Both the position numbers and the translations under genes were made by a program. Below are positions 1 through 64,000 of a DNA stretch of 64,000 nucleotides, in pieces. Under the pieces are notes generated by a model, which saw only the letters and a program-made list of their open reading frames with translations, made no database searches and had not been told where the DNA came from. Origin of the DNA: Natrinema sp. SYSU A 869 (GTDB lineage: Archaea > Halobacteriota > Halobacteria > Halobacteriales > Natrialbaceae); the NCBI RefSeq assembly GCF_019879105.1, contig NZ_CP082249.1, positions 3,658,001 through 3,722,000 on the forward strand, in the 5' to 3' direction. The first letter of the stretch is position 1; the number at the start of each line of letters is the position of its first letter.

Positions 1-185
1 ATGAATTTCACCGGAAACACGGTGTGGGGCGGGTCCCAATACGTGTACTCCCTCGAGAAGGATGCCCGCGTCACCTCCACGGATCGGTTACCCGACGGTC
101 CACGAATTCGTCGCTCGGTATTCAAATCGAATACTGCGCAGTCGGCCAGTCCATCAACTGGCCGATCCGTCAGTCGCAGTCGGTT

Positions 186-362
186 TCAGTAATAGTAGAG
201 TTCGAGTTCGTGACCGCAGTTCCGGCACCGGGTTTCTTTCCCCAGTAGCGGATTCGAATCGCTCTCCGGGTGGATCCCCGGCCCCGGCGGGACGGTCGCG
301 TTGACCATCGTCTCGCATTCCGGGCAGCCGATATGCATATCTGCATGACCTGTACGGGACAT
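186..362 (-). CDS. small CPxC-type zinc-ribbon protein, 58 aa
   Basis: A 58-residue frame opens with ATG on the minus strand. It carries two cysteine pairs, CPEC at residues 13-16 and CRNC at 46-49, about 30 residues apart. That spacing fits a single zinc ribbon. The second knuckle continues CGHELELYYY, as in many haloarchaeal micro-proteins. Residue 9 is an alternative start Met. No operon partner is evident: the upstream 450 bases hold no clear gene. Small CPxCG-related proteins are abundant in haloarchaea and mostly uncharacterised, so I give no function. The cysteine pattern is what I see; zinc binding is inferred. Confidence 0.72.
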   Translation of the reverse strand: MSRTGHADMHIGCPECETMVNATVPPGPGIHPESDSNPLLGKETRCRNCGHELELYYY

Positions 363-812
363 CACTCGAGCGTAGTCGACGGCCCCAAATAGTTATCGGA
401 GTCGTACGGAACCGCTGTCGCTCCCATCTGATCGTTCGATCGCTATAGAGTCGGATTTACGCCGCGAAACGACCGAAACGGGTGCGGAATTCCGTCGGCC
501 GTTCGTCCGCCGATTCGACTCCGTTTGGATGTCGTTGGTAACCCGAAAGCCGTTGTTTCCGACCCGAGCTCGGTGACCGATCTCGGATGACTATCCCGAC
601 TCGCCGCAGACACGGTTCCAGCACCGGCATCTGCTCTCCCGGCAGTGGTCGACTGACTGACGGACCCATTGCCCGAGCGGTACCGTCAAAAGCACCGGTG
701 TGCACCATCGCAGGTGAAAGGCCGAACAGTCCGTAATCTCGAAGCGGAGAAGCGATACAGTAACTAGTGATTCGGACTGCACAGTGTCTCGACTGCACAG
801 CGCCTCCGACGA
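363..812. other. intergenic, no supported gene
   Basis: About 450 bases between the zinc-ribbon gene and the P19-like gene. Open frames here translate to Arg/Ser/Pro-rich peptides without the acidic bias of the real genes nearby, so I call none. I see no tRNA-like T-loop and no repeat. Confidence 0.5.
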
Positions 813-1961
813 CTAAACGGTGTACGTGATATCGTCGAACTCGAAAAACGCCGTCTCGTAGCCGTCGTGACGGGATACCTGTGTGGGCGAATTGACGGTA
901 ATCGTCACACGGTCGTCCGCTGCGAGATCGGCGATCTCGAGTCCGTAATGATGGCCGATCTCGCCGTCGAGCGTTTCTGCGAGTGCCCCCTCCTGGACGA
1001 TGTCACCGTCGCGTTCGACGGCGACGGACAGGGACATCAGCGGGAGGATAATGTCGTTGTACGGCGTTCTGGGACAGACTGCCAGGTACGACTCCCCACC
1101 GGTGAACCGGTCGGCGTCGATCACGAACGCGGTGATCGCCGCGTCGCCGCTGCGCTCAGTTCCGAGTGACTCACCCGGAATGTCTGCGATCGGCGGCCCC
1201 TGTCCTGTCGGCGGTGGCCCGAGTTCACCGCCGTGGTCGCCGCTACCCTCACTGTGATCACCGTCGTGGTTACCGCTGCCCTCGCCGTGGTCCATCACCG
1301 ATAAGGCGTCACGGTTCCCTCGCTTGCTCTCCTCGATCGTCTCGAAAGAGAGGTCGTTGACATCCGATCGGGCGTACTCGAAGTCGACCTCGAGCGAGGC
1401 CGCCGATTTAAACCGCCCCTCGAACGCGCCAGTTCGCTCGAGCGAAACAGGACCGGCCCGGATGCGGGCCGTGTACTCGCCTTCGCTGGGCAGCCGGACG
1501 TTGTCGCCGTAGTGAAATCCCATCCGCTGGGAGAGCATCGGCCACGGCGACGAGATGCCCGCATCGACCGGCGAGCCGTCCTGTAGGATCTCGACTTGCA
1601 TGTCCACCGGAAGGACGGTGTGGGTTTCCCGGTCCCAGAGGGTGACCATGAGGTGGTGGCTGTCATCGGTGTTGACATCGACGAGCTGTTTCCCGTCGCT
1701 GGTGGCCTCAACGGTCCAAAACCGATGCGGAAAGGTATAGGAAATTGCGACGGCGTAGTCGCCGTCGGCTGCCATCCCGTAAGTTCCCATCTCCTCGCGC
1801 GAGGACGGGAGGTAGACGGCGTCGGGGCGGTTCTCGACGAGCGGCGGATTCGCCCACGCGGACTCTTCTTCGAACCCGAGTCGCTCGAGACAGCCGGCGG
1901 TTCCGACGGTCCCGACGGCTCCGATCGTGGCTGTTCCGCGGAGGAAACCCCGGCGATTCAT
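813..1961 (-). CDS. Tat lipoprotein, P19-type iron/metal transport protein with His-rich linker
   Basis: 382 aa from the Met that starts MNRRGFLRG. An upstream ATG at 2033 would add 24 unlikely residues. The N-terminus has a twin-arginine motif and a lipobox ending at Cys24 (GTVGTAGC), so the protein is probably lipid-anchored outside the cell. Residues about 45-200 resemble the periplasmic P19/Tpd iron-transport fold (YTFPHRFWTVEAT, SHHLMVTLWD). Residues about 223-256 form a Gly/His/Asp-rich linker (DHGEGSGNHDGDHSEG) that could bind metal, followed by a second beta-rich domain. It is transcribed divergently from the SCO-TlpA-CcdA genes 130 bases away, which suggests a role in metal supply for redox proteins. 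Family assignment comes from motif memory; the metal specificity is unknown. Confidence 0.8.
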   Translation of the reverse strand: MNRRGFLRGTATIGAVGTVGTAGCLERLGFEEESAWANPPLVENRPDAVYLPSSREEMGTYGMAADGDYAVAISYTFPHRFWTVEATSDGKQLVDVNTDDSHHLMVTLWDRETHTVLPVDMQVEILQDGSPVDAGISSPWPMLSQRMGFHYGDNVRLPSEGEYTARIRAGPVSLERTGAFEGRFKSAASLEVDFEYARSDVNDLSFETIEESKRGNRDALSVMDHGEGSGNHDGDHSEGSGDHGGELGPPPTGQGPPIADIPGESLGTERSGDAAITAFVIDADRFTGGESYLAVCPRTPYNDIILPLMSLSVAVERDGDIVQEGALAETLDGEIGHHYGLEIADLAADDRVTITVNSPTQVSRHDGYETAFFEFDDITYTV

Positions 1962-2091
1962 TGGACAATCCTTGGGCACCGGCGACAAAACGCCTGTTGG
2001 TTCAGCAATCGAACGGGTAATCTGTGATCCCATTCAGATCTTCGGCAACCGAACCAACGAACCTTTGATCGGTCCATCCTACGGTTTACGT

Positions 2092-2799
2092 ATGGACCGG
2101 CGAACATACCTCGGCGCAGCCGGAATTGGGGGACTTACCAGCGTTGCCGGCTGTCTCGGCGAGGCACTCGGCGGTGACGAAAAGAACGCGGGCCATCCTG
2201 ACGCCGTTCTCGGCCCGCCAGAGACGGATCTCAGCGAGGCGACGCATCCGAGCTACGGCGACGAATACCCGGCGATCAGCGTGCCAGACCCCCTGTCGGG
2301 CGAGATGATCTCGACTGACCAGTTCGAGGGGGACCGCACCGTGTTGATGACCTTTCTCTATACGAGCTGTCCCGACGGGATGTGTCCCGCATTGACACTC
2401 CGGTTGCGACGTGCACAGGAGGCTGCCGCCGAGAACGGGTACGGTGACGAGGCCGCGTTCCTCGCGATGACGTTCGACCCCGAGCGGGATACCGAAGAGA
2501 AACTGCGTACCTTCGGCGAAGAACGAGGCGTCGATCTCGACGCCGGCAACTGGCACTTCCTGCGGCCCGAACGGTACGAGGACGCCCAATCGATTATTAG
2601 CGAGACGTACGGACTGCCAGAAGAGAGCCTCGAGAAACAGTACGAAAACGAGTACGAGAAACTCGAGTACACCTTCCCGCATCTCCCCTACATCTTCCTC
2701 GTAAACGACAAGGGGATCGTCGAACGTGTATACGCTAGGGGACACACAGTGGATATCCCACAGCTCGTCGACGACTTTGAAACGGTGGTGACAGGGTAG
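2092..2799 (+). CDS. SCO1/SenC-family lipoprotein
   Basis: 235 aa. The start MDRRTYLG gives a Tat-like signal with lipobox Cys21 (SVAGC). The thioredoxin-like core carries the metal-binding Cys pair in TSCPDGMCP (Cys93 and Cys98) and the conserved His197 in YTFPHLPYIFLVN. SCO proteins deliver copper to, or reduce thiols in, cytochrome oxidase CuA. The Cys spacing here is CX4C; the family norm is CX3C. The stop codon is followed directly by the ATG of the TlpA-like gene (TAGATG), so the two are probably co-transcribed. The long upstream extension of this frame to 1927 runs into the divergent gene and is not credible. Confidence 0.9.
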   Translation: MDRRTYLGAAGIGGLTSVAGCLGEALGGDEKNAGHPDAVLGPPETDLSEATHPSYGDEYPAISVPDPLSGEMISTDQFEGDRTVLMTFLYTSCPDGMCPALTLRLRRAQEAAAENGYGDEAAFLAMTFDPERDTEEKLRTFGEERGVDLDAGNWHFLRPERYEDAQSIISETYGLPEESLEKQYENEYEKLEYTFPHLPYIFLVNDKGIVERVYARGHTVDIPQLVDDFETVVTG

Positions 2800-3351
2800 A
2801 TGCGTCGGCGCGACGTCCTCGCTGGCGTCGGCAGCCTAGCCGTGATCGGGAGCGCAGGCGCAGTAGCGATACACGGGACGCCGTCGTTCGGCGGGGGACG
2901 CGACGGGAAACCGACCGCCGATCCTCACACGGTCGAGACGATCGCTGCTCAGGGCAGCGAGGCCGACGAGGTACGCGTCCCGGCGACCGATCGAGCGACG
3001 TTCGTCGATTTTTTCGGAACGTGGTGTACCCCCTGTTCCAAGCAGATGCCCGCCCTCGTCGAGGCCCACGAGCGTCTCGGCGACGACGTGTTGTTCATGT
3101 CGGTCACAAACGAGGATGTCGGGGGATCGGTGACGGAAGCCGAGGTCGTCGACTGGTGGGAAGATCACAACGGGAACTGGTCACTCGGAATCGATCCGAC
3201 AGCCGAACTGAGCGCTGAGTACTCTATCCGCGGGGTTCCCTACGCCGTTGCAATCGACACTAACGGACGCATCCAATGGTCGGAGGGCGGTCGAAAGTCC
3301 GCGGACGAACTGGTCGACGGCATCGAACGCGCCCTCGAGAACGGGGACTGA
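2800..3351 (+). CDS. TlpA-family extracytoplasmic thioredoxin
   Basis: 183 aa with an N-terminal signal/anchor (residues about 5-24, MRRRDVLAGVGSLAVIG) and a thioredoxin fold. The active site is WCTPC (Cys76/Cys79) and the cis-proline loop is IRGVPYAVAID. The length is typical of TlpA/ResA-type proteins, which keep thiols reduced for cytochrome c or oxidase assembly outside the membrane. It starts with no gap after the SCO gene and ends two bases before the CcdA start. CcdA would pass electrons across the membrane to this protein. Start choice is fixed by the adjacent stop and the signal sequence. Confidence 0.92.
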   Translation: MRRRDVLAGVGSLAVIGSAGAVAIHGTPSFGGGRDGKPTADPHTVETIAAQGSEADEVRVPATDRATFVDFFGTWCTPCSKQMPALVEAHERLGDDVLFMSVTNEDVGGSVTEAEVVDWWEDHNGNWSLGIDPTAELSAEYSIRGVPYAVAIDTNGRIQWSEGGRKSADELVDGIERALENGD

Positions 3352-3352
3352 C

Positions 3353-4036
3353 ATGGTCGACACGACGCTCGCCACCTCGATCGCGTTTGGGCTTACCTCG
3401 GGAATCGCGACCTTCTTTTCGCCGTGTTCCTATCCGCTCCTTCCAGGATACGTTGGCTTTTACGCCAGTCAGACCGACGGCGATCGCGCGTCGCTCGGCG
3501 GCGCGCTGAGCCGGGGGCTGGTCGCCGGTCTCGGCGTGTTGGTCACCTTCGGTGCATTACTCGGCGCGACGTTCTGGGTCGGCTACTCGACCCTGTCGAA
3601 GATCACGTGGTTCGAAGTCGTCGTCGGGCTCGTCCTGATCGCGTTCGGGTTCTTGATCGTCTTCGACCGCGCCCCGTCGGCGTCGATCGCACTCCCCAAA
3701 CGCCGCTCGAGCGTCGTCGGGTTCGCGATCTTCGGCGTGGGCTACGCCCTGGCGGCGGCCGGCTGCGTCGCGCCGGTGTTTTTCGGCGTCGTCGGCCGTG
3801 CGCTCTCGGTACCCGCGACCTCGGCGGCGGTCCTCCTCGGGACGTACGTCGGGAGTTTCGTCGTCCTCATGGTCTCGCTGACCGTTGCGACGGGGATGGG
3901 GCTGGTCGCAAGCGCCGGTCAACTCGCGGCCTACACTGGCGTCCTGAAACGCGTTGCGGGTGCCGTCATGATCATTGCCGGGATCGGACAGCTCTATCTC
4001 GCGGTCGTTGTCCTCGATATCTTCGGTCTGTTCTGA
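3353..4036 (+). CDS. CcdA-type thiol-disulfide transporter membrane protein
   Basis: 227 aa, nearly all hydrophobic, with about six membrane helices. The two conserved cysteines lie in FFSPCSYPLLPGY (Cys25) and AAAGCVAPVFFG (Cys138), the hallmark of CcdA/DsbD-beta proteins that move reducing equivalents from cytoplasmic thioredoxin to exported thioredoxin-like partners. Its natural partner is the TlpA protein encoded just upstream. I start at the Met beginning MVDTTLATS; the frame upstream of it is a shadow of the preceding gene. It closes the SCO-TlpA-CcdA unit. Confidence 0.93.
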   Translation: MVDTTLATSIAFGLTSGIATFFSPCSYPLLPGYVGFYASQTDGDRASLGGALSRGLVAGLGVLVTFGALLGATFWVGYSTLSKITWFEVVVGLVLIAFGFLIVFDRAPSASIALPKRRSSVVGFAIFGVGYALAAAGCVAPVFFGVVGRALSVPATSAAVLLGTYVGSFVVLMVSLTVATGMGLVASAGQLAAYTGVLKRVAGAVMIIAGIGQLYLAVVVLDIFGLF

Positions 4037-4198
4037 ATCGGGTCGCCCTTCCATCGACGACCGCAGCTCGAAACGGGCGTCGCGTAACAACACAGCGCGT
4101 CCGGACAGTCGTCACTCGAGCGGACGCCGAACCGGTATCCGGCAAGCAACGGCAGGTCCGGAACCTATCCCGCTGTCTCCCAAAGGTAGATGCAAGCG

Positions 4199-4621
4199 AT
4201 GTACCAGGATTTGCTGCTCGCGACGGACGGGAGCGACGCCGCCCGTCGAGCGACCGATCACGGAGTCGAACTCGCGAGGGAACTCGATGCGACACTACAC
4301 GTCCTGTCGGTCTCCGAAGACGGCCCGCAGGCCACGGAAAAACAGGACCGGTTACGGTCCGATCGGGAAGAAGAGGCCGCTTCGGCCGCCGAACACGCCA
4401 AAGAGGCAGCGGAGCGCGAGGGCGTCGACGTCACGACCGACATCCGTCACGGTGTCCCCCAGGAACAGATCGTCGACTTCGCAGAGACGAACCCGGTCGA
4501 TATGATCATCGTCGGGACGGCCGGCCGGTCTGGGCTCGACCACCTGATCTCGGGCAGTGTCGCCGAGGAAATCGTTCGAAACGCACCGATTCCGGTTCTC
4601 ACTGTTCGCGAACAGCCGTAA
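4199..4621 (+). CDS. universal stress protein, UspA family
   Basis: 140 aa from MYQDLLLATDGSD, the usual UspA N-terminus. An ATG three codons upstream (4190) is possible, but it directly abuts the AAGGTAG Shine-Dalgarno-like run, which is better spaced for 4199. The C-terminus carries the ATP-binding signature GTAGRSGLDHLISGS followed by VAEEIVRNAPIPVLTVR. It is probably a cytoplasmic nucleotide-binding stress protein. It stands alone between the redox module and a large regulator, with about 160 bases upstream and 205 downstream. Confidence 0.93.
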   Translation: MYQDLLLATDGSDAARRATDHGVELARELDATLHVLSVSEDGPQATEKQDRLRSDREEEAASAAEHAKEAAEREGVDVTTDIRHGVPQEQIVDFAETNPVDMIIVGTAGRSGLDHLISGSVAEEIVRNAPIPVLTVREQP

Positions 4622-4826
4622 TTGCGGTTCCGGTCGCTTCGACTCCTAGTCCTGTGCTACGCGTCGATACGAACCCGATACTTACCACGCGAGGGAGTGA
4701 CTCGAGCCCTATCGTGGCCGCTCATCCCGCTCGTCCCCTCATCGATCTAGTGGCCAGTCGGCTGAACCGATATCTGGAGCGGGCAACACTAGCCTGGTCC
4801 ACACTCCTCCCCGAAGGTGTCCTCGG

Positions 4827-7800
4827 ATGAGTGACGGCACCACGACCGTCGTCAGCGACGCTCCGTGTGTCCTGGTCGTCGGTGACTCCGACCCCGCCGA
4901 TGACGCGATGGACGCACTCGCTCCAGCGTTTGACGGCGGGTCGCTGCTCAGAGAACGAACGCTCGAGGGGGCGCTCGACCGACTCGCTACTCGAGAGATC
5001 CACTGTCTCGTCTGCCCGTTCGCGAGCGCAGACGACGGGTCATCGTCCGACTCGCCGCTCGAGGAGTTGGCGGCCCGAACCGGCGAACGACCGATCGTGG
5101 CTGTCGTCGACGATGAGGACGCTTCCCGAGCCCTCGAGGCCGGCGCGAGCGACGTCGTCGGCCGGAATGCGTCCGAAGCGGTGCTGACCGCTCGCGTCAG
5201 GAACGCCGCCGAGCGAGAGCGGTACCGGCTGGCGGCGGCGAACGCGGATCCGCGCCACCGGTCGATCCTCGAGCACGCCGCGGCGGTCGTCTGGGTGCTC
5301 GACGCTGACGGCGATATCGAGTACGCGAGCCCGGCCGTCGAGTCCAGACTGGGGTACACGCCGACGGAACTCGAGCGGACGACGATCACGCGACTCGTCC
5401 ATCCGGACGATCGCGAGACGGTTCGCGAGACGATCGCCGCCGTCGCCGCTGCCCCGATCGGGACGACCGAACGGGTCACCGGTCGGCTGGGTCACGCCGA
5501 CGGCACCTGGCAGGTCGCGGCACTGACTTGCACCAACCGATTCGAGGATCCGGCCGTCGAGGGGATCGTCGTCACGCGGACGAGTTCGCCCGTGACCGAG
5601 TCGGCTACCGATGACGGGGCTCGAGCGGGGGTCGACCGGCTCTCGGATGCGTTTTTCACGCTCGGTCCGCGGAGCGAGATCCGGTACGCGAATCCAGCGG
5701 CGATCCGGCTCGTTACCGACATCGCCGATCAGCCGATCGATGACGATGTCCCGACGGGGACGGTCGTCTGGGACCTGCTTCCCGACCGACTTGGCGAAGC
5801 GCTCGCCGACCGGATCCGCGAGGCAGAAACGACGGGATCGATCGTCGAGTTCGAGACGCCACTGCCCGATCGCGAGAGCCGACTATCCGTCTCCGTCCAT
5901 CCCGGCGATGAGGGCGTCTCCGTGTATACGAGGGAGCGATCCCCCGATATCGAGGCTCCTGTGGCGTCGACGGATCGGGATCGCCTCGAACTCCTCGAGG
6001 CTGTCGTCGATACACTGGACGACGGCATCGTCGTCCTCGAGGGGTCGACGGTTCGGCTGGCGAACACGGCCCTGCTGGCGCTTTCGGAGGCGGACGCGCT
6101 CGTCGGTCGTGACCTCGCGGACTTGTTCGAGGATGACCTCGCCGCGACGATTCGAGAGCGAGCCCGATCGCCCGTCGTCAGGTGGATGGAGCCCGCGATG
6201 GGCGAGCTCGCGACTGACGCGGGCCGTCCCCGACCGGTCGACGTCTCCGTCGCACCGTTGCCCGATCCTGATCGAACGCTCTGTGTGGTCCGCGACAGGC
6301 GCGGCTCTCGGGCTGCCGCGTTGTCGACGATCCGGGAAACCGTCGCGGCCCTCCGCCGTGCCGAGACACCGGCTCCTGTTCGAGCGGCCGTCACCGGTGC
6401 CGTTCGCGAGTGTGCCGACGCCGACGTCGCCATTTGGTATCTCGTCGACGATGACCGCCTTCGTCCGGCGGCAGTAACGGCGGCAACGGGACGAGCACCC
6501 GAAAACGAGCAGGAAACGATCGAGCCGCCGGCGATCGACCTCGGCGACACCCCGCTGGCCGACGGCCTCGAGAGCGGCGAGCCGACCGTCTACGAGCGTG
6601 CGGCTCTCGACGATGGACTGGCCCGTCTCGGACTCCGGGCCGAACAGGCCCTGGCCGTCCCAATCGGGGATCACGGTCTCGTTCTCGCGACCAGTACGGA
6701 GCCGATGGCGTTCGACGGGCTGGACACGGACCCGATCGAAACCCTGTCGGACGCGGCCGTACTGACGCTCGAGGGGCTCGAGCGCGCCGATACCCTCCAC
6801 ACGAGTCAGCACGACCGGGAACGACTGCAAACCCGCGTGGAGCGAACGGAGCGGGTCTGTGACGCGGCACGGTCGCTACTGGACGCTTCGACGCGCGAAA
6901 CGGTCGAACGACGGCTCTGTGAGGCGCTCGTCTCGTTGACTCCCCTCGAGTCGGCCAGCGGGCTCGAACTCGCCTGGGTTGGCCGCACGGACGACAGCGG
7001 TCAGCGGATCGTCCCCGAGGCGTGGGCCGGTCGCGACGGCGAGTTCCTCGAGTCGACTCAAGTCTCGCTCGACCGACACACCGAGTCGCCGACGGCGAAC
7101 GCGGCGGCGACCCGCGAACCGGTCGTTCTCGAGGCTCTCGACACCACCGAAGCCGGTCGGACGGACGGTAGCGACGCGGAGCGAGCGTGGCGGCAGCACC
7201 TCCTCGAGCGGGGGTTTCAGTCCGCGCTGAGTCTCCCGCTCGAATCGGGCGCGCTTCGGTACGGAACGCTGACCGCGTACGCGGCACGGCCGTCGGCGTT
7301 CGACGATGCCACCCGCCGGGCTTGCGAACATCTCGCGACAGTCGCCAGCGAGGCGATCGGTGCGATCGAGACGAAACGCGCTCTCCTCGCCGATCGCGTC
7401 ACCGAACTCGAGGTCGTCCTCCGAGACGAGTCGGAGCCACTCTCGTCGATCGCAGGGCAGCTGGACTGCCGAATCGACGTTCGGGCCGTGATCCCCCGAT
7501 CGTCGGGCGGGTCGACGATGTTCTGTTCGGTCCCCAAGTCCGACGCGGACGCGATCCACGATAGCGTCGGGTCGCTTCCGGCGGTCGACTCGGTCTCGAT
7601 CGTCGGCCGCGGGACCGACGAAACTGTCCTCGAGATCGGACTGGTTGACGCTACTGAGCCATCTATCGCGCGGACGATCGCGGACCACGGCGGCGTCCTC
7701 CGGTCGGTCACGCCGGTCGATGATCGGACCAGACTCGTGATCGACCTCGGGGAACCGGTCAGCGTCCGCTCGTTCCTCCACGCTCTCGAGGCGATTCACT

Positions 7801-8066
7801 CGGGAACGGAACTGGTCGCTCGCCGGGAGCGGGATCGACCGCCGCGTTCGACCCAGCCGTTCGATACCCTGGCCGAGACCGTATCGGAACGGCAGCGCCG
7901 GACGCTGGAGGCGGCCTACCACAGTGGTTTCTTCGAGTGGCCTCGCACGCACACCGGCGAGGAGGTCGCTGAGTCACTTGGCGTCTCGCAGCCGACGTTC
8001 AGCCGACATCTCCGGATTGCACAGCGCAAACTGTTCGCGTCGCTGTTCGACGAAGCCGAAGACTGA
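4827..8066 (+). CDS. multidomain PAS-GAF sensor/transcription regulator with HTH_10 domain
   Basis: 1079 aa. In order: a receiver-like domain (about 12-125), PAS domains (about 142-260, 275-370 and 383-485; the first has the typical LGYTPTEL...VHPDDRETV), two GAF-like domains (about 500-650 and 680-855), a bacterio-opsin-activator-type domain (about 860-1010) and a C-terminal HTH_10 (about 1015-1066, GEEVAESLGVSQPTFSRHL). The receiver-like part reads IHCLVCPFAS where a phospho-accepting Asp is expected, so it is probably a pseudo-receiver. No kinase domain or membrane segment is present. The family is a haloarchaeal one-component regulator; ligand and targets are unknown. The next gene has the same type of HTH. 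Confidence 0.9.
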   Translation: MSDGTTTVVSDAPCVLVVGDSDPADDAMDALAPAFDGGSLLRERTLEGALDRLATREIHCLVCPFASADDGSSSDSPLEELAARTGERPIVAVVDDEDASRALEAGASDVVGRNASEAVLTARVRNAAERERYRLAAANADPRHRSILEHAAAVVWVLDADGDIEYASPAVESRLGYTPTELERTTITRLVHPDDRETVRETIAAVAAAPIGTTERVTGRLGHADGTWQVAALTCTNRFEDPAVEGIVVTRTSSPVTESATDDGARAGVDRLSDAFFTLGPRSEIRYANPAAIRLVTDIADQPIDDDVPTGTVVWDLLPDRLGEALADRIREAETTGSIVEFETPLPDRESRLSVSVHPGDEGVSVYTRERSPDIEAPVASTDRDRLELLEAVVDTLDDGIVVLEGSTVRLANTALLALSEADALVGRDLADLFEDDLAATIRERARSPVVRWMEPAMGELATDAGRPRPVDVSVAPLPDPDRTLCVVRDRRGSRAAALSTIRETVAALRRAETPAPVRAAVTGAVRECADADVAIWYLVDDDRLRPAAVTAATGRAPENEQETIEPPAIDLGDTPLADGLESGEPTVYERAALDDGLARLGLRAEQALAVPIGDHGLVLATSTEPMAFDGLDTDPIETLSDAAVLTLEGLERADTLHTSQHDRERLQTRVERTERVCDAARSLLDASTRETVERRLCEALVSLTPLESASGLELAWVGRTDDSGQRIVPEAWAGRDGEFLESTQVSLDRHTESPTANAAATREPVVLEALDTTEAGRTDGSDAERAWRQHLLERGFQSALSLPLESGALRYGTLTAYAARPSAFDDATRRACEHLATVASEAIGAIETKRALLADRVTELEVVLRDESEPLSSIAGQLDCRIDVRAVIPRSSGGSTMFCSVPKSDADAIHDSVGSLPAVDSVSIVGRGTDETVLEIGLVDATEPSIARTIADHGGVLRSVTPVDDRTRLVIDLGEPVSVRSFLHALEAIHSGTELVARRERDRPPRSTQPFDTLAETVSERQRRTLEAAYHSGFFEWPRTHTGEEVAESLGVSQPTFSRHLRIAQRKLFASLFDEAED

Positions 8067-8306
8067 GACAGTAGTGTCTTCCGGACGGTTTCGATCAGTA
8101 TAATGCTCTTACCAGGCCGTTTTGGGCCGGTAATTCGATCTTTCCATGCTGGCAGAAGACCCCAATAGGCTGATGGATGAATCAATATTGAGACCGAGAC
8201 CGGCCGGGTTCCGTGTATAGCGTCCACGATCATGTACTCGGCTCCTAATGGGCTATTCAATGAGTGCGTTCGAGGTAAGTAGTAATTACGATGGTCGTCT
8301 CTCCGG

Positions 8307-9077
8307 ATGGCGGATGGCCCTGTGAGCACCGATGCCGAGGATGCGGCCGATACTGAGGGCGCAACTACCGCCGACACCGGGCGTGTTTCCAGCGCCGATA
8401 CTGATGACAACCAGCAAGGAATCCGATCCCAGGCCGAGGGCGGAATCATTGCCCAGCTCCGACTCGATCACTCGGCCCTGTTCCTGCGCCCGACCCTCCA
8501 GCACGCGCCGGATGTCACCGTCGAACCGGAGTACTGGACCACCGTCGAACCGGAACGGCCGTTCGTGTTCGTCACCGTCTACGGAAGCGAGTTCGAGACC
8601 TTCGACACCGCCCTCGAGGCCGATCCGACCGTCACCGATCCGGTGCTCGTCGATCGCTACCCCGATAGACGGGTCTACCGCGTGACGCTCACTGACCGTG
8701 CGGTTACGTTCACCGCCGAGACCGCCGCCGTCGGCGGTCGTCTGCTCGACCTCTCGAGTTCCCGTGATGGCTGGCTCGTCCAGCTTCGATTCCCCGACCG
8801 CGAGCGGCTCGTCGCGTTCAACGACTACTGTCGCGAGCGAGATATCTCGGTCACGGTCGATCACCTTCGGGTCTCCGACGACGAGGGAGACGGCGTCGTC
8901 GCCCTGACCGACAAACAACAGGAACTCCTCGCCGTCGCCTACGAGGAGGGCTACTTCGATGTGCCACGGGGCATCTCGCAGGACGAACTCGCGGATCGGC
9001 TCGACGTCTCGAAATCGGCGGTCTCCCAGCGACTGCGACGGGCGATCGGCGAACTCTGTGCCGCGACGCTCTCCTGA
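8307..9077 (+). CDS. HTH_10 (Bat-like) transcriptional regulator
   Basis: 256 aa. A disordered acidic N-terminus (about 1-45, rich in Asp/Thr/Ala) leads into a domain of about 150 residues (IIAQLRLDHSALFLRPTL...) seen in haloarchaeal bacterio-opsin-activator-like proteins. The C-terminal HTH_10 (about 200-252) reads LTDKQQELLAVAYEEGYFDVP and ISQDELADRLDVSKSAVSQRL. It lies 240 bases downstream of the large PAS-GAF regulator with the same HTH type, so the pair may act on related promoters. There is no sensor domain I can name. Confidence 0.88.
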   Translation: MADGPVSTDAEDAADTEGATTADTGRVSSADTDDNQQGIRSQAEGGIIAQLRLDHSALFLRPTLQHAPDVTVEPEYWTTVEPERPFVFVTVYGSEFETFDTALEADPTVTDPVLVDRYPDRRVYRVTLTDRAVTFTAETAAVGGRLLDLSSSRDGWLVQLRFPDRERLVAFNDYCRERDISVTVDHLRVSDDEGDGVVALTDKQQELLAVAYEEGYFDVPRGISQDELADRLDVSKSAVSQRLRRAIGELCAATLS

Positions 9078-9375
9078 CCGTGCGACCCTGCTCGTCTATC
9101 GATCACTCGCCGAGTAGCGACGACTACGCACCGGGTTCCGGCTGCCGGACGTGAGTCCCAGTCACTGAACGCCGAGTATCAGTCGCCGAACACCGAGGAG
9201 TGCGTTCTGATCGTGACTACTCCGTCGTGATTCGTCGTAGCTACCTAAACTTCAAGCGCGCGCGAAAAAGCAAATCTCCGACCGAGTCGAACCGCTTCGG
9301 GACGGGGCCGCCTCGAGATGTGTCGATCGAAGGTGGCCTCTCCGATCGACTTCGACCCCGAACTCGCGGGGTACC

Positions 9376-9558
9376 TTACTCCTCGGACTCGTCGTCTTTC
9401 ATCGAGCCAAGCTGGTCGACCAGTTCGTCCGTCGAGACATCAGACTCGAATGACATTTCGCCCTGGTGGTCATTTTCGTGGACGTTGACTGCCTCTACGT
9501 CCTCGTCATCCGTCGTCTGCTCTTGTTGTTCGGATTCGTCGTAGCTACCAAAACCCAT
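9376..9558 (-). CDS. DUF5786-like small acidic protein
   Basis: 60 aa starting MGFGSYDESEQQEQ; a Met two codons upstream (9564) is an alternative. The protein is extremely acidic (DDESEE at the C-terminus) and contains the blocks EAVNVHENDHQGEMSFES and STDELVDQLGSMKDD. It matches my memory of the short conserved haloarchaeal family DUF5786. No function is known. It stands alone, converging on the HTH_10 gene across about 300 bases without a recognisable gene. Confidence 0.82.
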   Translation of the reverse strand: MGFGSYDESEQQEQTTDDEDVEAVNVHENDHQGEMSFESDVSTDELVDQLGSMKDDESEE

Positions 9559-9564
9559 ACGCAT

Positions 9565-10184
9565 ACATGCCGCCCCACTGCAAAAGGTGTGGCGGTTCAT
9601 TCCACTGCCGGCAGTCAGCCGACAGCGACCCACGGAACTGCGCGGTCCGATCGGATGCAACTCGAGTCGTTCTGGAGAGCCAACGACCGCGCTCAGCATG
9701 GCGGCAACCAGTGTCGTTTGTTTCCCCTTCCTACCGATTGTTGACAGCCGATACCGATCGTCCGACGCACCATGCGAGAGCGACGATCGGCTGTTCGTTT
9801 ACCATACTTTTCAGACAAACGCCACTCTCCCAGAAAACCGACGAGAGAGCAGCTCTCCTCGGATAGCTGTACGAAATAATCCCTTAATAGACAGTTCGGA
9901 TACAATACTCGAAATCATTGTCATCGATAATCACTGCTCGAGTACCTGCAGACTACAGGGTTCAGTAGTCCGTCTATAGTAATGGGTTCGGGAGGGTTGG
10001 ACTTCTCTCATGGTTGCGTACCGTCTACCGTCTCGATCAATTGCGATGGACCAGCAGGACACTACGTCGCATCTCCTGTTGATGTCGGAGGGGGACCGAG
10101 CCGACGGCGCGTCGTCCGTGGGAACTGATACCGTGACCGGGCCACACAAACGTATCGAACGGCCCGACGGTCGGTGAGCAACCG
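9565..10184. other. intergenic upstream of glmS, no supported gene
   Basis: About 620 bases. Short frames here have neither acidic composition nor family motifs. The stretch 9790-9960 is relatively AT-rich, with several polyA/T runs. I see no hairpin clearly tied to glmS control and no GlmS-ribozyme-like structure that I can defend. Confidence 0.4.
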
Positions 10185-11996
10185 ATGTGTGGTATCATCG
10201 GCCGCGTCGGCGACGGCAACGCACTCGAGCCGTTGCTAACGGGACTCGAGAACCTCGAGTATCGGGGCTACGACTCGGCCGGCGTCGCCGTTCAGAACGG
10301 ATCAGGAATCAACATCGAGAAACGCTCCGGGCGGGTCGAGGAGCTCAAGGAGTCGATCGGTGACCCCCTGCAGGGAGAAGTCGGGATCGGCCACACCCGC
10401 TGGAGTACCCACGGGCCGCCGACCGACGCGAACGCCCATCCCCACACCGACGAAAGCGAAGACGTCGCGGTCGTCCACAACGGGATCATTGAGAACTACG
10501 CCGCGCTCAGGGACCGACTGGCGGCAAACGGCTACGAGTTCACGAGCGACACCGATACCGAAGTCATTCCGCATCTCGTCCAGTACTACCTCGATGCCGG
10601 CTTCGACAGCGAGGCGGCGTTCCGGCAGGCCATCGACGAACTCAAGGGGAGCTACGCCGTCACCGCGATGGTCTCGGGCGAGCACGTCCTCTACGCCGCA
10701 CGACAGGGTTCGCCGCTCGTCGTCGGCATGGAGGACGGCGAGTACTTCCTTGCGAGCGACGTGCCGGCCTTCCTCGAGTACACGGACAGCGTGGTCTACC
10801 TCGAGGACGGCGACGTCGTCATCGTCGACGAGGACGGCGCCGAGTTCACGGACCTCGACGGGAACCCGGTCACACGAGCGTCCGAGACGGTCGAGTGGGA
10901 TCCCGAACAGGCTGGCAAGGGCGAGTACGATCACTTCATGCTCAAGGAGATCACCGAGCAACCGACCTCGCTGGCACAGGCGATCGAAGGGCGGGTCGAT
11001 CCGACGAACGGGCGGATCGCCCTGTCCGATTTCGAACCGGGCTCTTTCGACGACATCGATAGCGTCCAGTTTGTCGCCTGTGGCACCTCCTACCACGCCG
11101 CGCTCTACGGCTCGCTCACGCTGAATCAGGCCGGCGTGCAGTCGACCGCGCTTCTGGCCAACGAGTACAGCGTCTCGGCCCCGCCGATCGACGACGACAC
11201 GCTGGTGATCGCGGTCACGCAGAGCGGTGAGACGGCCGACACGCTCAACGCGCTCCGGCAGGCCAAGGCCGAGGGCGCGGACACGCTGACGGTGACGAAC
11301 GTCGTCGGGTCGACGGCCGCTCGCGAGGCGGACGACACCCTCTTCATCCGCGCCGGCCCGGAGATCGGCGTCGCCGCGACGAAGACGTTCTCCTCGCAGG
11401 CCGTCATGCTCACGCTGCTGGGCCAGCGCATCGCCGGCGACCTGCGGGGCGAGCCGCCAGCCGACCTCGAGACCCTCCTCTCGGAACTTGAGTCAATGCC
11501 GAGTCAGATCGACCACCTGCTCGCCGAGTCCGACGCCGAGGTGATCGCCGAGCGCTACAGCGAGAGCCAGTCGTACTTCTTCATCGGGCGCGGTCTCGGC
11601 TTCCCCGTGGCGCTCGAGGGCGCGCTGAAGTTCAAGGAGATTACCTACGAGCACGCCGAAGGGTTCGCCTCCGGAGAGCTCAAGCACGGCCCGCTGGCGC
11701 TGGTCACGCCCGAGACGCCCGTGTTCGCGATCTTCACTGGCCAGGAGGACGAGAAGACGCTGAAAAACGCCGAGGAGGCCCAGACCCGCGGCGCGCCCGT
11801 GATCGCGGTCTGTCCCGACGGGCATCCGGCCGTCGAGGCCGCCGACGAGCACCTCGCGATCCCCGAGACCGACCCCGACCTCGCTGGGCTGCTCGCGAAC
11901 GTCCAGCTCCAGCTCGTCTCCTACTACGCCGCCGACCTCCTCGATCGACCGATCGACAAACCCCGAAACCTCGCCAAGAGCGTCACCGTCGAGTGA
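10185..11996 (+). CDS. glmS: glutamine--fructose-6-phosphate aminotransferase (isomerising)
   Basis: 603 aa, full length for the family. It makes glucosamine-6-phosphate from fructose-6-phosphate and glutamine, the first step to UDP-GlcNAc. The N-terminal nucleophile Cys2 (MCGIIGRVG) is followed by class II amidotransferase motifs (GIGHTRWSTHG, DVAVVHNGIIENY). The two SIS sugar-isomerase domains carry VACGTSYHAALYG and TQSGETADTLNAL, and the C-terminus is the typical DKPRNLAKSVTVE. The start is fixed because Cys2 must follow the initiator Met. Together with glmM 1.3 kb downstream on the other strand, it feeds the glycan genes in this window. Confidence 0.98.
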   Translation: MCGIIGRVGDGNALEPLLTGLENLEYRGYDSAGVAVQNGSGINIEKRSGRVEELKESIGDPLQGEVGIGHTRWSTHGPPTDANAHPHTDESEDVAVVHNGIIENYAALRDRLAANGYEFTSDTDTEVIPHLVQYYLDAGFDSEAAFRQAIDELKGSYAVTAMVSGEHVLYAARQGSPLVVGMEDGEYFLASDVPAFLEYTDSVVYLEDGDVVIVDEDGAEFTDLDGNPVTRASETVEWDPEQAGKGEYDHFMLKEITEQPTSLAQAIEGRVDPTNGRIALSDFEPGSFDDIDSVQFVACGTSYHAALYGSLTLNQAGVQSTALLANEYSVSAPPIDDDTLVIAVTQSGETADTLNALRQAKAEGADTLTVTNVVGSTAAREADDTLFIRAGPEIGVAATKTFSSQAVMLTLLGQRIAGDLRGEPPADLETLLSELESMPSQIDHLLAESDAEVIAERYSESQSYFFIGRGLGFPVALEGALKFKEITYEHAEGFASGELKHGPLALVTPETPVFAIFTGQEDEKTLKNAEEAQTRGAPVIAVCPDGHPAVEAADEHLAIPETDPDLAGLLANVQLQLVSYYAADLLDRPIDKPRNLAKSVTVE

Positions 11997-12014
11997 CGTC
12001 GGTCGATCGTAGTC

Positions 12015-12026
12015 TCGATCTCTTTT
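12015..12026 (+). terminator. T-rich putative terminator after glmS
   Basis: About 20 bases past the glmS stop the + strand reads GATCTCTTTTGCC. Short T-runs after stop codons are the usual archaeal termination signal. Weak evidence. Confidence 0.3.
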
Positions 12027-13033
12027 GCCGGCCGCGAGTCTCGGTCAGTGACGCCGATAGCGTGCTCCGCTCGAGCTAGTCACTCTGTCGCTGGTTCGCG
12101 CACAAAAGACGGGGACGGTCTCACTTCCAGCGACGGCAGAGTCACGATAACGAACCGTCAGTACGGATGGACCAGTCGCTCTCCGTCTCTGCGCCGACTG
12201 CGGTGAGTCGGGACGACGATCGGACTCGAGTAGGGGTCATCGAAGCCGCAGGACCCGAGACCACCCCCGTAGCCCTGGTCCGCACGGCGTCGGTAACTCG
12301 ACCCGTACTCGAACGATGTCGGAATCGAACGTGGAGGGTCACTGTGCGACCGAGTCGCGGTGATGGTATCACCGGACTCGTGGGTATCGACCGATACCCT
12401 CCAGTTAGGCTAGGAATTCCGCGTGATATAAAGGGCACACCTGATAGCTACGGGCAGCCCGTTCGATCGGTACCGGATCGTCGCTCGAGTGGACGTACAC
12501 GACAGCGTCAGTCACAGTCGAGAATGAGCGACGGCGTCAGCATCGATGGAGCGAGAGTGACGCTGACCGGGAGCGGCACCGGCCGGTCGACAGTTGCATC
12601 GAATATTCATAATCGCGCGCGTCGTGACGAGTGCCGACGATGACTCCGTGGTCATTCGACGATGTCGGTGACACTGATGAGCGCGAGTCGTCCACTCGCT
12701 CGGTCTGACAGGTTTATTTCCTGACATATAACACCACCGTCGATAGTCCCCACGCTCGGGTCGACGGCCGTCTCGACACAGTGCGAGGTCGAGGGTCGCC
12801 GAACGAATCGCTCGTTCGAGGCCGCCGATTCTCCGGTCGGTATTCGGCGTCACGGCCGCATAATATCGTATTACTCGAGCGAAATATCCAATTTCCCGCG
12901 GACGGGGTGTCGACTCTCTCGATATCCGGAGTGTTTTTCTCACGGGCACATTTCGAACGAAAGCACCGACTAACAGCTATCCCGTCAATTATGCGGTCTA
13001 TAGTAAATACTGTTCTGTCGGTACGGGCTGTTG
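12027..13033. other. about 1 kb without a supported gene
   Basis: Several frames are open here, but their products are Arg/Ser/Thr-rich and unlike haloarchaeal proteins, so I call none. Near 12799-12819 there is an inverted repeat (CGAACGA...TCGTTCG). At 12994-13006 the sequence CTATAGTAAATAC sits about 28 bases before the ATG of the zinc-ribbon gene at 13034 and is probably its TATA-type promoter element. Confidence 0.45.
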
Positions 13034-13240
13034 ATGTCGACGGATCAATCCGCGAAGTGGACGCCGATGTCGTCCCGATCGCAAACGAGTGCCCCTCGCT
13101 GTGTCAACTGTGGGAATCAGGTAACACGTCAGTTCGCCCGCGTGTTCGGTGATAATCGCGACGTCGTCCACGCCTGTCCCGACTGCGCGACGTACCGCGA
13201 GATGAAGACCTCCGATTTCATTCCCAAGGAAGCCAGATAA
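13034..13240 (+). CDS. small zinc-ribbon protein (DUF7563-like)
   Basis: 68 aa. The conserved part reads CVNCGNQVTRQFARVFGDN, then a second knuckle CPDC and the tail TYREM, so two CxxC pairs probably bind one zinc. A second copy of the same family is encoded at 59019-59210; the two share FARVFGDN, VVH/IVH and the TYREM tail. The family resembles DUF7563 as I remember it. ATG 13034 sits about 28 bases after a TATA-like CTATAGTAAATAC, which suits a leaderless start; a TTG at 13031 and an internal Met (residue 12) are alternatives. Function unknown. Confidence 0.78.
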   Translation: MSTDQSAKWTPMSSRSQTSAPRCVNCGNQVTRQFARVFGDNRDVVHACPDCATYREMKTSDFIPKEAR

Positions 13241-13327
13241 CCGGTTCGTGACCGATCGGTCGTCTCGAGCACCGTCTGCATGTCTTCGTCCCACTGCAGA
13301 ACGAATCAGGACAGTTCGTCTGTCTCG

Positions 13328-14653
13328 TCAGGCATCCACCGCAGCCGTCTCAGTAACAAGCCCCTGTGCAGTCTCAAACAGTGCTGCTGCGTCCGACGCC
13401 GACCGCGCCTCTGCGGTCACCCGGATCAGTGGCTGTGTCCCGCTGGCGCGAAGCAGGAACCAGCCGTCTTCGGTCTCCACTCTGACGCCGTCGAGCGTGT
13501 CAACCTCGTCGTATCGCGTTCCGACGCGGTCGGTCACGTCGGCCATAACCTTCGTTTTGTCCGTAACTTCGATAGACGTTCGCCGGATCGGGTATCGATC
13601 GATTCCATCAACGAGGTCAGATAGCGGCCCTCGTTCGGCGACGAGTGCGACCAGCTTGCAGGCCGCCAGCGGGCCGTCCGGGCAGCGCGTCTCCGCGGGC
13701 CAGATCCAGGCACCGCTCGGTTCGCCGCCGAAGACGACATCGGATTTGGTCGTCCGCTCCGCGACGTAGACGTCTCCGACCTGCGTCCGGGTCAACGACG
13801 CGCCGACACCGGCCAGTACGTCGTCGACGGCGAGACTGGTATCAACGGGAGCAGCGACGCGATCACCCTCGCCCGCCGCTTCCCGGGCGAAGAGGGCGAA
13901 TAACGCGTCTTTCGGCACGAACGATCCCGTTTCGTCGACCGCCATCATCCGGTCGGCGTCGCCATCGTGTGCGACTCCCAGCTCGGCGTCGGTCTCCGCG
14001 ACCAGCGTCGACAGAGTCTCGAGGGTCTCCTCGGTCGGCTCGCTGGGCCGCCCGGGGAACGAGCCGTCTTCCTGCCCGTTCAGCGTCTGAACCCGACAAC
14101 CGAGATCGTCGAGGACCGCTGCCGTCACGCCGCCGGCACCGTTACCGATATCGACGACGACGCTCGGCGACCGCTCTAGGTCGACCGTGTCCCGGATCGA
14201 TTCGGCGTGATGGTCCCGGACGCCCTTGCGCAGTGATCGATCGCCGACGCCGTCCCACTCGGCCAACGCGTAGTCGTCCTCGCGGAGCCACCGCTCGATC
14301 GCCTCGCGCTGGTCGGGGCCGAAGGCTTTCCCGGAGGGATTCCAGAGCTTGATTCCGTTGTCCGCTGCCGGATTGTGCGATGCCGTGACGACGACCCCCG
14401 CGTCGGCCTCGAGGTGGCTAATCGCTCGCGCGACCGTCGGCGTCGCCTCGACGCCGACCGTGATCACGTCCGCCCCGCACTCACGCAGCCCCGCGCTGAC
14501 CGCGTCGACGAACATCGATCCGCTCTCACGGACGTCGCGACCGACGACGACGCGATCGTATCCCTCCGACGCGACCGCGCGCCCAACAGACAGTGCTAAC
14601 TCCGCCGTCACCTCGCTCCCAACCCGTCCGCGAATGCCGCTAGTTCCGAACAT
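13328..14653 (-). CDS. glmM: phosphoglucosamine mutase
   Basis: 441 aa from MFGTSGIRG, preceded by GGGAGGGT as a Shine-Dalgarno-like site. It interconverts glucosamine-6-P and glucosamine-1-P. Active-site phosphoserine Ser92 lies in VVTASHNPAADNG, the Mg-binding loop is DGDADR (230-235), the sugar-binding loop GGEPSGA (309-315) and the phosphate-binding loop RASGTQPLIR (402-411). An upstream extension of this frame to 15208 is Arg-rich and not credible. Haloarchaeal genomes often have several GlmM/ManB paralogs, so substrate specificity is inferred, supported by the nearby glmS. Confidence 0.92.
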   Translation of the reverse strand: MFGTSGIRGRVGSEVTAELALSVGRAVASEGYDRVVVGRDVRESGSMFVDAVSAGLRECGADVITVGVEATPTVARAISHLEADAGVVVTASHNPAADNGIKLWNPSGKAFGPDQREAIERWLREDDYALAEWDGVGDRSLRKGVRDHHAESIRDTVDLERSPSVVVDIGNGAGGVTAAVLDDLGCRVQTLNGQEDGSFPGRPSEPTEETLETLSTLVAETDAELGVAHDGDADRMMAVDETGSFVPKDALFALFAREAAGEGDRVAAPVDTSLAVDDVLAGVGASLTRTQVGDVYVAERTTKSDVVFGGEPSGAWIWPAETRCPDGPLAACKLVALVAERGPLSDLVDGIDRYPIRRTSIEVTDKTKVMADVTDRVGTRYDEVDTLDGVRVETEDGWFLLRASGTQPLIRVTAEARSASDAAALFETAQGLVTETAAVDA

Positions 14654-15039
14654 ACCCTCCCCTGAGGGCGTCGAGTGCCTTACTATGCACGTGTTAACGA
14701 CGGCGACCGTACTGCTTCCGGTTCCGGTATCGTCGCTACGATGTCGTTTCGAGCGTCGTTCATCGATGGCCGCTCGTGGCGATCCGGATCGACCTGTGTA
14801 GCGATGACCACTCGTTAGTTCCTCCCTATATTTCTGAACCGTCAGTGTTGTATATATGGGCCGCGCCAGTACGCTCGAGTGAGAATGATACCGGCAGATC
14901 CTACCGTCGCCGGACGGACTCCGGTGGTCGACGGAATCGTGACGCGGCCCCGATCGACCGACGCAACGGGCGTTGATCGATCGTCGCCTCGAGTACTGTG
15001 CACTAATCGCACACGGACCGAACGCAGTGGTCGATACCG
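14654..15039. other. intergenic between glmM and a winged-helix gene
   Basis: Holds the glmM promoter region (minus strand CATAGTAAGG about 30 bases before the start) and a TATA-like TTGTATATATGG at 14849-14860 with no gene clearly attached to it. Nothing else recognised. Confidence 0.4.
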
Positions 15040-15357
15040 ATGAGTACGACTGAACCGGACGCCGAAATTGACGGGACCGACGAGACCAGCGAGCGAGACG
15101 ACACCAGCGAGCACACCGATAGCCGCGACGACCGGGACCGTGACAGTGTGCTCGCCGAACTCCCGCCCAGCGCGAAACTGGTCCACAAGGTCCTCGAGTA
15201 CGAGGCACCGCTGACTCAGGAGGGAGTTGCGGCCGAGTCGAGGCTCTGTCCCCGGACCGTCCGCTACGCGCTGGGGAAACTCGAGGATCAGGAACTGGTC
15301 ACCAGTCGCGTCTGTCTCGAGGACGCGCGTCAGTCGAAGTATCGGCTCCCGAAGTAG
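15040..15357 (+). CDS. winged-helix DNA-binding protein
   Basis: 105 aa. The first 36 residues are a hydrophilic Asp/Glu/Thr/Arg tail. The remainder is a compact winged helix: LPPSAKLVHKVLEYEAPLTQ, then VAAESRLCPRTVRYALGKLE as recognition helix, then a wing EDARQSKYRLPK. It resembles small MarR/TrmB-like haloarchaeal regulators that lack an effector domain. It lies between glmM and the first glycan genes, but its own targets cannot be read from the sequence. Confidence 0.85.
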   Translation: MSTTEPDAEIDGTDETSERDDTSEHTDSRDDRDRDSVLAELPPSAKLVHKVLEYEAPLTQEGVAAESRLCPRTVRYALGKLEDQELVTSRVCLEDARQSKYRLPK

Positions 15358-15425
15358 GGTACTCGTGACGAACGTCGGCATCGGACGGCGACGAACGGTC
15401 GACGGTCAGACGCTGACGGACTGCG

Positions 15426-16436
15426 CTACCGGTGTTTCTGATACCGATCGACGAGCAGGTCGATCCCGAACGAGCCGGCCGTGATCTCGTAGTGGGTCTC
15501 GAGACGCGGGTTGAACTTCGCTTTGTACCGGTTGATGCTCGGCACGCCGGCCCCGACGAGGTCGTACTCATCGATATCGCCGTGCAGGCCGTCGCGCATG
15601 ACGTGCCAATCGAGCAGGTCGTTGATCGCGATATCGACATCGGCGTCCGGTTTGACACCGCCCTGCCACCGATACCGCGTCCGCTCGGACTCGACGACCA
15701 GAATGCCGCCGAGGAACTCGCTGTCGACGCGACAGACGTAGGGCCGAATCGCGCCGTCGGGGAGCGTCTCGTGCAGCGACTGTGCGAAGTCGGTGCTCAA
15801 CTGGAACGGCTGGCCCTGGCTCTCGTAGCGTTCGCGGACTTTCTCGACGATGCGCGCGACGTCGTCATTGTCGCCCTCCTCGATCGTATAGCCGTCTTCG
15901 TCGGCGTTCCGGATGTTACTCCGCGCGTCGCTGCTGAACCGTTTCAGTAACTCCTCCTCGGTCCCCTCGAGATCGACGACGTACGTGTGGCCGGGTTCGA
16001 CGTCGTACTCGTTCCAGACGAACGGCCGGATGTCGTCAAACTCCGCCGTGACGAACTTGCTGTACAGCGGCGAGATTTCGTCTTCGATCCACTCGAGACA
16101 GCCCTCGAGGAACCGCTTCGTCCGGCGGTCGGCCTTACGCTGTTTGAGTTTGTCGACGTTCAGCAGCGAGGGGCCGAGGTATGACGTCCACGAGTGGGGA
16201 GCCGGCGAGAAGGCACCGGTAACCGGCCCCCTCGTGTACTCGAAGACGGGAAAGACGCCGACCGGCTCCTGGCCCTTGAAGCCGGCGAGCAGGTGGGGTG
16301 TCGATCCGGTATCTTCGGCCTGCAACCGAAGCGCTTCGGCCCGGAAGAACGGGTTCGTTCCGTCGGAGCGTTCGACGTGGCGGTTCCACTCGTCCGCATC
16401 GGTTCGTGAATCGAGGACGCGTATTTCCACGCTCAT
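15426..16436 (-). CDS. GNAT/FemAB-like acyltransferase (BioF2-type domain)
   Basis: 336 aa. The N-terminal half (NPFFRAEALRLQ, FPVFEYTRG) and the C-terminal half (RPYVCRVDSEFLGGILVV, YRWQGGVKPDADVDIAIN) match the duplicated GNAT fold of FemAB/BioF2-type acetyltransferases, found in capsule and exopolysaccharide clusters. It probably transfers an acyl or aminoacyl group to a sugar or its lipid carrier in the cytoplasm. Its ATG overlaps the stop of the upstream phosphatase-like gene by four bases (ATGA), so the two are translationally coupled and read from the promoter near 18087. The acceptor is unknown. Confidence 0.85.
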   Translation of the reverse strand: MSVEIRVLDSRTDADEWNRHVERSDGTNPFFRAEALRLQAEDTGSTPHLLAGFKGQEPVGVFPVFEYTRGPVTGAFSPAPHSWTSYLGPSLLNVDKLKQRKADRRTKRFLEGCLEWIEDEISPLYSKFVTAEFDDIRPFVWNEYDVEPGHTYVVDLEGTEEELLKRFSSDARSNIRNADEDGYTIEEGDNDDVARIVEKVRERYESQGQPFQLSTDFAQSLHETLPDGAIRPYVCRVDSEFLGGILVVESERTRYRWQGGVKPDADVDIAINDLLDWHVMRDGLHGDIDEYDLVGAGVPSINRYKAKFNPRLETHYEITAGSFGIDLLVDRYQKHR

Positions 16437-18058
16437 AGATAGCCTAAGTCGGACAGTCGGTCTTCGACAGTCCCATCGTCGGTCGCTACGATCTGGTTCG
16501 GATCGTAGGCCGGGTACGTTCGCTCCGCGTTCCCGCCGATAATCGAGAGCGGGTCACCGTCCATCGCGGCGTCGACCGGGATGTCGAAGAGCGAACAGAT
16601 CGTCGGTGCGACATCGAAGATCGTCGCTCCCTCGAGGGAGCGGACTCGTCGAACGCCGGCCCGGCAGCTGCGACGACGCCGGTTCGCTTGTGATTCCACG
16701 GCTCCATCGGTTCGCCGAACTGCGCCTTCCCGAGGCCAGCGTCGATCGCGGTGTCGAACTCTCTCGGAACCGTCACGACGTCGGGTGCCTCATCGACGTA
16801 TGGGCCGTCGAAATAGGTCTCTCTCGGTTCGACCGCGTCGAACATCGGTTCGCCGTCCGGCGTTCGGACGTCCGACAGCGTCTCGATGAGTTCCTCGCGG
16901 ACGCTCTCGTACTCCGCGGACGGCACCTGTCCGTTCGGTTCGCGGCCCGCGAGGTTGATCCGGACACCGAGTTCGCTCTTCGAGCGGACGTATGCTTTCG
17001 ACGCCGGGAAGTCGACCTGTTCGCTCGCCGCTCGGATCGCGTCGTTCGGTACCCGTTTGCCGATCGGTTCTTTCAGGCCGACGTGATCGAGTGCACTCGC
17101 GACCCGCTGGGTCGTGAGCCCGACGTTCGCGGCGAGGTTCATCGCTCGCTCGAGCGGGCTCGGCGCGTGATCGCCGGCCTCGGTCCCTCGAGGAGATCGT
17201 TCTCCCAGGATTTCGACCAGTTGGGCATTCCGCCACCGCCGCTTCGAGCACGCACGTAGTTGCGCTCGCGAAGGAACTCATTGACCCGGAATTCGTCGCC
17301 GGTCACCGTCCCCATGCCGTGGTCGCTGACGACCAGGACGTTCTCCGGCTCGGTTCGCTCGATGGTCGCTTCGAGCTGTCGGTCGACCTCGCGGTAGACC
17401 GCCTCGATCGCCCGTTTGTCCCCAGGACGCTCGTGAAACACCGAGTCGGTCTGCTGGAACTGCAGGAAGCCGAAGTCGGGAGCCATTCGGCGACAGAGGT
17501 ACCGGAACGCCTGCCCTCGGAGTTCGATCGTCCGTTCGTACCCCTCGATCGACCGGTCCGGTGCCGGCCCGCTCTGTGGATACACCCAGTACTCGCCACC
17601 GCAGGCGAGTTTCACGTCCTCGAGGATTCCCTCGGGATGGCAGCCCGGATCCTCGGGGGCAGTCAGTCCCGGAATCAACGCGCCATCGAACTCCCGGGCG
17701 GGATGGGTTACGGGCACGTTGACGACGACGCTCGAGAGCCCGTGCTCGCTCAGTAGCTCCCAGACCGGTCGCGCCCTGACGTGCGTCGCGTTGACGACGT
17801 CCCAGTCGTAGCCGTCGAACGAGAGGAAGTCGTAGACGCCGTGTTTTCCCGGATTCTTGCCAGTGTACAGCGATGGCCATGCGCTCGCCGTCCACGGCGG
17901 AATCTGGGACTCGAGTGGCCCCGCAGCCCCGCGATCGAACAGCCCCTGAGTGTGGGAAGTTCGCCCGACTCGAACAACGGCTCGAGCACCGGCCGACAGC
18001 CGGCGTCCAGCCCAACAACGAGCAGACGAAGGTCTTTGTCGTCGGTCGAACCTGCCAT
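16433..18058 (-). pseudogene. alkaline-phosphatase-superfamily protein with three single-base frameshifts
   Basis: Read with three corrections this is a protein of about 542 aa, close to the intact 530-aa paralog at 40717-42309. It opens with MAGSTDDKDLRLLVVGLDAG, carries the nucleophile region PPWTASAWPSLYTGKNPGKHG, the metal motif VVSDHGMG and IFDVAPTICSLFDIP, and ends VEDRLSDLGYL. The frame changes at about 17943-17946 (GGGG run), about 17175-17179 and about 16636-16638 (CCC run); each fits the loss of one base. The gene is therefore either a young pseudogene or intact with homopolymer sequencing errors. It overlaps the downstream acyltransferase by ATGA. The family includes phosphodiesterases, pyrophosphatases and sulfatases; the substrate is probably a glycan or nucleotide sugar. 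Confidence 0.85.
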
Positions 18059-18082
18059 GGAGGCGTTGTCCGTTCGCCCGTG

Positions 18083-18091
18083 CTTTGTTAT
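18083..18091 (-). promoter_or_regulatory. ATAACAAAG promoter motif, site 1
   Basis: The minus strand reads ATAACAAAG 25 bases before the ATG at 18058. This is the TATA-box position for a leaderless haloarchaeal transcript. The same 9-mer recurs upstream of many glycan genes in the window. Confidence 0.6.
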
Positions 18092-18301
18092 GCAACTACT
18101 GGCGTGCTGTAAGATCGTGCTGGGCGCTCTACGGTCAGAATAGTAGTTCAGGCAGCGTGACTGTCGTTCGCTGTCGATATCTGTAATACCCGATTGACCC
18201 GCCGATCGCGGGCTGTATCGCCCCTATCACTAAGGCCGCGCCCGTTTCCGTGTTACGTCGATGATCGTCTCTACTACTGACTTCCCACACCGCCGCTCTC
18301 T

Positions 18302-19423
18302 ATGATCGATGCGACTCCCTCCGTGTTCGACGCGTCGCTCTCGAAGCCAGGGGCAGGAATCGACGCGTTCGTCGACCGACACGCCCCCGGCACCATGCAC
18401 ACGTACTACGGGTCCGGGAAAGTCGCGCTCCGGGACGGCCTTGCCGGACTCGTCGAACCCGGTGAGAACGTCGTCGTTCCCGCCTACCTCTCGCCCGCCG
18501 TCGTCGAACCGCTCCACGAACTCGGGCTCGAGTCGCGGTACTACGCCATCGAAGCGTCGCTCGCGCCGGACTTCGACGACCTCGAGGCGCGAATCGACGA
18601 CGATACCGCCGCCGTCATGTCGGTCAACTACTTCGGCTTCCCCCAGCCCGGCCTTGATCGGATCGCCGCGCTGACCGACGAGTACGACTGCTACCACATC
18701 GACGACAACGCGCATTCACCGCTCAGCGTCCACGAGGGAACCCTGCTCGGAACGCACGGCGACCTCGGCATCACGACGTTGCGGAAACTGCTTCCGGTTC
18801 CCGACGGTGCCGTCCTCTACCGGACGGGCGAGACGGTCAACGAGTGGTTCTCTCCCTCGTCGCTGGCCGGCAGATCGGATCGCATCGCGACCACTGACTG
18901 CCGGTTCGTAGCCACCTCCGTCGCTGAAAGCGTCCTCCAGATCAGCCCGTCGCTGCATCGATCGGTCGAGGCGGTCCTCGCCGACGGGGCCGACGACTCC
19001 TCGTCCGTGGATCCCGTGAATCGATACGAAGCGGCCAAAGTTCCGATGTCGAAGTGTTCGGCGGTCGTCGCAGACGCCGCCGATCCGGACGCGATCCGAA
19101 CCGTCCGCCGGGAGAATTTCCGGGTCTGGCAGCGCGTCCTGGACGACCGTGAGGACGTGACCCCGCTCTACGAGCACCTTCCAGCGGGAATCAGTCCGTA
19201 CGAGTTCCCGGTCCGGGCGACCGATTCGGATTCGTTTCGCGCGGAACTCGGGAATCTGGGCGTCGTCGGTGCCCACTCCTGGCCGACCCTTCGCGAGGCC
19301 GTTCGCGAGGACGGAACCTACGAGACATCGGTCCGGCTCGCTGACAACCTCGTTGCACTCCCCGTCCACCAGGGAATCGAGCCGTCGGCCATCGAGGCGG
19401 TCGGCGATCGACTTCCAAAATGA
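18302..19423 (+). CDS. DegT/DnrJ/EryC1-like PLP-dependent aminotransferase
   Basis: 373 aa. The fold is read from the cofactor-binding blocks: YYGSGKVALRDGLAGL (phosphate-binding loop, about 35-50), HIDDNAHSPLS with Asp134 or Asp135 for the pyridine nitrogen, and GITTLRKLLPVPDGAVLY with Lys162 as the likely Schiff-base lysine. Enzymes of this group aminate keto-sugars on nucleotides or modify lipid-linked glycans. The sequence is divergent: the usual SxxxxK(x)xxxGEGG loop is replaced by LRKLLPVPDGA. It is read divergently from the phosphatase-acyltransferase operon. The keto-sugar substrate is unknown. Confidence 0.82.
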   Translation: MIDATPSVFDASLSKPGAGIDAFVDRHAPGTMHTYYGSGKVALRDGLAGLVEPGENVVVPAYLSPAVVEPLHELGLESRYYAIEASLAPDFDDLEARIDDDTAAVMSVNYFGFPQPGLDRIAALTDEYDCYHIDDNAHSPLSVHEGTLLGTHGDLGITTLRKLLPVPDGAVLYRTGETVNEWFSPSSLAGRSDRIATTDCRFVATSVAESVLQISPSLHRSVEAVLADGADDSSSVDPVNRYEAAKVPMSKCSAVVADAADPDAIRTVRRENFRVWQRVLDDREDVTPLYEHLPAGISPYEFPVRATDSDSFRAELGNLGVVGAHSWPTLREAVREDGTYETSVRLADNLVALPVHQGIEPSAIEAVGDRLPK

Positions 19424-19470
19424 GTCCGCTCCCTCCGCTTGTCTCGGTCCGATCGGGACCGCGTTCTCCG

Positions 19471-21207
19471 CTAGTCGTCCGTGGCCACGGCCGGCAGTTC
19501 CGACCGAACGTTGTCGGCCAGCACGTACGCCCGTTCGCCGGACCGCTCGAGCAACCCTTCCGTTCGGAGCTCCGAGACGAGACTCTGGACCGCGACTCTC
19601 GACCGATCGACCCGAGCGGCGACGGTCGCCGTCTCGAGCGACCCGTTTCGCGCGAACACGCCGAGAATCTTCTCGGCCGTTTCGGTCGAACACTGTGATC
19701 CATCACACGCGCGAGTAACCCGCTCGCTGATCCACGGGGTCTCGAGCAGTTCCGTCAGGTCGCGTTCCTCGTCCGCGACGACGAATCCCGGCTCGTCCGC
19801 GACGTCTGTTGCCGACTCCGCATCCTCGTCAACGGACGTATATCCGAACTCAATGTCGTCACCGCCGGCCTGGATGATCGACGATTCGTCGCCCGCGTCG
19901 CTTCCCTCGTCTCCGCTCGGCACATCGTCGGTCACCTGCTCGGTACGCTCCTCGCGTTGGAGGTCGCGGACGACCTCGCGCAACTGCTTGGTTTCGTTTC
20001 GGAGCCGATCGACTTCCGCCGCTCGATCCGCGAGTTGCTCCTCGAGGCTCTCGATGTGATCGTCGCGCGCGTCGAGGTCCTCTTGGAGGTCGTCTCGCTC
20101 GGCTTCGAGTTCTGCAATCTCCTCGTGGAGTCGGCGCAGGTCCTCGTCGGACCCCGGGAGCTCCGACTGGATCGTGTCCGTGTTCTGCAGAGCATCGGCC
20201 ATCTGTCTGGCCGCACTCGAGACGTCCCGCGCCGAGGCGAGTTCGTCCTCCAGCGTCTCGATCCGTTTCTCCCGTTTCTCGAGTTCGTTCTCGAGTTCGT
20301 TGATCCGGTCCTGTTCGCGCTCCTTGCGCTCGGAGATGTCCTGGAGGTCGCCGACTAGGGCATCGGAGACGGACTTGAGCTCGGGGCGTTCGAAGTCGTC
20401 GAGACCGGGTGTCGCCCCGGCGTCGAAGGTCCGCTTCCGGCGGAACTGGATCTTCCGGACGTCAACTTCGGTCCAGTCCGTCTGGACGAACGCCTGCCCG
20501 TCGCCGAGATCCGAGACGAGTTCCGAGTACTCGGTGTCGATGATCCGGCCAACGACCTTCGTATCGTTGTCCCAGGTCAGCCGGTGCCAGACCAGCCAGT
20601 TCGCCTGCGTGATGAAGTCTTTCTTGACGTCGGCCGGCCGCTGGCTGATGCCGACGATGCCCAGCCCGTGTTTGCGGCCGCGCTTGCTGATCTTGATCAG
20701 CAGGTTCCCGGTCTCGCCGACGCCACCACCCTCCGGAATGTACTCGTGGACCTCCTCGACGACCAGCAGGAACGGCTTCTTTAATTTCTTCTCCTTGATA
20801 AAGAGCTGGCGAGCGATCTTCCGCAGGAGTTCGTCCGCCACGTCCTCGTCGAGATACCCCGAGACGTCGAGGATGACCGGCACGTTCTCCTCGAGGGCCA
20901 GCGTCGCCATCTGTTCGGCGTGTTCCGGCCCGATCTGGATGTCACACTCCTCGTCGGCTCCGGCGTGGAGCATCTCATACTCCTCTTTCAGCCCGTAGTA
21001 CTCTCCGTCCGTGTCGACGATGAGGAGTGGATAGCCAGCCTCGAGCAGTTCCTCGGCGATCACCGACGCGGTGTTCGACTTCCCCGACCCGGACTTGCCG
21101 GTGACGAACCCGCGGCCAGTAAGGAGTTCGACGACGGGTAGCCTCAGGTCCGCGCCGTCGTCCGTTTCACCGACGAGAATCTGACGCTGCTGGGACTGGT
21201 CGCTCAC
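19471..21207 (-). CDS. HerA/DUF87-type ATPase with coiled coil and C-terminal winged helix
   Basis: 578 aa. The N-terminal ATPase has Walker A GKSGSGKS (37-44), Walker B FLLVVEEVHEYIP (about 146-158) and GISQRPADVKK, as in HerA-like DNA translocases. Residues about 280-415 form a long coiled coil (ENELEKREKRIETLEDEL, EEIAELEAERDDLQEDLD). After an acidic linker the last 90 residues look like a winged helix (EKILGVFARNGSLETATVAARV, VAVQSLVSELRTEGLLERSG). HerA proteins act with NurA in DNA end processing, but this architecture is unlike classical HerA and no nurA gene adjoins it. The XPB-type helicase gene lies just upstream on the same strand. Confidence 0.9.
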   Translation of the reverse strand: MSDQSQQRQILVGETDDGADLRLPVVELLTGRGFVTGKSGSGKSNTASVIAEELLEAGYPLLIVDTDGEYYGLKEEYEMLHAGADEECDIQIGPEHAEQMATLALEENVPVILDVSGYLDEDVADELLRKIARQLFIKEKKLKKPFLLVVEEVHEYIPEGGGVGETGNLLIKISKRGRKHGLGIVGISQRPADVKKDFITQANWLVWHRLTWDNDTKVVGRIIDTEYSELVSDLGDGQAFVQTDWTEVDVRKIQFRRKRTFDAGATPGLDDFERPELKSVSDALVGDLQDISERKEREQDRINELENELEKREKRIETLEDELASARDVSSAARQMADALQNTDTIQSELPGSDEDLRRLHEEIAELEAERDDLQEDLDARDDHIESLEEQLADRAAEVDRLRNETKQLREVVRDLQREERTEQVTDDVPSGDEGSDAGDESSIIQAGGDDIEFGYTSVDEDAESATDVADEPGFVVADEERDLTELLETPWISERVTRACDGSQCSTETAEKILGVFARNGSLETATVAARVDRSRVAVQSLVSELRTEGLLERSGERAYVLADNVRSELPAVATDD

Positions 21208-21366
21208 CGACTCCCCACCCCGATGGTGCGCGGCTCGTTCATACTATCAGTACAGTCCGAATACGCGACCTTCAATATTGGCCTCGTGCCTGCGTTCGAT
21301 TTCGGTCCGAAACCACCGATCCGCCGTGATGGGGGATTCTGGGGGTCCGTCTCCCCTCGAGTCCGA

Positions 21367-23303
21367 TCAGTCCTCGCCGCGGTCGACCGCCTGCTCGCGG
21401 ATCGTCATTCCTTTGCGGCCCAGATGCTGGAGCTGTTTCCGGGCGAAGTCTTCTTCGCGCGTGCCTCGCGTCGCGAGCACGTAGACGAGCGCGCCGCCCG
21501 CGGGCCGCATCGTTCGGCCGGCTCGCTGCGTGCCCTGCCGGCGGGACCCGCCCAGCCCGGAGGCGACGATCGCTAGATCGGCCGTCGGCAGGTCGATCCC
21601 CTCGTCGCCGACTCGGGAAATGAGCAACAGGTCGCGTTCGTTGCGCCGGAACTCGTCGAGTAGTCGCCGGCGCTCGTGGTGGGGCGTCTCCCCGCTGAGG
21701 AAGGGCACGTCGAGCGCTTCGGATAGCTCCCGGCCCTGCTCTAAGTAGTCGACGAAGACGAGTGCCTTCGAGTCGGGGTGGGCCGACAGCAGGTACCGAA
21801 CTTCGTCGATCTTGCCCCGGTTGCGCGCGGCGATCCGGTACTTCTCCTGGCCGTCGGCCGAGCCGTAGGCATTCGCTTGTTCATCGTCGCCCCACGGCAC
21901 GTAACGGATCTCGAGTTCGGGTTCGGCGACGTGGCCTGCGTCGAACAGCGCCTCCCAGTCGGTGCCGATCGGCGGCCCGACGAGGGTGAAAATCTCCTTC
22001 TGGCGGTCATCTTCCCGAATGGGACTGGCAGAGAGCCCGAGTCGGTGTTTGGACTGGAGATGCGTGCTGCGCCGGTAGACGTCCGAGGGGACGTGCTGAC
22101 ATTCGTCGAAAATAACGAGCCCCACTCGCGGTCGTCGAACAGCGAGCGGTGGCGGTCCATCCCCGCGATCTGGTAGGTCGCGATCGTCACTGGCCGCACC
22201 TCCTTCCGGCCGCCGTGGTACTGCCCGATCTGGTGGGGCTCGAGCGAGGTGTACTCGACAATCGTATCGGCCCACTGCTGTGCGAGATCGCGGCTCGGCA
22301 CGAGCACGAGTGTTTCGCCGTCGACGTGGGCCATCGCACCCATCGCGGCTACCGTCTTCCCACTTCCGGGTGGGCCGACGAAGACGCCCTCGCCGGCCTC
22401 GGCGAAGTGATCGACCCAGGTCCGCTGGTAGTCCCGCAGTCGAACCTCGAGATCGATCGGCAGTTCCTCGCCGGACTCGAGTTCGCGATGATCCTGGACC
22501 GGATAGCCGGCCTCGTAGAGGATACGCTTGATTGCGGCCTCCGAGCCCTCCTGAACCCAGTCTTCGGTTTCGGAAATCGGCGCATGGACGTGTTCCTCGT
22601 CGAGCTTCTGGCGGGCGACGTTACCCATGATCTCCGGGCTCTGGGCCTCGAGAACGGTGTAGCCGTCCTCGTGCGTCGCCAGCCGGAACTGGTGGGCGCG
22701 ATCCCACTGGCTCTCGACCCAGTCCTCGAGTTTCTCGGCGCGCTGGCCGAGTGCCTGCCGCATCGTCCGGGCGAGGTCTTCGAACGAGTCGTGTGGCGTC
22801 CCCCAGACGTCCTCCGGCCGGACGACGTAGCGATAGCCCTGCTCGCCGTTCCCGTCCGCGAGGTGGGCAAACTGGGAGAGCTGTGCGCGGGTGAACTGGT
22901 CCGGTCGATCGACGATGATCTCGCGCTGTTTGGGGAAGACAATCACCCGCTCGCGATCGGTCAGATCCTCGAGTTCGGTGGGGTACCAGACCACGGGATC
23001 CGTCGAGACGGCGTGGCGCTCGAGGCCCCCGCGCTCGGCGAGTTCCTCGAGGTGTTCATTCGCTTCCTCGTGGGGCATCTCAAGCGCGCGGGAGACGGCC
23101 GCGGCGGTGAGCACTGGCCGCCCCTCGTGCTGGCTGGCGTCGTGGAAGTCGGCGATGGTGAACTCGTCGGCGTCGTCGGTCGCGTCGGCGTCGTTCTCGT
23201 CGGAGGTCGCGTCGGCGTCGGCCGTCTCCCCGTCGCTCGAGTCGTGGGGATCGCTTCGCTGTTCGTCGGAGGGCGGCGAAGAACGTTCGTCGGTCACTGG
23301 CAT
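21367..23303 (-). pseudogene. XPB/Rad25-type DEAD/H-box helicase, one frameshift
   Basis: Corrected length is about 645 aa. An acidic N-terminal tail leads to a winged-helix region (LTAAAVSRALEMPHEEANEH). The helicase core has Walker A VGPPGSGKTVAAMG, motif II FDECQH (DEAD-box variant), motif III LGLSASPIRED and motif VI QRAGRTMRP. The frame breaks at 22120-22123 within a GGGG run: one extra G turns DREWG-SLFST into DREWG-LVIFDECQH and restores the whole protein. Both halves keep good codon usage, so I think the gene is functional and the break is a homopolymer error or a very recent mutation. XPB-type helicases serve DNA repair or transcription. A TATA-like GGTTTATTAG lies about 20-30 bases before the start. 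Confidence 0.88.
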
Positions 23304-23381
23304 GTCGTAGCGGCGGGGCTAATAAACCGATTTCGCTCGGGGGACGGACTCGAGCGGTCTCCCTCGATCGATAGCCCTCGA

Positions 23382-24425
23382 TCAGGGCGGTCGCTCGATG
23401 GCGTAGACGTAGCCATCGTTACTGCCGAAGTAGATCGTGTCGTCGGTGACGATGGGAGTCGAGTGGACTGCGTTGCCGGTTCGGTACGTCCACAGTTGAT
23501 CGCCCGTCGATGCGTCGAACGCGCGGAGATGTCCTCGGAGGTCCCCGACGAAGACAGTTCCGTCGACGACTATCGGATCGCAGTTGATCGTCCCGATCGG
23601 TTTGTCGCTCGTCCAGCGAATATCTCCTGTCTCCGTCTCGAGCGCGTAGAACGTCCTGCCGTACGTCCCAAAGTAGACGGTACCATCGGAGATAGCCGGA
23701 GAGGAATTGATTCCCCCGTCGACCTCTCGTGACCAGACGAGACTTCCGTCATGGCGATTTACTGCGTAGAAATGTTTGTCAGCCGAACCGAAGAGGATGC
23801 GGTCACCGTCGACAGCAGCGTCGACTGACACGTAGTCACCTGTACCGTACTTCCAGATGAACGTGCCGTCGTCCGCATTGAGCGCAGAAAGCGAGTTGGC
23901 TCTACTCCCGATGTAGACCGTTCCGTCGTGTATCGTCGGTCTGGAGACGATGCCGTCTCCCGTTTGATACGACCACTGCTCTACCGCTGTCTCCGTATCC
24001 ACAGCGTACACGTTCCCATCGTAACTTCCAATGTACACTATTCCGTTCACTACTGTTGGCGTCGATCCGATGCTGTCATCTGCCCGAAACTGCCATCGTT
24101 CACGGCCGTCGATGTCGATAGCGTAGAGCCCCTCGCCTTCACTGCCGGTATAGAGTACCTTCTCGTGGACTGTCGAGGCGGACCAGATCTGATCGCCAGT
24201 ATCGAACTTCCAGTTGAGAGATCCCCTCGCCGGATTGAGCGACCGAAGATACCCGTCGTGACTGCCGACGTAGAGATGTCCGTCACTGAGAACTGGCGAT
24301 GCGGATACGCGGCCGTCGGTTTCGTATCGCCACCTGAGCCGTTCCCGGTCGAGTTCCCACTCGTCGGATTCGCCGTTGAAGCTCACGCAGCCGGCGCTGG
24401 CGGTGACGATAGGAGGAAGTGCCAA
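23382..24425 (-). CDS. PQQ-repeat beta-propeller lipoprotein
   Basis: At least 347 aa made of about seven to eight PQQ-type blades; each carries a variant of DGTVYIGSYDGNVYAVDTET...W. The family (BamB-like) forms extracellular beta-propellers that bind proteins or cofactors. The frame as given starts at a TTG and begins ALPPIVTASAGC, which is the end of a lipobox. An ATG at 24451 in the neighbouring frame encodes MSKYRREAL; adding one T to the TTT run at 24424-24426 joins it to give MSKYRREALLALPPIVTASA followed by Cys, a complete lipoprotein signal. The true start is therefore probably 24451, with a one-base deletion. No obvious operon partner. Confidence 0.87.
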   Translation of the reverse strand: MALPPIVTASAGCVSFNGESDEWELDRERLRWRYETDGRVSASPVLSDGHLYVGSHDGYLRSLNPARGSLNWKFDTGDQIWSASTVHEKVLYTGSEGEGLYAIDIDGRERWQFRADDSIGSTPTVVNGIVYIGSYDGNVYAVDTETAVEQWSYQTGDGIVSRPTIHDGTVYIGSRANSLSALNADDGTFIWKYGTGDYVSVDAAVDGDRILFGSADKHFYAVNRHDGSLVWSREVDGGINSSPAISDGTVYFGTYGRTFYALETETGDIRWTSDKPIGTINCDPIVVDGTVFVGDLRGHLRAFDASTGDQLWTYRTGNAVHSTPIVTDDTIYFGSNDGYVYAIERPP

Positions 24426-24736
24426 AGTGCTTCACGCCGGTATTTAGACATAGTCAGTGTATGTTTTCTGACTGGTGCGGAAATACCTTCGTACAGTCTC
24501 TTTCACTCTTGTAGCACCTCGTCGAGGTTATGGAAGGATAGCCCCACGCTCGATCCGAACAGCTCGGCAGGATTATCAACCGGTTCTCCGTCCGCGTGGA
24601 ATCCCATCGTCTCCCTCGGGATCCGGGGGAGAAGATCCGCCACTGTCCATCCAACGGGAACGACGTCAAGCGCTTCGTTGATCTCTTCTGTCGTTCCGGG
24701 ATAGCTATATCTGACTGGACGGCATGGATAGCCAGT

Positions 24737-24925
24737 ATGTACCGCGCGATCCTCCCCGAGGGACAGATCGAATGCGACCGGTACGACAAGACTGAGAACG
24801 GCGTCGAACTCTACGGCGATGACGACGAGTTCATTGCGTTCGTGCCCTACGCCAACCTCCACGCGTTGGCCGACGAAGCCCTCTACACCGAGAGCGGGGG
24901 CGAGGACGAGCGGTCGATCATGTAG
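24737..24925 (+). CDS. small conserved haloarchaeal protein, 62 aa
   Basis: 62 aa starting MYRAILPEGQIECDRYDKTE, acidic with aromatic residues (ENGVELYGDDDEFIAFVPYA) and ending GGEDERSIM. The composition and codon use are those of a real haloarchaeal protein; I recognise no named domain. Upstream codons of the same frame have a different composition, which argues for this start. Its last eight bases overlap the end of the convergent TFB gene. Function unknown. Confidence 0.72.
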   Translation: MYRAILPEGQIECDRYDKTENGVELYGDDDEFIAFVPYANLHALADEALYTESGGEDERSIM

Positions 24926-25877
24926 CGGGCTGCTGATCGATCGCCTCGAGCTGTTCCCGATATCGGTTCCGGACAGTGACGACGGTCGTCTGGGCGGTGT
25001 CGGCGACCGCTCGCTGCGGGATGGTCTCGTCACAGAGGAGGCCGGCGGCGTAGATGGCCGCGGCGGCGAACCCGGTCGGTGATTTCCCTGAGTGCAGCCC
25101 CTGCTCGGTCGTTCGGTCGATGATCTCGATGGCTTTCGTCTCGACGTCCTTGTCGACGTCCAGTTCCGAACAGAACCGCGGGACGAACTGCCGGGGGTTT
25201 GTCGGCTCGAGGTTAATGTCTAGTTCGTCCGCAATGTACCGGTAAGTACGGCCGATCTCACGCTGATCGACACGTGAAACAGCGGTTACTTCCTCGAGAC
25301 TGCGCGGAATGTCTTCTTTCCGACACGCGGTGTAGAGCGCGCTGGTCGCAACGCCTTCGATCGACCGGCCCCGGATGAGGTCCTGCTCGAGCGCCTGTCG
25401 GTAGATGACGCTTGCAGTCTCCTTGACGGGCTTGGGGACGCCTAACGCGCTTACCATTCGGTCGATTTCCGAGAGGGCGTACTTGAGGTTTCGTTCGCCC
25501 GCGTTCTTCGTTCGAATTCGCTCCTGCCAGACCCGGAGTCGATGGAGTTGGCCGTGTTTGTCGGCCGACATCGAGTGGCCATTGGCGTCCTTGTTGCGCC
25601 AGTCGATGGTCGTCGTCAGCCCCCGGTCGTGCATCGACTGAGTCAGTGGCGCGCCGACGCGCGACAGTTCGTCGTGCTCCTGTGCGTTGAACGCCCGCCA
25701 CTCTGGCCCGTAATCGATGGGATCCTCGGTAAGGACGAGGCCACACTCCTTACAGACTTGCTCACCGCGGTCCGGATCGTGGACGACCGTGTCGGTCTCG
25801 CAGTCGGGACACAGACCGGTCTCCACCTCCTCGGACTGTGATTCGGTGCTGTGTTGATCGATGATAGACCGCGTCAT
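24918..25877 (-). CDS. tfb: transcription initiation factor IIB (TFB)
   Basis: 319 aa, normal TFB length, from MTRSIIDQHSTES. The zinc ribbon is LCPDCETDTVVHDPDRGEQV with CKEC. The B-finger/linker reads IDYGPEWRAFNAQE, and two cyclin-like repeats follow (about 115-205 and 210-305; AGERNLKYALSEIDRMV, KSPTGFAAAAIYAAGLL). It bridges TBP-bound promoter DNA and RNA polymerase. Haloarchaea carry several TFB paralogs with different promoter preferences, so this is one of a set. The long upstream extension of this frame is not coding-like. It overlaps the convergent small gene by eight bases. Confidence 0.96.
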   Translation of the reverse strand: MTRSIIDQHSTESQSEEVETGLCPDCETDTVVHDPDRGEQVCKECGLVLTEDPIDYGPEWRAFNAQEHDELSRVGAPLTQSMHDRGLTTTIDWRNKDANGHSMSADKHGQLHRLRVWQERIRTKNAGERNLKYALSEIDRMVSALGVPKPVKETASVIYRQALEQDLIRGRSIEGVATSALYTACRKEDIPRSLEEVTAVSRVDQREIGRTYRYIADELDINLEPTNPRQFVPRFCSELDVDKDVETKAIEIIDRTTEQGLHSGKSPTGFAAAAIYAAGLLCDETIPQRAVADTAQTTVVTVRNRYREQLEAIDQQPAT

Positions 25878-26729
25878 CAGTAGCCGGAAGAAACCGTGCC
25901 GGCACTGTAAGGGGTTCACATGGTTTCGCGGGAAACACCGACTTACGACGCTGCCGGCTGTCAGTTTGCGTGGTAGTTCGCCGGCCCGTTTGCGGTGAAT
26001 CACATACCCAGAATCGGCGGGAGTCCGCTTACACGACTGAGAACAGCCGACGGTATGGCTGTCACCGCCCGAAGAGAGAACGGAAGATGATCGATACGAC
26101 CGCCAGCTGCCTCGAGCAAACAGGGGTGGCGGCCGTACCGAGACCGTGTCCCATCGGTCGTGTCCGGGTGAAACGACCGCGGATCGGTCGTTTCGACCCA
26201 TCGTGACCAATGCACACATGCCACATGAAACGTGGCGATTGTTGTGACGAGTCGACGACGTAAATCACCTGTTCATGAAGTAAATCCGTCGTTCGGCTGT
26301 GAACTGTCGTTCGACTTTATGTTGGTTGGTTCGAACCTTCGGTACCAGTGCTGTGTTGGTAATCAGTCCACGGGACCACACTCGTATTTGGTCTCCCATC
26401 GAGTCGGTCGCTCGTACGCTATCGATATACGGATACAATCGACAGATACCGATCGATTTCAACAGCGACCGTAATCGCCAGCCCCGGCGTTGGGCAGGTC
26501 TCCCGCCGATCCTATCGGGAAGTCGTTCCGTACCCCCTTTGCAGACGGTGCGAAACGTGGCCGTGTTTAAGAGTATCTCTGTTGGTGTACAACCTGGTGT
26601 GTCAATCGTGATTTCGACTCGCCGTTCGAACGTACAGCGGTCGCCGTCGGGACAACGCTCCGGTGACGGGGAGCGGGTCCGGAGGGCACCGAGCTCGAAT
26701 GGAGTCTCTACAACCGGAGGGTCGTCGTA
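25878..26729. other. 850-base intergenic region, no supported gene
   Basis: Lies between the TFB start and an HTH-membrane regulator. Composition is lower in GC than the genes, especially 26210-26460. Open frames give basic, Ser/Arg-rich peptides and are not called. A T-rich CGTGTTTAAGAGTATC at about 26570 could be a promoter element. I find no RNA structure I can defend. Confidence 0.4.
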
Positions 26730-27326
26730 ATGTCCTCAATCGATACGTCGCTGCCCGACGAGATCGCCTCAGTCGCCGACGCAGACGAGGATGAGCGTCT
26801 CTCGAAGGACGTCATTTTTGAGCTCTTAAAGAATCGCCGTCGCCGAGAAGTCCTCGCGTACTTGCTCGAAGCCGACGAAACAGTCACTCTCGGTGAACTC
26901 GCCGAACAGATCGCCGCCTGGGAGAACGATACCGAGGTCAACGCGCTCAGTTCCGATCAACGGAAACGCGTCTATGTCGCCCTCTACCAGACCCACCTGC
27001 CGAAGATGGACGATGCCGGTATCGTCGAGTACGACCAGGACCGAGGCTTGATCTCGCTGGCCGATAACGCCGACCTGCTGATGATGTATCTCGACACGGA
27101 CAGCCACCGCCAGGACCGGTGGGACCGATGGTATGCCGGCCTCAGCGTGGTCGGCGCTGTCCTCCTCGGTGCGGCGGCCCTCGGCACGCCGCTGCTATCG
27201 GCCGTCCCGATGCTCGGCCTCGCTGGCGTCGTCGTCGTCGCCTTTTTCTGTCTCTCGATCGCTCATGTCGTCCAGAACCGTTCGCAGGAACGCAACGTCG
27301 ACGGCAAACTGTCCCGGATCGAGTGA
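26730..27326 (+). CDS. winged-helix regulator with two membrane helices (DUF7344-like), copy 1
   Basis: 198 aa. Residues about 25-120 form a winged helix: DVIFELLKNRRRREVLAYLL, VTLGELAEQIAAWEND, RKRVYVALYQTHLPKMDDAG, IVEYDQDRGLISL. This matches the haloarchaeal DUF7344 type. Two hydrophobic segments follow (about 138-158 and 160-180), so the DNA-binding part would sit on the cytoplasmic side of the membrane. Two relatives in the window (55601-56137 and 59569-60072) share the order HTH, QTHLP motif, two TM. It stands alone upstream of the glycan block; targets unknown. Confidence 0.88.
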   Translation: MSSIDTSLPDEIASVADADEDERLSKDVIFELLKNRRRREVLAYLLEADETVTLGELAEQIAAWENDTEVNALSSDQRKRVYVALYQTHLPKMDDAGIVEYDQDRGLISLADNADLLMMYLDTDSHRQDRWDRWYAGLSVVGAVLLGAAALGTPLLSAVPMLGLAGVVVVAFFCLSIAHVVQNRSQERNVDGKLSRIE

Positions 27327-27914
27327 CCCGACATTCGGACGGTGCTCCGTGTCCTAATCGCTGATGGCTATTCTCGCCCGCGCTGTCCGCTCACGTCTCC
27401 TCGAGTACCACTTCGTTTATCGACCGCTGATTCGATCGAGTGACCGACACGATCACCGGTAGAACCATCTCACACGGTCAGTGCGATCGCCACTCGAACG
27501 CACGCGTTCTACGATTGACATGATCGTTACACCCGATTTCGGCGACCGCTGCTATCGGATCGCTGAGAAGGTTTTATCATCCGGTTACGTACGTCCAATT
27601 GGCTCCCGACGACCGTCATCCGATACCGGAACAGTCGCGTGCCAGCAGCTGTTCCCGGCGCGGGAGCCGCCTTTCAAACCGTGCCGTCTCGGCTGTCGAT
27701 ACTCCGCTCTCGGATGAATTCGTCCTCGAGTCGCAACTCGACTAGGGTAGCTATTTCACGTATTCCGACTCCGGCTCAGTGTCTCGTCCGGTACCGGCAG
27801 GGACGACCATCACCCCAGGTAACAGGTCCATACCCGGTCGGTGCGTCGAGACCGAGTTAGCGTTCGTGAAGTAATCGGACTAAAACTAATGACCGAAGTA
27901 GTGTCCGCTCTTTC
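27327..27914. other. intergenic, promoter of the oxidoreductase gene
   Basis: About 590 bases without a supported gene. At about 27880-27888 the sequence CTAAAACTA lies about 27 bases before the ATG at 27915, the right place for a TATA element of a leaderless transcript. Confidence 0.4.
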
Positions 27915-29069
27915 ATGGTCGTTCGAACCGCAGTCGTCGGCGCAGGAACGGTCTCGCGGGCCCACCTCGCGGGAGCGCAGAACAACCCTGAGATGGAACT
28001 GGTCGCAGTCTGTGACCTCGACGAGGAACTGGCCAGGGAGCGGGCCAGGGAGTTCGGGACGATGGCAGTGACGGACTTTACGGAACTCCTCGACGAACTC
28101 GATTGTCTGCACGTGTGCACGCCGGTCCAGACGCACTTCGACATCGCCCGGCAGGCGATTGAAGCCGGCGTCGCCGTCATCATCGAGAAACCCGCTACCG
28201 TCACCGCCGAGGAGGTCGAACAACTCCAGACGCTCTCTCGAGAGCATGAGACGCCCGTAACAGTCATTCACAACCACCTGTTCTATCCGGCGGTCCGCAA
28301 GGCCCGGGAGCTGATCGACGCCGGCGAACTCGGCCACGTCAAGTCCGTGGACACCCTCTATGCGGGACTGACGCCGCCCGATCAAGTCAACCGGGGATCG
28401 TGGGTGTTCGAACTGCCTGGCGGCGAGTTTGAGGAAGGACTTCCGCATCCGATCTACTCGGTTCTCGGTATCGGCGGCTGGCCGGAACGCGACGACGACG
28501 TCTCCGCACAGACCGTTCTCTCGGAGCACTACGAGGAGGACTTCGAGTACGACCAGGCACAGGCCCAATACGTCTCCGAAGACGGCGCGCTCTGTAACGT
28601 GACGATGCTCTCGGGGACGCTCCCCCAGCGCCTCCACGTGATCACCGGCTCCGAAAAGTCGCTCGTGGTCGACGAGATCAACCAATCGCTCTACGAGGTC
28701 GACGAGGATTACACGTCGTCGGTCATCGCCCGCTCGAAGAAGAGCCTTGACGTCTCGCTTGCCCAGGTCACCAGCACCCTCGAGAACGCGAAGTCCGTCG
28801 CCACCTCCCGGTTCGACGACAGCTGGGAGGCGGAGACGGAGACGAACTCACACTGTGCGATCTTCGACGGGTTCGTCGACGCAATCGAGGGCGACGCCGA
28901 CGTGCCGGTGCCCCTCGAGCAGTCGAAGTGGACGATCCGCATCATGGAGACCATCCGCGACGCCGCCCAGCTCCACCACGAGGGGGACGCGGCGGCGGTC
29001 GACGCGGCGGACGGAACCGAAACAGTGGAGACGGGGACGGACGAGGAGTCCGTCCCGGTTGACTTCTAA
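27915..29069 (+). CDS. Gfo/Idh/MocA-family NAD(P)-dependent sugar oxidoreductase, copy 1
   Basis: 384 aa. The Rossmann motif is AVVGAGTVSRAHLAGA at the N-terminus, and the nucleotide-binding signature EKP lies in GVAVIIEKPATVTAEEV. The C-terminal alpha/beta domain is followed by an acidic tail (ETVETGTDEESVPVDF). These enzymes oxidise or reduce a hydroxyl/keto group on free or nucleotide-linked sugars. It lies 36 bases upstream of the flippase gene and is probably co-transcribed with it, which places it in surface-glycan synthesis. Two more family members are encoded at 43624 and 52301; substrate unknown. Confidence 0.9.
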   Translation: MVVRTAVVGAGTVSRAHLAGAQNNPEMELVAVCDLDEELARERAREFGTMAVTDFTELLDELDCLHVCTPVQTHFDIARQAIEAGVAVIIEKPATVTAEEVEQLQTLSREHETPVTVIHNHLFYPAVRKARELIDAGELGHVKSVDTLYAGLTPPDQVNRGSWVFELPGGEFEEGLPHPIYSVLGIGGWPERDDDVSAQTVLSEHYEEDFEYDQAQAQYVSEDGALCNVTMLSGTLPQRLHVITGSEKSLVVDEINQSLYEVDEDYTSSVIARSKKSLDVSLAQVTSTLENAKSVATSRFDDSWEAETETNSHCAIFDGFVDAIEGDADVPVPLEQSKWTIRIMETIRDAAQLHHEGDAAAVDAADGTETVETGTDEESVPVDF

Positions 29070-29105
29070 CCGACCGCTGCTAGCCGCACCTGTTCATCGC
29101 TTACA

Positions 29106-30569
29106 ATGTCACTCTCACAGCGTATCGTCCGCGGAGTCAAAGCCACGTTCGGCGCTGAACTGCTTCGACTCGGCGCACAGGGGGCCATCACCCTGTTACT
29201 CACGCGGGTGTTCCTCTCGCCCGACGAGTACGGCCTCATCTTCCTCGCCATCGCGGTTTTCTCGATCGCGACCCTCTTTGGAACCCTCGGCATTCCGAAA
29301 TCGATGGCGAAGTTCGTCACGGAGTATCGGGAAACGGACGACTCCCAGATCCGTTACATCGTCCGCTCGTCGATCGCGTTCAACGTCGTCACCGTCGGAC
29401 TCGTCTGCGTCCTGTTCTTCTTCTTTCGCGACGCGATCGCGGCCGCGTACGGCGAGCCGCGGTTAGAGCCGCTGCTGGCGCTCGGGATCGTCTTCATCGT
29501 CGTCAAGGTCGCTCACGGCTACCTGCTGATCGCGTTCCAGGGTTTTGGCAAGGTCACTCTGACCGCGGCGACCAGTACGGTCTCGAGCGTCGGCCGACTC
29601 GGCTTCATCGTGCTCTTTCTGGCCGCCGGATTCGGCGCGTACGGTGCGCTGGCCGGCTTCGTCGCCGGCTATCTGGTGTCCGTCGTCGTCGGCGGATACT
29701 TCTTCTATCGGCTCCTCTCGTCGTACCCCGCGTCCGAGTCCGCCGAACCCGGCCTCTCGAAACGGATCGGCAGGTACAGTCTGCCGCTGACGGCCTCGCA
29801 GGGCGCAAACGTACTGTACAAGCGCGTCGACACACTAATGGTCGGGTTCTTCCTGACGCCGGTCGCGGTCGGCTTCTACGAACTCGCCAAACAGATCTCG
29901 ACGTTCGTGATCGCACCCGCCGACTCACTCGGCTTTACCGTCGCGCCGACGTTCGGCGAGCACAAATCGTCCGAGCAACTCGAGCGCGCCGCTCGAGTGT
30001 ACGAACAGTCGCTCGAGTACGTCCTCCTATTGTACCTGCCGGCGGTCGCTGGGATCGTTCTCCTGGCGGAACCCGGAGTTCGGTTCGTCTTCGGTAACGA
30101 GTACACCGGTGCCGCACCCGTCCTGCAGGTGTTCAGCGCCTTCGTCCTGTTCCAGGCGATCGACAAGATCACCAACGATAGCCTCGATTACCTGGGTCGG
30201 GCGACCGAACGCGCGCTCGGGAAGGGTCTCACCGGCGCGCTGAACTTCGGGCTGAACCTCGTGTTGATCCCGGCAATCGGTGTCGTCGGCGCGGCGACAT
30301 CGACGGCGCTCTGTTATGGCCTCATGGTGTGCTACAACGTCTATCTCATCGATCAGGAACTCGAATTGCACTGGCGGCGACTCGCTACATCAATCGTGGC
30401 GGCCGGCGGCGTGACGGTCGCGATGATCGCCGCCGTCGTCGTGTTGCAGCCGTTCGTCACCGGACTCATCACCCTGCTCGCCGTCATCGCCGCCGGCGTC
30501 GCAGTCTGGGCAGTGCTCTCCGTCGCGAGCGGTCTGATCGATATCTACGAGCTCACGGCCCATATCTGA
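29106..30569 (+). CDS. polysaccharide flippase (Wzx/MATE-like)
   Basis: 487 aa with about 12-14 membrane helices. It opens MSLSQRIVRGVKATFGAELL and contains LLLTRVFLSPDEYGLIFLAI, typical of Wzx-type flippases of the polysaccharide biosynthesis/MATE superfamily, plus GFGKVTLTAATSTVSSVGRL. It probably moves a lipid-linked glycan across the membrane for polymer or S-layer/archaellin glycosylation. The start follows the oxidoreductase stop by 36 bases. A T-rich stretch (GATTTTCTG) about 30 bases after the stop may terminate transcription. Confidence 0.92.
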   Translation: MSLSQRIVRGVKATFGAELLRLGAQGAITLLLTRVFLSPDEYGLIFLAIAVFSIATLFGTLGIPKSMAKFVTEYRETDDSQIRYIVRSSIAFNVVTVGLVCVLFFFFRDAIAAAYGEPRLEPLLALGIVFIVVKVAHGYLLIAFQGFGKVTLTAATSTVSSVGRLGFIVLFLAAGFGAYGALAGFVAGYLVSVVVGGYFFYRLLSSYPASESAEPGLSKRIGRYSLPLTASQGANVLYKRVDTLMVGFFLTPVAVGFYELAKQISTFVIAPADSLGFTVAPTFGEHKSSEQLERAARVYEQSLEYVLLLYLPAVAGIVLLAEPGVRFVFGNEYTGAAPVLQVFSAFVLFQAIDKITNDSLDYLGRATERALGKGLTGALNFGLNLVLIPAIGVVGAATSTALCYGLMVCYNVYLIDQELELHWRRLATSIVAAGGVTVAMIAAVVVLQPFVTGLITLLAVIAAGVAVWAVLSVASGLIDIYELTAHI

Positions 30570-31000
30570 GCTGTCTCGCTGGCTCTCGGCGACGGTGATT
30601 CGATTTTCTGCCGCTTTCATGCCCGGTTCGATCGGAGGCGCTCAAGTCGTCCGGCGAGTCGTCACTTGCTGTCCCGTAGCAGCGCCCACTGTCGTATCTC
30701 GAAAGCGATGGATCTGTCTTTGCCCTCAAAGACTGATAGTTATCTGGAGCGAATATACAGACAATTTTGATAGTTCGACTATTGATAGTCGCCTTAAACC
30801 GAGATATGTTTGTTGCCAGTAATTCTTGACTGATCGACAGCCGAGAGTGTCAGTGTATACGGAGGAAACGTCGCTAACTAGCTATTACCACGCCGCAGTA
30901 CCGCGGTTCCAATATAAGACATCCATACTCCAATTCAATATATTAAACAACAAATATCGATGAACGCCTGAATTCTGTTTATTTATACAGATATAAGCGG
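30570..31000. other. AT-rich intergenic region
   Basis: The bases from about 30740 to 31000 are much richer in A+T than the rest of the window and contain CAATATATTAAACAACAAATA and GTTTATTTATACAG. No gene is supported. The low GC fits a strong promoter/upstream region of the surface-protein gene at 31037, or a hint of transfer. Confidence 0.4.
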
Positions 31001-31010
31001 AAAGTTTATG
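31001..31010 (+). promoter_or_regulatory. AAAGTTTATG promoter element
   Basis: This 10-mer occupies positions -36 to -27 from the ATG at 31037. The identical 10-mer is at the identical distance before the paralogous beta-helix gene (34765-34774, minus strand). It is probably the shared TATA/BRE region of leaderless transcripts. Confidence 0.6.
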
Positions 31011-31036
31011 GTGGCATATTATCCTTAACCGAATGC

Positions 31037-33106
31037 ATGGCACGCGACAATTCGGTATTGGATGACGACGATTCTGCGGGTAATATCCCCAAAAACGGGG
31101 ATACGACCGGTAATAACAAATTACTCGACCGTCGCTCGTACCTGAAGCTGACGGGTGCGGCGTCCGTGGTCGGTGGCGGTTTCGCGACCGGCACCGCGGC
31201 CGCCGCAGAGGAGTACGAGGTCATCGAGGCCTCCAACGAGTGGTACAACATCGACGACGGCGAGGTCTTCGAGAACAAGATCATCGACTTTTCAAACGGT
31301 AACTGGTTCGGGCTTTACGCTCGAGAGTCGACGAACTGGACGATCCGGAACGTCGGCTTCGTCGGAACCCACAGCCACGACAAGCACGCGATCGCGGTGG
31401 CCGACGTCGACGGCAACACGTCGACGATCGAAAACGTCTACATGGGTGACGGCTGCGTGCGCCCGAGCAGCTACAGCTCCCACGGTCAGTGTGGGATCTG
31501 GGTCGCTCCGGAGCACAGCGGTCACATCGATATTCGACACTGCAACGTTCAGGACTGGCCCAACAACGGGATTTACGGGTCCGCACCCGGATACAACGGC
31601 AACGGCGGCACGGTCCACATCGATCGCTGCTACGCGGCGAACAACTACGTCTCGAGCTACCGGCTGAGCTCCGACGGCTCGAAATGTACGGACTCCGTCG
31701 CGTACAACGACGGCAACGGCCGCTACAACGGCCGGTGTTTCTGGGGCTGGAACCCCGGACAGATGGAGGTCTCGGGCTGTGACTTCAGTTCCGGCTCGTA
31801 CAACGACGCGATCCACCTCGGTCGGAACGGCGAGACGACGCGGATCAGCGTCAAGGATACACAGTTCGACGGCATCAGCCAGCGCGGTGACATCCGGCTC
31901 AATCGCGGGAGCGGGCTCGGCTCGAACCCCGATCTCTCGATGCCCGAGGGCGTTCCGACCTCCGCAGAGGAGGCCGCGAGCGGCGGTTCGTCCAGTAGCC
32001 CGCCCACCGACGAACCCACGAAAGACGATCCCAACGACTCATCACTGGCGAATACGATCGTTTTCGATGGGAACGGCACGTCGGACGCCACGAGCTACGA
32101 GTTCATCGTCAGCGAGGCGGTCGAAGCGAGCACTGACGAAAACGCGACAATCGACCAGGCGGCCTCGGTCGACGGCACCCGCGCCAGCGGTACCGTCGCC
32201 GACTACCTCGATGCGTTCCGCTTCGACGGCGAAATCGAGCGCCTGTCGGTCGACGGCGACGCGACCGTCCGGGTCAACGGCGTCGAGATCGACCCCGCAA
32301 ACATCGACGACATTCTGGACAATATCGTCGTTATCAATGGGAGCGACGAGGACGCGACCCGCTACGAGTTCACCGTCAGCGGTGAGGCCGAACGGAGCAG
32401 CTACGACGGCGCTTCGATCGACGACGAGGATGCCATTGAGGACGGCACCATCTACGGCGGCGTTGCCGACTGGAAGGACGCGTTCCTGTTCAGCGGTGAG
32501 ATCGAAGAGCTGACCGTCGACGGGCCGGGAACGGTTTCAGTCAACGGTGAGCAGATCGATCCCTCGGACTTCGGCGACGACCTCCCGCACGTCCTCGAGG
32601 TAGAGGGGTCGGGGGACCCGGTCGGATTCGAGATCACGGTCGACGGGACGATCGAACTCGCTTCCGACGAGGAGCCCGAAGACGAAGCGACGACGATCTC
32701 CGGATCGACGGTCCAGAGCTCCGTCACCGACGACAGCATCCGCTTTCGCTTCTCCGGAACGCTGACCGACGTGACGCTGACCAATGGGACGCCAACCATC
32801 ACGGTCGACGGCGAAGAGATCGACCTCGAGGAGTATGGCGATCCCGAACTGCTGCCCCACGCGATCGTCTTCGACGGTACCGAAGCGTCCAAGCCGAGCA
32901 CGTATTCGTTCCGCATCGACGGAAAGGTCATTCAGGCCGAGTACCGCGACGCGTCGGTCGATGAGAACGACATCGTCGAGGAGACGACGGTCCGCGGTGG
33001 CGTCGGCAACTGGCTCGACGCCTACTGGTTCGACGGCGATATCGAGGACTTCACGATCCTCGGTGACGCGACGGTCGACGTTCAATACAACGCGCGCGAA
33101 CAATAG
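31037..33106 (+). CDS. Tat-exported right-handed beta-helix protein with four C-terminal repeats
   Basis: 689 aa. A twin-arginine signal (DRRSYLKLTGAASVVGGG, residues 31-48) precedes a beta-helix domain of about 250 residues (TNWTIRNVGFVG, TSTIENVYMGDG, GHIDIRHCNVQDW). A Ser/Pro/Asp linker (about 309-336) leads to four tandem modules of about 80-90 residues (337-426, 427-515, 516-606, 607-685). Each has a hydrophobic opening like IVFDG, a core YEF/YSF strand, a motif like VADYLDAFRFDGEIE and VNGVEIDP. The first half is homologous to the protein encoded at 33788-34738, which stops at the linker. The family includes polysaccharide lyases and epimerases, so processing of exported polysaccharide is a guess. 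No catalytic site identified. Confidence 0.88.
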   Translation: MARDNSVLDDDDSAGNIPKNGDTTGNNKLLDRRSYLKLTGAASVVGGGFATGTAAAAEEYEVIEASNEWYNIDDGEVFENKIIDFSNGNWFGLYARESTNWTIRNVGFVGTHSHDKHAIAVADVDGNTSTIENVYMGDGCVRPSSYSSHGQCGIWVAPEHSGHIDIRHCNVQDWPNNGIYGSAPGYNGNGGTVHIDRCYAANNYVSSYRLSSDGSKCTDSVAYNDGNGRYNGRCFWGWNPGQMEVSGCDFSSGSYNDAIHLGRNGETTRISVKDTQFDGISQRGDIRLNRGSGLGSNPDLSMPEGVPTSAEEAASGGSSSSPPTDEPTKDDPNDSSLANTIVFDGNGTSDATSYEFIVSEAVEASTDENATIDQAASVDGTRASGTVADYLDAFRFDGEIERLSVDGDATVRVNGVEIDPANIDDILDNIVVINGSDEDATRYEFTVSGEAERSSYDGASIDDEDAIEDGTIYGGVADWKDAFLFSGEIEELTVDGPGTVSVNGEQIDPSDFGDDLPHVLEVEGSGDPVGFEITVDGTIELASDEEPEDEATTISGSTVQSSVTDDSIRFRFSGTLTDVTLTNGTPTITVDGEEIDLEEYGDPELLPHAIVFDGTEASKPSTYSFRIDGKVIQAEYRDASVDENDIVEETTVRGGVGNWLDAYWFDGDIEDFTILGDATVDVQYNAREQ
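32045..33091 (+). repeat. four tandem protein modules of about 85 aa
   Basis: DNA encoding residues 337-685 of the beta-helix protein. The modules align on IVFDGNG / VVINGSD / LEVEGSG / IVFDGTE, on FRFDGEIERLSVDGDATVRV and its equivalents, and on the VNGVEIDP / VNGEQIDP / VDGEEIDL block. They are diverged at the DNA level, so this is an old duplication. Confidence 0.8.
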
Positions 33107-33787
33107 ACAACGTCGTAACTGACGCGGCATCGATACGTTGCGATGCGGTATCAGTGATCGGCCCGACTCGCGCTCGTTTTACTCGTTCTCATTCGATTTA
33201 CAGCACTCGAGAGCCGTTCAATCACGGTTCCCCGGCGTCTCGGAAGCGTCTCGAGCGCTCGAGAGATCCGCAGACGGAACCGCTGTTCACGCGAACTACG
33301 CACTCGCCGTCGAGATCCGGGTAATTCAGCGAGTAATACGGTATTACCGCTTCGCTGCTACTCTGCGATACTGTTTGTCATCAGCTCGTGTGGTTCACTT
33401 CCCGGGTCTGGCGGCCATCGATTGCAGCCGGTCGATCAAGCTGGGATCGAACGACGACTGGCGTTCTCGAGCATGGCCACGGATTGCCGGCCGCTCGCTG
33501 GGCCAATAGCGTCGAACGGAACCGTCGCACGTTCGCAGTCGATACCGGTGGCCGGTCGAGGAGAGAAACGATACAGTTGTCGGTGCTCCTGTTTCGGAAC
33601 GAGTTGCGAAAAACGAGACGTGAAAAACGGTCGCGTATAGTGGCTGCCGCGTATCGAGGCCATACGCGAAAATTGCGTCAACGGGACCGCAACGATGTGT
33701 GCGTGGTGGGGTGGGGAGGGCTGCGTCAGCGGGGGAGGGATGCGTTCGCGTCAACGGGTCGGGGTTCCTCGAGAGCGGGTCGCGTCG
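33107..33787. other. intergenic between convergent beta-helix genes, with a palindrome
   Basis: About 680 bases, no supported gene. At 33333-33347 the sequence GTAATACGGTATTAC is a perfect inverted repeat of 7-base arms around one base. A possible T-rich terminator (CGTTTTACTC) lies about 70 bases after the stop of the 31037 gene. Confidence 0.45.
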
Positions 33788-34738
33788 TCAGTTCTGCGAA
33801 CCGGATGCTGCTTCTTCGGGACTCGTCGGGACGCCCTGCGGGATGAACGCCTTGGGGTCGGTGCCGACGCTGTCGCCGAGCTGGACGGTCGAACCGGCGT
33901 GTTTCGCGACGCCGGCTTGTTCGTCGTAATCGGAGTCCGTGACGTTGATCTCAGTCGGACTTCCGTTCGCGCCGGCGTCGATGGCGGTGTTCTGCCCGTT
34001 CATCTCGATCTGGCAGCCCTCGACCTCGATCGTCCCTGGGGCCCAGCCCCAGATACCGCGGCCGACGTAGCCGTGACTGCTGTCGACGTAGACGCTCGAG
34101 TTCGTGACCTTGCTCCCTTCGGTGGCCAGTCGGAAGTGCGAGACGTAACAGTTCGCGGCGAAGGTGCTGTCGATGTGGATCGTCCCGCCGCCCTTGTTCC
34201 CGGGGGCAGAGCCGTAGATCGCGTTGTCCGCGAAGTTCTGGATGTTGACGTTCTCGAAGTCGATGTGACCGTTGTGGTCCGGAGCGACCCAGAAGGCCGT
34301 CTGCCCGTGGCCGTTCGGATTGCCGTTACCGGCGCTCGAGCCGTCACCGAGGTAGACGTTCTCGATGGTGCTAGTGCCGTTGCCCGTATCGGAGATACCG
34401 AACGTAGCGGACCCGGTGCCGGAGGTGTTCTCGCCCTTGAAGCCGATGTTTCGGATCGTCCAGTCACTGCTGTGGGCGGTGATGATGATGTCCTGGCCGG
34501 TCGTCATGTCGATGAGCTTGTTCTCCCACGTCTCACCGGCATCGATGGTGATCGTCTGTCCTTCTGCTTCAATGACCTCGTAGTCGTCCTGGGCGGCTGC
34601 CGTGCCAGCTCCACCGATCGCAGTCGCCGCAGTCGCCACGGCGGCGAGCGAGCGAACGTAGTTACGGCGGGTTAAGTCGCTATTACGGCCTGCAGTCGGA
34701 GTAGATTCCGTCTCGGACGTACGGGGATTCTGCGCCAT
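33788..34738 (-). CDS. Tat-exported right-handed beta-helix protein, short paralog
   Basis: 316 aa from MAQNPRTSETEST; a Met five codons upstream is less likely because the promoter element fits this one. The twin arginine is in LTRRNYVRSLAAVATAATA, with predicted cleavage after GTAAAQ. The beta-helix shares with the 31037 protein DWTIRNIGFKG, TSTIENVYLGDG, FWVAPDHNGHIDFENVNIQ, AIYGSAPG and the end QGVPTSPEEAASG. It ends exactly where the other protein continues into four repeats. It is convergent with that gene across 680 bases. Probably a secreted polysaccharide-binding or -processing protein; no catalytic residues assigned. Confidence 0.87.
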   Translation of the reverse strand: MAQNPRTSETESTPTAGRNSDLTRRNYVRSLAAVATAATAIGGAGTAAAQDDYEVIEAEGQTITIDAGETWENKLIDMTTGQDIIITAHSSDWTIRNIGFKGENTSGTGSATFGISDTGNGTSTIENVYLGDGSSAGNGNPNGHGQTAFWVAPDHNGHIDFENVNIQNFADNAIYGSAPGNKGGGTIHIDSTFAANCYVSHFRLATEGSKVTNSSVYVDSSHGYVGRGIWGWAPGTIEVEGCQIEMNGQNTAIDAGANGSPTEINVTDSDYDEQAGVAKHAGSTVQLGDSVGTDPKAFIPQGVPTSPEEAASGSQN

Positions 34739-34764
34739 ACATGTCCGTAACATCGCTTTACACT

Positions 34765-34774
34765 CATAAACTTT
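34765..34774 (-). promoter_or_regulatory. AAAGTTTATG promoter element, second copy
   Basis: Minus strand AAAGTTTATG at -36 to -27 from the ATG at 34738, the same sequence and spacing as before the paralog at 31037. An AT-rich stretch (AGAAATATATTCTGTAAATT) follows upstream. Confidence 0.6.
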
Positions 34775-35310
34775 TTCTTGGAGCTATGGCTTAAATTTAC
34801 AGAATATATTTCTAACACTGTTGATTAGGTCACAATCTACCGGTATTCATTCACGAATATACGAACGAATTGATGACAGTTGCCGTGGTCGTAACCAGCT
34901 CTTTTCCGAGGAAACGAGAGCATATCGTGCAGCAAACCGATCTCGACCCTAAATCCGGCAGTGACACTCGGACCAGCCGTCCGTATCGACGACACTGTTT
35001 CGAGCGGGCAGTATTGTCTTTCTCGAGTCGTAATACTCTATTACCGGCCGTTTCGAGCCGTTTCGGGGCTCCGGCAGCGAGGGAAGGAGAGGATCACAAC
35101 AGGAGCGCAGGGTCTCGAGCGAGGGACGTCGATGGACGTCTCGGGCAAACGATGCAAACCTTGGGAGTGCGAACGAGCTCGCGGACGCGAGTGCGCATAG
35201 AAATATGAGCCCTCGACTCGAACCGTGGGCGGTCCCCAGCGAGTAGAGTCAGTTTGGCCAGCGCTGGGAAAGCGGACCGTCGAACGGGACTGATACGAAT
35301 TTCGAGCGCA
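34775..35310. other. intergenic, no supported gene
   Basis: AT-rich upstream region of the beta-helix gene (34775-34870), then ordinary GC-rich DNA up to the mobile element. No conserved protein or RNA recognised. Confidence 0.4.
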
Positions 35311-35312
35311 TA

Positions 35313-35657
35313 CCTGCGTCTTCAGGCGCAGGTCGAGCGGTAGGCGCAGCGTGTCACCCGCAGCCGGTGATCGGGACGGATTTCCATCGTAATCGTTTTA
35401 GTGTGATAGCACGTAACATAGGGTGCTACGAATACCGTGAGAGGCCGTTCCCGAACAGACAAGGGATGGTGAGGAGCGCGGTCTGTTCCTCACACGGCGA
35501 TGACATGGTATTCGATGGGGCCTATTTGACCGGGCCACAGCCCTATACAGGGGAGGAAACGAGAGTTCCCCTTGAGTGCGGGTTGGAACCTCGAACGTCG
35601 CACTCGGCGGAAATCCGATGGTCGGATTCCACGTCCTTCAGGGCGTGGAGGAGGTCA
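35313..35657 (+). mobile_element. mini IS200/IS605-like element without transposase (PATE-like)
   Basis: Two near-identical hairpins bound about 340 bases. Left: CCTGCGTC-TTCA-GGCGCAGG (35313-35332). Right: CCACGTCC-TTCA-GGGCGTGG (35629-35648). Each has an 8-bp stem with a T-G wobble at the same position and the same TTCA loop. The right one is followed by AGGAGGTCAAG, which I recognise as a typical IS200/IS605/IS1341 right end. No tnpA or tnpB reading frame survives, so this is a non-autonomous derivative. The right end abuts the stop codon (35660-35662) of the neighbouring membrane-protein gene. The exact cleavage sites are not determined. Confidence 0.65.
35440..35657 (+). ncRNA. omega-RNA-like structured region
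   Basis: Upstream of the right-end hairpin the + strand is dense in complementary arms: GGGGAGGAAACGAGAGTTCCCC, GAGTGCG...CGCACTC, and GGAAATCCGA...TCGGATTCC. In TnpB-type elements the guide (omega) RNA ends at the right-end hairpin and its guide is the flanking DNA. Here that would be the 3' end of the gene at 35660. The structure is seen; expression and function are inferred. Confidence 0.4.
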
Positions 35658-35659
35658 AG

Positions 35660-37453
35660 CTACGGCTCGCTACTGATAGCGTACATCTTGAACTCGTCGT
35701 TCGAGACGACCTTGTTCGCGCCCGGTTCGGTGTCGAGCCCCTCGAGTGCGGCGTTGCGGTAGTTGAGTTCTTGATAGATGTCGATCTCTTTCGTCCTGTC
35801 CCACTCCGTGACGACGAAGTAGTACTCGTCGGTCGGATAGGCCCCGCTGTAGTTGCCTGACGAGAAGACGCTCGCGTTGACGGTTCCGGTGGACGCCGAC
35901 GCGCCACCGATGGTATCGCCGCCGCCGGAGATACCGTTGATCGCGTGATCGTACCGGTAGGGATCATAACCCATGCCCGCGTAGGGAACGTCCTCGGCCC
36001 CGTGATCTAAGCCGTTCTCGTAGCCGCTCATCATTTCGGGGGTCACGTGCTGGCCCGGGTTGTAGATCAGCGGTGACGCGAACACCGTTATCAGACCGAG
36101 CACCAGACAGCAGCCGAGTATCAGGGCCGTGACCGCGTTCGCTCCCGGTCTCGTGAGCAGTCTCGAGAGGCCGCCCGTGAACTGTGCCAGCGCGATTCCG
36201 GCAAGGATCGTGATGAGAACGTAGATGAAGCCGATCTGTCGGAACGCCATCGTCGGGGTCCCGACGAAGTAGACCGCGAACAGGCCACCGAGCGGGATGA
36301 ATCCGAATCCGACGTAGTTGACGAAGGATCTGCTCTCGGCGTCGAGACTCGTCCGCCCGAGCCAGACGGCCAAGATGAGCAAGCCGACGAGGAGCCCGAT
36401 GATCGCCGCGTCGAGAAACATCTTCACGAAGAGTTCGGCGAGGCTCCCGCCGATATCGGTCAGCGACGATCCTCGCTGATCGACCTCGGTCCCGGCACCG
36501 ATGTCCTGGGCGAGCAGCCCGGAGATGAGTCCGGACGCAGCGCTTCTGAACCGTTCGTTGCCGAGCGCCCAGAGTCCGAACATCCCACCGAGGACGAGCG
36601 TGTGCGCGTACGTCGTCGGATGCTCGAGCATCGGGTGCTCGTCGAATCGTCGGCGGGCGAGGAACTGGACGCCGCTGATCGCGCCGACGAAGACGATGAT
36701 ATTGAACATCTGCTGAGGATGGACCAACAGGAGTGCGAGACTGGTGAGATAGATGAGCGCGCTGAACGGCGATAGCCCGAGCGGGAGCCGTTCGACCGTC
36801 GACCGCCGTCGGAGATAGGCGACGATAGCGAAGACCACGGGTGGAACGAGAAAGAGTGCGTTCGAGTTGGTGTGGACGCCCATGAACGTCGCGATGTTGT
36901 TGACCGGCAATATCATCCAAGAGACGATGGCGGCGAGCCCGACCGCCAGTCCGCTGCCGGCCATATCGCGGACGGCGAGCGGGACGAAGATAACGAACGG
37001 AACGAAGAGAACGACCATACCGATCAGGAGCCCGCGTTCGATCGGGATGCCACCGACGAAGTGAAACACTGTTGCGATGGCGTGTAATCCGGGATAGAAC
37101 AGTTCGTGGGGCGCGGTTCCCCCGGAGACGATATCTCGCGTCCAGCCCAGGTGTGTCATCGCGTCGCCCATCCCGGCGAAGCGATAGTTCCGGATCACGG
37201 GGAGGCTCACGATGGCCGTCACCGTCGTCCCGCCGAGTGCAATCCCGTACCCCTGTTGGCGACCGCGACAGGACAGGGTCGTCCCGACTGCGACGGCGAG
37301 CGCGAGTGCGAACACGGCCCAGGTGATCGTCGGCGATCCCACGTAGACTGAGGACTCGTAGGCGGCCGCCGGGTTCGCTCTCGCGACCAGAATTCCGATC
37401 GCGACTGCGAGAAATCCGGCCGCGACCGTCACGTTGAGCGTCGACCGTCTCAT
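35660..37453 (-). CDS. large polytopic membrane protein of the glycan cluster (GT-C/polymerase-like)
   Basis: 597 aa with about 13-14 membrane helices, then a soluble C-terminal domain (about 460-597, SGYENGLDHGAEDVPYAGMG, GNYSGAYPTDEYYFVVTEWD). The first large loop has GMGDAMTHLGWTRDIVSGG and ELFYPGLHAIATVFHFVGG, an acidic-loop arrangement like GT-C glycosyltransferases or oligosaccharide polymerases. I cannot name the family. The location in a polysaccharide locus supports a role in polymerisation, transfer or export. Its ATG overlaps the stop of a 14-codon leader ORF (37450-37494). The mini IS200/IS605 element touches its stop codon, so the C-terminus may have been altered. Confidence 0.8.
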   Translation of the reverse strand: MRRSTLNVTVAAGFLAVAIGILVARANPAAAYESSVYVGSPTITWAVFALALAVAVGTTLSCRGRQQGYGIALGGTTVTAIVSLPVIRNYRFAGMGDAMTHLGWTRDIVSGGTAPHELFYPGLHAIATVFHFVGGIPIERGLLIGMVVLFVPFVIFVPLAVRDMAGSGLAVGLAAIVSWMILPVNNIATFMGVHTNSNALFLVPPVVFAIVAYLRRRSTVERLPLGLSPFSALIYLTSLALLLVHPQQMFNIIVFVGAISGVQFLARRRFDEHPMLEHPTTYAHTLVLGGMFGLWALGNERFRSAASGLISGLLAQDIGAGTEVDQRGSSLTDIGGSLAELFVKMFLDAAIIGLLVGLLILAVWLGRTSLDAESRSFVNYVGFGFIPLGGLFAVYFVGTPTMAFRQIGFIYVLITILAGIALAQFTGGLSRLLTRPGANAVTALILGCCLVLGLITVFASPLIYNPGQHVTPEMMSGYENGLDHGAEDVPYAGMGYDPYRYDHAINGISGGGDTIGGASASTGTVNASVFSSGNYSGAYPTDEYYFVVTEWDRTKEIDIYQELNYRNAALEGLDTEPGANKVVSNDEFKMYAISSEP

Positions 37454-37494
37454 ATCATCTCACCGCGTTCGTCCGGGCCAGTCTCGATACGCAT
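37450..37494 (-). CDS. putative 14-aa leader ORF
   Basis: MRIETGPDERGEMI, ending in a TGA that overlaps the ATG of the membrane-protein gene (ATGA). Its ATG lies 31 bases after the ATAACAAAG-type motif, the spacing of leaderless starts elsewhere in the window. Whether it is translated is inferred. Confidence 0.35.
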   Translation of the reverse strand: MRIETGPDERGEMI

Positions 37495-37523
37495 GTCTTG
37501 CCCAAGTCGTCGGCGCTGGCGTG

Positions 37524-37532
37524 GTTTGTTAT
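37524..37532 (-). promoter_or_regulatory. ATAACAAAC, variant of the ATAACAAAG motif, site 2
   Basis: Minus strand TATAACAAACC, one base different from the consensus. It precedes the 14-aa leader ORF and the large membrane-protein gene. Confidence 0.5.
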
Positions 37533-37818
37533 ACAGCTCCTACCCTCGAAACTAGGTGTGAGCGTCGGTCACACGATTACGGGCTCCGATACCGTCCCAA
37601 TTGTCGTCCCCGCCGACCGCACACCTCGAGCGAGCGATCCACTCTCCGATCGCGGGTGAGCGGGACCGACTGCGGTCCCCGCAGTCGAAGTATGCTGCCC
37701 CTATCGGTCCCGGACAGTCAGCTATGGATTGCTTTCTCGAGTGCTGATTGATCAACGGTTCTGGTGGTTTTTGTAGCCCGTCGTGGTCCGCTCACTCGAG
37801 AGCGACACGTCCTTCATC

Positions 37819-39125
37819 ATGTCATCAATTATCATTGATCGGCTGACTGCCGACGGCGGAACCCTCGAGTGTTCGATTCGATCCACGGCCGACCTCGAGC
37901 GGTTCTTCACCGACGAATCGTTCCGAACAGAGTATGACGTCTCGATCGAGGACGTTCCCGACGGCGTGCTGGCGATTCCGGTCCTCGCACAGATCTGTCC
38001 GGTCGCGTGGGCCAACGGGGCCGACGTCTACGTCGACGAGGTCGACGCAACCTTTGCACAGGCTCTCGAGGACGTGAAAACGTCGCTGTGCGAGATGCAC
38101 GACTTCCTCGAGGGTGGAACCCTCTATGCGCGTTGGACGATCGATCCGGAGCCAGAGCCGAGCGACGAGAGCGGGCTCCTCTTTACCGGCGGCGTTGACT
38201 CGACGTGTTCGTACGTCCGCCACCGCGAGGAGTCGCCGACGCTGGTCAGCATCCGGGGCTGGACGATCACCCCGAACTCCGCCGACGACGGGAAGTGGGA
38301 CGCGCTGCGAACGCGCGTCTCGCGGTTCGCCGACGACCACGACTGCGAGACCGCATTTGTCGAGTCGAACATGCTTTCGTTTCTCGACCATCCCATGTTG
38401 CTGGCCCACTACAAGCGTCACGTCGACGGCGGCTGGTACAGCTCCGTCGGCCACGGGCTGGGACTGCTCGGTCTCTGTGCACCGATGGCCTACGCGCGCG
38501 GGATGACTACTCTCTATGTCGCCGCGACCCACTGGGACGGAATCGACCTCGAGTGGGGCTCGCGTCCCGACATCGATGATCACGTTCGGTGGACCGGGAC
38601 GCAGTGTCACCACGACGGCTACGAACTCACCGCCAGGAACGTATCGACCGCATCGCCGACTACGTCCGCAACGAGGAGCCGACACTGCAACTCCAGACCT
38701 GTAACGATCAGATGGACGGCAACTGCGGTGAGTGTGAAAAGTGCTACCGCACTGCCGTCGGGCTTCGTCTCTCGGGCCTCGAGCCGGCCAATCATGGCTA
38801 TCCGTTCGCCGACTCGGACTACCGTCGGCTCCGGCGCTCCCTCGAGCGCGGTGACTGGGTGCTCGGTCAGGATGAGCGCCACATGTGGGCGGATATCCGC
38901 GAGCGCGCTCGGGAGACAGAACCCGCCACGCCGGCCGAGCAGACCTTCTTCGAGTGGCTCGAGGGCGTCGACTTGGACGACCTGATTTCGGAGTCTGAAC
39001 CACCGCTCACCGACCGACTGCTCCGTGCCGGCGCGAGAAACGCCCCCGCTCCCGTCTATAACACCGTCTACCCGGCCTGGGTCACGGCGAAAACCGGACT
39101 ACGGCACATCCGGACGGATCGATAG
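37819..39125 (+). pseudogene. PP-loop ATPase-like protein, one frameshift
   Basis: Corrected length is about 435 aa. The PP-loop GLLFTGGVDSTCSYV (about 119-133) marks an adenylating enzyme of the alpha-hydrolase/ExsB/asparagine-synthase type. The C-terminal half has a cysteine-rich block, TCNDQMDGNCGECEKCYRT, which may bind zinc. The frame breaks at about 38631-38636: one more C in ACCGCC turns ELTARN into ELTRQERIDRIADY and restores the protein. Codon usage is normal on both sides. It may be functional if the break is a sequencing error. Related proteins sit in polysaccharide clusters, but the substrate (amidation, thiolation or nucleotide transfer) is unknown to me. Confidence 0.8.
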
Positions 39126-39254
39126 CCGTTGGCTCCGTCGTCTCGCTCGGAGGGCCACCCTCGTCCCGTCGGTCGATCGTTTCCGACGGTCCGAGCCTGT
39201 ATACTGCCCACCACGCTTTTCTCCCGGTACAGGAAACGGTAGCATAGTATCGCG

Positions 39255-40652
39255 ATGACCGTCGAAATCGACGACTTGGACTCGGTCCTGCTCGAGTATG
39301 CCCAAGACAAACTCGCTATCGTCGATGAGGGTGGCACGTACGTCTACGTCAACGCGGCGAGCGATCCCATTCTCGGCTACGAACCAGACCAGCTCGTCGG
39401 CGAGCGGTCTCAGGAGTACGTTCATCCGGATGACAGGCGGGCAGTCGCGGATCGGTTCGAGCAGGTCCGTTCGTCGGCGGAGTCGTCGGTGACGGTCCGC
39501 TATCGCCACGCGACCGCGGACGGCGAATGGGTGTGGCTGGAGAGCCGCGTGACGAACCTCCCGGACGATACTCTCGACGGCTACGTCGTCAGCTCGCGGG
39601 ATATCTCCGATCAGGTGACTGCGGAACGGGAACGCCGCGACGCCGAGAGCCGACTACGGACGATCGCCGGCACCGTCGGCGACGTCCTGTGGATGTTCAA
39701 CGGCGACTGGAGCGAACTGCTGTTCGTCAATCCGGCCTATGAGGACGTCTTCGGCCAGTCCGTCGCCGATCTCGAGGCAAACCCCCAGAACTTTCTCGAA
39801 GCCGTCCACCCCGACGACGCCGCCTGCGTCCGGAAGGCCATGGATCGCGCCTCGAGCGGCGAATCCGTCGACATCGAGTATCGCGTCAACCCGAACGCGG
39901 AGTACAACCGCTGGGTCTGGGTCCGAGCCGAACCGATCGTCGAGGACGGTGAGGTCGTCCGCATCGTCGGGTTCTCTCGAGATATCACCGGTCGTCGACG
40001 GCGCGAACGCCAGCTGGCGGTCATGGACAACCTGCTCCGACACAACCTGCGAAACGACATGGCCGTCGTCCTCGGGAACGCCGAGTGTATCGCCCAGGAG
40101 GCCGACGATCCATCTCGCGAGCGCGCAGAGATCATTCGACAACAGGGACGGGAACTCCTCGAGAGCGCGGACAAACAGCGCGAGATCATCGATCTGCTCA
40201 CGGACCATGGGGTGCCGGCGTCGATCGATCTCGTCGCAGTCGTCGCTAACGCGGTCGATGCGATCGGAGAGAAGTACCCGAACGTGACGATCGAAACGAC
40301 GCTACCGGCGTCTGCGACCGCGAGCACCCTCCACGAGATCGAGTTGGCCGTGACGGAACTCCTCGAGAACGCCGTCCGACACGAGCCTGACGGACTGCCG
40401 GACGTATCGGTTACTGTCCGTTCAGGCGCGGAAACTGTCGATATCGTCATCCAGGACAACTGTCCGCCGATTCCGGAGGTCGAGTTTCGCGTTCTGACCG
40501 GTGACTGGAAGATGGACGATATCTATCACACGTCCGGACTGGGGCTGTGGCTCATCTACTGGACCGTCGACCTCTCGGACGGCCAAATCTCCTTCGAACG
40601 GTCCGAGAACGGGAATACGATCACCGTGTCGCTCCCGCGCGGCCAGTCCTGA
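39255..40652 (+). CDS. PAS-PAS sensor histidine kinase
   Basis: 465 aa, no membrane helix, so cytoplasmic. Two PAS domains with PAC motifs occupy about 8-125 (LGYEPDQLVGERSQEYVHPD) and 132-250 (FVNPAYEDVFGQSVADLEAN). The dimerisation/phospho-acceptor box is MDNLLRHNLRNDMAVVLGN (His in LRHNLRND). The ATPase has the N box ELLENAVRHEP and the G box HTSGLGLWLIYWTVDL. The F box is weak, as in many haloarchaeal kinases. No response-regulator gene adjoins it. It lies between the PP-loop gene and a convergent phosphatase-like gene; the signal is unknown. Confidence 0.93.
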   Translation: MTVEIDDLDSVLLEYAQDKLAIVDEGGTYVYVNAASDPILGYEPDQLVGERSQEYVHPDDRRAVADRFEQVRSSAESSVTVRYRHATADGEWVWLESRVTNLPDDTLDGYVVSSRDISDQVTAERERRDAESRLRTIAGTVGDVLWMFNGDWSELLFVNPAYEDVFGQSVADLEANPQNFLEAVHPDDAACVRKAMDRASSGESVDIEYRVNPNAEYNRWVWVRAEPIVEDGEVVRIVGFSRDITGRRRRERQLAVMDNLLRHNLRNDMAVVLGNAECIAQEADDPSRERAEIIRQQGRELLESADKQREIIDLLTDHGVPASIDLVAVVANAVDAIGEKYPNVTIETTLPASATASTLHEIELAVTELLENAVRHEPDGLPDVSVTVRSGAETVDIVIQDNCPPIPEVEFRVLTGDWKMDDIYHTSGLGLWLIYWTVDLSDGQISFERSENGNTITVSLPRGQS

Positions 40653-40716
40653 TCGGTTCGCTCACGACGACCAGTCTCGGTCGGTGAGCGAACCGACCGA
40701 CGGACCGTCGGGTCGG

Positions 40717-42309
40717 TCACTCCATGTAGCCGAGTCCCTTCAGCCGATCCTCCACGTCGTCGAAGTCCTCGTCGACCTCCTCACCGTTCTCGATCCGGCC
40801 CACCGCCGTCCGCTCGACTTTGGTCGCCGCCGGCGTCCCCTCCTCATCGAAGGCGTCGAAGAGGACCCGCCCGTCGGCGTTTTCCGGCACGGGCTCGCCG
40901 ATTCCGTGCAGCAGCGTCGGCGCGATGTCGACTACTCGAGCCCCGCGCAGGGTCGCGCCGGGTGCGATCGACGGGCCGCGACAGAGAACGATCCCCTCGC
41001 TGCGGTGGCTCGCGTCGTAGGTCCCCGTATCGCCGCGTATCTCGTCTGACATCCCGCTTCGGGACTCGTAGACGCCGCGGCCGCCGACCACGAGATCAGG
41101 CGAGTCCTCATCCGTCGGAAACAGGTCGTCCCCGTCGTGGACGACCAAGAGGGAATCGCCGTCGTCGTCGGTCGCTGACTCGAACGTGGCTCTAATATCG
41201 GCCTTTATTTCGGACACTTCGCTCGGCGAGACGACGCCGCTGTCGAAGCGCTCGGTGTCGTTGATATAGCAGTTGCCGGTGTCGTGGACGAACGCGACGG
41301 TCCGGTCGTAGTCGACGTCGTAGAGGGCGTGATCGCCGGGGATCTGCTCGGCAACGGAGTCGACCAGCCGCCGAGGCAGCGACTGGACGAGGGTTTCTTC
41401 GGTGATACCAACCCGATTGAGTGCCCCGGTAATGGCTTCGCGAGAGATGCCGAGGCTCGCGAGCGCCCCGCGGGTTCCCTCGTCCTCGCGCCGGAAGAGG
41501 TACCCTTCCTGCTCCAGAATACGGTTGACATAGACAAGTTCCTCGATCGGGCCGAAGCCGTGATCGGAGACGACATAGAGGTCTGCATCGTGATCATCCG
41601 TGTACTCCATGACCTCGCCGAGTATGTTGTCGAGTTTCTTGTAATGGGCGAGCAGTCGGTCCATATCCCAGATAAGGTGCTGGAACCGGTCGGGCGCGGT
41701 GTAGACGAAGAAGAACAGCTGCCAGTCGTCGCCGGCGCGATCCATCTGGATCTCCATGAGTTCGCGACGTTTTGTGAGCATGTCGTCAACAGCGACCTCG
41801 AAGTCGTCCAGCCGATCGGCGTACTCGGGATAGTCGAGACTGATATTATAGTCCGGAATCCGGGAGTCAATCTCGTCTTGCAGATCCGATGGATGCGTGA
41901 ACTCCCGATCCGTCGAGGGCGTCATCATCCCCGTGACCATGGTGCCGTCGATCTCGCGGGCTGGATATGTCATCGGGACGTTCCCGACGTGGGCCGGCCC
42001 GAGCTGATCCCAGAGGGCCGGCTGTGCGAGATTCCGACTCGTGTACATTTCGTGGCTGTATTCCGAAGAGAGATTCTGAAAGCCGTAGATGCCGTGTTTG
42101 TCCGGCCATACCCCCGTCGCGATCGATGGCCAGGCAAGAGGCGTCGTCGGCGGGCGAGTGCTGTCGAGCGTTCCGGACGCACCCTCCTCGCGCATCCGGG
42201 CGAAGTTCGGGAGTTCACCCTCGTCGCTCCATTGCTCGATGAGTCTCCACGGCACGCCGTCGAGTCCAAGCACGAACGCTCGCTCGGAGGGGGTCGTAGA
42301 TCCGCTCAT
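40717..42309 (-). CDS. alkaline-phosphatase-superfamily protein (phosphodiesterase/pyrophosphatase-like)
   Basis: 530 aa, intact. Metal-binding motifs: AFVLGLDGVPW at the N-terminus, the nucleophile loop RPPTTPLAWPSIATGVWPDKH, VVSDHGFGPIEE, and a late His in YDASHRSEGIVLCRGP. It lacks a signal peptide, so it acts in the cytoplasm or leaves by another route. The family covers nucleotide pyrophosphatases, phosphodiesterases and phosphonoacetate hydrolases. It shares length and the C-terminal VEDRL...LGY with the frameshifted paralog at 16433-18058, which also sits in a glycan cluster under the same promoter motif. Possible roles are recycling of nucleotide sugars or trimming of phosphoryl groups; the substrate is not known. 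Confidence 0.87.
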   Translation of the reverse strand: MSGSTTPSERAFVLGLDGVPWRLIEQWSDEGELPNFARMREEGASGTLDSTRPPTTPLAWPSIATGVWPDKHGIYGFQNLSSEYSHEMYTSRNLAQPALWDQLGPAHVGNVPMTYPAREIDGTMVTGMMTPSTDREFTHPSDLQDEIDSRIPDYNISLDYPEYADRLDDFEVAVDDMLTKRRELMEIQMDRAGDDWQLFFFVYTAPDRFQHLIWDMDRLLAHYKKLDNILGEVMEYTDDHDADLYVVSDHGFGPIEELVYVNRILEQEGYLFRREDEGTRGALASLGISREAITGALNRVGITEETLVQSLPRRLVDSVAEQIPGDHALYDVDYDRTVAFVHDTGNCYINDTERFDSGVVSPSEVSEIKADIRATFESATDDDGDSLLVVHDGDDLFPTDEDSPDLVVGGRGVYESRSGMSDEIRGDTGTYDASHRSEGIVLCRGPSIAPGATLRGARVVDIAPTLLHGIGEPVPENADGRVLFDAFDEEGTPAATKVERTAVGRIENGEEVDEDFDDVEDRLKGLGYME

Positions 42310-42365
42310 GATTATTGTATGAGACGTCGAAGACGCCTGTTGTCCTGTGGATCGCCCGATGAGCG

Positions 42366-42374
42366 CTTTGTTAT
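42366..42374 (-). promoter_or_regulatory. ATAACAAAG motif, site 3
   Basis: Minus strand ATAACAAAG, 57 bases before the ATG at 42309, so a short leader is predicted here. No start codon lies at the usual 25-31-base distance. Confidence 0.5.
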
Positions 42375-42516
42375 AGAGAGGTTTCAGCGGAGGGTTCGTT
42401 CCTGCCGAGACTGTTCGGTCAAGTTAACGCGTCGATCAGCGTTTGTCACTCTCTCGTTTTGCTCCGCTCGGCTCGAGTCCCTCTCGATGTCCGGCCGTCG
42501 TCCCAACAAGACATCC

Positions 42517-42525
42517 ATAACAAAG
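42517..42525 (+). promoter_or_regulatory. ATAACAAAG motif, site 4
   Basis: Plus strand ATAACAAAG. An ATG follows at 42550 (25 bases) and opens a 14-codon frame (42550-42594, MRRIQSWWDPWAAS) that overlaps the start of the deacetylase gene in another frame. Confidence 0.55.
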
Positions 42526-42578
42526 CCACCCAAACGCGACCGTCCGGATATGAGACGCATTCAATCGTGGTGGGATCC

Positions 42579-43511
42579 GTGGGCAGCGTCGTAATTTCCC
42601 TCGATGCCGAACTCGGGTGGGGATTTCACGACCTCACCGAACCGCCGGCGGACCGCGTCGAGGCCGGCCGCCGCGGCTGGTCGGTCATGGTGGAGTTGCT
42701 CGAGGAATTCGACGTGCCAGCGACGTGGGCCATCGTCGGCCACCTCATGCTCGATTCCTGTGATGGCACCCATGCCGATCATCCGGCTCCCGAGGGCTGG
42801 TTCGAGCGCGAACGGGGTGAGTGGGGAGACCGCCCCGACCTTCGATTTGGCCCCGATCTCGTCTCCGACGTTCTCGAGTCCGACGCCGGACACGAGTTTG
42901 CCAGCCACTCCTTTTCGCACGTCCTGTTCGGCCGTCCGGAGACGGACCGCAAGCTCGCTGACGCCGAACTCGAGCGCAGCCACGAACTCGCGGCCGACTG
43001 GAACCAGTCGATCGACTCGTTCATCTATCCGCGCAACGACGTCGGCCACCGCGACGTACTGGCCGACCATGGGGTCACGGCCTATCGGGGGAAATCGCCG
43101 ACCAGAGACGGCGTTCGCGGCGTCTTCGACTCGACGATCCGAGACCAATCGATGCTGGTCGAACCGGTCGTCGATGAGTACGGACTGGTCAACGTGCCGG
43201 CGTCGATGTTCCTCTTCGGGTTCGAGGGCCCGGCGCGGACCGTCGCCGAGTCGATCTGGGAGGACCCGATGGTCGCGCTGGCTCGCCGCGGGATCGACGA
43301 GGCAGCGCGCACTGACGGGCTCTTTCACATGTGGCTCCATCCGAACAACCTGACCCGCGAACGGGACGACCGCCGCATGCGGGCAATCCTGTCGCACCTC
43401 GAGCGCCAGCGGTCGGCGACCGATCTCACCGTCGAGACGATTGCCGACGTCGCTCGTCGTATCACGGGACCTCCAAGTAGTACCGAACGGGCGACGGCGA
43501 GCTGGAGCTGA
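42579..43511 (+). CDS. polysaccharide deacetylase family protein
   Basis: About 310 aa from a GTG start (GSVVISLDAELGWGFHD); GTGs at 42567 and 42570 are alternatives. NodB-type motifs are the Asp of SLDAELGWG and the metal-binding His pair in EFASHSFSHVLFG. Further blocks are SFIYPRNDVGH and LFHMWLHPNNL. Such enzymes remove N- or O-acetyl groups from polysaccharides or glycolipids. The ATG at 42550 lies in another frame; adding one G to the GGG run near 42571 would join it in frame (MRRIQSWWGSVGSVV), so a sequencing deletion may hide the true start. Next to the phosphatase-like gene and an oxidoreductase operon, it fits glycan tailoring. Confidence 0.85.
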   Translation: MGSVVISLDAELGWGFHDLTEPPADRVEAGRRGWSVMVELLEEFDVPATWAIVGHLMLDSCDGTHADHPAPEGWFERERGEWGDRPDLRFGPDLVSDVLESDAGHEFASHSFSHVLFGRPETDRKLADAELERSHELAADWNQSIDSFIYPRNDVGHRDVLADHGVTAYRGKSPTRDGVRGVFDSTIRDQSMLVEPVVDEYGLVNVPASMFLFGFEGPARTVAESIWEDPMVALARRGIDEAARTDGLFHMWLHPNNLTRERDDRRMRAILSHLERQRSATDLTVETIADVARRITGPPSSTERATASWS

Positions 43512-43588
43512 TCGCCAGCTCCGGTCGACTTCGCCAGTAGTCGACCGAAGGCACCTGCTACTCGCCCGCTCGGGAGGATACGGCGACG

Positions 43589-43597
43589 ATAACAAAG
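43589..43597 (+). promoter_or_regulatory. ATAACAAAG motif, site 5
   Basis: Plus strand ATAACAAAG, 27 bases before the ATG at 43624, a standard leaderless promoter position. It drives the three-gene overlapping operon 43624-46648. Confidence 0.6.
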
Positions 43598-43623
43598 CCT
43601 ACAGCCGGTCCGACTCCGGGTAG

Positions 43624-44745
43624 ATGGCACTACCGCTTCTACATCGATGGACTGACTCGAGCGCCCTGTCGGTGGGGATACTCGGCGTCGGTAACATCGG
43701 CATGGTACACCTGAAATCGGCAGTCGCGATGCCGGACGTCGCGGTCGTCGCGGCCGCCGACGCCCTTCCCGAGAACCGCGATCGAGCCCGGAATGCCGGC
43801 GTTTCTCGCACATACGACGACTACGAGACGCTGCTCGAATCCGAGGAGTTGGACGCGGCGGTCGTCGCCTTGCCGCCCTTCCTCCACGCCGACGCGGTCG
43901 AACGGGCCGCCGAGGCTGGCGTCGACGTTTTCGTCGAGAAACCGCTCGCTCGCTCGACTGAGGAAGCCGATCGACTGCTCGAGACCGCCCGCGAGGCGAA
44001 CATCGCTGTCGGCGTCGACCACACGCTGCGCTACCAGCCTGATATGGTGGGCGTCAAGGAGGCCTACGACAAGGGCGGCGTGGGCCACGTTCCATACGCC
44101 TCGATCACGCGGCTCAACGACCATCCGCTCGGTCGGCCGCCCGCAGGCGACGCGCCGCCGGAGTGGCCCATGGACCCCGACGCCGCCGGCGGCGGCTCCC
44201 TCGTCGAACTCGGCGTCCACTGTTTCGACGTCCTCGAGTGGTTGTTTGGGGACCTTGAGGTCAGAGACGCGTCGATGGGACGAACGCTCGAGACCGACGC
44301 CGAGGACGCCGCGACTGTGCTCATGGCGGCTCCCGAAACGGACACAACGATCACGCTCCACTGTGGTACCTACCAGTGGGAGCAGCTTCCGGAGGTCAAC
44401 ACCCGGCTGCGCCTCGAGGGCGTGACGGGGACGATCAGCAACCAGGAGCATCTGCCGGAGAACTTCTACGGCGACGCGGCGAAGTCCGCGCTATCGAACG
44501 TCGCGAGCCGGCTGACGAGCGACGAGCCGGATGTCTTCGGGCCGACGTTCTATCTGCAGGCCCATTACGACGCACTGGCCGACTTCTGTGACGCGATTCG
44601 CGAGGGCGAGCGGCCGCCAGTCGACGGCGAAGACGGCCGGCGAACGCTCGAGCTCGCTGAAACAGCCTACGAACTCGCCGCGGTAGGAGCGGAGGCGGAC
44701 GTGGAGGACCCGGACGGCCTCGAGACGCCAGAGGTGTCCCTATGA
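43624..44745 (+). CDS. Gfo/Idh/MocA-family oxidoreductase, copy 2
   Basis: 373 aa. The Rossmann motif is SVGILGVGNIGMVHLKSA and the EKP signature is GVDVFVEKPLARSTEEAD. The substrate domain carries GGGSLVELGVHCFDVLEWLFG, with a candidate catalytic His in the GVH segment. It is a predicted NAD(P)-dependent sugar oxidoreductase. Its last four bases overlap the start of the DUF362 gene (ATGA), which in turn overlaps the epimerase gene, so the three are made together from the promoter at 43589. Substrate unknown; UDP-sugars are a reasonable guess. Confidence 0.92.
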   Translation: MALPLLHRWTDSSALSVGILGVGNIGMVHLKSAVAMPDVAVVAAADALPENRDRARNAGVSRTYDDYETLLESEELDAAVVALPPFLHADAVERAAEAGVDVFVEKPLARSTEEADRLLETAREANIAVGVDHTLRYQPDMVGVKEAYDKGGVGHVPYASITRLNDHPLGRPPAGDAPPEWPMDPDAAGGGSLVELGVHCFDVLEWLFGDLEVRDASMGRTLETDAEDAATVLMAAPETDTTITLHCGTYQWEQLPEVNTRLRLEGVTGTISNQEHLPENFYGDAAKSALSNVASRLTSDEPDVFGPTFYLQAHYDALADFCDAIREGERPPVDGEDGRRTLELAETAYELAAVGAEADVEDPDGLETPEVSL

Positions 44746-45671
44746 GCACTGCACCGGTCCGCGCGGCCGCCGTCGAGACCGCCGAACGCCGCGGCGGCTG
44801 GATTCCCGACGTCAACGCCCGCATGGCCACACTCCAGTCACCGGTTCGGAATATCCTTGAGCCCGTCCTCGAGACGCTCGCCGAGGCCGACCGAATTACA
44901 GTCGTCCCGGACGCACACTATCCGTTCCACCCCTCCTCGGGCATGGTCACCGACCCCGCCGTCGTCGGCTCGGTCGTCGCCCGCCTCGAGCGGGAGACGG
45001 ACGCCGACGTCGCGGTTGCCGGCGCGAGCGATGAGGACATTTCGTTCGACCGGACCGCCGCGTATCTCGGCTACGAGAGTCTGCTCGAGCGGTTCGACGC
45101 AGCCCTCGTCGATCTGGCTGACGAGCCCCACACCGGCGACCTCTGTGTGGTCGAGGACGCCCCGGTCGCGCTCTCAGTACCGAATCGCCTCGCCGACGGG
45201 GCCGTGGTCGTCATGCCGTCGCTCCGGCCGACTGAGGACGGGCCGGTCGCGGGCGCGATGCGGACGCTCGCCGACCTCGTCGACTGCGACGCGGGGTCCG
45301 ATCGGGCTCCCGTTGTGGCGACGCGAGTCATTGACCCCCAGGTCGCCGTCCTCGACGCGGTGACCGCGTACGGCGGCGAGCCCGTCGCGGGGAACGCGCT
45401 GTTTGCGGGCTCGGCACCCGCCGTCGACGCCGTCGCAGCTTCCCTTCTCGGCCGATCGCTCGAGAGCGACGGGGCGCTTGAGACCGCTCGCGGGGATCGA
45501 GGACCGATCTCCGTCGAGGGCAACGCCGACTTCGAGGCGCTTCGAGCGCGAATTCCCGACGGAGAGTTGCCACCGGCGGACGACACCCATCCCGCCGTCT
45601 CCACTGCCTACCGCGTCTACGCAGCGGTGGCCGGCGACGCTGTCCCGCCGCAACTCGAGGGCGGGCGATGA
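44742..45671 (+). CDS. DUF362-family protein
   Basis: 309 aa. Blocks typical of DUF362 are ITVVPDAHYPFHPSSGMVTD near the N-terminus and VAVAGASDEDISFDRTAAYL with RFDAALVDLADEPH. No cysteine cluster for an iron-sulfur site is visible, unlike some DUF362 proteins, and there is no signal or membrane segment. The start overlaps the oxidoreductase stop (ATGA) and the end overlaps the SDR start (ATGA), a tight coupling that suggests three steps of one pathway or a complex. DUF362 has no settled activity. The position between two dehydrogenase-type enzymes makes it the most informative unknown here. Confidence 0.88.
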   Translation: MSTAPVRAAAVETAERRGGWIPDVNARMATLQSPVRNILEPVLETLAEADRITVVPDAHYPFHPSSGMVTDPAVVGSVVARLERETDADVAVAGASDEDISFDRTAAYLGYESLLERFDAALVDLADEPHTGDLCVVEDAPVALSVPNRLADGAVVVMPSLRPTEDGPVAGAMRTLADLVDCDAGSDRAPVVATRVIDPQVAVLDAVTAYGGEPVAGNALFAGSAPAVDAVAASLLGRSLESDGALETARGDRGPISVEGNADFEALRARIPDGELPPADDTHPAVSTAYRVYAAVAGDAVPPQLEGGR

Positions 45672-46648
45672 CCGCGATGACCGAAACGCGTACGGCAGCA
45701 GTCACCGGCGCGACCGGGTTCCTCGGCTCGCGGCTCTGTGACCGCTTGCTCGAGGAGGGCTGGACGGTTCGCGGGCTCAGTCGGCCGACCTCGGATCGGG
45801 GCGACCTCGACGGCGTCGACTGGTACGTCGGCGATATCTTCGACGTCGAGACGCTGCGAGAACTCGTCGACGGGGCCGACGCCGTCTTCCACCTCGCGGG
45901 GGTCGGCCTCTGGAGTGCCGGCCCCGAGACCGTCTGGGCGGTCAACCGCGACGGCACGGATCGGGTGCTCGAGGCCTGTCGCGACGGCGACGTGGGCCGT
46001 GTCGTGTTCACCAGTACCTCCGGGACGCGCCGTCCGCAGGGCGACGACGACTTTGCGGACGAGACGGACGTGGCCGAGCCGATCGGGGCCTATCAGGCGT
46101 CGAAAGCTGCGGCTGAGGATCTGATCGATCGATACGCCGATACGGACGGGGACGCCGTCACCGTCCATCCGACCTCTATCTTCGGCCCCGGCGACGAGGC
46201 CTTCACCGCACAACTGCTCTCGATGGGCGTCGACCGGACGATGCCCGCCCACCTCCCCGGCGGATTGAGCATCGTCGGCGTGTCGGACGTCGTCGACGGC
46301 ATCACGGCGGCGTACGAATACGGCACTAGCGGCGAGCACTACATCCTCGGCGGTGAGAATCTCACCTACGACAGTGCCGTCTCCCGGATCGCCAACACCG
46401 TCGACGGTTCGCCCGCGCGAATCCGCGTCCCAGCTGCGGCGATCCAGGCCGCCGGTCCCGTGGCCGAGGTTGTCGACGCCGTCGCTGACCGACGGATGTT
46501 CCCCTTCGATCGAGAGATGGCCCGCCTTGCGACCCAACGGCTGTTCTACACCTCGCGGAAAGCCAGCGAGGAACTGGGCTACGAGTACCAGCCGATCGAG
46601 GCCCATGTGCCCGAGGCGATGGAGTGGTATCGGACGGAAGTGCGGTAG
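45668..46648 (+). CDS. NAD-dependent epimerase/dehydratase (extended SDR)
   Basis: 326 aa. The N-terminal Rossmann motif is VTGATGFLGSRLCDRLL, and the catalytic pair is in IGAYQASKAAAEDL (YxxxK). The middle carries VHPTSIFGPGDEAF. The C-terminal region resembles dihydroflavonol-reductase/epimerase-like SDRs. It is the last gene of the overlapping operon oxidoreductase-DUF362-SDR. The start at 45668 is fixed by ATGA overlap; a second Met is at codon 4. Probably acts on a nucleotide-linked or free sugar. Confidence 0.92.
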   Translation: MTAMTETRTAAVTGATGFLGSRLCDRLLEEGWTVRGLSRPTSDRGDLDGVDWYVGDIFDVETLRELVDGADAVFHLAGVGLWSAGPETVWAVNRDGTDRVLEACRDGDVGRVVFTSTSGTRRPQGDDDFADETDVAEPIGAYQASKAAAEDLIDRYADTDGDAVTVHPTSIFGPGDEAFTAQLLSMGVDRTMPAHLPGGLSIVGVSDVVDGITAAYEYGTSGEHYILGGENLTYDSAVSRIANTVDGSPARIRVPAAAIQAAGPVAEVVDAVADRRMFPFDREMARLATQRLFYTSRKASEELGYEYQPIEAHVPEAMEWYRTEVR

Positions 46649-46951
46649 TCACCGATCGTCGGTCCGACCGACATACGGGAACAGAAACATCCTCATCTCC
46701 ATTTCGAAGACCACGTTCGTCAGACGGCTGAACCGCTGTAACCTGAAACTCCCGCACAAGGAGTGAGGGTGAGAACGGACTCATTTTATAACAGACGAGA
46801 GAGCGAGTGATCGAGCCGCATCGCGACTCGAAGAGCACCGTGACGACCTCGAGATCTCGCTGACGACGTTCATCGAGCGCTACCCGATCGGAGAACGGTT
46901 CGGCTTCGATCGCGTTTCGCTCGAGTCTCCCGCTGAAGACCGGAACGGCCG
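46649..46951. other. intergenic with a possible gene fragment
   Basis: Between the SDR stop and the convergent glycosyltransferase. From about 46813 to 46935 one plus frame reads like real haloarchaeal protein (RLEEHRDDLEISLTTFIERY, PIGERFGFDRVSLES) but has no start codon after a preceding TGA. It may be the remnant of a lost gene. Otherwise nothing recognised. Confidence 0.35.
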
Positions 46952-47944
46952 TTACTCGAGTCGGCCCGCCGCACCCTCCACGCGCCGCGTCTCACTGCCG
47001 GCCTCGGTCTCGATCACCGTCCCGGCGACCCGTTCGTAGACCGCGAGCATCCGGTCGGCCGTGCGGTCGATACTGACCTCGCGAGCGGCCTCGCGGCCGT
47101 TCGATCGCTCGTCGCGCTCGAGGACGTCGATCAACCCGCGAATCAGGTCCTCGTCGCTCGTTGCGACGTGCGAGGAGTTGACGCCGGCCAGGCGCTCCCG
47201 AACGTCGCCCACGTCGACAGCGACGATAGGGAGGTTGCAGGCCAGGGCCTCCTTCACCGAGTTCGGCGAGCCCTCGCTATCGGAGGTCAACAGGAGCGCG
47301 TCGGCGGCGTTCATGTAGTCCGAGACGGCGTCGTGGTCGACACCGGAGACGGTCCGGAGCCGCACCGGTCGCTCGAGGAGGTTGTTGACGACGGTCACGA
47401 CGCGCTCTGCCCGCGGATAATTTTTTACTCCGCGTGCGGGCGAGTACGGAAACAGTACCTCGTATGTGTCCTCATCGTCGTCCCAACCGACCCGTTTCTT
47501 CGCTCTCTCCTGTGGCTCCGGCCGGAACTTCTCAAGGTCGACCCCGTCGGGGATCACCGTACAGTCGCGGCCGAGGGCCTCACGCATCTCTTCGGACATG
47601 ACGACGACCTCCTCACAGAACGGCGCGGAGAGCCGGCTGACGGGAGCGACGGGGCCGTGCACGTCAGACCCCCACAGCGAGAGGACGACCGGCTGCCGGA
47701 GCTGTGCGAGCGCCATCGGTGCCGTCAGGCCGTAGTGGGCGTGGATCAGGTCGTAGCCGGATCCCGCCTCTCTAATGACCCTCGGGACGGTCCGCACGTA
47801 ATCCGCCGGCGATCGGTCGGTGTCGGCGTCGACCTCGCCGGCCACCGATACCGTGGTAAACGAGATGCCCCGCTCCTCGAGCGCCGCTAGCTGCTGGGTC
47901 ATGAAGGGAGCGTCGGCGTTCGTCGTGAGCGTGAGGACGTGCAT
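46952..47944 (-). CDS. glycosyltransferase family 4
   Basis: 330 aa from MHVLTLTTNADAPFMTQQ; this start fits the promoter motif 31 bases upstream, and a longer frame to 48010 would add a basic tail. Rossmann-type N-domain with YDLIHAHYGLTAPMALAQL and VVLSLWGSDVHGP. The C-domain has the GT4 EX7E motif SDSEGSPNSVKEALACNLP. It is a retaining glycosyltransferase that uses a nucleotide sugar, probably on the cytoplasmic face. It is divergent from the DUF354 gene. Donor and acceptor unknown. Confidence 0.93.
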   Translation of the reverse strand: MHVLTLTTNADAPFMTQQLAALEERGISFTTVSVAGEVDADTDRSPADYVRTVPRVIREAGSGYDLIHAHYGLTAPMALAQLRQPVVLSLWGSDVHGPVAPVSRLSAPFCEEVVVMSEEMREALGRDCTVIPDGVDLEKFRPEPQERAKKRVGWDDDEDTYEVLFPYSPARGVKNYPRAERVVTVVNNLLERPVRLRTVSGVDHDAVSDYMNAADALLLTSDSEGSPNSVKEALACNLPIVAVDVGDVRERLAGVNSSHVATSDEDLIRGLIDVLERDERSNGREAAREVSIDRTADRMLAVYERVAGTVIETEAGSETRRVEGAAGRLE

Positions 47945-47974
47945 CTCGGTGACTGGCTCGACGGCCCGGGGTCG

Positions 47975-47983
47975 CTTTGTTAT
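47975..47983 (-). promoter_or_regulatory. ATAACAAAG motif, site 6
   Basis: Minus strand GATAACAAAGC, 31 bases before the ATG at 47944. A plus-strand relative serves the divergent gene about 100 bases away. Confidence 0.6.
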
Positions 47984-48072
47984 CCGTGAGGCCACTCGAG
48001 TTTTCTTCACGTAAACCTAGACGAACGGGCCGTATATGGAGGCTTCCGAGCGAATCCCCCCGTAGCAATGCT

Positions 48073-48081
48073 ATTACAAAG
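48073..48081 (+). promoter_or_regulatory. ATTACAAAG, variant motif, site 7
   Basis: Plus strand ATTACAAAG, one base off the consensus, 26 bases before the ATG at 48107. Confidence 0.55.
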
Positions 48082-48106
48082 GGCCGACGCGGGGTAGCTG
48101 GCATCG

Positions 48107-49207
48107 ATGCGGATCCTCGTCTTGGCCAATACGCCCGCACATGTTCATCTGTATCGACACGCCGTCGACCGCCTCGAGCGAGCGGGACACGACGTGCTCG
48201 TGCTCACCCGGGAGTACGCCTGTACGACCGACCTACTCGACTATTTCGACATGCCCTACCGGGTATATGGCGACCACGAAACGGAGGGCTACTCGAAACT
48301 GGGGTTTGCCCGTGAGCTGGGCGGCCAGTTCCTGACGATCGGGGCCGAAGCGGTCCGGTTCAATCCCGACATCGTTTTCGGCCGAGGGCCCTACGCGGCC
48401 TACGCCGGCACGCTCACGCGGACGCCGGTCGTCCTCGTCCTCGACGACGAACCCGGAGACTTCAATCACACCGTGTCGCGACCGTTCGCCGACTGTATTA
48501 TCTCCCCGAAAGTGACGCGCCGCGATCTTGGCGACGCTCACTACACCTTCGACGGGTTCAAGGAATGTGCCTATCTCCACCCCGACGTCTTCGAACCGAA
48601 CGACGACGTCCGCGAGTACCTCGACGTCGACCCGGACGAACCGTACGTCCTCGTCCGGTTCAACGCCCTCGACGCGCTCCACGACGCCGATCTCGAGGGG
48701 TTCCGTCCCGAACAGCGCCGGGACCTGATCAAGCGCCTGAGCGAGGAAGCAACGGTTTTCGTCTCCGACGAGGGCGACGAGATGGACCTCCGGGAACTCC
48801 CCGCCCGGTCCTACGACCTCCACCCAGCCCTGATTCACGACGCCATGGCCGAGGCCTCGCTGCTGGTCGCCGACACAGGAACGATGGTCAACGAGGCCGC
48901 GCTGCTCGGCACGCCCGCCTTCCGCTACCGCGGAACCGACGACCACGAGTACGGCGAGTTCCGGGAACTCGAGCGCGCTGGCCTGGCCGAACAGTTCGAC
49001 GAGTACGATGCGGTTCACGATCGCTCCCTCGAAATCCTCGCCGACGACGGTGCGAACGATCGCTGGCAAACGCGGCGACGGGAGTATACGGATGACCTCG
49101 TGAATCTCACTGACTTGCTCGTCGATGTCGCTCGGTCTCGCGGTGAACTCGAGCGACTCGATCGGTCGACGAAGCGAGTCCTACAGCCCCGTTCGCGATC
49201 GATGTAA
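48107..49207 (+). CDS. DUF354-family protein (glycosyltransferase-like fold)
   Basis: 366 aa. It begins MRILVLANTPAHVHLYRHAV and continues AGHDVLVLTREYACTTDLLD and RFNPDIVFGRGPYAAYAGTL; late in the protein comes SLLVADTGTMVNEAALLGTP. This is the DUF354 pattern, a family with a GT-B-like fold related to UDP-GlcNAc 2-epimerases and glycosyltransferases and common in archaeal glycan clusters. The start is supported by the promoter motif 26 bases upstream. It is divergent from the GT4 gene. Activity not established. Confidence 0.9.
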   Translation: MRILVLANTPAHVHLYRHAVDRLERAGHDVLVLTREYACTTDLLDYFDMPYRVYGDHETEGYSKLGFARELGGQFLTIGAEAVRFNPDIVFGRGPYAAYAGTLTRTPVVLVLDDEPGDFNHTVSRPFADCIISPKVTRRDLGDAHYTFDGFKECAYLHPDVFEPNDDVREYLDVDPDEPYVLVRFNALDALHDADLEGFRPEQRRDLIKRLSEEATVFVSDEGDEMDLRELPARSYDLHPALIHDAMAEASLLVADTGTMVNEAALLGTPAFRYRGTDDHEYGEFRELERAGLAEQFDEYDAVHDRSLEILADDGANDRWQTRRREYTDDLVNLTDLLVDVARSRGELERLDRSTKRVLQPRSRSM

Positions 49208-49313
49208 CGAGTCTCTGTTCCCACCTTCTCTATATTTCACGAACGATAATGTTGTATTGGCGCACACAAAACACTTTTATTCATCTCTGGAAAAGAGCCG
49301 ACTAGCCCGTTCT

Positions 49314-49520
49314 ATGAGTCTCTCCACACTCCTCAGTCATCTGTTCTCCGAGTCGGGGTCCGCGACCGACTCCCCCGAAACCCCCCGCGAGGGCGGCGAC
49401 AACGTCCCGTCTGTCACGGTCGTCCACGAGTGCCGCGACTGCGGGACAAACGTCTCGGCCGAAACGGCCCGCTGTCCCGCCTGTGAGGGCGAAGATATCG
49501 TCACGTATTCGATCGAGTAG
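49314..49520 (+). CDS. small zinc-ribbon protein, 68 aa
   Basis: 68 aa starting MSLSTLLSHLFSESG, with a Ser/Thr/Pro/Asp-rich middle and a C-terminal zinc ribbon: VVHECRDCGTNVSAETARCP with ACEGEDIVTYSIE (CRDC and CPAC). A TATA-like CACTTTTATTC lies about 35-40 bases before the ATG, which supports this start over the longer frame. The ribbon resembles those of haloarchaeal rubrerythrin-like/zinc-ribbon micro-proteins. Function unknown; it stands alone between two glycan operons. Confidence 0.8.
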   Translation: MSLSTLLSHLFSESGSATDSPETPREGGDNVPSVTVVHECRDCGTNVSAETARCPACEGEDIVTYSIE

Positions 49521-49730
49521 AGTCCCGACTGACTCTTCGAGTTCGGTCCGTTGCTATCGTCTCGATCGAACCGACTGCAAACGGGACTGCTTTCTGTGCC
49601 AGTAGCTGCGCTAAACGTCCGCTCTCGAGTGGCTATGCCGCCTTTCTGCCAGCGAAAAGTGCTATCGTCCGTTTCCCGTCATCCCGAAGACGTGACGGAT
49701 TCGTGTGGGTCCGACGTCTTCGAGGGGCGG

Positions 49731-50810
49731 TTACGTCGAGTCGCCTTGTGCCGGCGCTCGCTCGTCGCGCTCCTGATCCCGGTCCGCTCTCGCCTGATCG
49801 GCACACGGGCGCTCGAGGTCTTCGTTCGCCTCGGCGTCGAGCCGGATGGCGGTGCCGAGCGAGAGGAGCCCGAGTAGAGCAGCGATGACCGCGGCGATCA
49901 TCCCCGTAAGGCCGTCCTCGCCCCGAGCCGTCCGAGCGGCCGAGCCGACGAGCCCTGCCAGCCCACCGGCCAGGCCCACCGTGCCGGCACCGTAGTAGAC
50001 GATCGCCGGATTGAACGACCGGATCACGTACCGGTTCGCGAGCCGCCAGCAGAAACTCCGGAGCAAGAGGAGCGAGACGAACCGAACGAACGACACGTAC
50101 TCGATGCTGCTCTCCTCCTCGCCATAGACGGCCGACATGGGAACGTCCGCGACCCGAAACCCGGCCACGTTGAGGGCGGTCAGCAGGTGGTTGAGGAAGC
50201 CGTATTGGTCGGTGATCATCTCGAGATCGAGTTCCTCGATCGCCTCTCGCGAGATGGCGGTATAGCCGTTCTGTGGGTCGCCGATCGACCAGTAGCCCGA
50301 GGCGAACTTCGAGAGGCCGGTGAGCATCGCGTTCCCGACGAAGCGAAACGTCGACATGTCCTCGCGGTCCTCGGGGCGGAGCAGCCGGTTGCCCTTAGCG
50401 TAGTCGACCTCGCCCGTGACGACCGGGTCGATGATCCGATCGAGGATGGCCGGATCCATCTGCCCATCGCCGTTCATCACGGCGACGACATCCATCCCGT
50501 CCTCGGCGGCGCGGCGGTAGCCGGTCTTGACCGCCGCACCGTAGCCGCGGTTCTCCGTGTGGCGGATCGGGACAACGCGTCGGTCGTCGCCGCCGTCGGC
50601 CACCGCAATCTCCGGGGCGGTCTCGCCGTCTGCCGCTTCGTTGACTTGCCGGGCGACCCGCTGAATGACCGCCCAGCTCTCGTCGGGTGAGCGGTCGTCG
50701 ACGGCGTAGATCCGATCGACGAAGTCGGGCACCGTCTCGATGACGCGGCCGACAAACGACGCCTCGTCATAGGCCGTCACGACGACGCCGATCTGGTCCC
50801 CCTTATACAT
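49731..50810 (-). CDS. glycosyltransferase family 2 with C-terminal membrane helices (AglJ/DPM-like)
   Basis: 359 aa. The GT-A domain has VVVTAYDEASFVGRVIETVP, IYAVDDRSPDESW, TENRGYGAAVKTGYRRAAED and the metal motif VMNGDGQMDP. Two hydrophobic segments lie near 260-320, followed by a charged tail (DQARADRDQERDERAPAQ). It resembles polyprenyl-phosphate glycosyltransferases such as AglJ, which load the first sugar of archaeal N-glycans onto dolichol phosphate. Its start overlaps the end of the nucleotide-sugar dehydrogenase gene by eight bases, so it is the last gene of the wbp/wlb-like operon. Its donor may be the sugar made by that operon. Confidence 0.9.
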   Translation of the reverse strand: MYKGDQIGVVVTAYDEASFVGRVIETVPDFVDRIYAVDDRSPDESWAVIQRVARQVNEAADGETAPEIAVADGGDDRRVVPIRHTENRGYGAAVKTGYRRAAEDGMDVVAVMNGDGQMDPAILDRIIDPVVTGEVDYAKGNRLLRPEDREDMSTFRFVGNAMLTGLSKFASGYWSIGDPQNGYTAISREAIEELDLEMITDQYGFLNHLLTALNVAGFRVADVPMSAVYGEEESSIEYVSFVRFVSLLLLRSFCWRLANRYVIRSFNPAIVYYGAGTVGLAGGLAGLVGSAARTARGEDGLTGMIAAVIAALLGLLSLGTAIRLDAEANEDLERPCADQARADRDQERDERAPAQGDST

Positions 50811-52209
50811 CGTCTCCTCCGTCTACGGTCGCGTTCACCGGCATCGAATCGCCGCGTTCGGTATCGTCGCCGTCGCGCGCTCCTCGCGGCGGCCGTCCGT
50901 CGCTCGAGCCCGCCAGGTCGTACTCTCGATGGGCCGTCTCCGAGAGGTCGACTGCGTCTCGGCTGTCGACGACCGTCATCGGCTCGAGTGCTGGCCAGTC
51001 GATTCGGTCGAACGCCGCGTGGGGCGTGACAATCACGGCGGCGTCGAACGACTCCTCGGCCAGATCGTCTATCGCGACCGGTCGCGCGCCGTAGTCGGCC
51101 GGATCGACGAGCGGATCGACGCCGGCGACGTCCGCCCCGCGATCGCTGAGCCCGTTGATGATCCCCAGCGCGGGCGAGGCACGGGTCTCCTCGACGCCCG
51201 GTCGATACGTGATCCCGAGGACGACGACCGAGGTGTCCGCGAGGTCGGCCCCCGTTCGCTCGAGTTCCCGCTCGAGTCGGTCGACGACGACTGCAGACAT
51301 CTCGTCGTTGACCCGGCGGGCCATCTCCGTCACGGCCATCGGCTCCTCGGTCCGGTCGAGCAGGAAGTGCGGATAGTACGGGATGCAGTGGCCGCCGACG
51401 CCCGGACCGGGGTCGTGCAGCTGGCACATCGGCAGGTCGTTCGCCGTATCGATCGCCTCGCGAACGGAGATATCGAGTTCGTCCGCGAGTCGGCCGAGTT
51501 CGTTCGCCAAGCTGATGTTCACGTCGCGGTAGATCCCCTCAAACACTTTGACCGCCTCCGCGGTCGTCGCGTCCGAGACGGGGTGGACATCGTTCTCCGA
51601 GAGCTCGTCGTAGACGACCGCCGCGGCGCGAGTGCTCTCCGCGTCGACGCCGCCGACGACCTTCGGGTACTGGCCGCGAATGTCCCGCAGCGCCGTCCCC
51701 GAGGACGTGCGTTCCGGACAGAACGCGAGCCCGAACTCGTCAGGTGCGAGCCCGCTCTCGCTCGTGAGGTGGGGTCGAAGGACATCGCGACAGGTCCCCG
51801 GCGGGAGCGTCGACTCCGCGATCACCAGGTCGCCGGGGCCGAGCCCGGCCGCGATGTCGTCGGCGACCGACTCGACGGTGGTCAAGTCCGGCTCGTTCTC
51901 GTCGTCCAGCAGCGTCGGGACGATGACAACGTGAATTTGCGCCGCCTCGGCCGCCGTCTCGCCGTCGGTCGTCACCTCGAGCCGGCCAGCGTCGACCTGG
52001 TCGGCGACGAGGTCGTCGAGGCCAGGCTCGCCGACGACGTGGCTCTGGCCGTCGCTAATCGTCTCGACGACGGCGGGGTCGACGTCGACGCCGGTCACGT
52101 TGCCCGTCGTCTCCGCGTACACCGCCGCCAGCGGGAGCCCCATCTTGCCGAGCCCGTAGACCGCGACCGGTATCTCGCCGCTCGTCAGCCGATCGCGCTG
52201 TCGATCCAT
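50803..52209 (-). CDS. UDP-N-acetylhexosamine 6-dehydrogenase-type nucleotide-sugar dehydrogenase
   Basis: 468 aa. It oxidises C6 of a UDP-sugar to a uronic acid with two NAD+. The Rossmann motif is VAVYGLGKMGLPLAAVYAE. The catalytic Cys is in GPGVGGHCIPYYPHFLL, preceded by EAVKVFEGIYRDVNISLANE, and a NAD-linked C-domain has VVVLGITYRPGVEETRASP. The sequence resembles WecC/WbpA-type enzymes (UDP-ManNAc or UDP-GlcNAc) more than UDP-glucose dehydrogenases. A disordered tail of about 35 residues ends the protein. It lies downstream of wbpB-, wbpE- and wbpD-like genes, which supports UDP-GlcNAc as substrate. Confidence 0.92.
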   Translation of the reverse strand: MDRQRDRLTSGEIPVAVYGLGKMGLPLAAVYAETTGNVTGVDVDPAVVETISDGQSHVVGEPGLDDLVADQVDAGRLEVTTDGETAAEAAQIHVVIVPTLLDDENEPDLTTVESVADDIAAGLGPGDLVIAESTLPPGTCRDVLRPHLTSESGLAPDEFGLAFCPERTSSGTALRDIRGQYPKVVGGVDAESTRAAAVVYDELSENDVHPVSDATTAEAVKVFEGIYRDVNISLANELGRLADELDISVREAIDTANDLPMCQLHDPGPGVGGHCIPYYPHFLLDRTEEPMAVTEMARRVNDEMSAVVVDRLERELERTGADLADTSVVVLGITYRPGVEETRASPALGIINGLSDRGADVAGVDPLVDPADYGARPVAIDDLAEESFDAAVIVTPHAAFDRIDWPALEPMTVVDSRDAVDLSETAHREYDLAGSSDGRPPRGARDGDDTERGDSMPVNATVDGGDDV

Positions 52210-52300
52210 GGACTGACTCGAACCGTAGAGCCCCCAGTCACCCGAGCGTCGGGGCCACCGGTTTCATCGGCCGTCTCGGTGTCGATCGAACGCTCCGCCA

Positions 52301-53326
52301 TCAGACCTCGACCTCCCGCTCCTGTGGCGGTTCGTCGTCCGTTTCCTCCGACGGCCCCGTTGCGAGCCGATCGATCAACTGGACCGTCTCGAGGGCCGCG
52401 ATCCCGTCTTCGGCGGTGACTTCCGGCTCCGCCCCGGTTCGAACGGCCTCAACGAACGACTCGAGTTCGTTGCGGAGCGGTTCACCGCTGTCGACACGGG
52501 GCCGCTCGACGACGCTCTCGTGGCGGTATCGGGACTGGCCATCGTCTGTGAGATACTCGGGATAGGAATCGCGGTGGATCAATACCGACTGCTCGAGGTA
52601 GTCGACCTCGACGAGACACTCTCGAGCGGTGACGGTGAGCTTTCGCACTTTCTTCTGGGTGACGCGGCTCGCCGTCACCGTCGCGATCGCGTCGTCGTAC
52701 TCGATCGTCGCGGTCGCGTACCGGCCGTCGTTGACCCCCATCGCAGCGACCGAGTGGGGTCGGTCGTCAAGCAGCGAGCCGACGATGTCGACGTCGTGGA
52801 CCATTAGGTCAAAGATGACGTTGCCCGGCGCCGTCCGATCGATCGGCGGGCCGAGCCGCTCGGCCTCGACGCTGATCACGTCGAGATCGTCGATCAGCTC
52901 TTCGACGGTCTGTACCGCCGGGTTGAACCGCTCGATGTGGCCGACCTGCAAAACAAGCCCTGCCTCGCGGGCCTGCTCGGCCAGCGTGTAGCCCTGCTCG
53001 ACGGTCTTCGAAATCGGCTTCTCGACCAGCACGTGGACGCCCGCCTCGAGACAGGTCGAGACCGTCTCGTAGTGGGCGTGGGTCGGGACGGCGACCGTCA
53101 CGAGGTCACAGCGCTCGCACAGCGTCTCGAGATCAACCGGATCGGTCTCGTATCGCTCGGCGACTCGCTCGGCGATCCCGTCGTCGTGGTCGGTGACGCC
53201 GGCGAGTTCGACGGTCGGCAGTTCACCGTAGACGCGTGCGTGGTTCTCGCCCATGGAGCCGACGCCGATGACGCCGGCCCGGATCGGTTCCTCGGTCGTC
53301 GCGTTCGCTCGGTGGTCCGTACTCAT
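52301..53326 (-). CDS. Gfo/Idh/MocA-family oxidoreductase, WbpB-like, copy 3
   Basis: 341 aa. The Rossmann motif is AGVIGVGSMGENHARVYGEL, the signature EKP is GVHVLVEKPISKTVEQGY, and the substrate domain has QVGHIERFNPAVQTVEELI and FDLMVHDVDIVGSLL. In the wbp/wlb pathway the homolog oxidises C3 of UDP-GlcNAcA to a 3-keto sugar. Its ATG overlaps the stop of the aminotransferase gene (ATGA). The 3-keto sugar it would make is the substrate of that aminotransferase, as in Pseudomonas and Bordetella. Function inferred from family plus neighbours. Confidence 0.9.
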   Translation of the reverse strand: MSTDHRANATTEEPIRAGVIGVGSMGENHARVYGELPTVELAGVTDHDDGIAERVAERYETDPVDLETLCERCDLVTVAVPTHAHYETVSTCLEAGVHVLVEKPISKTVEQGYTLAEQAREAGLVLQVGHIERFNPAVQTVEELIDDLDVISVEAERLGPPIDRTAPGNVIFDLMVHDVDIVGSLLDDRPHSVAAMGVNDGRYATATIEYDDAIATVTASRVTQKKVRKLTVTARECLVEVDYLEQSVLIHRDSYPEYLTDDGQSRYRHESVVERPRVDSGEPLRNELESFVEAVRTGAEPEVTAEDGIAALETVQLIDRLATGPSEETDDEPPQEREVEV

Positions 53327-54546
53327 TGGGTAGCAAAGTGATCGCGCACTGCTTCGACGACGGTCCGTCGGTCGCGCTCGGTCAGGCCGGGATGGACGGG
53401 CAGGGAGAGGACTTCGTCGGCGGCTCGTTCGGCCTGCGGCAGCGACGCCGCGGCCGCGCTGACCGTCTCGTAGGCCGGCTGGCGGTGGATCGGCGTCTCG
53501 TAGTAGATGCCGGTCCCGACCTCCCGCTCGGCGAGAGTCGACTCGAGGGCGTCCCGTTCGTCGGTCCGAACCGTATACTGGTGGTAGACGTGCCGGGAGT
53601 TCGTCGGCTCCGTCGGCGTCTCGAGGGACAGATCGGCGAGCCGATCGTCGTAGTAGGCGGCGGTTTCACGCCTGTCGCGGTTGAACTCCGAGAGCCGCTC
53701 GAGTTGGACGCGGCCGATCGCCGCCGCGACGCTCGTCATCCGGTAGTTATGGCCGAGATTGACATGCTCGTAGCCGCCGGTCCCGCTCACGTCCCGGCCG
53801 TGGTTGACGTAGCTCGCCGTGCGGGTGGCGATATCGTCGCGATCGGTGACGATCATTCCGCCCTCGCCGGTGGTCATGTTCTTCGTCGGGTAAAACGAGA
53901 AACACGCAGCGTCGCCGAACTCGCCGACGCGTCGGCCGTCGACCTTCGCCCCGTGGGCCTGACAGGCGTCCTCGACGACGAACAGGTCATGTTCGTCCGC
54001 CAGCTCGCACAGCGCCGGCATGTCTGCTGGGAGACCATAGAGGTGAACGGGGAGGATCCCGACGATATCGTCCCGCTCGCCGAGGACACGTTCGACGTCG
54101 GCCGGGTCCAGCGTGTACGTCTCGGGATCGATATCAGCGAAGACGGGGTTGCCCCCCGCCAGTCGAATCGCGTTCGCACTCGCCACGAAGGAAAACGGCG
54201 AGGTGATCACCGCGTCGCCCTCCTCGATCCCGATGGCCTCAAGCGCTGCGTGGAGGGCGGTCGTCCCGTTGGCGGTTGCGACCGCCTCATCCGTCCCGCA
54301 GTAGCCGGCAAATTCCTCTTCGAAGGCCCTCACTTCCGGCCCATCGGCGAGCCGACCGTCCTCGAGAACCGACTCGACGTGCTCGATGGCGTCGGTACTG
54401 AGCTCAGGATCGGCGATCGGAACCGGCGTCGACGCGTCGTCGCGGTCGAGTTCGGTCTCAGCGCCCGCCGTCTCGGCCCCCGTACCGGTGCTGGTGGCGG
54501 CCTCGATACTCCGGTCGGACTCGGGGTTCGTTTCGGTGTCAGTCAT
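53323..54546 (-). CDS. DegT/DnrJ/EryC1 aminotransferase, WbpE-like
   Basis: 407 aa. A low-complexity N-terminal tail of about 45 residues precedes the core (PIADPELSTDAIEHVESVLE). PLP-binding blocks are TANGTTALHAALEAIGI, FVVEDACQAHGAKVDG, and the Schiff-base lysine in CFSFYPTKNMTTGEGGMIV. The C-domain has VNLGHNYRMTSVAAAIG. It transfers an amino group to a keto-sugar on UDP, here probably the 3-keto product of the oxidoreductase encoded next. It overlaps both neighbours by ATGA. A start nearer the core is possible because the tail is unusual. Confidence 0.93.
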   Translation of the reverse strand: MTDTETNPESDRSIEAATSTGTGAETAGAETELDRDDASTPVPIADPELSTDAIEHVESVLEDGRLADGPEVRAFEEEFAGYCGTDEAVATANGTTALHAALEAIGIEEGDAVITSPFSFVASANAIRLAGGNPVFADIDPETYTLDPADVERVLGERDDIVGILPVHLYGLPADMPALCELADEHDLFVVEDACQAHGAKVDGRRVGEFGDAACFSFYPTKNMTTGEGGMIVTDRDDIATRTASYVNHGRDVSGTGGYEHVNLGHNYRMTSVAAAIGRVQLERLSEFNRDRRETAAYYDDRLADLSLETPTEPTNSRHVYHQYTVRTDERDALESTLAEREVGTGIYYETPIHRQPAYETVSAAAASLPQAERAADEVLSLPVHPGLTERDRRTVVEAVRDHFATQ

Positions 54547-55133
54547 GCGAGCTGGTTCGCCCCCTCGAGCGGGTCCGGTAGCTCCTGAACTGTCGCTGGG
54601 GTTCCGACGGCCATACTATCGGCCGGAACGTCCTCTGTGACGATGGCTCCAGCCGCGACGAAGGCGTTCTCGCCGATCGTCACGCCGGGCAACAGCGTCG
54701 CGTTCGCGCCGACCGACGCGCCGTCCTCGATCGTCGGCCCCTCGAGACCATCGTCGGTTCGGATGGGGTACTCGTCGTTGGTCAGCACGGCTCCCGGGCC
54801 AACGAAGACGTTGCTGCCGATCGACGTCTCGGTCGGGACGTAGACGTTCGTCTGGAGGCTGACGTGCGAGCCGATCGTCGTCTGCCCGTCGATAACCGTT
54901 TTGGTCCCGACGAGCACGTCGTCGCCGATTGCCGTCCCTTCGCGGACCAGAACGTCGTGGCCCGTTGCGAACTCGTCGCCGATCGTCACGTCGCCGTAGA
55001 CGATCGAGCCAGCTCTGATCGTCGCGTCGTCACCGATTCTGGTCGGCTCGTCGAACTCGCCGTAGCCGACCGTCGCGTCGTCGTCGATCGTACAGCAGTC
55101 GCCGTGAACGATGTCGCGTACTGCCTCGCTCAT
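54543..55133 (-). CDS. hexapeptide-repeat sugar N-acetyltransferase, WbpD-like
   Basis: 196 aa built of left-handed beta-helix hexapeptide repeats (IGDDATIRAGSIVYGDVTIG, VSLQTNVYVPTETSIGSNVF, VGANATLLPGVTIGENAFVA) with the terminal block AVGTPATV. WbpD/WlbB-type enzymes acetylate the 3-amino group of UDP-2-acetamido-3-amino-uronic acid. It is the first full-size gene of the operon, followed by the aminotransferase (ATGA overlap). Its own ATG overlaps the stop of an upstream short frame (55130-55279). The promoter motif lies at 55306-55314. Confidence 0.92.
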   Translation of the reverse strand: MSEAVRDIVHGDCCTIDDDATVGYGEFDEPTRIGDDATIRAGSIVYGDVTIGDEFATGHDVLVREGTAIGDDVLVGTKTVIDGQTTIGSHVSLQTNVYVPTETSIGSNVFVGPGAVLTNDEYPIRTDDGLEGPTIEDGASVGANATLLPGVTIGENAFVAAGAIVTEDVPADSMAVGTPATVQELPDPLEGANQLA

Positions 55134-55279
55134 CGCTGGCCACCTCCGTCAGCACGGGAGTCGTCCCAGTTCTCGCTCGAGTGAACGCGACGAATCGTGG
55201 CGTCCGTTCGGACCGCTACTCGAGATCGTGGTTGGTCGCGTATTCGTTTCATAGTGTTAATCGATACCCGCGTGGGCAA
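55130..55279 (-). CDS. putative leader ORF, 49 aa (40 aa from internal ATG)
   Basis: A frame from TTG 55279 (or ATG 55252), basic and Arg-rich (MKRIRDQPRSRVAVRTDA from the ATG), ending in TGA that overlaps the acetyltransferase ATG. The TTG lies 27 bases after the ATAACAAAG motif, the leaderless spacing. Composition is unlike ordinary haloarchaeal proteins, so it may be only a leader that couples translation. Confidence 0.3.
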   Translation of the reverse strand: MPTRVSINTMKRIRDQPRSRVAVRTDATIRRVHSSENWDDSRADGGGQR

Positions 55280-55305
55280 TCGTGCTCAAACAGCCGGTAA
55301 CGAAG

Positions 55306-55314
55306 CTTTGTTAT
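55306..55314 (-). promoter_or_regulatory. ATAACAAAG motif, site 8
   Basis: Minus strand GGATAACAAAGC, upstream of the leader frame and the whole wbp/wlb-like operon (55133 to 49731). Confidence 0.6.
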
Positions 55315-55600
55315 CCCCGGCCTGCAGGTCCCGTAGCCGCGAACTACAGTATCAGCGAGACGGACAACCGATGCTCGCCGGAAACTCCCCCGCTTGCGCC
55401 CGCGAGTGACCAATCGCACCAGCTTTGATCCGCGAAACGTCGAGTTAGGCGTCAGTCACGGCCGCTAACTGGTACAATTCCCTTTCGGACGGGTAGCAGA
55501 GTGATAGTAAAGTGGTACAGTCTGGCATCGTGTGCTGTGAGGAATCCGACCACACCCGTCAGACGGGAACGGGATCTGATCCGATCCGAGGAGGGCACAC
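55315..55600. other. intergenic, no supported gene
   Basis: Ordinary GC content; separates the divergent glycan operon from the HTH-membrane regulator. Nothing recognised. Confidence 0.35.
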
Positions 55601-56137
55601 ATGGCTGATAGCGAACTCACGCAAGCGAAACTGTTCGATGTATTTAGCAACGCGCGCAGGCGCCGAACGGTCCAGTATCTGAAACGACAGGGCGGCTCCT
55701 GCGATCTCGCACCGCTCGTCCAGCAGGTAGCCGCCTGGGAGAACGACACCAACCCCGACGACGTGACCCGGACACAGCGCCGGCGGGTCTACATCTCGCT
55801 GTATCAGACCCACCTGCCGATGCTCGAAGATCACGGGATTGTCGACTGGGATCCGGACGGTCACGAGATCGAGCTCCTGCCGAGCGAGGACCGATTCGAA
55901 CCGTATCTCGACCGGCACCTTGATGATCAGCGGCCGTGGCATCAGTTCTACGCGGCCGTGGCGACAGTCGGCGTCATCGCGTTCGGGCTTTCGGCACTCG
56001 CGATCGGTCCGCTGACGACGGCCACCGCGCCGGTCGTTGCACTGGTGATCTGTGTCGTCATCCTCGTTCTCTCGGCAACACAGTACGTCTCACGTCGCCC
56101 GGGAATCGATCTCCCGTTCGGTCGTGCGAGCCGCTAA
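55601..56137 (+). CDS. winged-helix regulator with two membrane helices (DUF7344-like), copy 2
   Basis: 178 aa. The winged helix covers about 10-100: AKLFDVFSNARRRRTVQYLK, LAPLVQQVAAWENDTNPDDV, RRRVYISLYQTHLPMLEDHG, IVDWDPDGHEIELL. Two hydrophobic segments follow (about 122-142 and 145-165). It is closer to the copy at 26730 (AWENDT, YQTHLP) than to the one at 59569. It lies divergent from the wbp/wlb-like operon, so control of that operon is possible. Ligand unknown. Confidence 0.87.
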   Translation: MADSELTQAKLFDVFSNARRRRTVQYLKRQGGSCDLAPLVQQVAAWENDTNPDDVTRTQRRRVYISLYQTHLPMLEDHGIVDWDPDGHEIELLPSEDRFEPYLDRHLDDQRPWHQFYAAVATVGVIAFGLSALAIGPLTTATAPVVALVICVVILVLSATQYVSRRPGIDLPFGRASR

Positions 56138-56422
56138 CACCGTTCGTGCCGCCCTCTACACGGTATCAGTCAGGCCCCCGTCCTTCGATACGCCAGCGCC
56201 GTCCCCTCCTGTCCTCCATGCGATTCCTGTCGCTCTCGAATACATAGTTGATTCGTCGGGGGCTGGCAGTTGATTCGCCAAGACGGGCTGGCGGTCGTCG
56301 GCCGACTGCATACTATCGCCCTACCGAACCCACCGGGGCGTTCCCCGTCGGAGCGACGAACCCAGCCTCGAGTCGAGGCCGACCCGCGACGGGACGCTCC
56401 AGTTGCCAGTCCCACAAGAGAG

Positions 56423-57409
56423 TCACTCCCCGGTCACCGATACCCAGAAGTGGGTCTCCTCAGCGGCGTTCTCGTTCGTCGGCGTCGCCGGCGGTTCGTC
56501 CTCGTAGAGCAATACGCTGATTCGAACCGTTTCGCCCGACTCCGCCGTCGGTGTGATCGTCCGCTCCCCGGTTCCCGTCGCGCCGTCTGAGACGGTCGCG
56601 TCGATCCGTCGTAACTCCGTTCGATCGACGACTGCACCGTCCTCAAGGGTCTGTTCCTGCACGACGACCGTATAGTCTCGATCGGCTCCCTCCTGATTCT
56701 CGATGGCGATCGTCAGCGGAATCGACTCGCCTGACTCGATTTCGCTCGGGAGTTCGCCGGCGACGACTTCGCCGTCCTCGTCCTCGCTGTAGAGCGCGAG
56801 TTCGGTGAACCCGCCCGCTGACGCGGGCACCAGGAACGCAACAAGTAACGCGCTGACCGCCGTCCCGATGGCCAGAACGAGCAGTACCGACGACGCCGTT
56901 GCGATCGCATTGTCACCGCTGAGACCGCCGAGACTCGCGATAGGCGAGACCGTAAAGCGCTCGCCGTCTGGGACTTGGAGCCGTCGAACGACGCCCAGCT
57001 GTGCGATGGCAACCGTAACAAAACCGAGCGCTGCTGCAATTGACGTCGTCGTCAGTCCGATTCCGCCGAGCGGCAATAGCAAGACGACCAGGGGAACGAC
57101 CGCCAGCGACAGGACGAACGCCAGGCCCGCGCGTTCGATCCCGTCGATCCCACGAGGCCGGCGCTCGGCGGCCGTCGCTGCTGTCTCGCGTGCGTCCCGC
57201 TCGCCGGCCGGAAAGAGGACCGAGACGAGCGCATAGCCCGGGAGAAACAGGGCGAGCGGAACAGTTACGAAGAGTCGCAGCGGATTCTCGCTTGCGAACG
57301 ATATCACGAGCAGGTAGGCGGCTACTGCACCGACCGAAACGGCCGCGAGGTCGAACGGGTAGCGACGAACCACTCCGAATCGGGTCCAGGTACTCATTTC
57401 ATGGCTCAT
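56423..57409 (-). CDS. DUF1616 membrane protein
   Basis: 328 aa from MSHEMSTWTRFGVVRRYPFD; GGTGG lies nine bases before this ATG. Four membrane helices occupy about the first 200 residues (DLAAVSVGAVAAYLLVISFA, LFVTVPLALFLPGYALVSVL). An extracytoplasmic beta-rich domain follows (LTIAIENQEGADRDYTVVVQ ... HFWVSVTGE). This is the DUF1616 architecture, common in archaeal surface-glycan loci, with no known activity. It is preceded by a 21-codon leader frame whose TGA overlaps this ATG. The PadR gene lies upstream on the same strand. Confidence 0.87.
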   Translation of the reverse strand: MSHEMSTWTRFGVVRRYPFDLAAVSVGAVAAYLLVISFASENPLRLFVTVPLALFLPGYALVSVLFPAGERDARETAATAAERRPRGIDGIERAGLAFVLSLAVVPLVVLLLPLGGIGLTTTSIAAALGFVTVAIAQLGVVRRLQVPDGERFTVSPIASLGGLSGDNAIATASSVLLVLAIGTAVSALLVAFLVPASAGGFTELALYSEDEDGEVVAGELPSEIESGESIPLTIAIENQEGADRDYTVVVQEQTLEDGAVVDRTELRRIDATVSDGATGTGERTITPTAESGETVRISVLLYEDEPPATPTNENAAEETHFWVSVTGE

Positions 57410-57471
57410 CGATAATCCACCAGCGTTCGCTGGTTGGCGTTCGATCCACATGCGGACAATACGAGTGGCAT
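57406..57471 (-). CDS. putative 21-aa leader ORF
   Basis: Begins MPLVLSACGSNANQ and ends in TGA overlapping the DUF1616 ATG (ATGA). Its ATG is 30 bases after ATAACAAAG, the leaderless spacing. The palindrome ACCAGCGTTCGCTGGT (57419-57434) lies inside it, so the mRNA could fold here. Translation is inferred. Confidence 0.35.
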   Translation of the reverse strand: MPLVLSACGSNANQRTLVDYR

Positions 57472-57500
57472 TCTCGTCGGATCGAACTACTCTTCGGTTC

Positions 57501-57509
57501 TTTGTTATG
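57501..57509 (-). promoter_or_regulatory. ATAACAAAG motif, site 9
   Basis: Minus strand ATAACAAAG upstream of the 21-aa leader frame and the DUF1616 gene. Confidence 0.55.
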
Positions 57510-57613
57510 GCCGTATTACCGATAGAAGCCGGCTGGCTGCCCGGTTCACGGTCAGACGGGAAGCAGGGTGCTATGTCGGACCACACGTGGCCGTCCGATC
57601 TCCGCTCGAGCAC

Positions 57614-57889
57614 CTAGAAGTCGACGTACTGTGCCTCCCACTCCCGGCGCTCTTCGATCCGCTGTTGACCGGACTCTGTGATCGCGTAGTAATTCGTTCG
57701 TCTGTCAAGTTGCCCCTTTTCGACGAGCTCCTTGTTGACGAGCGTGTCCAGATTCGGATATAGCCGCCCGTGATTGATCTCCGAACTGTAGTACTTCTCG
57801 ACTTCGTCTTTAACAGTCTGGCCTGACGGTCGGTCAGCGCCTGCGATCACGTACAGCAGATCACGCTGGAAGCCGGTCAGATCGTGCAT
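57614..57889 (-). CDS. PadR-family transcriptional regulator
   Basis: 91 aa. The PadR winged helix reads LTGFQRDLLYVIAGADRPSG, then VKDEVEKYYSSEINHGRLYP, then NLDTLVNKELVEKGQLDRRT with NYYAITESGQQRI as the wing. The length fits the single-domain haloarchaeal PadR group. It lies upstream of the DUF1616 gene on the same strand, with an ATAACAAAG-like motif 36 bases before its start and another between the two genes. It may regulate the neighbouring genes or itself. Confidence 0.93.
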   Translation of the reverse strand: MHDLTGFQRDLLYVIAGADRPSGQTVKDEVEKYYSSEINHGRLYPNLDTLVNKELVEKGQLDRRTNYYAITESGQQRIEERREWEAQYVDF

Positions 57890-57924
57890 TGCTCAATCAC
57901 ACTGACCGTTCTACTGAGTAGATA

Positions 57925-57932
57925 TTTGTTAT
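57925..57932 (-). promoter_or_regulatory. ATAACAAA, partial ATAACAAAG motif, site 10
   Basis: Minus strand GGATAACAAATA, 36 bases before the PadR start. Eight of nine bases match. Confidence 0.45.
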
Positions 57933-58113
57933 CCGTATCATACAGGGTCTCTCGATTGTATTTAAACGGTCTTACTCGAGGGAAACTGACTGTTCTCCGA
58001 CCGATCACGCGATTTCGAACGTGCAATTATCGCGCTCGAGCGGCGCTCAGTCGCTATCATCCGGCATCCGTCCAGACGATCCGAATGACTCTCCTTCGAT
58101 CTGTCGCAGACGA

Positions 58114-58446
58114 TTACTCTTCGATATCCGAAACCGCGACATCGATTCCGTCGGCGTCGATTTGGATGCGGAGGACATCGACGGTCGCCTCGTAGGCGGT
58201 CGTATGTGAGCCGTCGTCGTCGAACCGCACGCACTCCGCGACGAGATCGCTCTCGAGGAGGTTGTTGATTCGTCGGTAGACGGTCGCCGACGAGCTATCC
58301 GTTCGTTTAGTCAATTCCTTTGCCGTCTTCGGGCCCTCGCTCGTCGCGATGAGGATCGTCCGGGCACAGTCGTCCCCGAGGACGTCGAGCTGGGCCGTCT
58401 GGTCGGCAGTCGACTCCGATCGCGTGTTACTCGCTTGCGTTGACAT
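58114..58446 (-). CDS. small winged-helix (ArsR-like) regulator
   Basis: 110 aa from MSTQASNTRSES; an ATG 12 codons upstream is an alternative. The winged helix reads LDVLGDDCARTILIATSEGP, KTAKELTKRTDSSSATVYRR, INNLLESDLVAE, with a short wing and a beta hairpin (YEATVDVLRIQIDADGIDVA). No effector or metal-binding cysteines beyond two isolated ones. Haloarchaea have many such free-standing regulators. It stands alone upstream of the PadR gene. Confidence 0.88.
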   Translation of the reverse strand: MSTQASNTRSESTADQTAQLDVLGDDCARTILIATSEGPKTAKELTKRTDSSSATVYRRINNLLESDLVAECVRFDDDGSHTTAYEATVDVLRIQIDADGIDVAVSDIEE

Positions 58447-59018
58447 AGTCGTGGTCACCCGTCCAGGACGGGCAGGATCCATTCGCTCTTCGTGAGAGGT
58501 GACGATACGAGACGGGCGGCAGTCGGGCCACCACTGTCGGGCGAACCACCATTACATTCCGACACGAAGATCGGTAAGCGATAGTGGTATTTTATAACGA
58601 TGTACCTTATCCCTTCCAGCCATCTCGCTGCATGACGTAAGATCGTATTTCGATCCGGAAACAACAGCTTTCGACCAGCTATCGAACGGATCAATTCCAT
58701 TTTTGAGTGCCAAATACTGCCCAACACGACTAAATTCGGATTGAGGTCCCTCATCGACCGATTCCGGGATACGCTGTTTTACGCGGTATCAGCCCCTCTA
58801 TCCTCCGTAAAGCAGCTCTTTCCCGGTTTTCAAACCAGCGCTCTGGGTAAACGGTCTGCGTCCTTTATTCGCATTTGCTCCCCTTGATTCGATGATGCCC
58901 GGACGGGTATCGTGACGGATCGGCGGCAGCACTGGCGGCCGGGACTACAGGCAGAGCGGATCGTCCTCGGTCGGCGGTATGATCGATCGCGGCTCGTCCG
59001 AGTACACCCCCACAACCC
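58447..59018. other. intergenic, AT-richer, no supported gene
   Basis: 570 bases between divergent small genes. The part 58560-58760 is AT-rich (GTATTTTATAACGATG, ATTCCATTTTTGAGTGCC) and probably contains promoters. No gene called. Confidence 0.4.
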
Positions 59019-59210
59019 ATGAACTCCACACAACACGACTGGAAGCCCATGGAATCGTCGACAGCTGGTGCCCGCTGTCGAAACTGCGGCACGCACGTAA
59101 CACAGCAGTTCGCTCGCGTCTTCGGTGATAACGGCGATATCGTGCACGGCTGTCCGTCCTGTACGACGTATCGGGAGATGCAATCCGGCGGTCATCTCCC
59201 TGGCGACTGA
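59019..59210 (+). CDS. small zinc-ribbon protein (DUF7563-like), second copy
   Basis: 63 aa starting MNSTQHDWKPMESST. The zinc ribbon reads CRNCGTHVTQQFARVFGDNG, then CPSC and TTYREM. It is a clear paralog of the protein at 13034-13240 (same FARVFGDN core and YREM tail). An internal Met at residue 11 is an alternative start. No operon partner; function unknown. Confidence 0.78.
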   Translation: MNSTQHDWKPMESSTAGARCRNCGTHVTQQFARVFGDNGDIVHGCPSCTTYREMQSGGHLPGD

Positions 59211-59568
59211 GTACCACCATTGCGCCGAACGGGTTCCAGTATTTCTTCACCGACCAACTATCGCAACACCTGTTCCCTCTGGTTGACACCGACACGGTAC
59301 TATCAGCTGCAAGTATTGATCCGCCCCCACCTCGTCACGTTCCGATGATGTACCTGTTCACGCGCGATAATAGTAGCTCTGCAGGTAGGTAGCCAGCACT
59401 GATGACTGTATCCGCTCCCTAGAGAGAGAGACAAGTTACTCGCACTCGCAGTTCGAACCGACCAACGACGTAACCTGCAAAAGTTAAAGTTAGTGGTGAG
59501 TGAAGTGGGGATACATGGTCACTGGTGGTGGATTGCCCCTCGAAACTCTCGTCCCTTCTCCCTGATCG
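59211..59568. other. intergenic, promoter of the third HTH-membrane regulator
   Basis: About 360 bases. At 59477-59493 the sequence TGCAAAAGTTAAAGTTA is a TATA-like AT-rich run upstream of the gene at 59569. Nothing else recognised. Confidence 0.35.
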
Positions 59569-60072
59569 ATGTCAGTTCAAACGGACAGAACTGAGCCGCT
59601 CGCGGAGAGCAAAGTGTTTCACATCCTCGGCAACGACAGACGTCGTGCTATCGTCCAACTACTCGCAGAGGAGGGCGGACAGATCGACGTCTCCGATGTC
59701 GCAAGCGAGATCGCTGCCACCGAATCCGACACGACACCCGTCCCGAACAACCTCTATAAGAGCGTCTACGTCTCTCTCCAGCAAACGCATCTCCCCCAAC
59801 TCGAGGAAGACGCCGTCATCGAGTACGATTCCGACGCGAAGACCATTCAATCGGGCCACCACTTCGAGGAAGTCCTCCGGTACGTCGACGGTCATTCCGA
59901 CGATCACTCACAGGTCTTGCAACTCCACCTCGGACTCTGCGTGCTCGGCCTCGCCATCATCGCGCTGGCCGGACTCAGCCTCCCGGTCGTCTCGCGCATC
60001 GATCCCGTGCTCTCGAGCGTACTCGTCTTCCTCGCCGTTGCCGCGAGCAGTCTCTATCGACTGCTCGGCTGA
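59569..60072 (+). CDS. winged-helix regulator with two membrane helices (DUF7344-like), copy 3
   Basis: 167 aa. The winged helix covers about 12-105: SKVFHILGNDRRRAIVQLLA, IDVSDVASEIAATESDTTPV, LYKSVYVSLQQTHLPQLEED, AVIEYDSDAKTIQ. Two hydrophobic segments follow (about 120-140 and 145-163). It shares the QTHLP motif and the HTH-TM-TM order with the proteins at 26730 and 55601 but is the most diverged. It lies upstream of the sequon-rich surface protein, convergent with it. Confidence 0.86.
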   Translation: MSVQTDRTEPLAESKVFHILGNDRRRAIVQLLAEEGGQIDVSDVASEIAATESDTTPVPNNLYKSVYVSLQQTHLPQLEEDAVIEYDSDAKTIQSGHHFEEVLRYVDGHSDDHSQVLQLHLGLCVLGLAIIALAGLSLPVVSRIDPVLSSVLVFLAVAASSLYRLLG

Positions 60073-60300
60073 GGCCCTGTCGTAATTGCTACCGCTGGCT
60101 CGTCTTGGACCTGCAGACGGCCGAACATCTCGAGTACTGTGATGCAAGTCCTCTCCTGAGAACTGTTGGTCCGCTCCCCGTTCGAAGTCGGAGGGGCACT
60201 GACAAAATAGATCACTGGTTGCCGTTCGGGCGAAGGGCACCGCCGCCATGTTGGCCGCGACGGCGCGAAAAGACGCGCTGTCCGTTGGGTCGCTCCTCGC

Positions 60301-62100
60301 TTAGGCCGTCACTTCTTCCTCGGTCTCGTTAGTGTCGTTGAGGTCGTCGTCCGTGTCGTCGTCGGTTTCGTTCTCGATATCGTCAGTGTCGGTGTCGGTC
60401 TCCTCGACCAGCTCGAGTATCGCGACTTCACCGAACTGGTCGGTCAGGACCATGTGGATGTACGAGCCGGCCTGGAGGTTGCTCGTGTCGACCTCGAAGC
60501 CGATGTCATCACTTTCGTCGCCCTCAAGGGTCACGTTCTGCTCGACGACGAGGTCACCATCGAGACGGAACTGGACGGTCTCGGTGCGTTCCTCGTCGGT
60601 CGGGTTCTCGATCGTCGCCGTCACGGTGATGGTCTCACCGACTGCGGCGCTTTCGGGAGCCTCGAGATCACTGACGTTGAAGGAACCGGCCGTCACTTCT
60701 TCCTCGGTGTCGTCAGTTTCGTTGTCGAACTCCTCTTCGTCAGTGTCGTCGGTTTCGTTGTCGAACGTCTCTTCGTCAGTGTCGTCAGTTTCGTTGTCGA
60801 ACGTCTCTTCGTCAGTGTCGTCAGTTTCGTTGTCGAACGTCTCTTCGTCAGTGTCGTCGGTATCGTCGTCGAACGTCTCTTCGTCAGTGTCGTCGGTTTC
60901 GTTGTCGAACGTCTCTTCGTCGGTCTCGTTATCGTCGACCGGTTCTTCCGTAATCGGTTCCTCGGTGATGTTGTCGATCTCGTCCGGAAGTTCTTCTGTA
61001 TCGACATCTTCACTGACGAGAACGTAAATGGACGCGTTCTCGACGTTCAGATCTTCGACAGTGAGGTCCTCCACCATGACGAAGACCGGACGCTCATCGG
61101 CGTCGATGGGTATCTGGTCCATCGGATCTTCAGCAACGGGCTCCTCGTCAACCGGTTCTTCGTCGGTCTCATTATCGACCGGTTCTTCCTCAGTCTCGTT
61201 ATCGACCGGTTCTTCCTCAGTCTCGTTATCGACCGGCTCTTCTTCGACAGGGAGCTCGCTAGTCTCGTTATCATCAACCGGTTCTTCGTCGGTCTCGTTA
61301 TCGACCGGTTCTTCCTCAGTCTCGTTATCGACCGGCTCTTCTTCGACAGGGAGCTCGCTAGTCTCATTGTCATCAACCGGTTCTTCCTCAGTCTCGTTAT
61401 CGACCGACTCTTCGTCTCCCGTCTCTTCCTCAACGGAGTCTTCATCGTCCCCATCGATGGTGACTTCCGCATCGTCGGTCACTGGCTCATCATCGGCCGT
61501 GAGGTATGGCACGTCAGCCTGTCCTTCGGTCTCGACGAAATCGTACGTCTCGTTGTCGTTCGTGTCACGATGCGGCATCGCGATCAGGGTCTCGTCTTCC
61601 TCGAGCGGCTCGTCGAGCGTGATCTCGATGTTTTCGTGCGTGCCCGCCTCGAGGTACGCCGAGGTACCGATGACGCTCTCGAAGACGTTGCCTACGAGGA
61701 GGCTACTGTCGTGGATCGTCACGAAGCCACCGCTCGCGAGCGTGGCGTTCTCGACGACGACCGTGTCGTTCTCGACCGTCTGGTCGGTAAACGTCACGTG
61801 CGCGGCCTGTTGACCGTCGGATTCGTTATCCGGCTCGACCTCTCCGTCGGATTCGTTATCCGGCGTGATCTCTCCGTCTGACTCGTTGTCCTGGAGTTCA
61901 GTCGCCGTGTCCGTACTGTCCTCACCCTCGGCTACTGATTCGTCCGCCGATTCGGTGTCTGTTTCATCGTACTCGTCCTCGCTAACGTTGTCGCTCTGCT
62001 CGACGGTGTCACCGGCTGTCGCGGCTGCCACCATCGCCCCGCCAGAGCTGACGACCATCAGCGCGGTAAGTACGACGAGTAACTGATTGCGTGCGTTCAT
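60301..62100 (-). CDS. acidic, sequon-rich repeat surface glycoprotein (DUF7282/CARDB-like)
   Basis: 599 aa. Signal peptide MNARNQLLVVLTALMVVSSG with cleavage near residue 27. Residues about 98-205 look like a DUF7282-type beta domain (HVTFTDQTVENDTVVVENAT). Two repeat blocks follow: EEPVDNETE-type 9-mers (about 230-319) and six 12-mers of DEETFDNETDDT type (394-465). Residues about 473-565 resemble a CARDB adhesion domain (APESAAVGETITVTATIENP). I count about 28 Asn-X-Ser/Thr sequons, many in the repeats, so it is a candidate heavily N-glycosylated exported protein. No membrane anchor is seen at the C-terminus, which ends DDLNDTNETEEEVTA. Confidence 0.85.
   Translation of the reverse strand: MNARNQLLVVLTALMVVSSGGAMVAAATAGDTVEQSDNVSEDEYDETDTESADESVAEGEDSTDTATELQDNESDGEITPDNESDGEVEPDNESDGQQAAHVTFTDQTVENDTVVVENATLASGGFVTIHDSSLLVGNVFESVIGTSAYLEAGTHENIEITLDEPLEEDETLIAMPHRDTNDNETYDFVETEGQADVPYLTADDEPVTDDAEVTIDGDDEDSVEEETGDEESVDNETEEEPVDDNETSELPVEEEPVDNETEEEPVDNETDEEPVDDNETSELPVEEEPVDNETEEEPVDNETEEEPVDNETDEEPVDEEPVAEDPMDQIPIDADERPVFVMVEDLTVEDLNVENASIYVLVSEDVDTEELPDEIDNITEEPITEEPVDDNETDEETFDNETDDTDEETFDDDTDDTDEETFDNETDDTDEETFDNETDDTDEETFDNETDDTDEEEFDNETDDTEEEVTAGSFNVSDLEAPESAAVGETITVTATIENPTDEERTETVQFRLDGDLVVEQNVTLEGDESDDIGFEVDTSNLQAGSYIHMVLTDQFGEVAILELVEETDTDTDDIENETDDDTDDDLNDTNETEEEVTA
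60706..60921 (-). repeat. six 36-bp tandem repeats
   Basis: Encodes six copies of DEETFDNETDDT (the second has DDDT, the sixth EEEF). The copies are near-identical at DNA level, so copy number can change by slippage or recombination. Confidence 0.85.
61144..61413 (-). repeat. 27-bp-type tandem repeats encoding EEPVDNETE
   Basis: About eight units of EEPVDNET(E/D), two of them extended with DDNETSELPVEE. A longer period that includes the ELPVEE unit is itself duplicated, which shows recent expansion. Confidence 0.8.
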
Positions 62101-62415
62101 AGTTGCCGTGAAGGCATCCGTCTCGTCGTGCCTTCGGCGGATAAACCAGCAGAACCATTACGCTAAGAAATTGGGTACTACGGCCCAGCAGTGGTGTCCC
62201 CGGTCACGGAAAACAACGATTGTTGATAGGAACGACCGGGCGCTGGTATCCGTCTCTCGCCGACCGAAATATCGGAGCCACTGAAGCGAGTGACACGCTG
62301 ATCGCACAGCTGTCATGCAATCTGGTGTGCAGTGACTGTCAGTGATTACTAGAAGAGCGGACCACCGCTTTCCGATCTCGATATCACAGCAATCCGGGAC
62401 GGAGATGCGTCGACA
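62101..62415. other. intergenic, promoter of the surface glycoprotein
   Basis: Minus strand GGTTTATCC (about 62139-62147), about 40 bases before the ATG at 62100, is a likely TATA element. No gene recognised in the rest. Confidence 0.35.
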
Positions 62416-62916
62416 CTAATCGTCGTTCGCCTGTTCGGGCGACTTCGACGCCGTCGGTTCATGACCCGGCAGACAGACCAGGTTCTCGCGCCCGAGCCGC
62501 AGTTTCGTAATCTGGCCGTCTTCCTCGAGATCGGCGAGCAGTCGGCTGACCTTCGCCTTCGACCAGTCGACCGAGTCGACGATGTTCGACTGCTTCATCC
62601 GCCCCCCGTTCTCTCGGAGGAGCTGACGAACCCGCTCCCGGTCGGTCACGAACTTCTCCCGGGCCGGCTCCGGTTCGTTCGCGAGCGAGGCTGGTTCCTC
62701 GTATCGGTTGCGAGCGACGAGTATCCCACCGAGCACTGCGAGCGCGACCATTCCGGCGAAGGCCGCGAGATGCGCACTCCCGTCCAGTTGGAGCGGCCGG
62801 CTGAATCCCGGGAGGAACCCGGACCACGAACCCGCGGTGACCGTGGACGCGACCGCACCACCGCTCGACGACTCGTACGCGTCGCGAAGAGTGGAACCCC
62901 GTCGTCGACTGCTCAT
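62416..62916 (-). CDS. membrane-anchored winged-helix regulator (DUF7343-like HTH)
   Basis: 166 aa. One membrane helix (about 48-68, HLAAFAGMVALAVLGGILVA) follows a short exported or disordered N-terminus. The cytoplasmic part holds a winged helix (about 90-150): RERVRQLLRENGGRMKQSNI, VDSVDWSKAKVSRLLADLEE, DGQITKLRLGRENLVCLPGH. This is the C-terminal HTH (DUF7343-like) of haloarchaeal membrane regulators. The longer type carries an extracytoplasmic sensor; here that part is only about 45 residues. It lies upstream of the surface glycoprotein on the same strand; regulation of it is possible but not shown. Confidence 0.87.
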   Translation of the reverse strand: MSSRRRGSTLRDAYESSSGGAVASTVTAGSWSGFLPGFSRPLQLDGSAHLAAFAGMVALAVLGGILVARNRYEEPASLANEPEPAREKFVTDRERVRQLLRENGGRMKQSNIVDSVDWSKAKVSRLLADLEEDGQITKLRLGRENLVCLPGHEPTASKSPEQANDD

Positions 62917-63389
62917 GGCTGTGAACGGTTTGTTGTCGCGTGATTCATGTCCTGTACCGTCGTGACCGGTCTACAAATTGTTTTTTATAACACATATTCT
63001 GTTAGTGTTTCACGGGTAAATCACGACAACTGTGAGTTCAACGCGAACGACGGATCGTCCCTCGGAGGCCGGTCTGGAGTAGCGACCTCCTTGGGTGGCG
63101 GGAGTAGTCGGGGGCGACTCGAAGGTACACTGGTGAAACACTCGCTGGTCATGGTATAGGCGGCCTTTGATCGACTGACTGAATAAACTCGACCGGACGT
63201 TCGAGACGGTTAGCGCGGATTCAGTCCAGATTTAGCTGGTAAAAAAACGTTAGCCTGATTCTCTCTCGATCGAACACGACCGACCGTATCGCTGGTCCGA
63301 CGCCGTCTGTATCAGGTTTCACGCTATCTTGCCAGTCCGACACGCCGAGTGAACTCGATCGACGATCGAATCATCCCAGTCGAGTCGCC
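62917..63389. other. intergenic, no supported gene
   Basis: A T-rich patch (ATTGTTTTTTATAACACATA, about 62978-62997) is the likely promoter of the regulator at 62916. The rest holds no recognised gene. Confidence 0.4.
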
Positions 63390-64000
63390 TCAGCTATACG
63401 ACCCACCGCCTCGGTTCGGCTCGAGCGCAGTGTCGGTCTCGGTCTCTGTCAGTTCCGTTCGACTGTCGCCGACCAGCGACCGGATTCCGGACTCGAGGCC
63501 GACGTTGGCGTCGAATCCGAGATCGCGGGTCGCTTTCGACGTGTCTGCGCCACTGTGTCTGATGTCGCCGGAGCGAGGATCGCGGTGGACGATCGTCGAG
63601 GCGGAGTCCACGGCATCGCGGACCGTCTCGGCGAGGTCCAGAATCGTCGTTCGCTGCCCCGTGCCGATGTTATACGCTGCGCCGACCGCGTCGGTCGTCG
63701 CCGCCCGCAGGTTCGCCCGGATGACGTCGCTGACGTGGACGAAATCGCGGCTCTGCTGGCCATCGCCCTCGATCGTGATTGGCTCGTTCGCTCGCGCCTG
63801 CTCGAGGAACGTCGAGATGACGCCGCTGTAGGGCCCTCGCTGGCGCGGCCCGTAGACGTTGAAATAGCGCAGCGCGACGGTCTCGAGCCCGTACAGTTCC
63901 TCGTAGAGGCGGGCGTACTGATCGAGCGCGAGCTTCTGGACGCCGTAGGGCGATGTCGGCTTCGTCGGTGCTGTCTCCGGCACTGGCAGCTCTTCGGGAT
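63390..64000 (-). CDS. NAD-dependent epimerase/dehydratase (extended SDR), cut by the window edge
   Basis: Only the C-terminal part (about 203 residues) lies in the window; the frame is still open at base 64000. Visible are the catalytic pair in TSPYGVQKLALDQYARLY (YxxxK), VALRYFNVYGPRQRGPYSGV, and GDGQQSRDFVHVSDVIRANL, hallmarks of UDP-glucose 4-epimerase/dTDP-glucose dehydratase-type SDRs. The C-terminus ends with a charged tail (TELTETETDTALEPNRGGG). It acts on a nucleotide sugar; the exact reaction needs the missing N-terminus. It extends the glycan locus beyond the window. Confidence 0.9.
   Translation of the reverse strand, partial: PEELPVPETAPTKPTSPYGVQKLALDQYARLYEELYGLETVALRYFNVYGPRQRGPYSGVISTFLEQARANEPITIEGDGQQSRDFVHVSDVIRANLRAATTDAVGAAYNIGTGQRTTILDLAETVRDAVDSASTIVHRDPRSGDIRHSGADTSKATRDLGFDANVGLESGIRSLVGDSRTELTETETDTALEPNRGGGSYS

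Follow-up and report, generated by a model that had tools for sequence, protein, structure and literature searches.

A tailed and a tailless beta-helix protein with Tat-type leaders in Natrinema sp. SYSU A 869 and the uncurated module that forms the tail

The DNA analysed here (the window) is a stretch of 64,000 nucleotides from Natrinema sp. SYSU A 869. It carries two related genes, which lie on opposite strands in convergent orientation and encode a long protein, consisting of a head and a tail of four modules, and a short protein that corresponds to the head only (Table 1). For the short gene, position 34738, which was given as its end in a preliminary description of this DNA, is the codon of the second methionine (MAQNPRT...) and is a plausible start because it looks like the long protein's own start, MARD. 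In both proteins the N-terminus has a twin-arginine motif with a hydrophobic stretch behind it (DRRSYLKLTG in the long, LTRRNYVRSL in the short one). The leader of the long protein has no lipobox cysteine, and the M-A-R start and the twin arginine were invariant across 14 aligned long proteins. In BLASTP comparison 136 of 301 residues were identical (45%, E 3e-73) and the alignment stopped exactly at the EEAASG common to both proteins, beyond which only the long protein continues, with its four modules. The surroundings contain a flippase, sugar dehydrogenases, glycosyltransferases and a UDP-sugar dehydrogenase, i.e. the pair is situated in a glycan-synthesis region.

Table 1. Features of the two genes and their neighbours (coordinates of the window; loci counted among 69 related loci)
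Feature	Residues	Position	Strand	Basis or remark
TFB, conserved neighbour		24918		42/69 loci
DUF7344 protein, conserved neighbour		26730-27326	+	46/69 loci
Gfo/Idh/MocA sugar dehydrogenase, adjoins flippase		27915-29069	+	9/69 loci at E<=1e-15
Polysaccharide flippase (Wzx/MurJ-like), directly upstream of long gene		29106-30569	+	PF01943, E 7e-30
Long gene (tailed)	689 aa	31037-33106	+	ORF
Leader of long protein	1-57	31037-31207	+	twin-arginine signal DRRSYLKLTG...TAAAA
Head of long protein	58-316	31208-31984	+	model, VIA, conservation; includes C-cap, residues 303-316 (31943-31984)
Flexible acidic/Ser/Pro linker	317-338	31985-32050	+	low pLDDT, fast evolution
Module M1	339-427	32051-32317	+	extra module of the four-module clade
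Module M2	428-516	32318-32584	+	modelled alone, 9 beta strands
Module M3	517-606	32585-32854	+	divergent penultimate type, resembles stand-alone one-module proteins
Module M4	607-689	32855-33103	+	conserved C-terminal end Y-N-x-R
Short gene (tailless partner, head only)	321 aa	33788-34753	-	ORF; likelier start 34738; head 33800-34585
Large membrane protein, most conserved neighbour of the pair		35660-37453	-	51/69 loci; no Pfam match

The head of the long protein was modelled with a pLDDT mostly above 90 as a right-handed parallel beta-helix, and structural comparison (VIA) returned many beta-helix enzymes at Z values of about 21. The best matches were PL6 alginate lyases (Z ~21); alginate epimerases, pectate lyases and tailspikes followed within about 2 Z units of the PL6 score, and the beta-helix adhesin PfbA and phage tailspikes reached Z values of about 20. 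At the sequence level and E<=0.01, generic Beta_helix matches (PF13229) were obtained with 15 of the 55 long proteins and with neither protein of the window. None of the lyase models of Pfam matched any of the heads, no lyase family of Pfam or NCBIfam was obtained with either window protein at E<=1, and searching the PDB sequences gave no lyase match for them, so PL6 membership is not indicated by sequence matches. PL6 lyases have a catalytic Lys/Arg and a calcium site. Among 130 heads, R104, N105, E132, N133, Y135, D138, N177, Y180, S182, R209, R233 and W236 were each conserved in 97-100%, two of them (R209 and R233) being invariant arginines. The near-invariance of these twelve polar or aromatic positions, seen in short and long forms alike, suggests one shared chemistry. 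A bacterial relative of the head, in a Nannocystineae MAG (L132), was 49% identical over residues 59-316; its 805-aa ORF gave no Pfam match, and its presence there could be due either to transfer or to mis-binning.

The preliminary description, made from the sequence alone, had proposed that the two proteins share the type of signal, the beta-helix and a linker, and that the short protein ends where the long one continues. The signal type, the fold and the endpoint agree with our results. The linker claim held in part: the sequence in question, PEGVPTSAEEAASG, is indeed common to both proteins, but it caps the beta-helix at its C-terminal end and is not a free linker: P303 (99%), P307 (99%) and A313 (96%) were conserved among the 130 heads with and without tail, and a short helix is modelled in this region (model residues 256-261, corresponding to residues 310-315 of the protein). 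What really links head and tail is the Ser/Pro/Asp stretch behind the cap (about residues 318-334), modelled with low confidence (pLDDT below 50 over model residues 264-280). In comparisons with five other Natrinema loci (L078-L082), this was the fastest-evolving part of the long gene (dN/dS 0.25-0.81), while the values for head and modules (0.09-0.23) indicate purifying selection.

The tail consists of four related modules of 83-90 amino acids. In all six pairwise comparisons the local score was higher than the largest score obtained with 500 shuffles per pair, lying 5.7 (M3-M4, the weakest pair) to 27 standard deviations above the shuffles. Most long proteins have three modules, and those of the window's clade have four, the module types following each other in a fixed order. 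Glycines are the most conserved columns of the module, and the terminal Y-N-x-R was conserved in at least 90% of 55 aligned long proteins. For the window proteins no Pfam or NCBIfam match exceeded the cut-off, a match of DUF945 on the whole protein being below cut-off or at chance level. Likewise, 98 diverse modules compared with Pfam, NCBIfam and PHROGs gave isolated chance-level or sub-cut-off matches only: DUF7713, MRP-S35, two phrogs and two HisB models were each seen in one of the 98 modules and were rejected as the family of the module. A profile built from the 98 modules found nothing in the PDB sequences. AlphaFold2, supplied with 98 sequences, predicted a compact all-beta domain of nine strands (pLDDT 97, pTM 0.87). 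Foldseek detected no PDB entry similar to it at E<=0.001 (best E 0.71), and the best VIA Z value was 4.8, which is weak as many unrelated structures were tied at this score or lower; the rows included archaeal chitin-binding domains, TRAP, Clp1, DUF4425, lectins, cohesins, adhesin domains and pilins. The module may have a common small all-beta arrangement.

In the class, 204 of 292 genomes and 65 of 77 genera contained the module (E<=0.001), with up to 37 matches per genome. In a phylum sample of 392 genomes all 56 matching genomes belonged to the window's own order, the number sampled outside the order not being itemised. Proteins contain between one and seven modules. Using a lenient pattern and omitting 36 ORFs cut by the end of a locus, we saw a Tat-like motif ahead of the modules in 115 of the 124 complete ORFs that were long or multi-module, versus 6 of 32 small single-module ORFs, and in 106 of the 124 the last module ended at most 12 amino acids from the C-terminus. 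Proteins with a single module were present in 37 of 145 genomes sampled, and in most of these proteins no Tat signal could be recognised. Seventeen large module proteins, taken from 20 regions and chosen by ORF size rather than at random, were scanned for other families. Eleven had one above the cut-off (seven of the beta-helix/pectate-lyase type, two with both a subtilase and a GH26 domain, one polysaccharide deacetylase, one malectin/PKD) and six had none. Searches for the protein pair and the module in open-access full texts found no title. The claims that the tail is built of four related modules of about 85 residues, that these cannot be assigned to a known family and that they represent a new exported domain are borne out by these data: the profile search revealed no well-described domain, the predicted structure is compact, and the module recurs, joined to other domains, in other Tat-exported haloarchaeal proteins.

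A binding function of the module, also proposed in the preliminary description, is plausible. Two other roles of the tail were considered. It could be a mechanical spacer, whose stable beta domains hold the head off the cell or separate catalytic domains without binding any ligand. The conserved glycines, the full-length model, which has no low-confidence gaps between modules, the variable module number and two proteins (L179, L180) in which modules lie between the subtilase and the GH26 domain are all consistent with a spacer, but the prevailing C-terminal position is unsuited to one, since such a spacer would bear a head on one side only, and the fixed order of module types and the conserved YNxR also argue against it. 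We consider a pure spacer unlikely, though it is the strongest of the alternatives. Still less probable are protein-protein docking units, in the manner of adhesins or of cohesin and dockerin, that would bind each other, the S-layer or the single-module proteins. Stand-alone one-module proteins do occur in the same genomes as the exported tails, and cohesins, adhesin domains and pilins are among the weak structural rows. However, these rows are ties, and 26 of the 32 stand-alone proteins have no Tat motif and may never meet the exported tails.

Long proteins were compared with that of the window region by region (58 rows; the truncated L094 was left out). In L078-L082 the heads were 90-93% and the modules 79-92% identical to those of the window. 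In N. ejinorense (L083) the modules were 78-83% identical and the head only 41%. DNA identity between L082 and L083 was about 46-63% up to gene position ~860 and 74-93% beyond ~930, a step from about 55% to 80-90% at about position 870-1000. In paired head and tail trees (31 rows, the window and 30 of the 69 loci), placing the L083 head among the window-type heads was rejected by the AU test (p 0.00036), and the L083 tail fell inside the window clade (SH-aLRT 99). Two loci on one contig of Natrinema thermotolerans (L092, L093) had tails of 85% and heads of 44% identity; for this second candidate (L092 versus L093/L102) the AU test was not significant (p 0.285). Judged from these sequences, what changes between relatives appears to be the head and the number of modules, not the tail: heads seem to pass between strains by recombination onto a tail that remains constant.

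The exchanged heads co-vary with the flippase. Given the conserved membrane protein, the partial correlation of flippase identity with head identity was 0.77 (reached in 0 of 2000 permutations), and with tail identity it was 0.28 (51 of 2000). The matrix comprised the window and 15 of the 18 flippase-matched loci (L088, L133 and L138, which have no reference membrane protein, were left out), and the permutation leaves shared ancestry in the correlation. In two exceptions (L087, L090) the head resembles that of the window (64-65%) and the flippase is distant (43-44%). Physical linkage alone can be enough to produce such a correlation; we infer a functional connection from it.

The exchange could also be driven by viruses, if the heads were adhesins or virus-facing surface proteins and not enzymes. 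The near-lyase scores of PfbA and the phage tailspikes would fit this, and the same has been proposed for haloarchaeal cell-wall islands: a published study describes their diversification via homologous recombination and mentions predating viruses in Haloquadratum (PMC4535781). On the other hand, the polar residues stay near-invariant across the exchanged heads, as expected if their chemistry is conserved. The tailless partner, too, shows strong conservation, and viral contigs and phage records contained no relative, which also led us to reject a viral origin (the best BFVD match, a plant-virus protein at E 0.052, was taken as chance). We regard virus-facing heads as improbable, to about the same degree as docking modules.

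The pairing is ancient. A short form (open frame of 317-356 aa) with a long-frame partner nearby was present in 29 of 29 genomes of the genus, the long frame being shortened to 442 aa in one of them (G295). Of the 69 related loci, 65 had the long form, 54 the short form and 52 both within 1.5 kb, 45 of these close pairs being on one strand. The window's nearest named relatives are Natrinema. In the tree built from 130 heads, one starred clade comprised 44 short forms, the window's among them, from many genera. The tree is unrooted, and which of the tailed and tailless states came first cannot be read from it. Because the short forms cluster in this way, the short head is an orthologous lineage of its own, neither a recent truncation nor the ancestor of its neighbour, and the tailed and tailless lineages are both old and stable. 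The earlier idea that one copy of a duplicated pair recently gained its tail, which the 45% identity of the two heads, the presence of a tail on one gene only and the absence of a module remnant after the short-gene stop in three-frame translation might suggest, was therefore rejected for this pair as highly improbable in view of the short-form clade and of the usual proximity of a tailed partner.

We favour, with a probability of about one half, a reading in which the two proteins are secreted by Tat export and act as glycan-tailoring enzymes, the short one being free and the long one retained by its tail, with a head that is exchanged together with the flippase. It is preferred because of the head fold, the conserved residues shared by both forms, the purifying selection and the glycan-synthesis surroundings. 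Both proteins would be carbohydrate-active right-handed beta-helices, their target being the polysaccharide that the cell itself exports. The short protein would be a head that diffuses freely, and in the long one a related, exchangeable head would sit on a stiff rod of three or four abutting all-beta modules, a constant accessory tail that would hold it within the matrix of extracellular glycan or S-layer. A strain whose glycan changes might acquire a new flippase and head region by recombination ending at the head/tail junction, with the result that the head fits the new polymer and the tail stays. Against enzymes it can be said that any lyase-family catalytic residue set in the head is putative and that no lyase model of Pfam matches. 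Glycan binding by the tail is suggested by its context, the module giving no significant structural match, and a purely extracellular role of the module leaves the single-module proteins, mostly without Tat signal, unexplained. A more specific version is offered tentatively and seems to us the less likely one: a plug-in system in which a constant free beta-helix enzyme and a constant docking tail would be combined with glycan-specific heads, which recombination up to the junction would swap along with the flippase that matches them. If this were true, haloarchaea would have in the tail module a new docking or glycan-binding domain shared across the class.

In any case, the module is common among the exported proteins of haloarchaea, is unnamed and has no curated family in the three libraries searched, and naming it would provide annotation for many 'hypothetical' exported proteins. 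The constant tail with its exchanged head and the link to the flippase offer a direct test of how archaea match surface-glycan enzymes to a changing surface glycan.

Among known systems, PL6 alginate lyases and chondroitinase B resemble the head in fold (VIA Z 20-21 over about 240 residues), but they are only 9-14% identical to it and no lyase family of Pfam matches; moreover, the head scores nearly as high with epimerases, pectate lyases, tailspikes and PfbA, and its active site is putative. The alginate C5-epimerases AlgE and AlgG have a similar beta-helix (Z about 19-20). In AlgE proteins the C-terminal accessory R-modules are calcium-binding beta-rolls, whereas the modules described here are predicted to be small all-beta domains of nine strands. 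The archaeal chitin-binding domains 2cwr and 5dhd are likewise small all-beta domains attached to carbohydrate-active enzymes (VIA Z 4.4-4.7), but these rows are tied with the unrelated folds of TRAP, Clp1 and DUF4425, and none of the 98 modules had a Pfam match beyond chance. With regard to carbohydrate-binding modules, the fusions are mixed: GH26, deacetylase and beta-helix partners occur, but so does subtilase, and 6 of the 17 proteins scanned show no other family above cut-off. There is no Pfam sequence match to a CBM family, and the structural rows are tied at Z 4.8 or lower, a level that rules out no family. Relatives on public plasmids are usually annotated as 'right-handed parallel beta-helix repeat-containing protein' or 'hypothetical protein', and among those listed none names the tail module. 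Carbohydrate-active beta-helix proteins that carry all-beta accessory modules at the C-terminus are well known. The less usual features are a class-wide module without a curated family and the exchange of heads, in step with the flippase, on a tail that stays constant.

The module also occurs alone, as the whole of small proteins of about 95 aa (loci L002-L006, see the table), in most of which no Tat motif is seen. Matches to such one-module proteins were found in 37 of 145 sampled genomes, every one of them within the window's own family, and the two copies on contig C2 of genome G000 are 98% identical. A head without any module was detected in a Myxococcota MAG (Nannocystineae, L132:4417-6831), where it forms the C-terminal part of an ORF of 805 aa and is 49% identical to the head of the window's long protein; this may reflect either transfer or a mis-binned contig. 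The long gene in Natrinema hispanicum DSM 18328 (L120:5944-7807) consists of two overlapping frames, split inside the first module by either a frameshift or a sequencing error, and the long frame of genome G295 is shortened to 442 aa.

The in-frame residues preceding the start codon of the long gene (KVY.G...LP.C) appear similar across many relatives, which suggests a conserved promoter in the A+T-rich upstream stretch. At the opposite end, the YNAR-x-Q motif stands immediately after the last strand and terminates the long proteins; it is possibly a recognition end. The membrane protein encoded beside the pair gave no Pfam match, and we would guess that it is a candidate polymerase or glycosyltransferase partner of the pair.

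Positions of the features discussed (in the window, unless marked otherwise)
Feature	Position	Strand	Remark
Type I phosphodiesterase/nucleotide pyrophosphatase protein	17139-18095	-	Same glycan region as the pair
Second such protein	40717-42309	-	Same glycan region as the pair
Membrane protein, 597 aa	35660-37453	-	Most conserved neighbour of the pair (51/69 loci)
A+T-rich stretch	30740-31036		5' of the long gene
C-terminal YNAR-x-Q	33080-33103	+	Conserved at C-termini of aligned long proteins
Stand-alone one-module proteins, L002-L006	G000:C2:810456-810740, G000:C2:496137-496421, G000:C1:352177-352455, G000:C3:2938634, G000:C3:3479533		Outside the window

Follow-up and report, generated by a model that had tools for sequence, protein, structure and literature searches.

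Conserved micro-ORFs behind a shared promoter motif at glycan genes of Natrialbaceae, and their possible role in ribosome delivery

Known coupled small frames and the present loci

Transcript mapping and ribosome profiling support the coupled leaderless small ORFs of mycobacteria (Shell et al. 2015, PMC4633059). The TGA of such a small ORF shares bases with the following start codon as RTGA, and in one orthologous pair the linkage was kept while the peptide changed. Overlapping gene pairs of Haloferax volcanii, joined by ATGA or TGATG, have a Shine-Dalgarno motif within the 3' part of their upstream frame, and overlapping ATGA pairs in Haloferax are strictly coupled (Huber et al. 2019, PMC6728339). 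The same study reports that haloarchaeal Shine-Dalgarno motifs do not recruit ribosomes de novo in 5' UTRs and often aid reinitiation. Small frames are also described upstream of H. volcanii genes, including the glycan flippase gene agl15 (PMC4983044); these uORFs encode 15-31 aa, lie inside UTRs of 150-250 nt and were judged by pI, and neither their coupling nor their conservation is reported in the excerpt consulted. In Escherichia coli, an AUG at the 5' end of the mRNA opens a short frame followed by a gene with a Shine-Dalgarno motif, and that gene can initiate by itself through this motif (PMC4965119). A 2025 review (PMC12548453) contains the notion that ribosomes can be "delivered" by a short ORF.

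We analysed a stretch of 64,000 nucleotides from Natrinema sp. SYSU A 869 (the window), in which four main genes, A to D, follow a promoter motif and a micro-ORF, here called a leader. The closest precedent is the mycobacterial coupled leaderless small ORF: the RTGA overlap is found at leaders A, B and C, though not at D, and linkage without peptide conservation is common to both. The present case differs from the bacterial one in being archaeal, in its single promoter motif and its glycan genes, in the Shine-Dalgarno motif inside the leader, in its conservation through about 29 genera, and in being known from sequence alone. With the H. volcanii pairs, which belong to the same group of organisms, leaders A, B and C share the kind of overlap and the place of the Shine-Dalgarno motif; the upstream frame there is a normal protein gene, whereas here it has 10-50 codons and an unconserved peptide. 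The H. volcanii uORFs resemble the leaders as small frames ahead of haloarchaeal genes and differ in their long-UTR setting. The E. coli frames have the same order of elements, but their downstream genes initiate on their own, which haloarchaeal ones reportedly cannot do by a Shine-Dalgarno motif. A literature search returned no report of such leaders for haloarchaeal glycan genes, which is weak evidence because the coverage was partial.

Architecture of the leaders and their promoters

At locus A, the promoter motif ATAACAAAG lies at 57500-57508 on the minus strand. It was found in nearly all Natrialbaceae orthologs, with ATAACAAAA, ATAACAATG and ATAACGAAG as variants. The leader (57406-57471, minus; 21 aa, MPLVLSACGSNANQRTLVDYR) starts at ATG 57471, and its TGA at 57408-57406 overlaps the main ATG 57409 in the tetramer ATGA. 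The main gene (56423-57409, minus) encodes a DUF1616 membrane protein of 328 aa, and ATG 57409 corresponds to the RefSeq start in relatives. A Shine-Dalgarno-like GGTG (57418-57421, minus) stands within the leader end, 9-12 nt upstream of the main ATG; its columns are 77-96% conserved, compared with about 50% in the surroundings. We rejected ATG 57451, which is in frame with main gene A, as another possible start of its protein: it is not conserved, relatives have stops in its frame, and their RefSeq starts sit at ATGA.

In several genera, the DUF1616 gene is preceded by two small helix-turn-helix genes (L356 4930-5780, L358 437-1181, L363 1475-2319, L364 1417-2238), one of which is annotated as PadR family in several records. 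Their counterparts in the window (58114-59195, minus) were assigned by place and size only. These genes are candidate regulators of the ATAACAA promoters.

Locus C has a motif, ATAACAAAC, at 37524-37532 (minus), one mismatch from ATAACAAAG. Its leader (37450-37494, minus; 14 aa, MRIETGPDERGEMI) runs from ATG 37494 to a TGA that shares an ATGA with the main ATG 37453. A Shine-Dalgarno-like GGTGA is contained in the leader end (37460-37464, minus), and the main gene (35660-37453, minus) encodes a 597-aa membrane protein of no Pfam family.

Locus D is arranged differently. Behind the motif ATAACAAAG (42517-42525, plus), ATG 42550 opens a 14-aa leader (MRRIQSWWDPWAAS; 42550-42594, plus) that enters the main gene out of frame and stops at TAA 42592-42594. 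The main gene, for a polysaccharide deacetylase (42567-43511, plus), has candidate starts at GTG 42567, 42570 and 42579. In Haloterrigena turkmenica the RefSeq start is the third of these, which shortens the overlap; depending on the GTG chosen and on the species, the leader reaches its stop 5-25 nt into the gene. Among the relatives tallied, leader D showed no ATGA overlap, and a Shine-Dalgarno motif was found in 0% of them. Leader D resembles A, B and C more loosely, its overlap being longer and the Shine-Dalgarno motif absent. It may be weakly coupled or partly a by-product of the overlapping gene, and its conservation may largely follow from that overlap.

The frames of leaders A and C, with their ATGA overlaps, and of leader D, which overlaps its gene in another manner, were read in the sequence as the first-pass annotation had described them. 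The distances from motif end to ATG needed correction: 28 nt instead of 30 for A, 29 instead of 31 for C, where in addition the motif is ATAACAAAC and not the quoted ATAACAAAG, and 24 instead of 25 for D.

Locus B departed further from that description, which had placed a 49-aa leader from TTG 55279 at leaderless distance. The frame and its ATGA at 55133 are present. The TTG start was rejected since it is not conserved, relatives reading ATTA, ACTG or ATCA there. The conserved start of this frame is ATG 55252, 51-55 nt past the motif ATAACAAAG (55306-55314, minus) and therefore not at leaderless distance. The leader so defined (55130-55252, minus; 40 aa, MKRIRDQPRSR...) ends in a TGA that overlaps the main ATG 55133 and contains GGAGGTG near its end (55141-55147, minus). 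Main gene B (54543-55133, minus) encodes a hexapeptide-repeat acyltransferase of 196 aa. The stretch of 51-55 nt between motif and leader (55253-55305, minus; GCCTCGTTACCGGCTG...GCCCACGCGGGTATCGATT) shows high conservation across 30 relatives as well as Haloterrigena, Natronorubrum and Halosolutus, and is among the most conserved pieces that we met. It may hold a small hairpin, GCCCACGCGGGT, spotted by eye, or a protein-binding site. The stretch had no match in Rfam, and no known RNA element was matched anywhere in the window.

A similar distance was seen at a phosphodiesterase gene without a leader frame (42309-42365, minus), whose start 42309 stands 56-57 nt from the motif. This spacing is kept in relatives and resembles that of leader B; the two perhaps form a second promoter-spacing class.

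Within the window, 12 motif sites with at most one mismatch were found, compared with 1.6 expected. In several haloarchaeal families, ATAACAA stands ahead of glycan genes and DUF1616 genes and often lies at leaderless distance (order-level loci L226, L228, L229 and L239; Haloferax L359 and L360), as if it stood in for the usual TATA box. Another phosphodiesterase gene (17139-18095, minus), which follows the motif at 18083, seems to carry a frameshift in the present genome: ATG 18058, 24 nt past the motif, opens 102 codons resembling the N-terminus, and the Pfam-matching body lies in another frame.

The motif also occurs directly before main genes. This is so for genes 43624, ~47945 and 48107 in the window (spacing 25-30 nt), for two DUF1616 genes of Haloferax, and for several distant homologs of gene C in other families, which may be paralogs. 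Motif and leader are therefore separable. The spacing of leaders A, C and D equals that of the neighbouring genes that start directly behind the motif.

These distant homologs of C and the Haloferax DUF1616 homologs, which have no leader, would fit an ancient frame break, in which an indel in an ancestor split off the N-terminus of a leaderless gene, reinitiation at ATGA rescued it, and the leader is a fixed relic of no regulatory benefit. We consider this unlikely, though worth keeping in mind. By eye, no similarity is apparent between the leaders and the N-termini of unsplit homologs, the leader interval has persisted through many changes of length, and to produce this arrangement at three unrelated genes such a break would have had to occur three times. 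The frame-break reading concerns origin and is compatible with ribosome delivery as the present-day mechanism.

Conservation of the frame and drift of the peptide

How often such a leader arises by chance was estimated from dinucleotide shuffles of the segment between motif and gene; an ATG-coupled leader arose in 4.6% of them for A, 13% for C and 3% for B. Across 50 kb of annotated Haloterrigena turkmenica sequence, six coupled micro-frames precede leading genes, hardly more than the 3.8 +/- 1.5 obtained in shuffles. A genome-wide enrichment of coupled micro-ORFs was considered and dropped: the histogram of raw offsets has its maximum at ATGA, with 9 of the 74 leading genes, but an ATGA start itself supplies that stop and shuffles give nearly as many, so we make no claim of enrichment. 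A single genome proves little, and chance could explain its leaders; judged by the comparison of relatives, conservation excludes chance.

We collected orthologs from up to 149 relatives and compared their upstream DNA, tallying 70 genomes each for A and C and 30 relatives for B and D. The leader was present in every case (70/70 for A, 70/70 for C, 30/30 for B and 30/30 for D), although these counts overstate independence because the sequences are related. The first-pass annotation had named lack of conservation as what would speak against its reading; the frames are conserved in other haloarchaea. Leaders A and C span about 29 genera of Natrialbaceae. The stop of leaders A, B and C falls on the main start nearly always, as ATGA, GTGA or, in one relative for B, TGATG. 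The leader ATG lies 21-33 nt past the motif for A (mode 28), 26-31 nt for C (mode 29), 51-53 nt for B in the tally, and 24-25 nt in all 30 relatives for D. It was the overlap, and not the leader length, that the comparison of orthologous upstream regions found kept: tallied lengths vary from 16 to 42 aa for A (48 aa in Natronorubrum bangense), from 13 to 29 aa for C and from 21 to 42 aa for B. Additional Natrialbaceae beyond the tally agree, except for three genomes in which leader C is far longer (57-92 aa) and stops, without an ATGA, 5 nt into the main gene.

Annotated starts agree with the overlap. The stop of leader A overlaps the RefSeq start in Haloterrigena turkmenica, Natronorubrum daqingense, Natronorubrum bangense, Halosolutus gelatinilyticus and Halostagnicola larsenii, and the stops of B and C likewise do so in the named genomes where this was checked. 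None of the leaders is annotated in the RefSeq regions viewed.

The same comparison bears on a sequencing error or a recently lost base that split one gene, a reading against which the earlier description had itself warned and which would look identical in one genome. The arrangement is found in all 70 orthologs each of A and C, and the leader is fused to the main gene in none (0/70 and 0/70). Since the leader is kept in relatives and none is fused, such a loss is excluded for practical purposes.

Leader A extends to three families besides Natrialbaceae, as seen from the DUF1616 loci compared. In one of them (f17, which includes Haladaptatus and Halorussus as judged by coordinates it shares with plasmid records), every DUF1616 locus with the motif has a coupled leader. 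Three genomes of f12 and three loci of f6 have it as well, the f6 overlaps being TGATG; two of these three f6 loci carry a motif variant, CTAACAAAG, read by eye. A scripted scan found no coupled leader at 32 DUF1616 loci that lacked the motif in the form searched for; two of these 32 are the CTAACAAAG loci, where by eye both have one. Nine further DUF1616 loci, mostly of f6, have a motif-like site and no coupled leader.

To separate selection on the frame from selection on the peptide, we mapped indels on a tree of 65 genomes, built from short N-terminal stretches. Leader length changed 16 times for A and 9 times for C, and none of these changes breaks the frame. The segment between motif and leader ATG changed length 15 times (A) and 11 times (C), and 13 and 11 of these changes, respectively, are frame-changing. 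Frame-keeping differs between the two segments at p of about 1e-12 (Fisher test). No in-frame stop precedes the overlap in any of 170 leader sequences, whereas the other two frames of the same sequences contain a stop in 65/170 and 82/170.

The conserved bases around the leader ATG, together with the fact that any ATGA start supplies an in-frame TGA, could mean that the ATG is kept solely as DNA surrounding the transcription start, the open frame being incidental. The phase kept through about 25 length changes, next to an untranslated segment that varies freely, and the lack of in-frame stops in all 170 sequences make this very improbable.

The peptide shows a different pattern from the frame. 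The dN/dS ratios (NG86) are 1.00 for A, 0.96-1.18 for C and 1.19 for B, substitutions are spread fairly evenly over the three codon positions, and A leaders of equal length share only 32% peptide identity. An intact frame together with dN/dS of about 1 is the signature expected when translation matters and the peptide does not. With such ratios and no frame breaks, the architecture proved more conserved than the peptide. What selection keeps, on this evidence, is probably the translation of the frame and its end point, not the peptide. The coupling or translational control proposed in the first-pass annotation is supported as far as coupling goes; its stress on a leader peptide is probably wrong, given these ratios.

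The opening of leader C (ATGCGTATCGA) is conserved at every codon position, and its first codons read MRI[DE]. This suggests a constraint at the level of the mRNA, acting at the initiation site. The same codons could be cited for a regulatory leader peptide or attenuator, whose nascent peptide or codons would respond to a metabolite or amino acid by stalling the ribosome, as could the position of the leaders at the head of biosynthetic operons and the arginine content of the A (19%) and B (29%) peptides. The arginine is largely expected of GC-rich DNA, other frames containing 15-17% K+R, and dN/dS of about 1 and the low identity among A leaders also speak against sensing. No conserved regulatory codon run or peptide was found in the leaders, nor any single-codon run shared among them. 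We regard an attenuator as improbable. Functional micropeptides acting alone, for example as partners of membrane proteins, could account for the presence and rough length being conserved across genera. There is no purifying selection on the peptide, however, and A and B are strongly basic (median pI 11.5 and 12.0), which is unusual for soluble haloarchaeal proteins. The leader as a functional peptide was rejected on dN/dS, and we give the micropeptide explanation hardly any credence.

Shine-Dalgarno motifs and the proposed delivery of ribosomes

Complementarity to the 3' end of 16S rRNA lies inside leaders A, C and B, about 5-12 nt upstream of the main start, as GGTG, GGTGA and GGAGGTG, respectively. 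A Shine-Dalgarno match of at least 4 nt precedes the main start in 94% of A sequences compared with 38% in shuffled ones, in 100% compared with 58% for B (30 relatives), and in 79% compared with 50% for C. Before the leader ATGs, Shine-Dalgarno motifs showed no enrichment.

We think it likely, from the comparative evidence, that the leader is a translated micro-ORF that delivers ribosomes to the main gene and does not serve to make a peptide. For A, C and D, the transcript would have its 5' end on the leader ATG or no more than a few bases away, as the motif spacing of about 24-33 nt indicates, and initiation would be leaderless. For B, whose leader starts 51-55 nt past the motif, a short 5' UTR is likely. 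The ribosome would then translate a leader of 10 to about 50 codons whose sequence is arbitrary, as the intact frame and dN/dS near 1 imply. At A, B and C, it would halt on the TGA overlapping the main start codon and restart on the main gene, presumably aided by the Shine-Dalgarno motif within the leader end. Reinitiation of this kind has been demonstrated by experiment at ATGA gene pairs of Haloferax (PMC6728339). Since such motifs reportedly recruit no ribosomes de novo, the main gene should depend on its leader. The leader would couple the main gene to leaderless initiation and would probably set its level.

A broader reading is possible, and we offer it tentatively. Haloarchaea may have a mode of translation in which the first genes of some operons can be reached only through a leaderless micro-ORF that is indifferent to its peptide: the promoter would fix the point of entry, the micro-ORF would bridge the gap, and the Shine-Dalgarno motif would serve the handover only. 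As leader A occurs in no fewer than four families of its order, this would be an old and fixed expression device for cell-surface glycan genes. The loci provide a natural archaeal case in which comparative data separate a frame that survives about 25 length changes from a freely drifting peptide. They also suggest why organisms that reportedly make no use of Shine-Dalgarno motifs in normal initiation nevertheless have them. Because the leaders are absent from the annotation viewed, similar devices may be widely missed.
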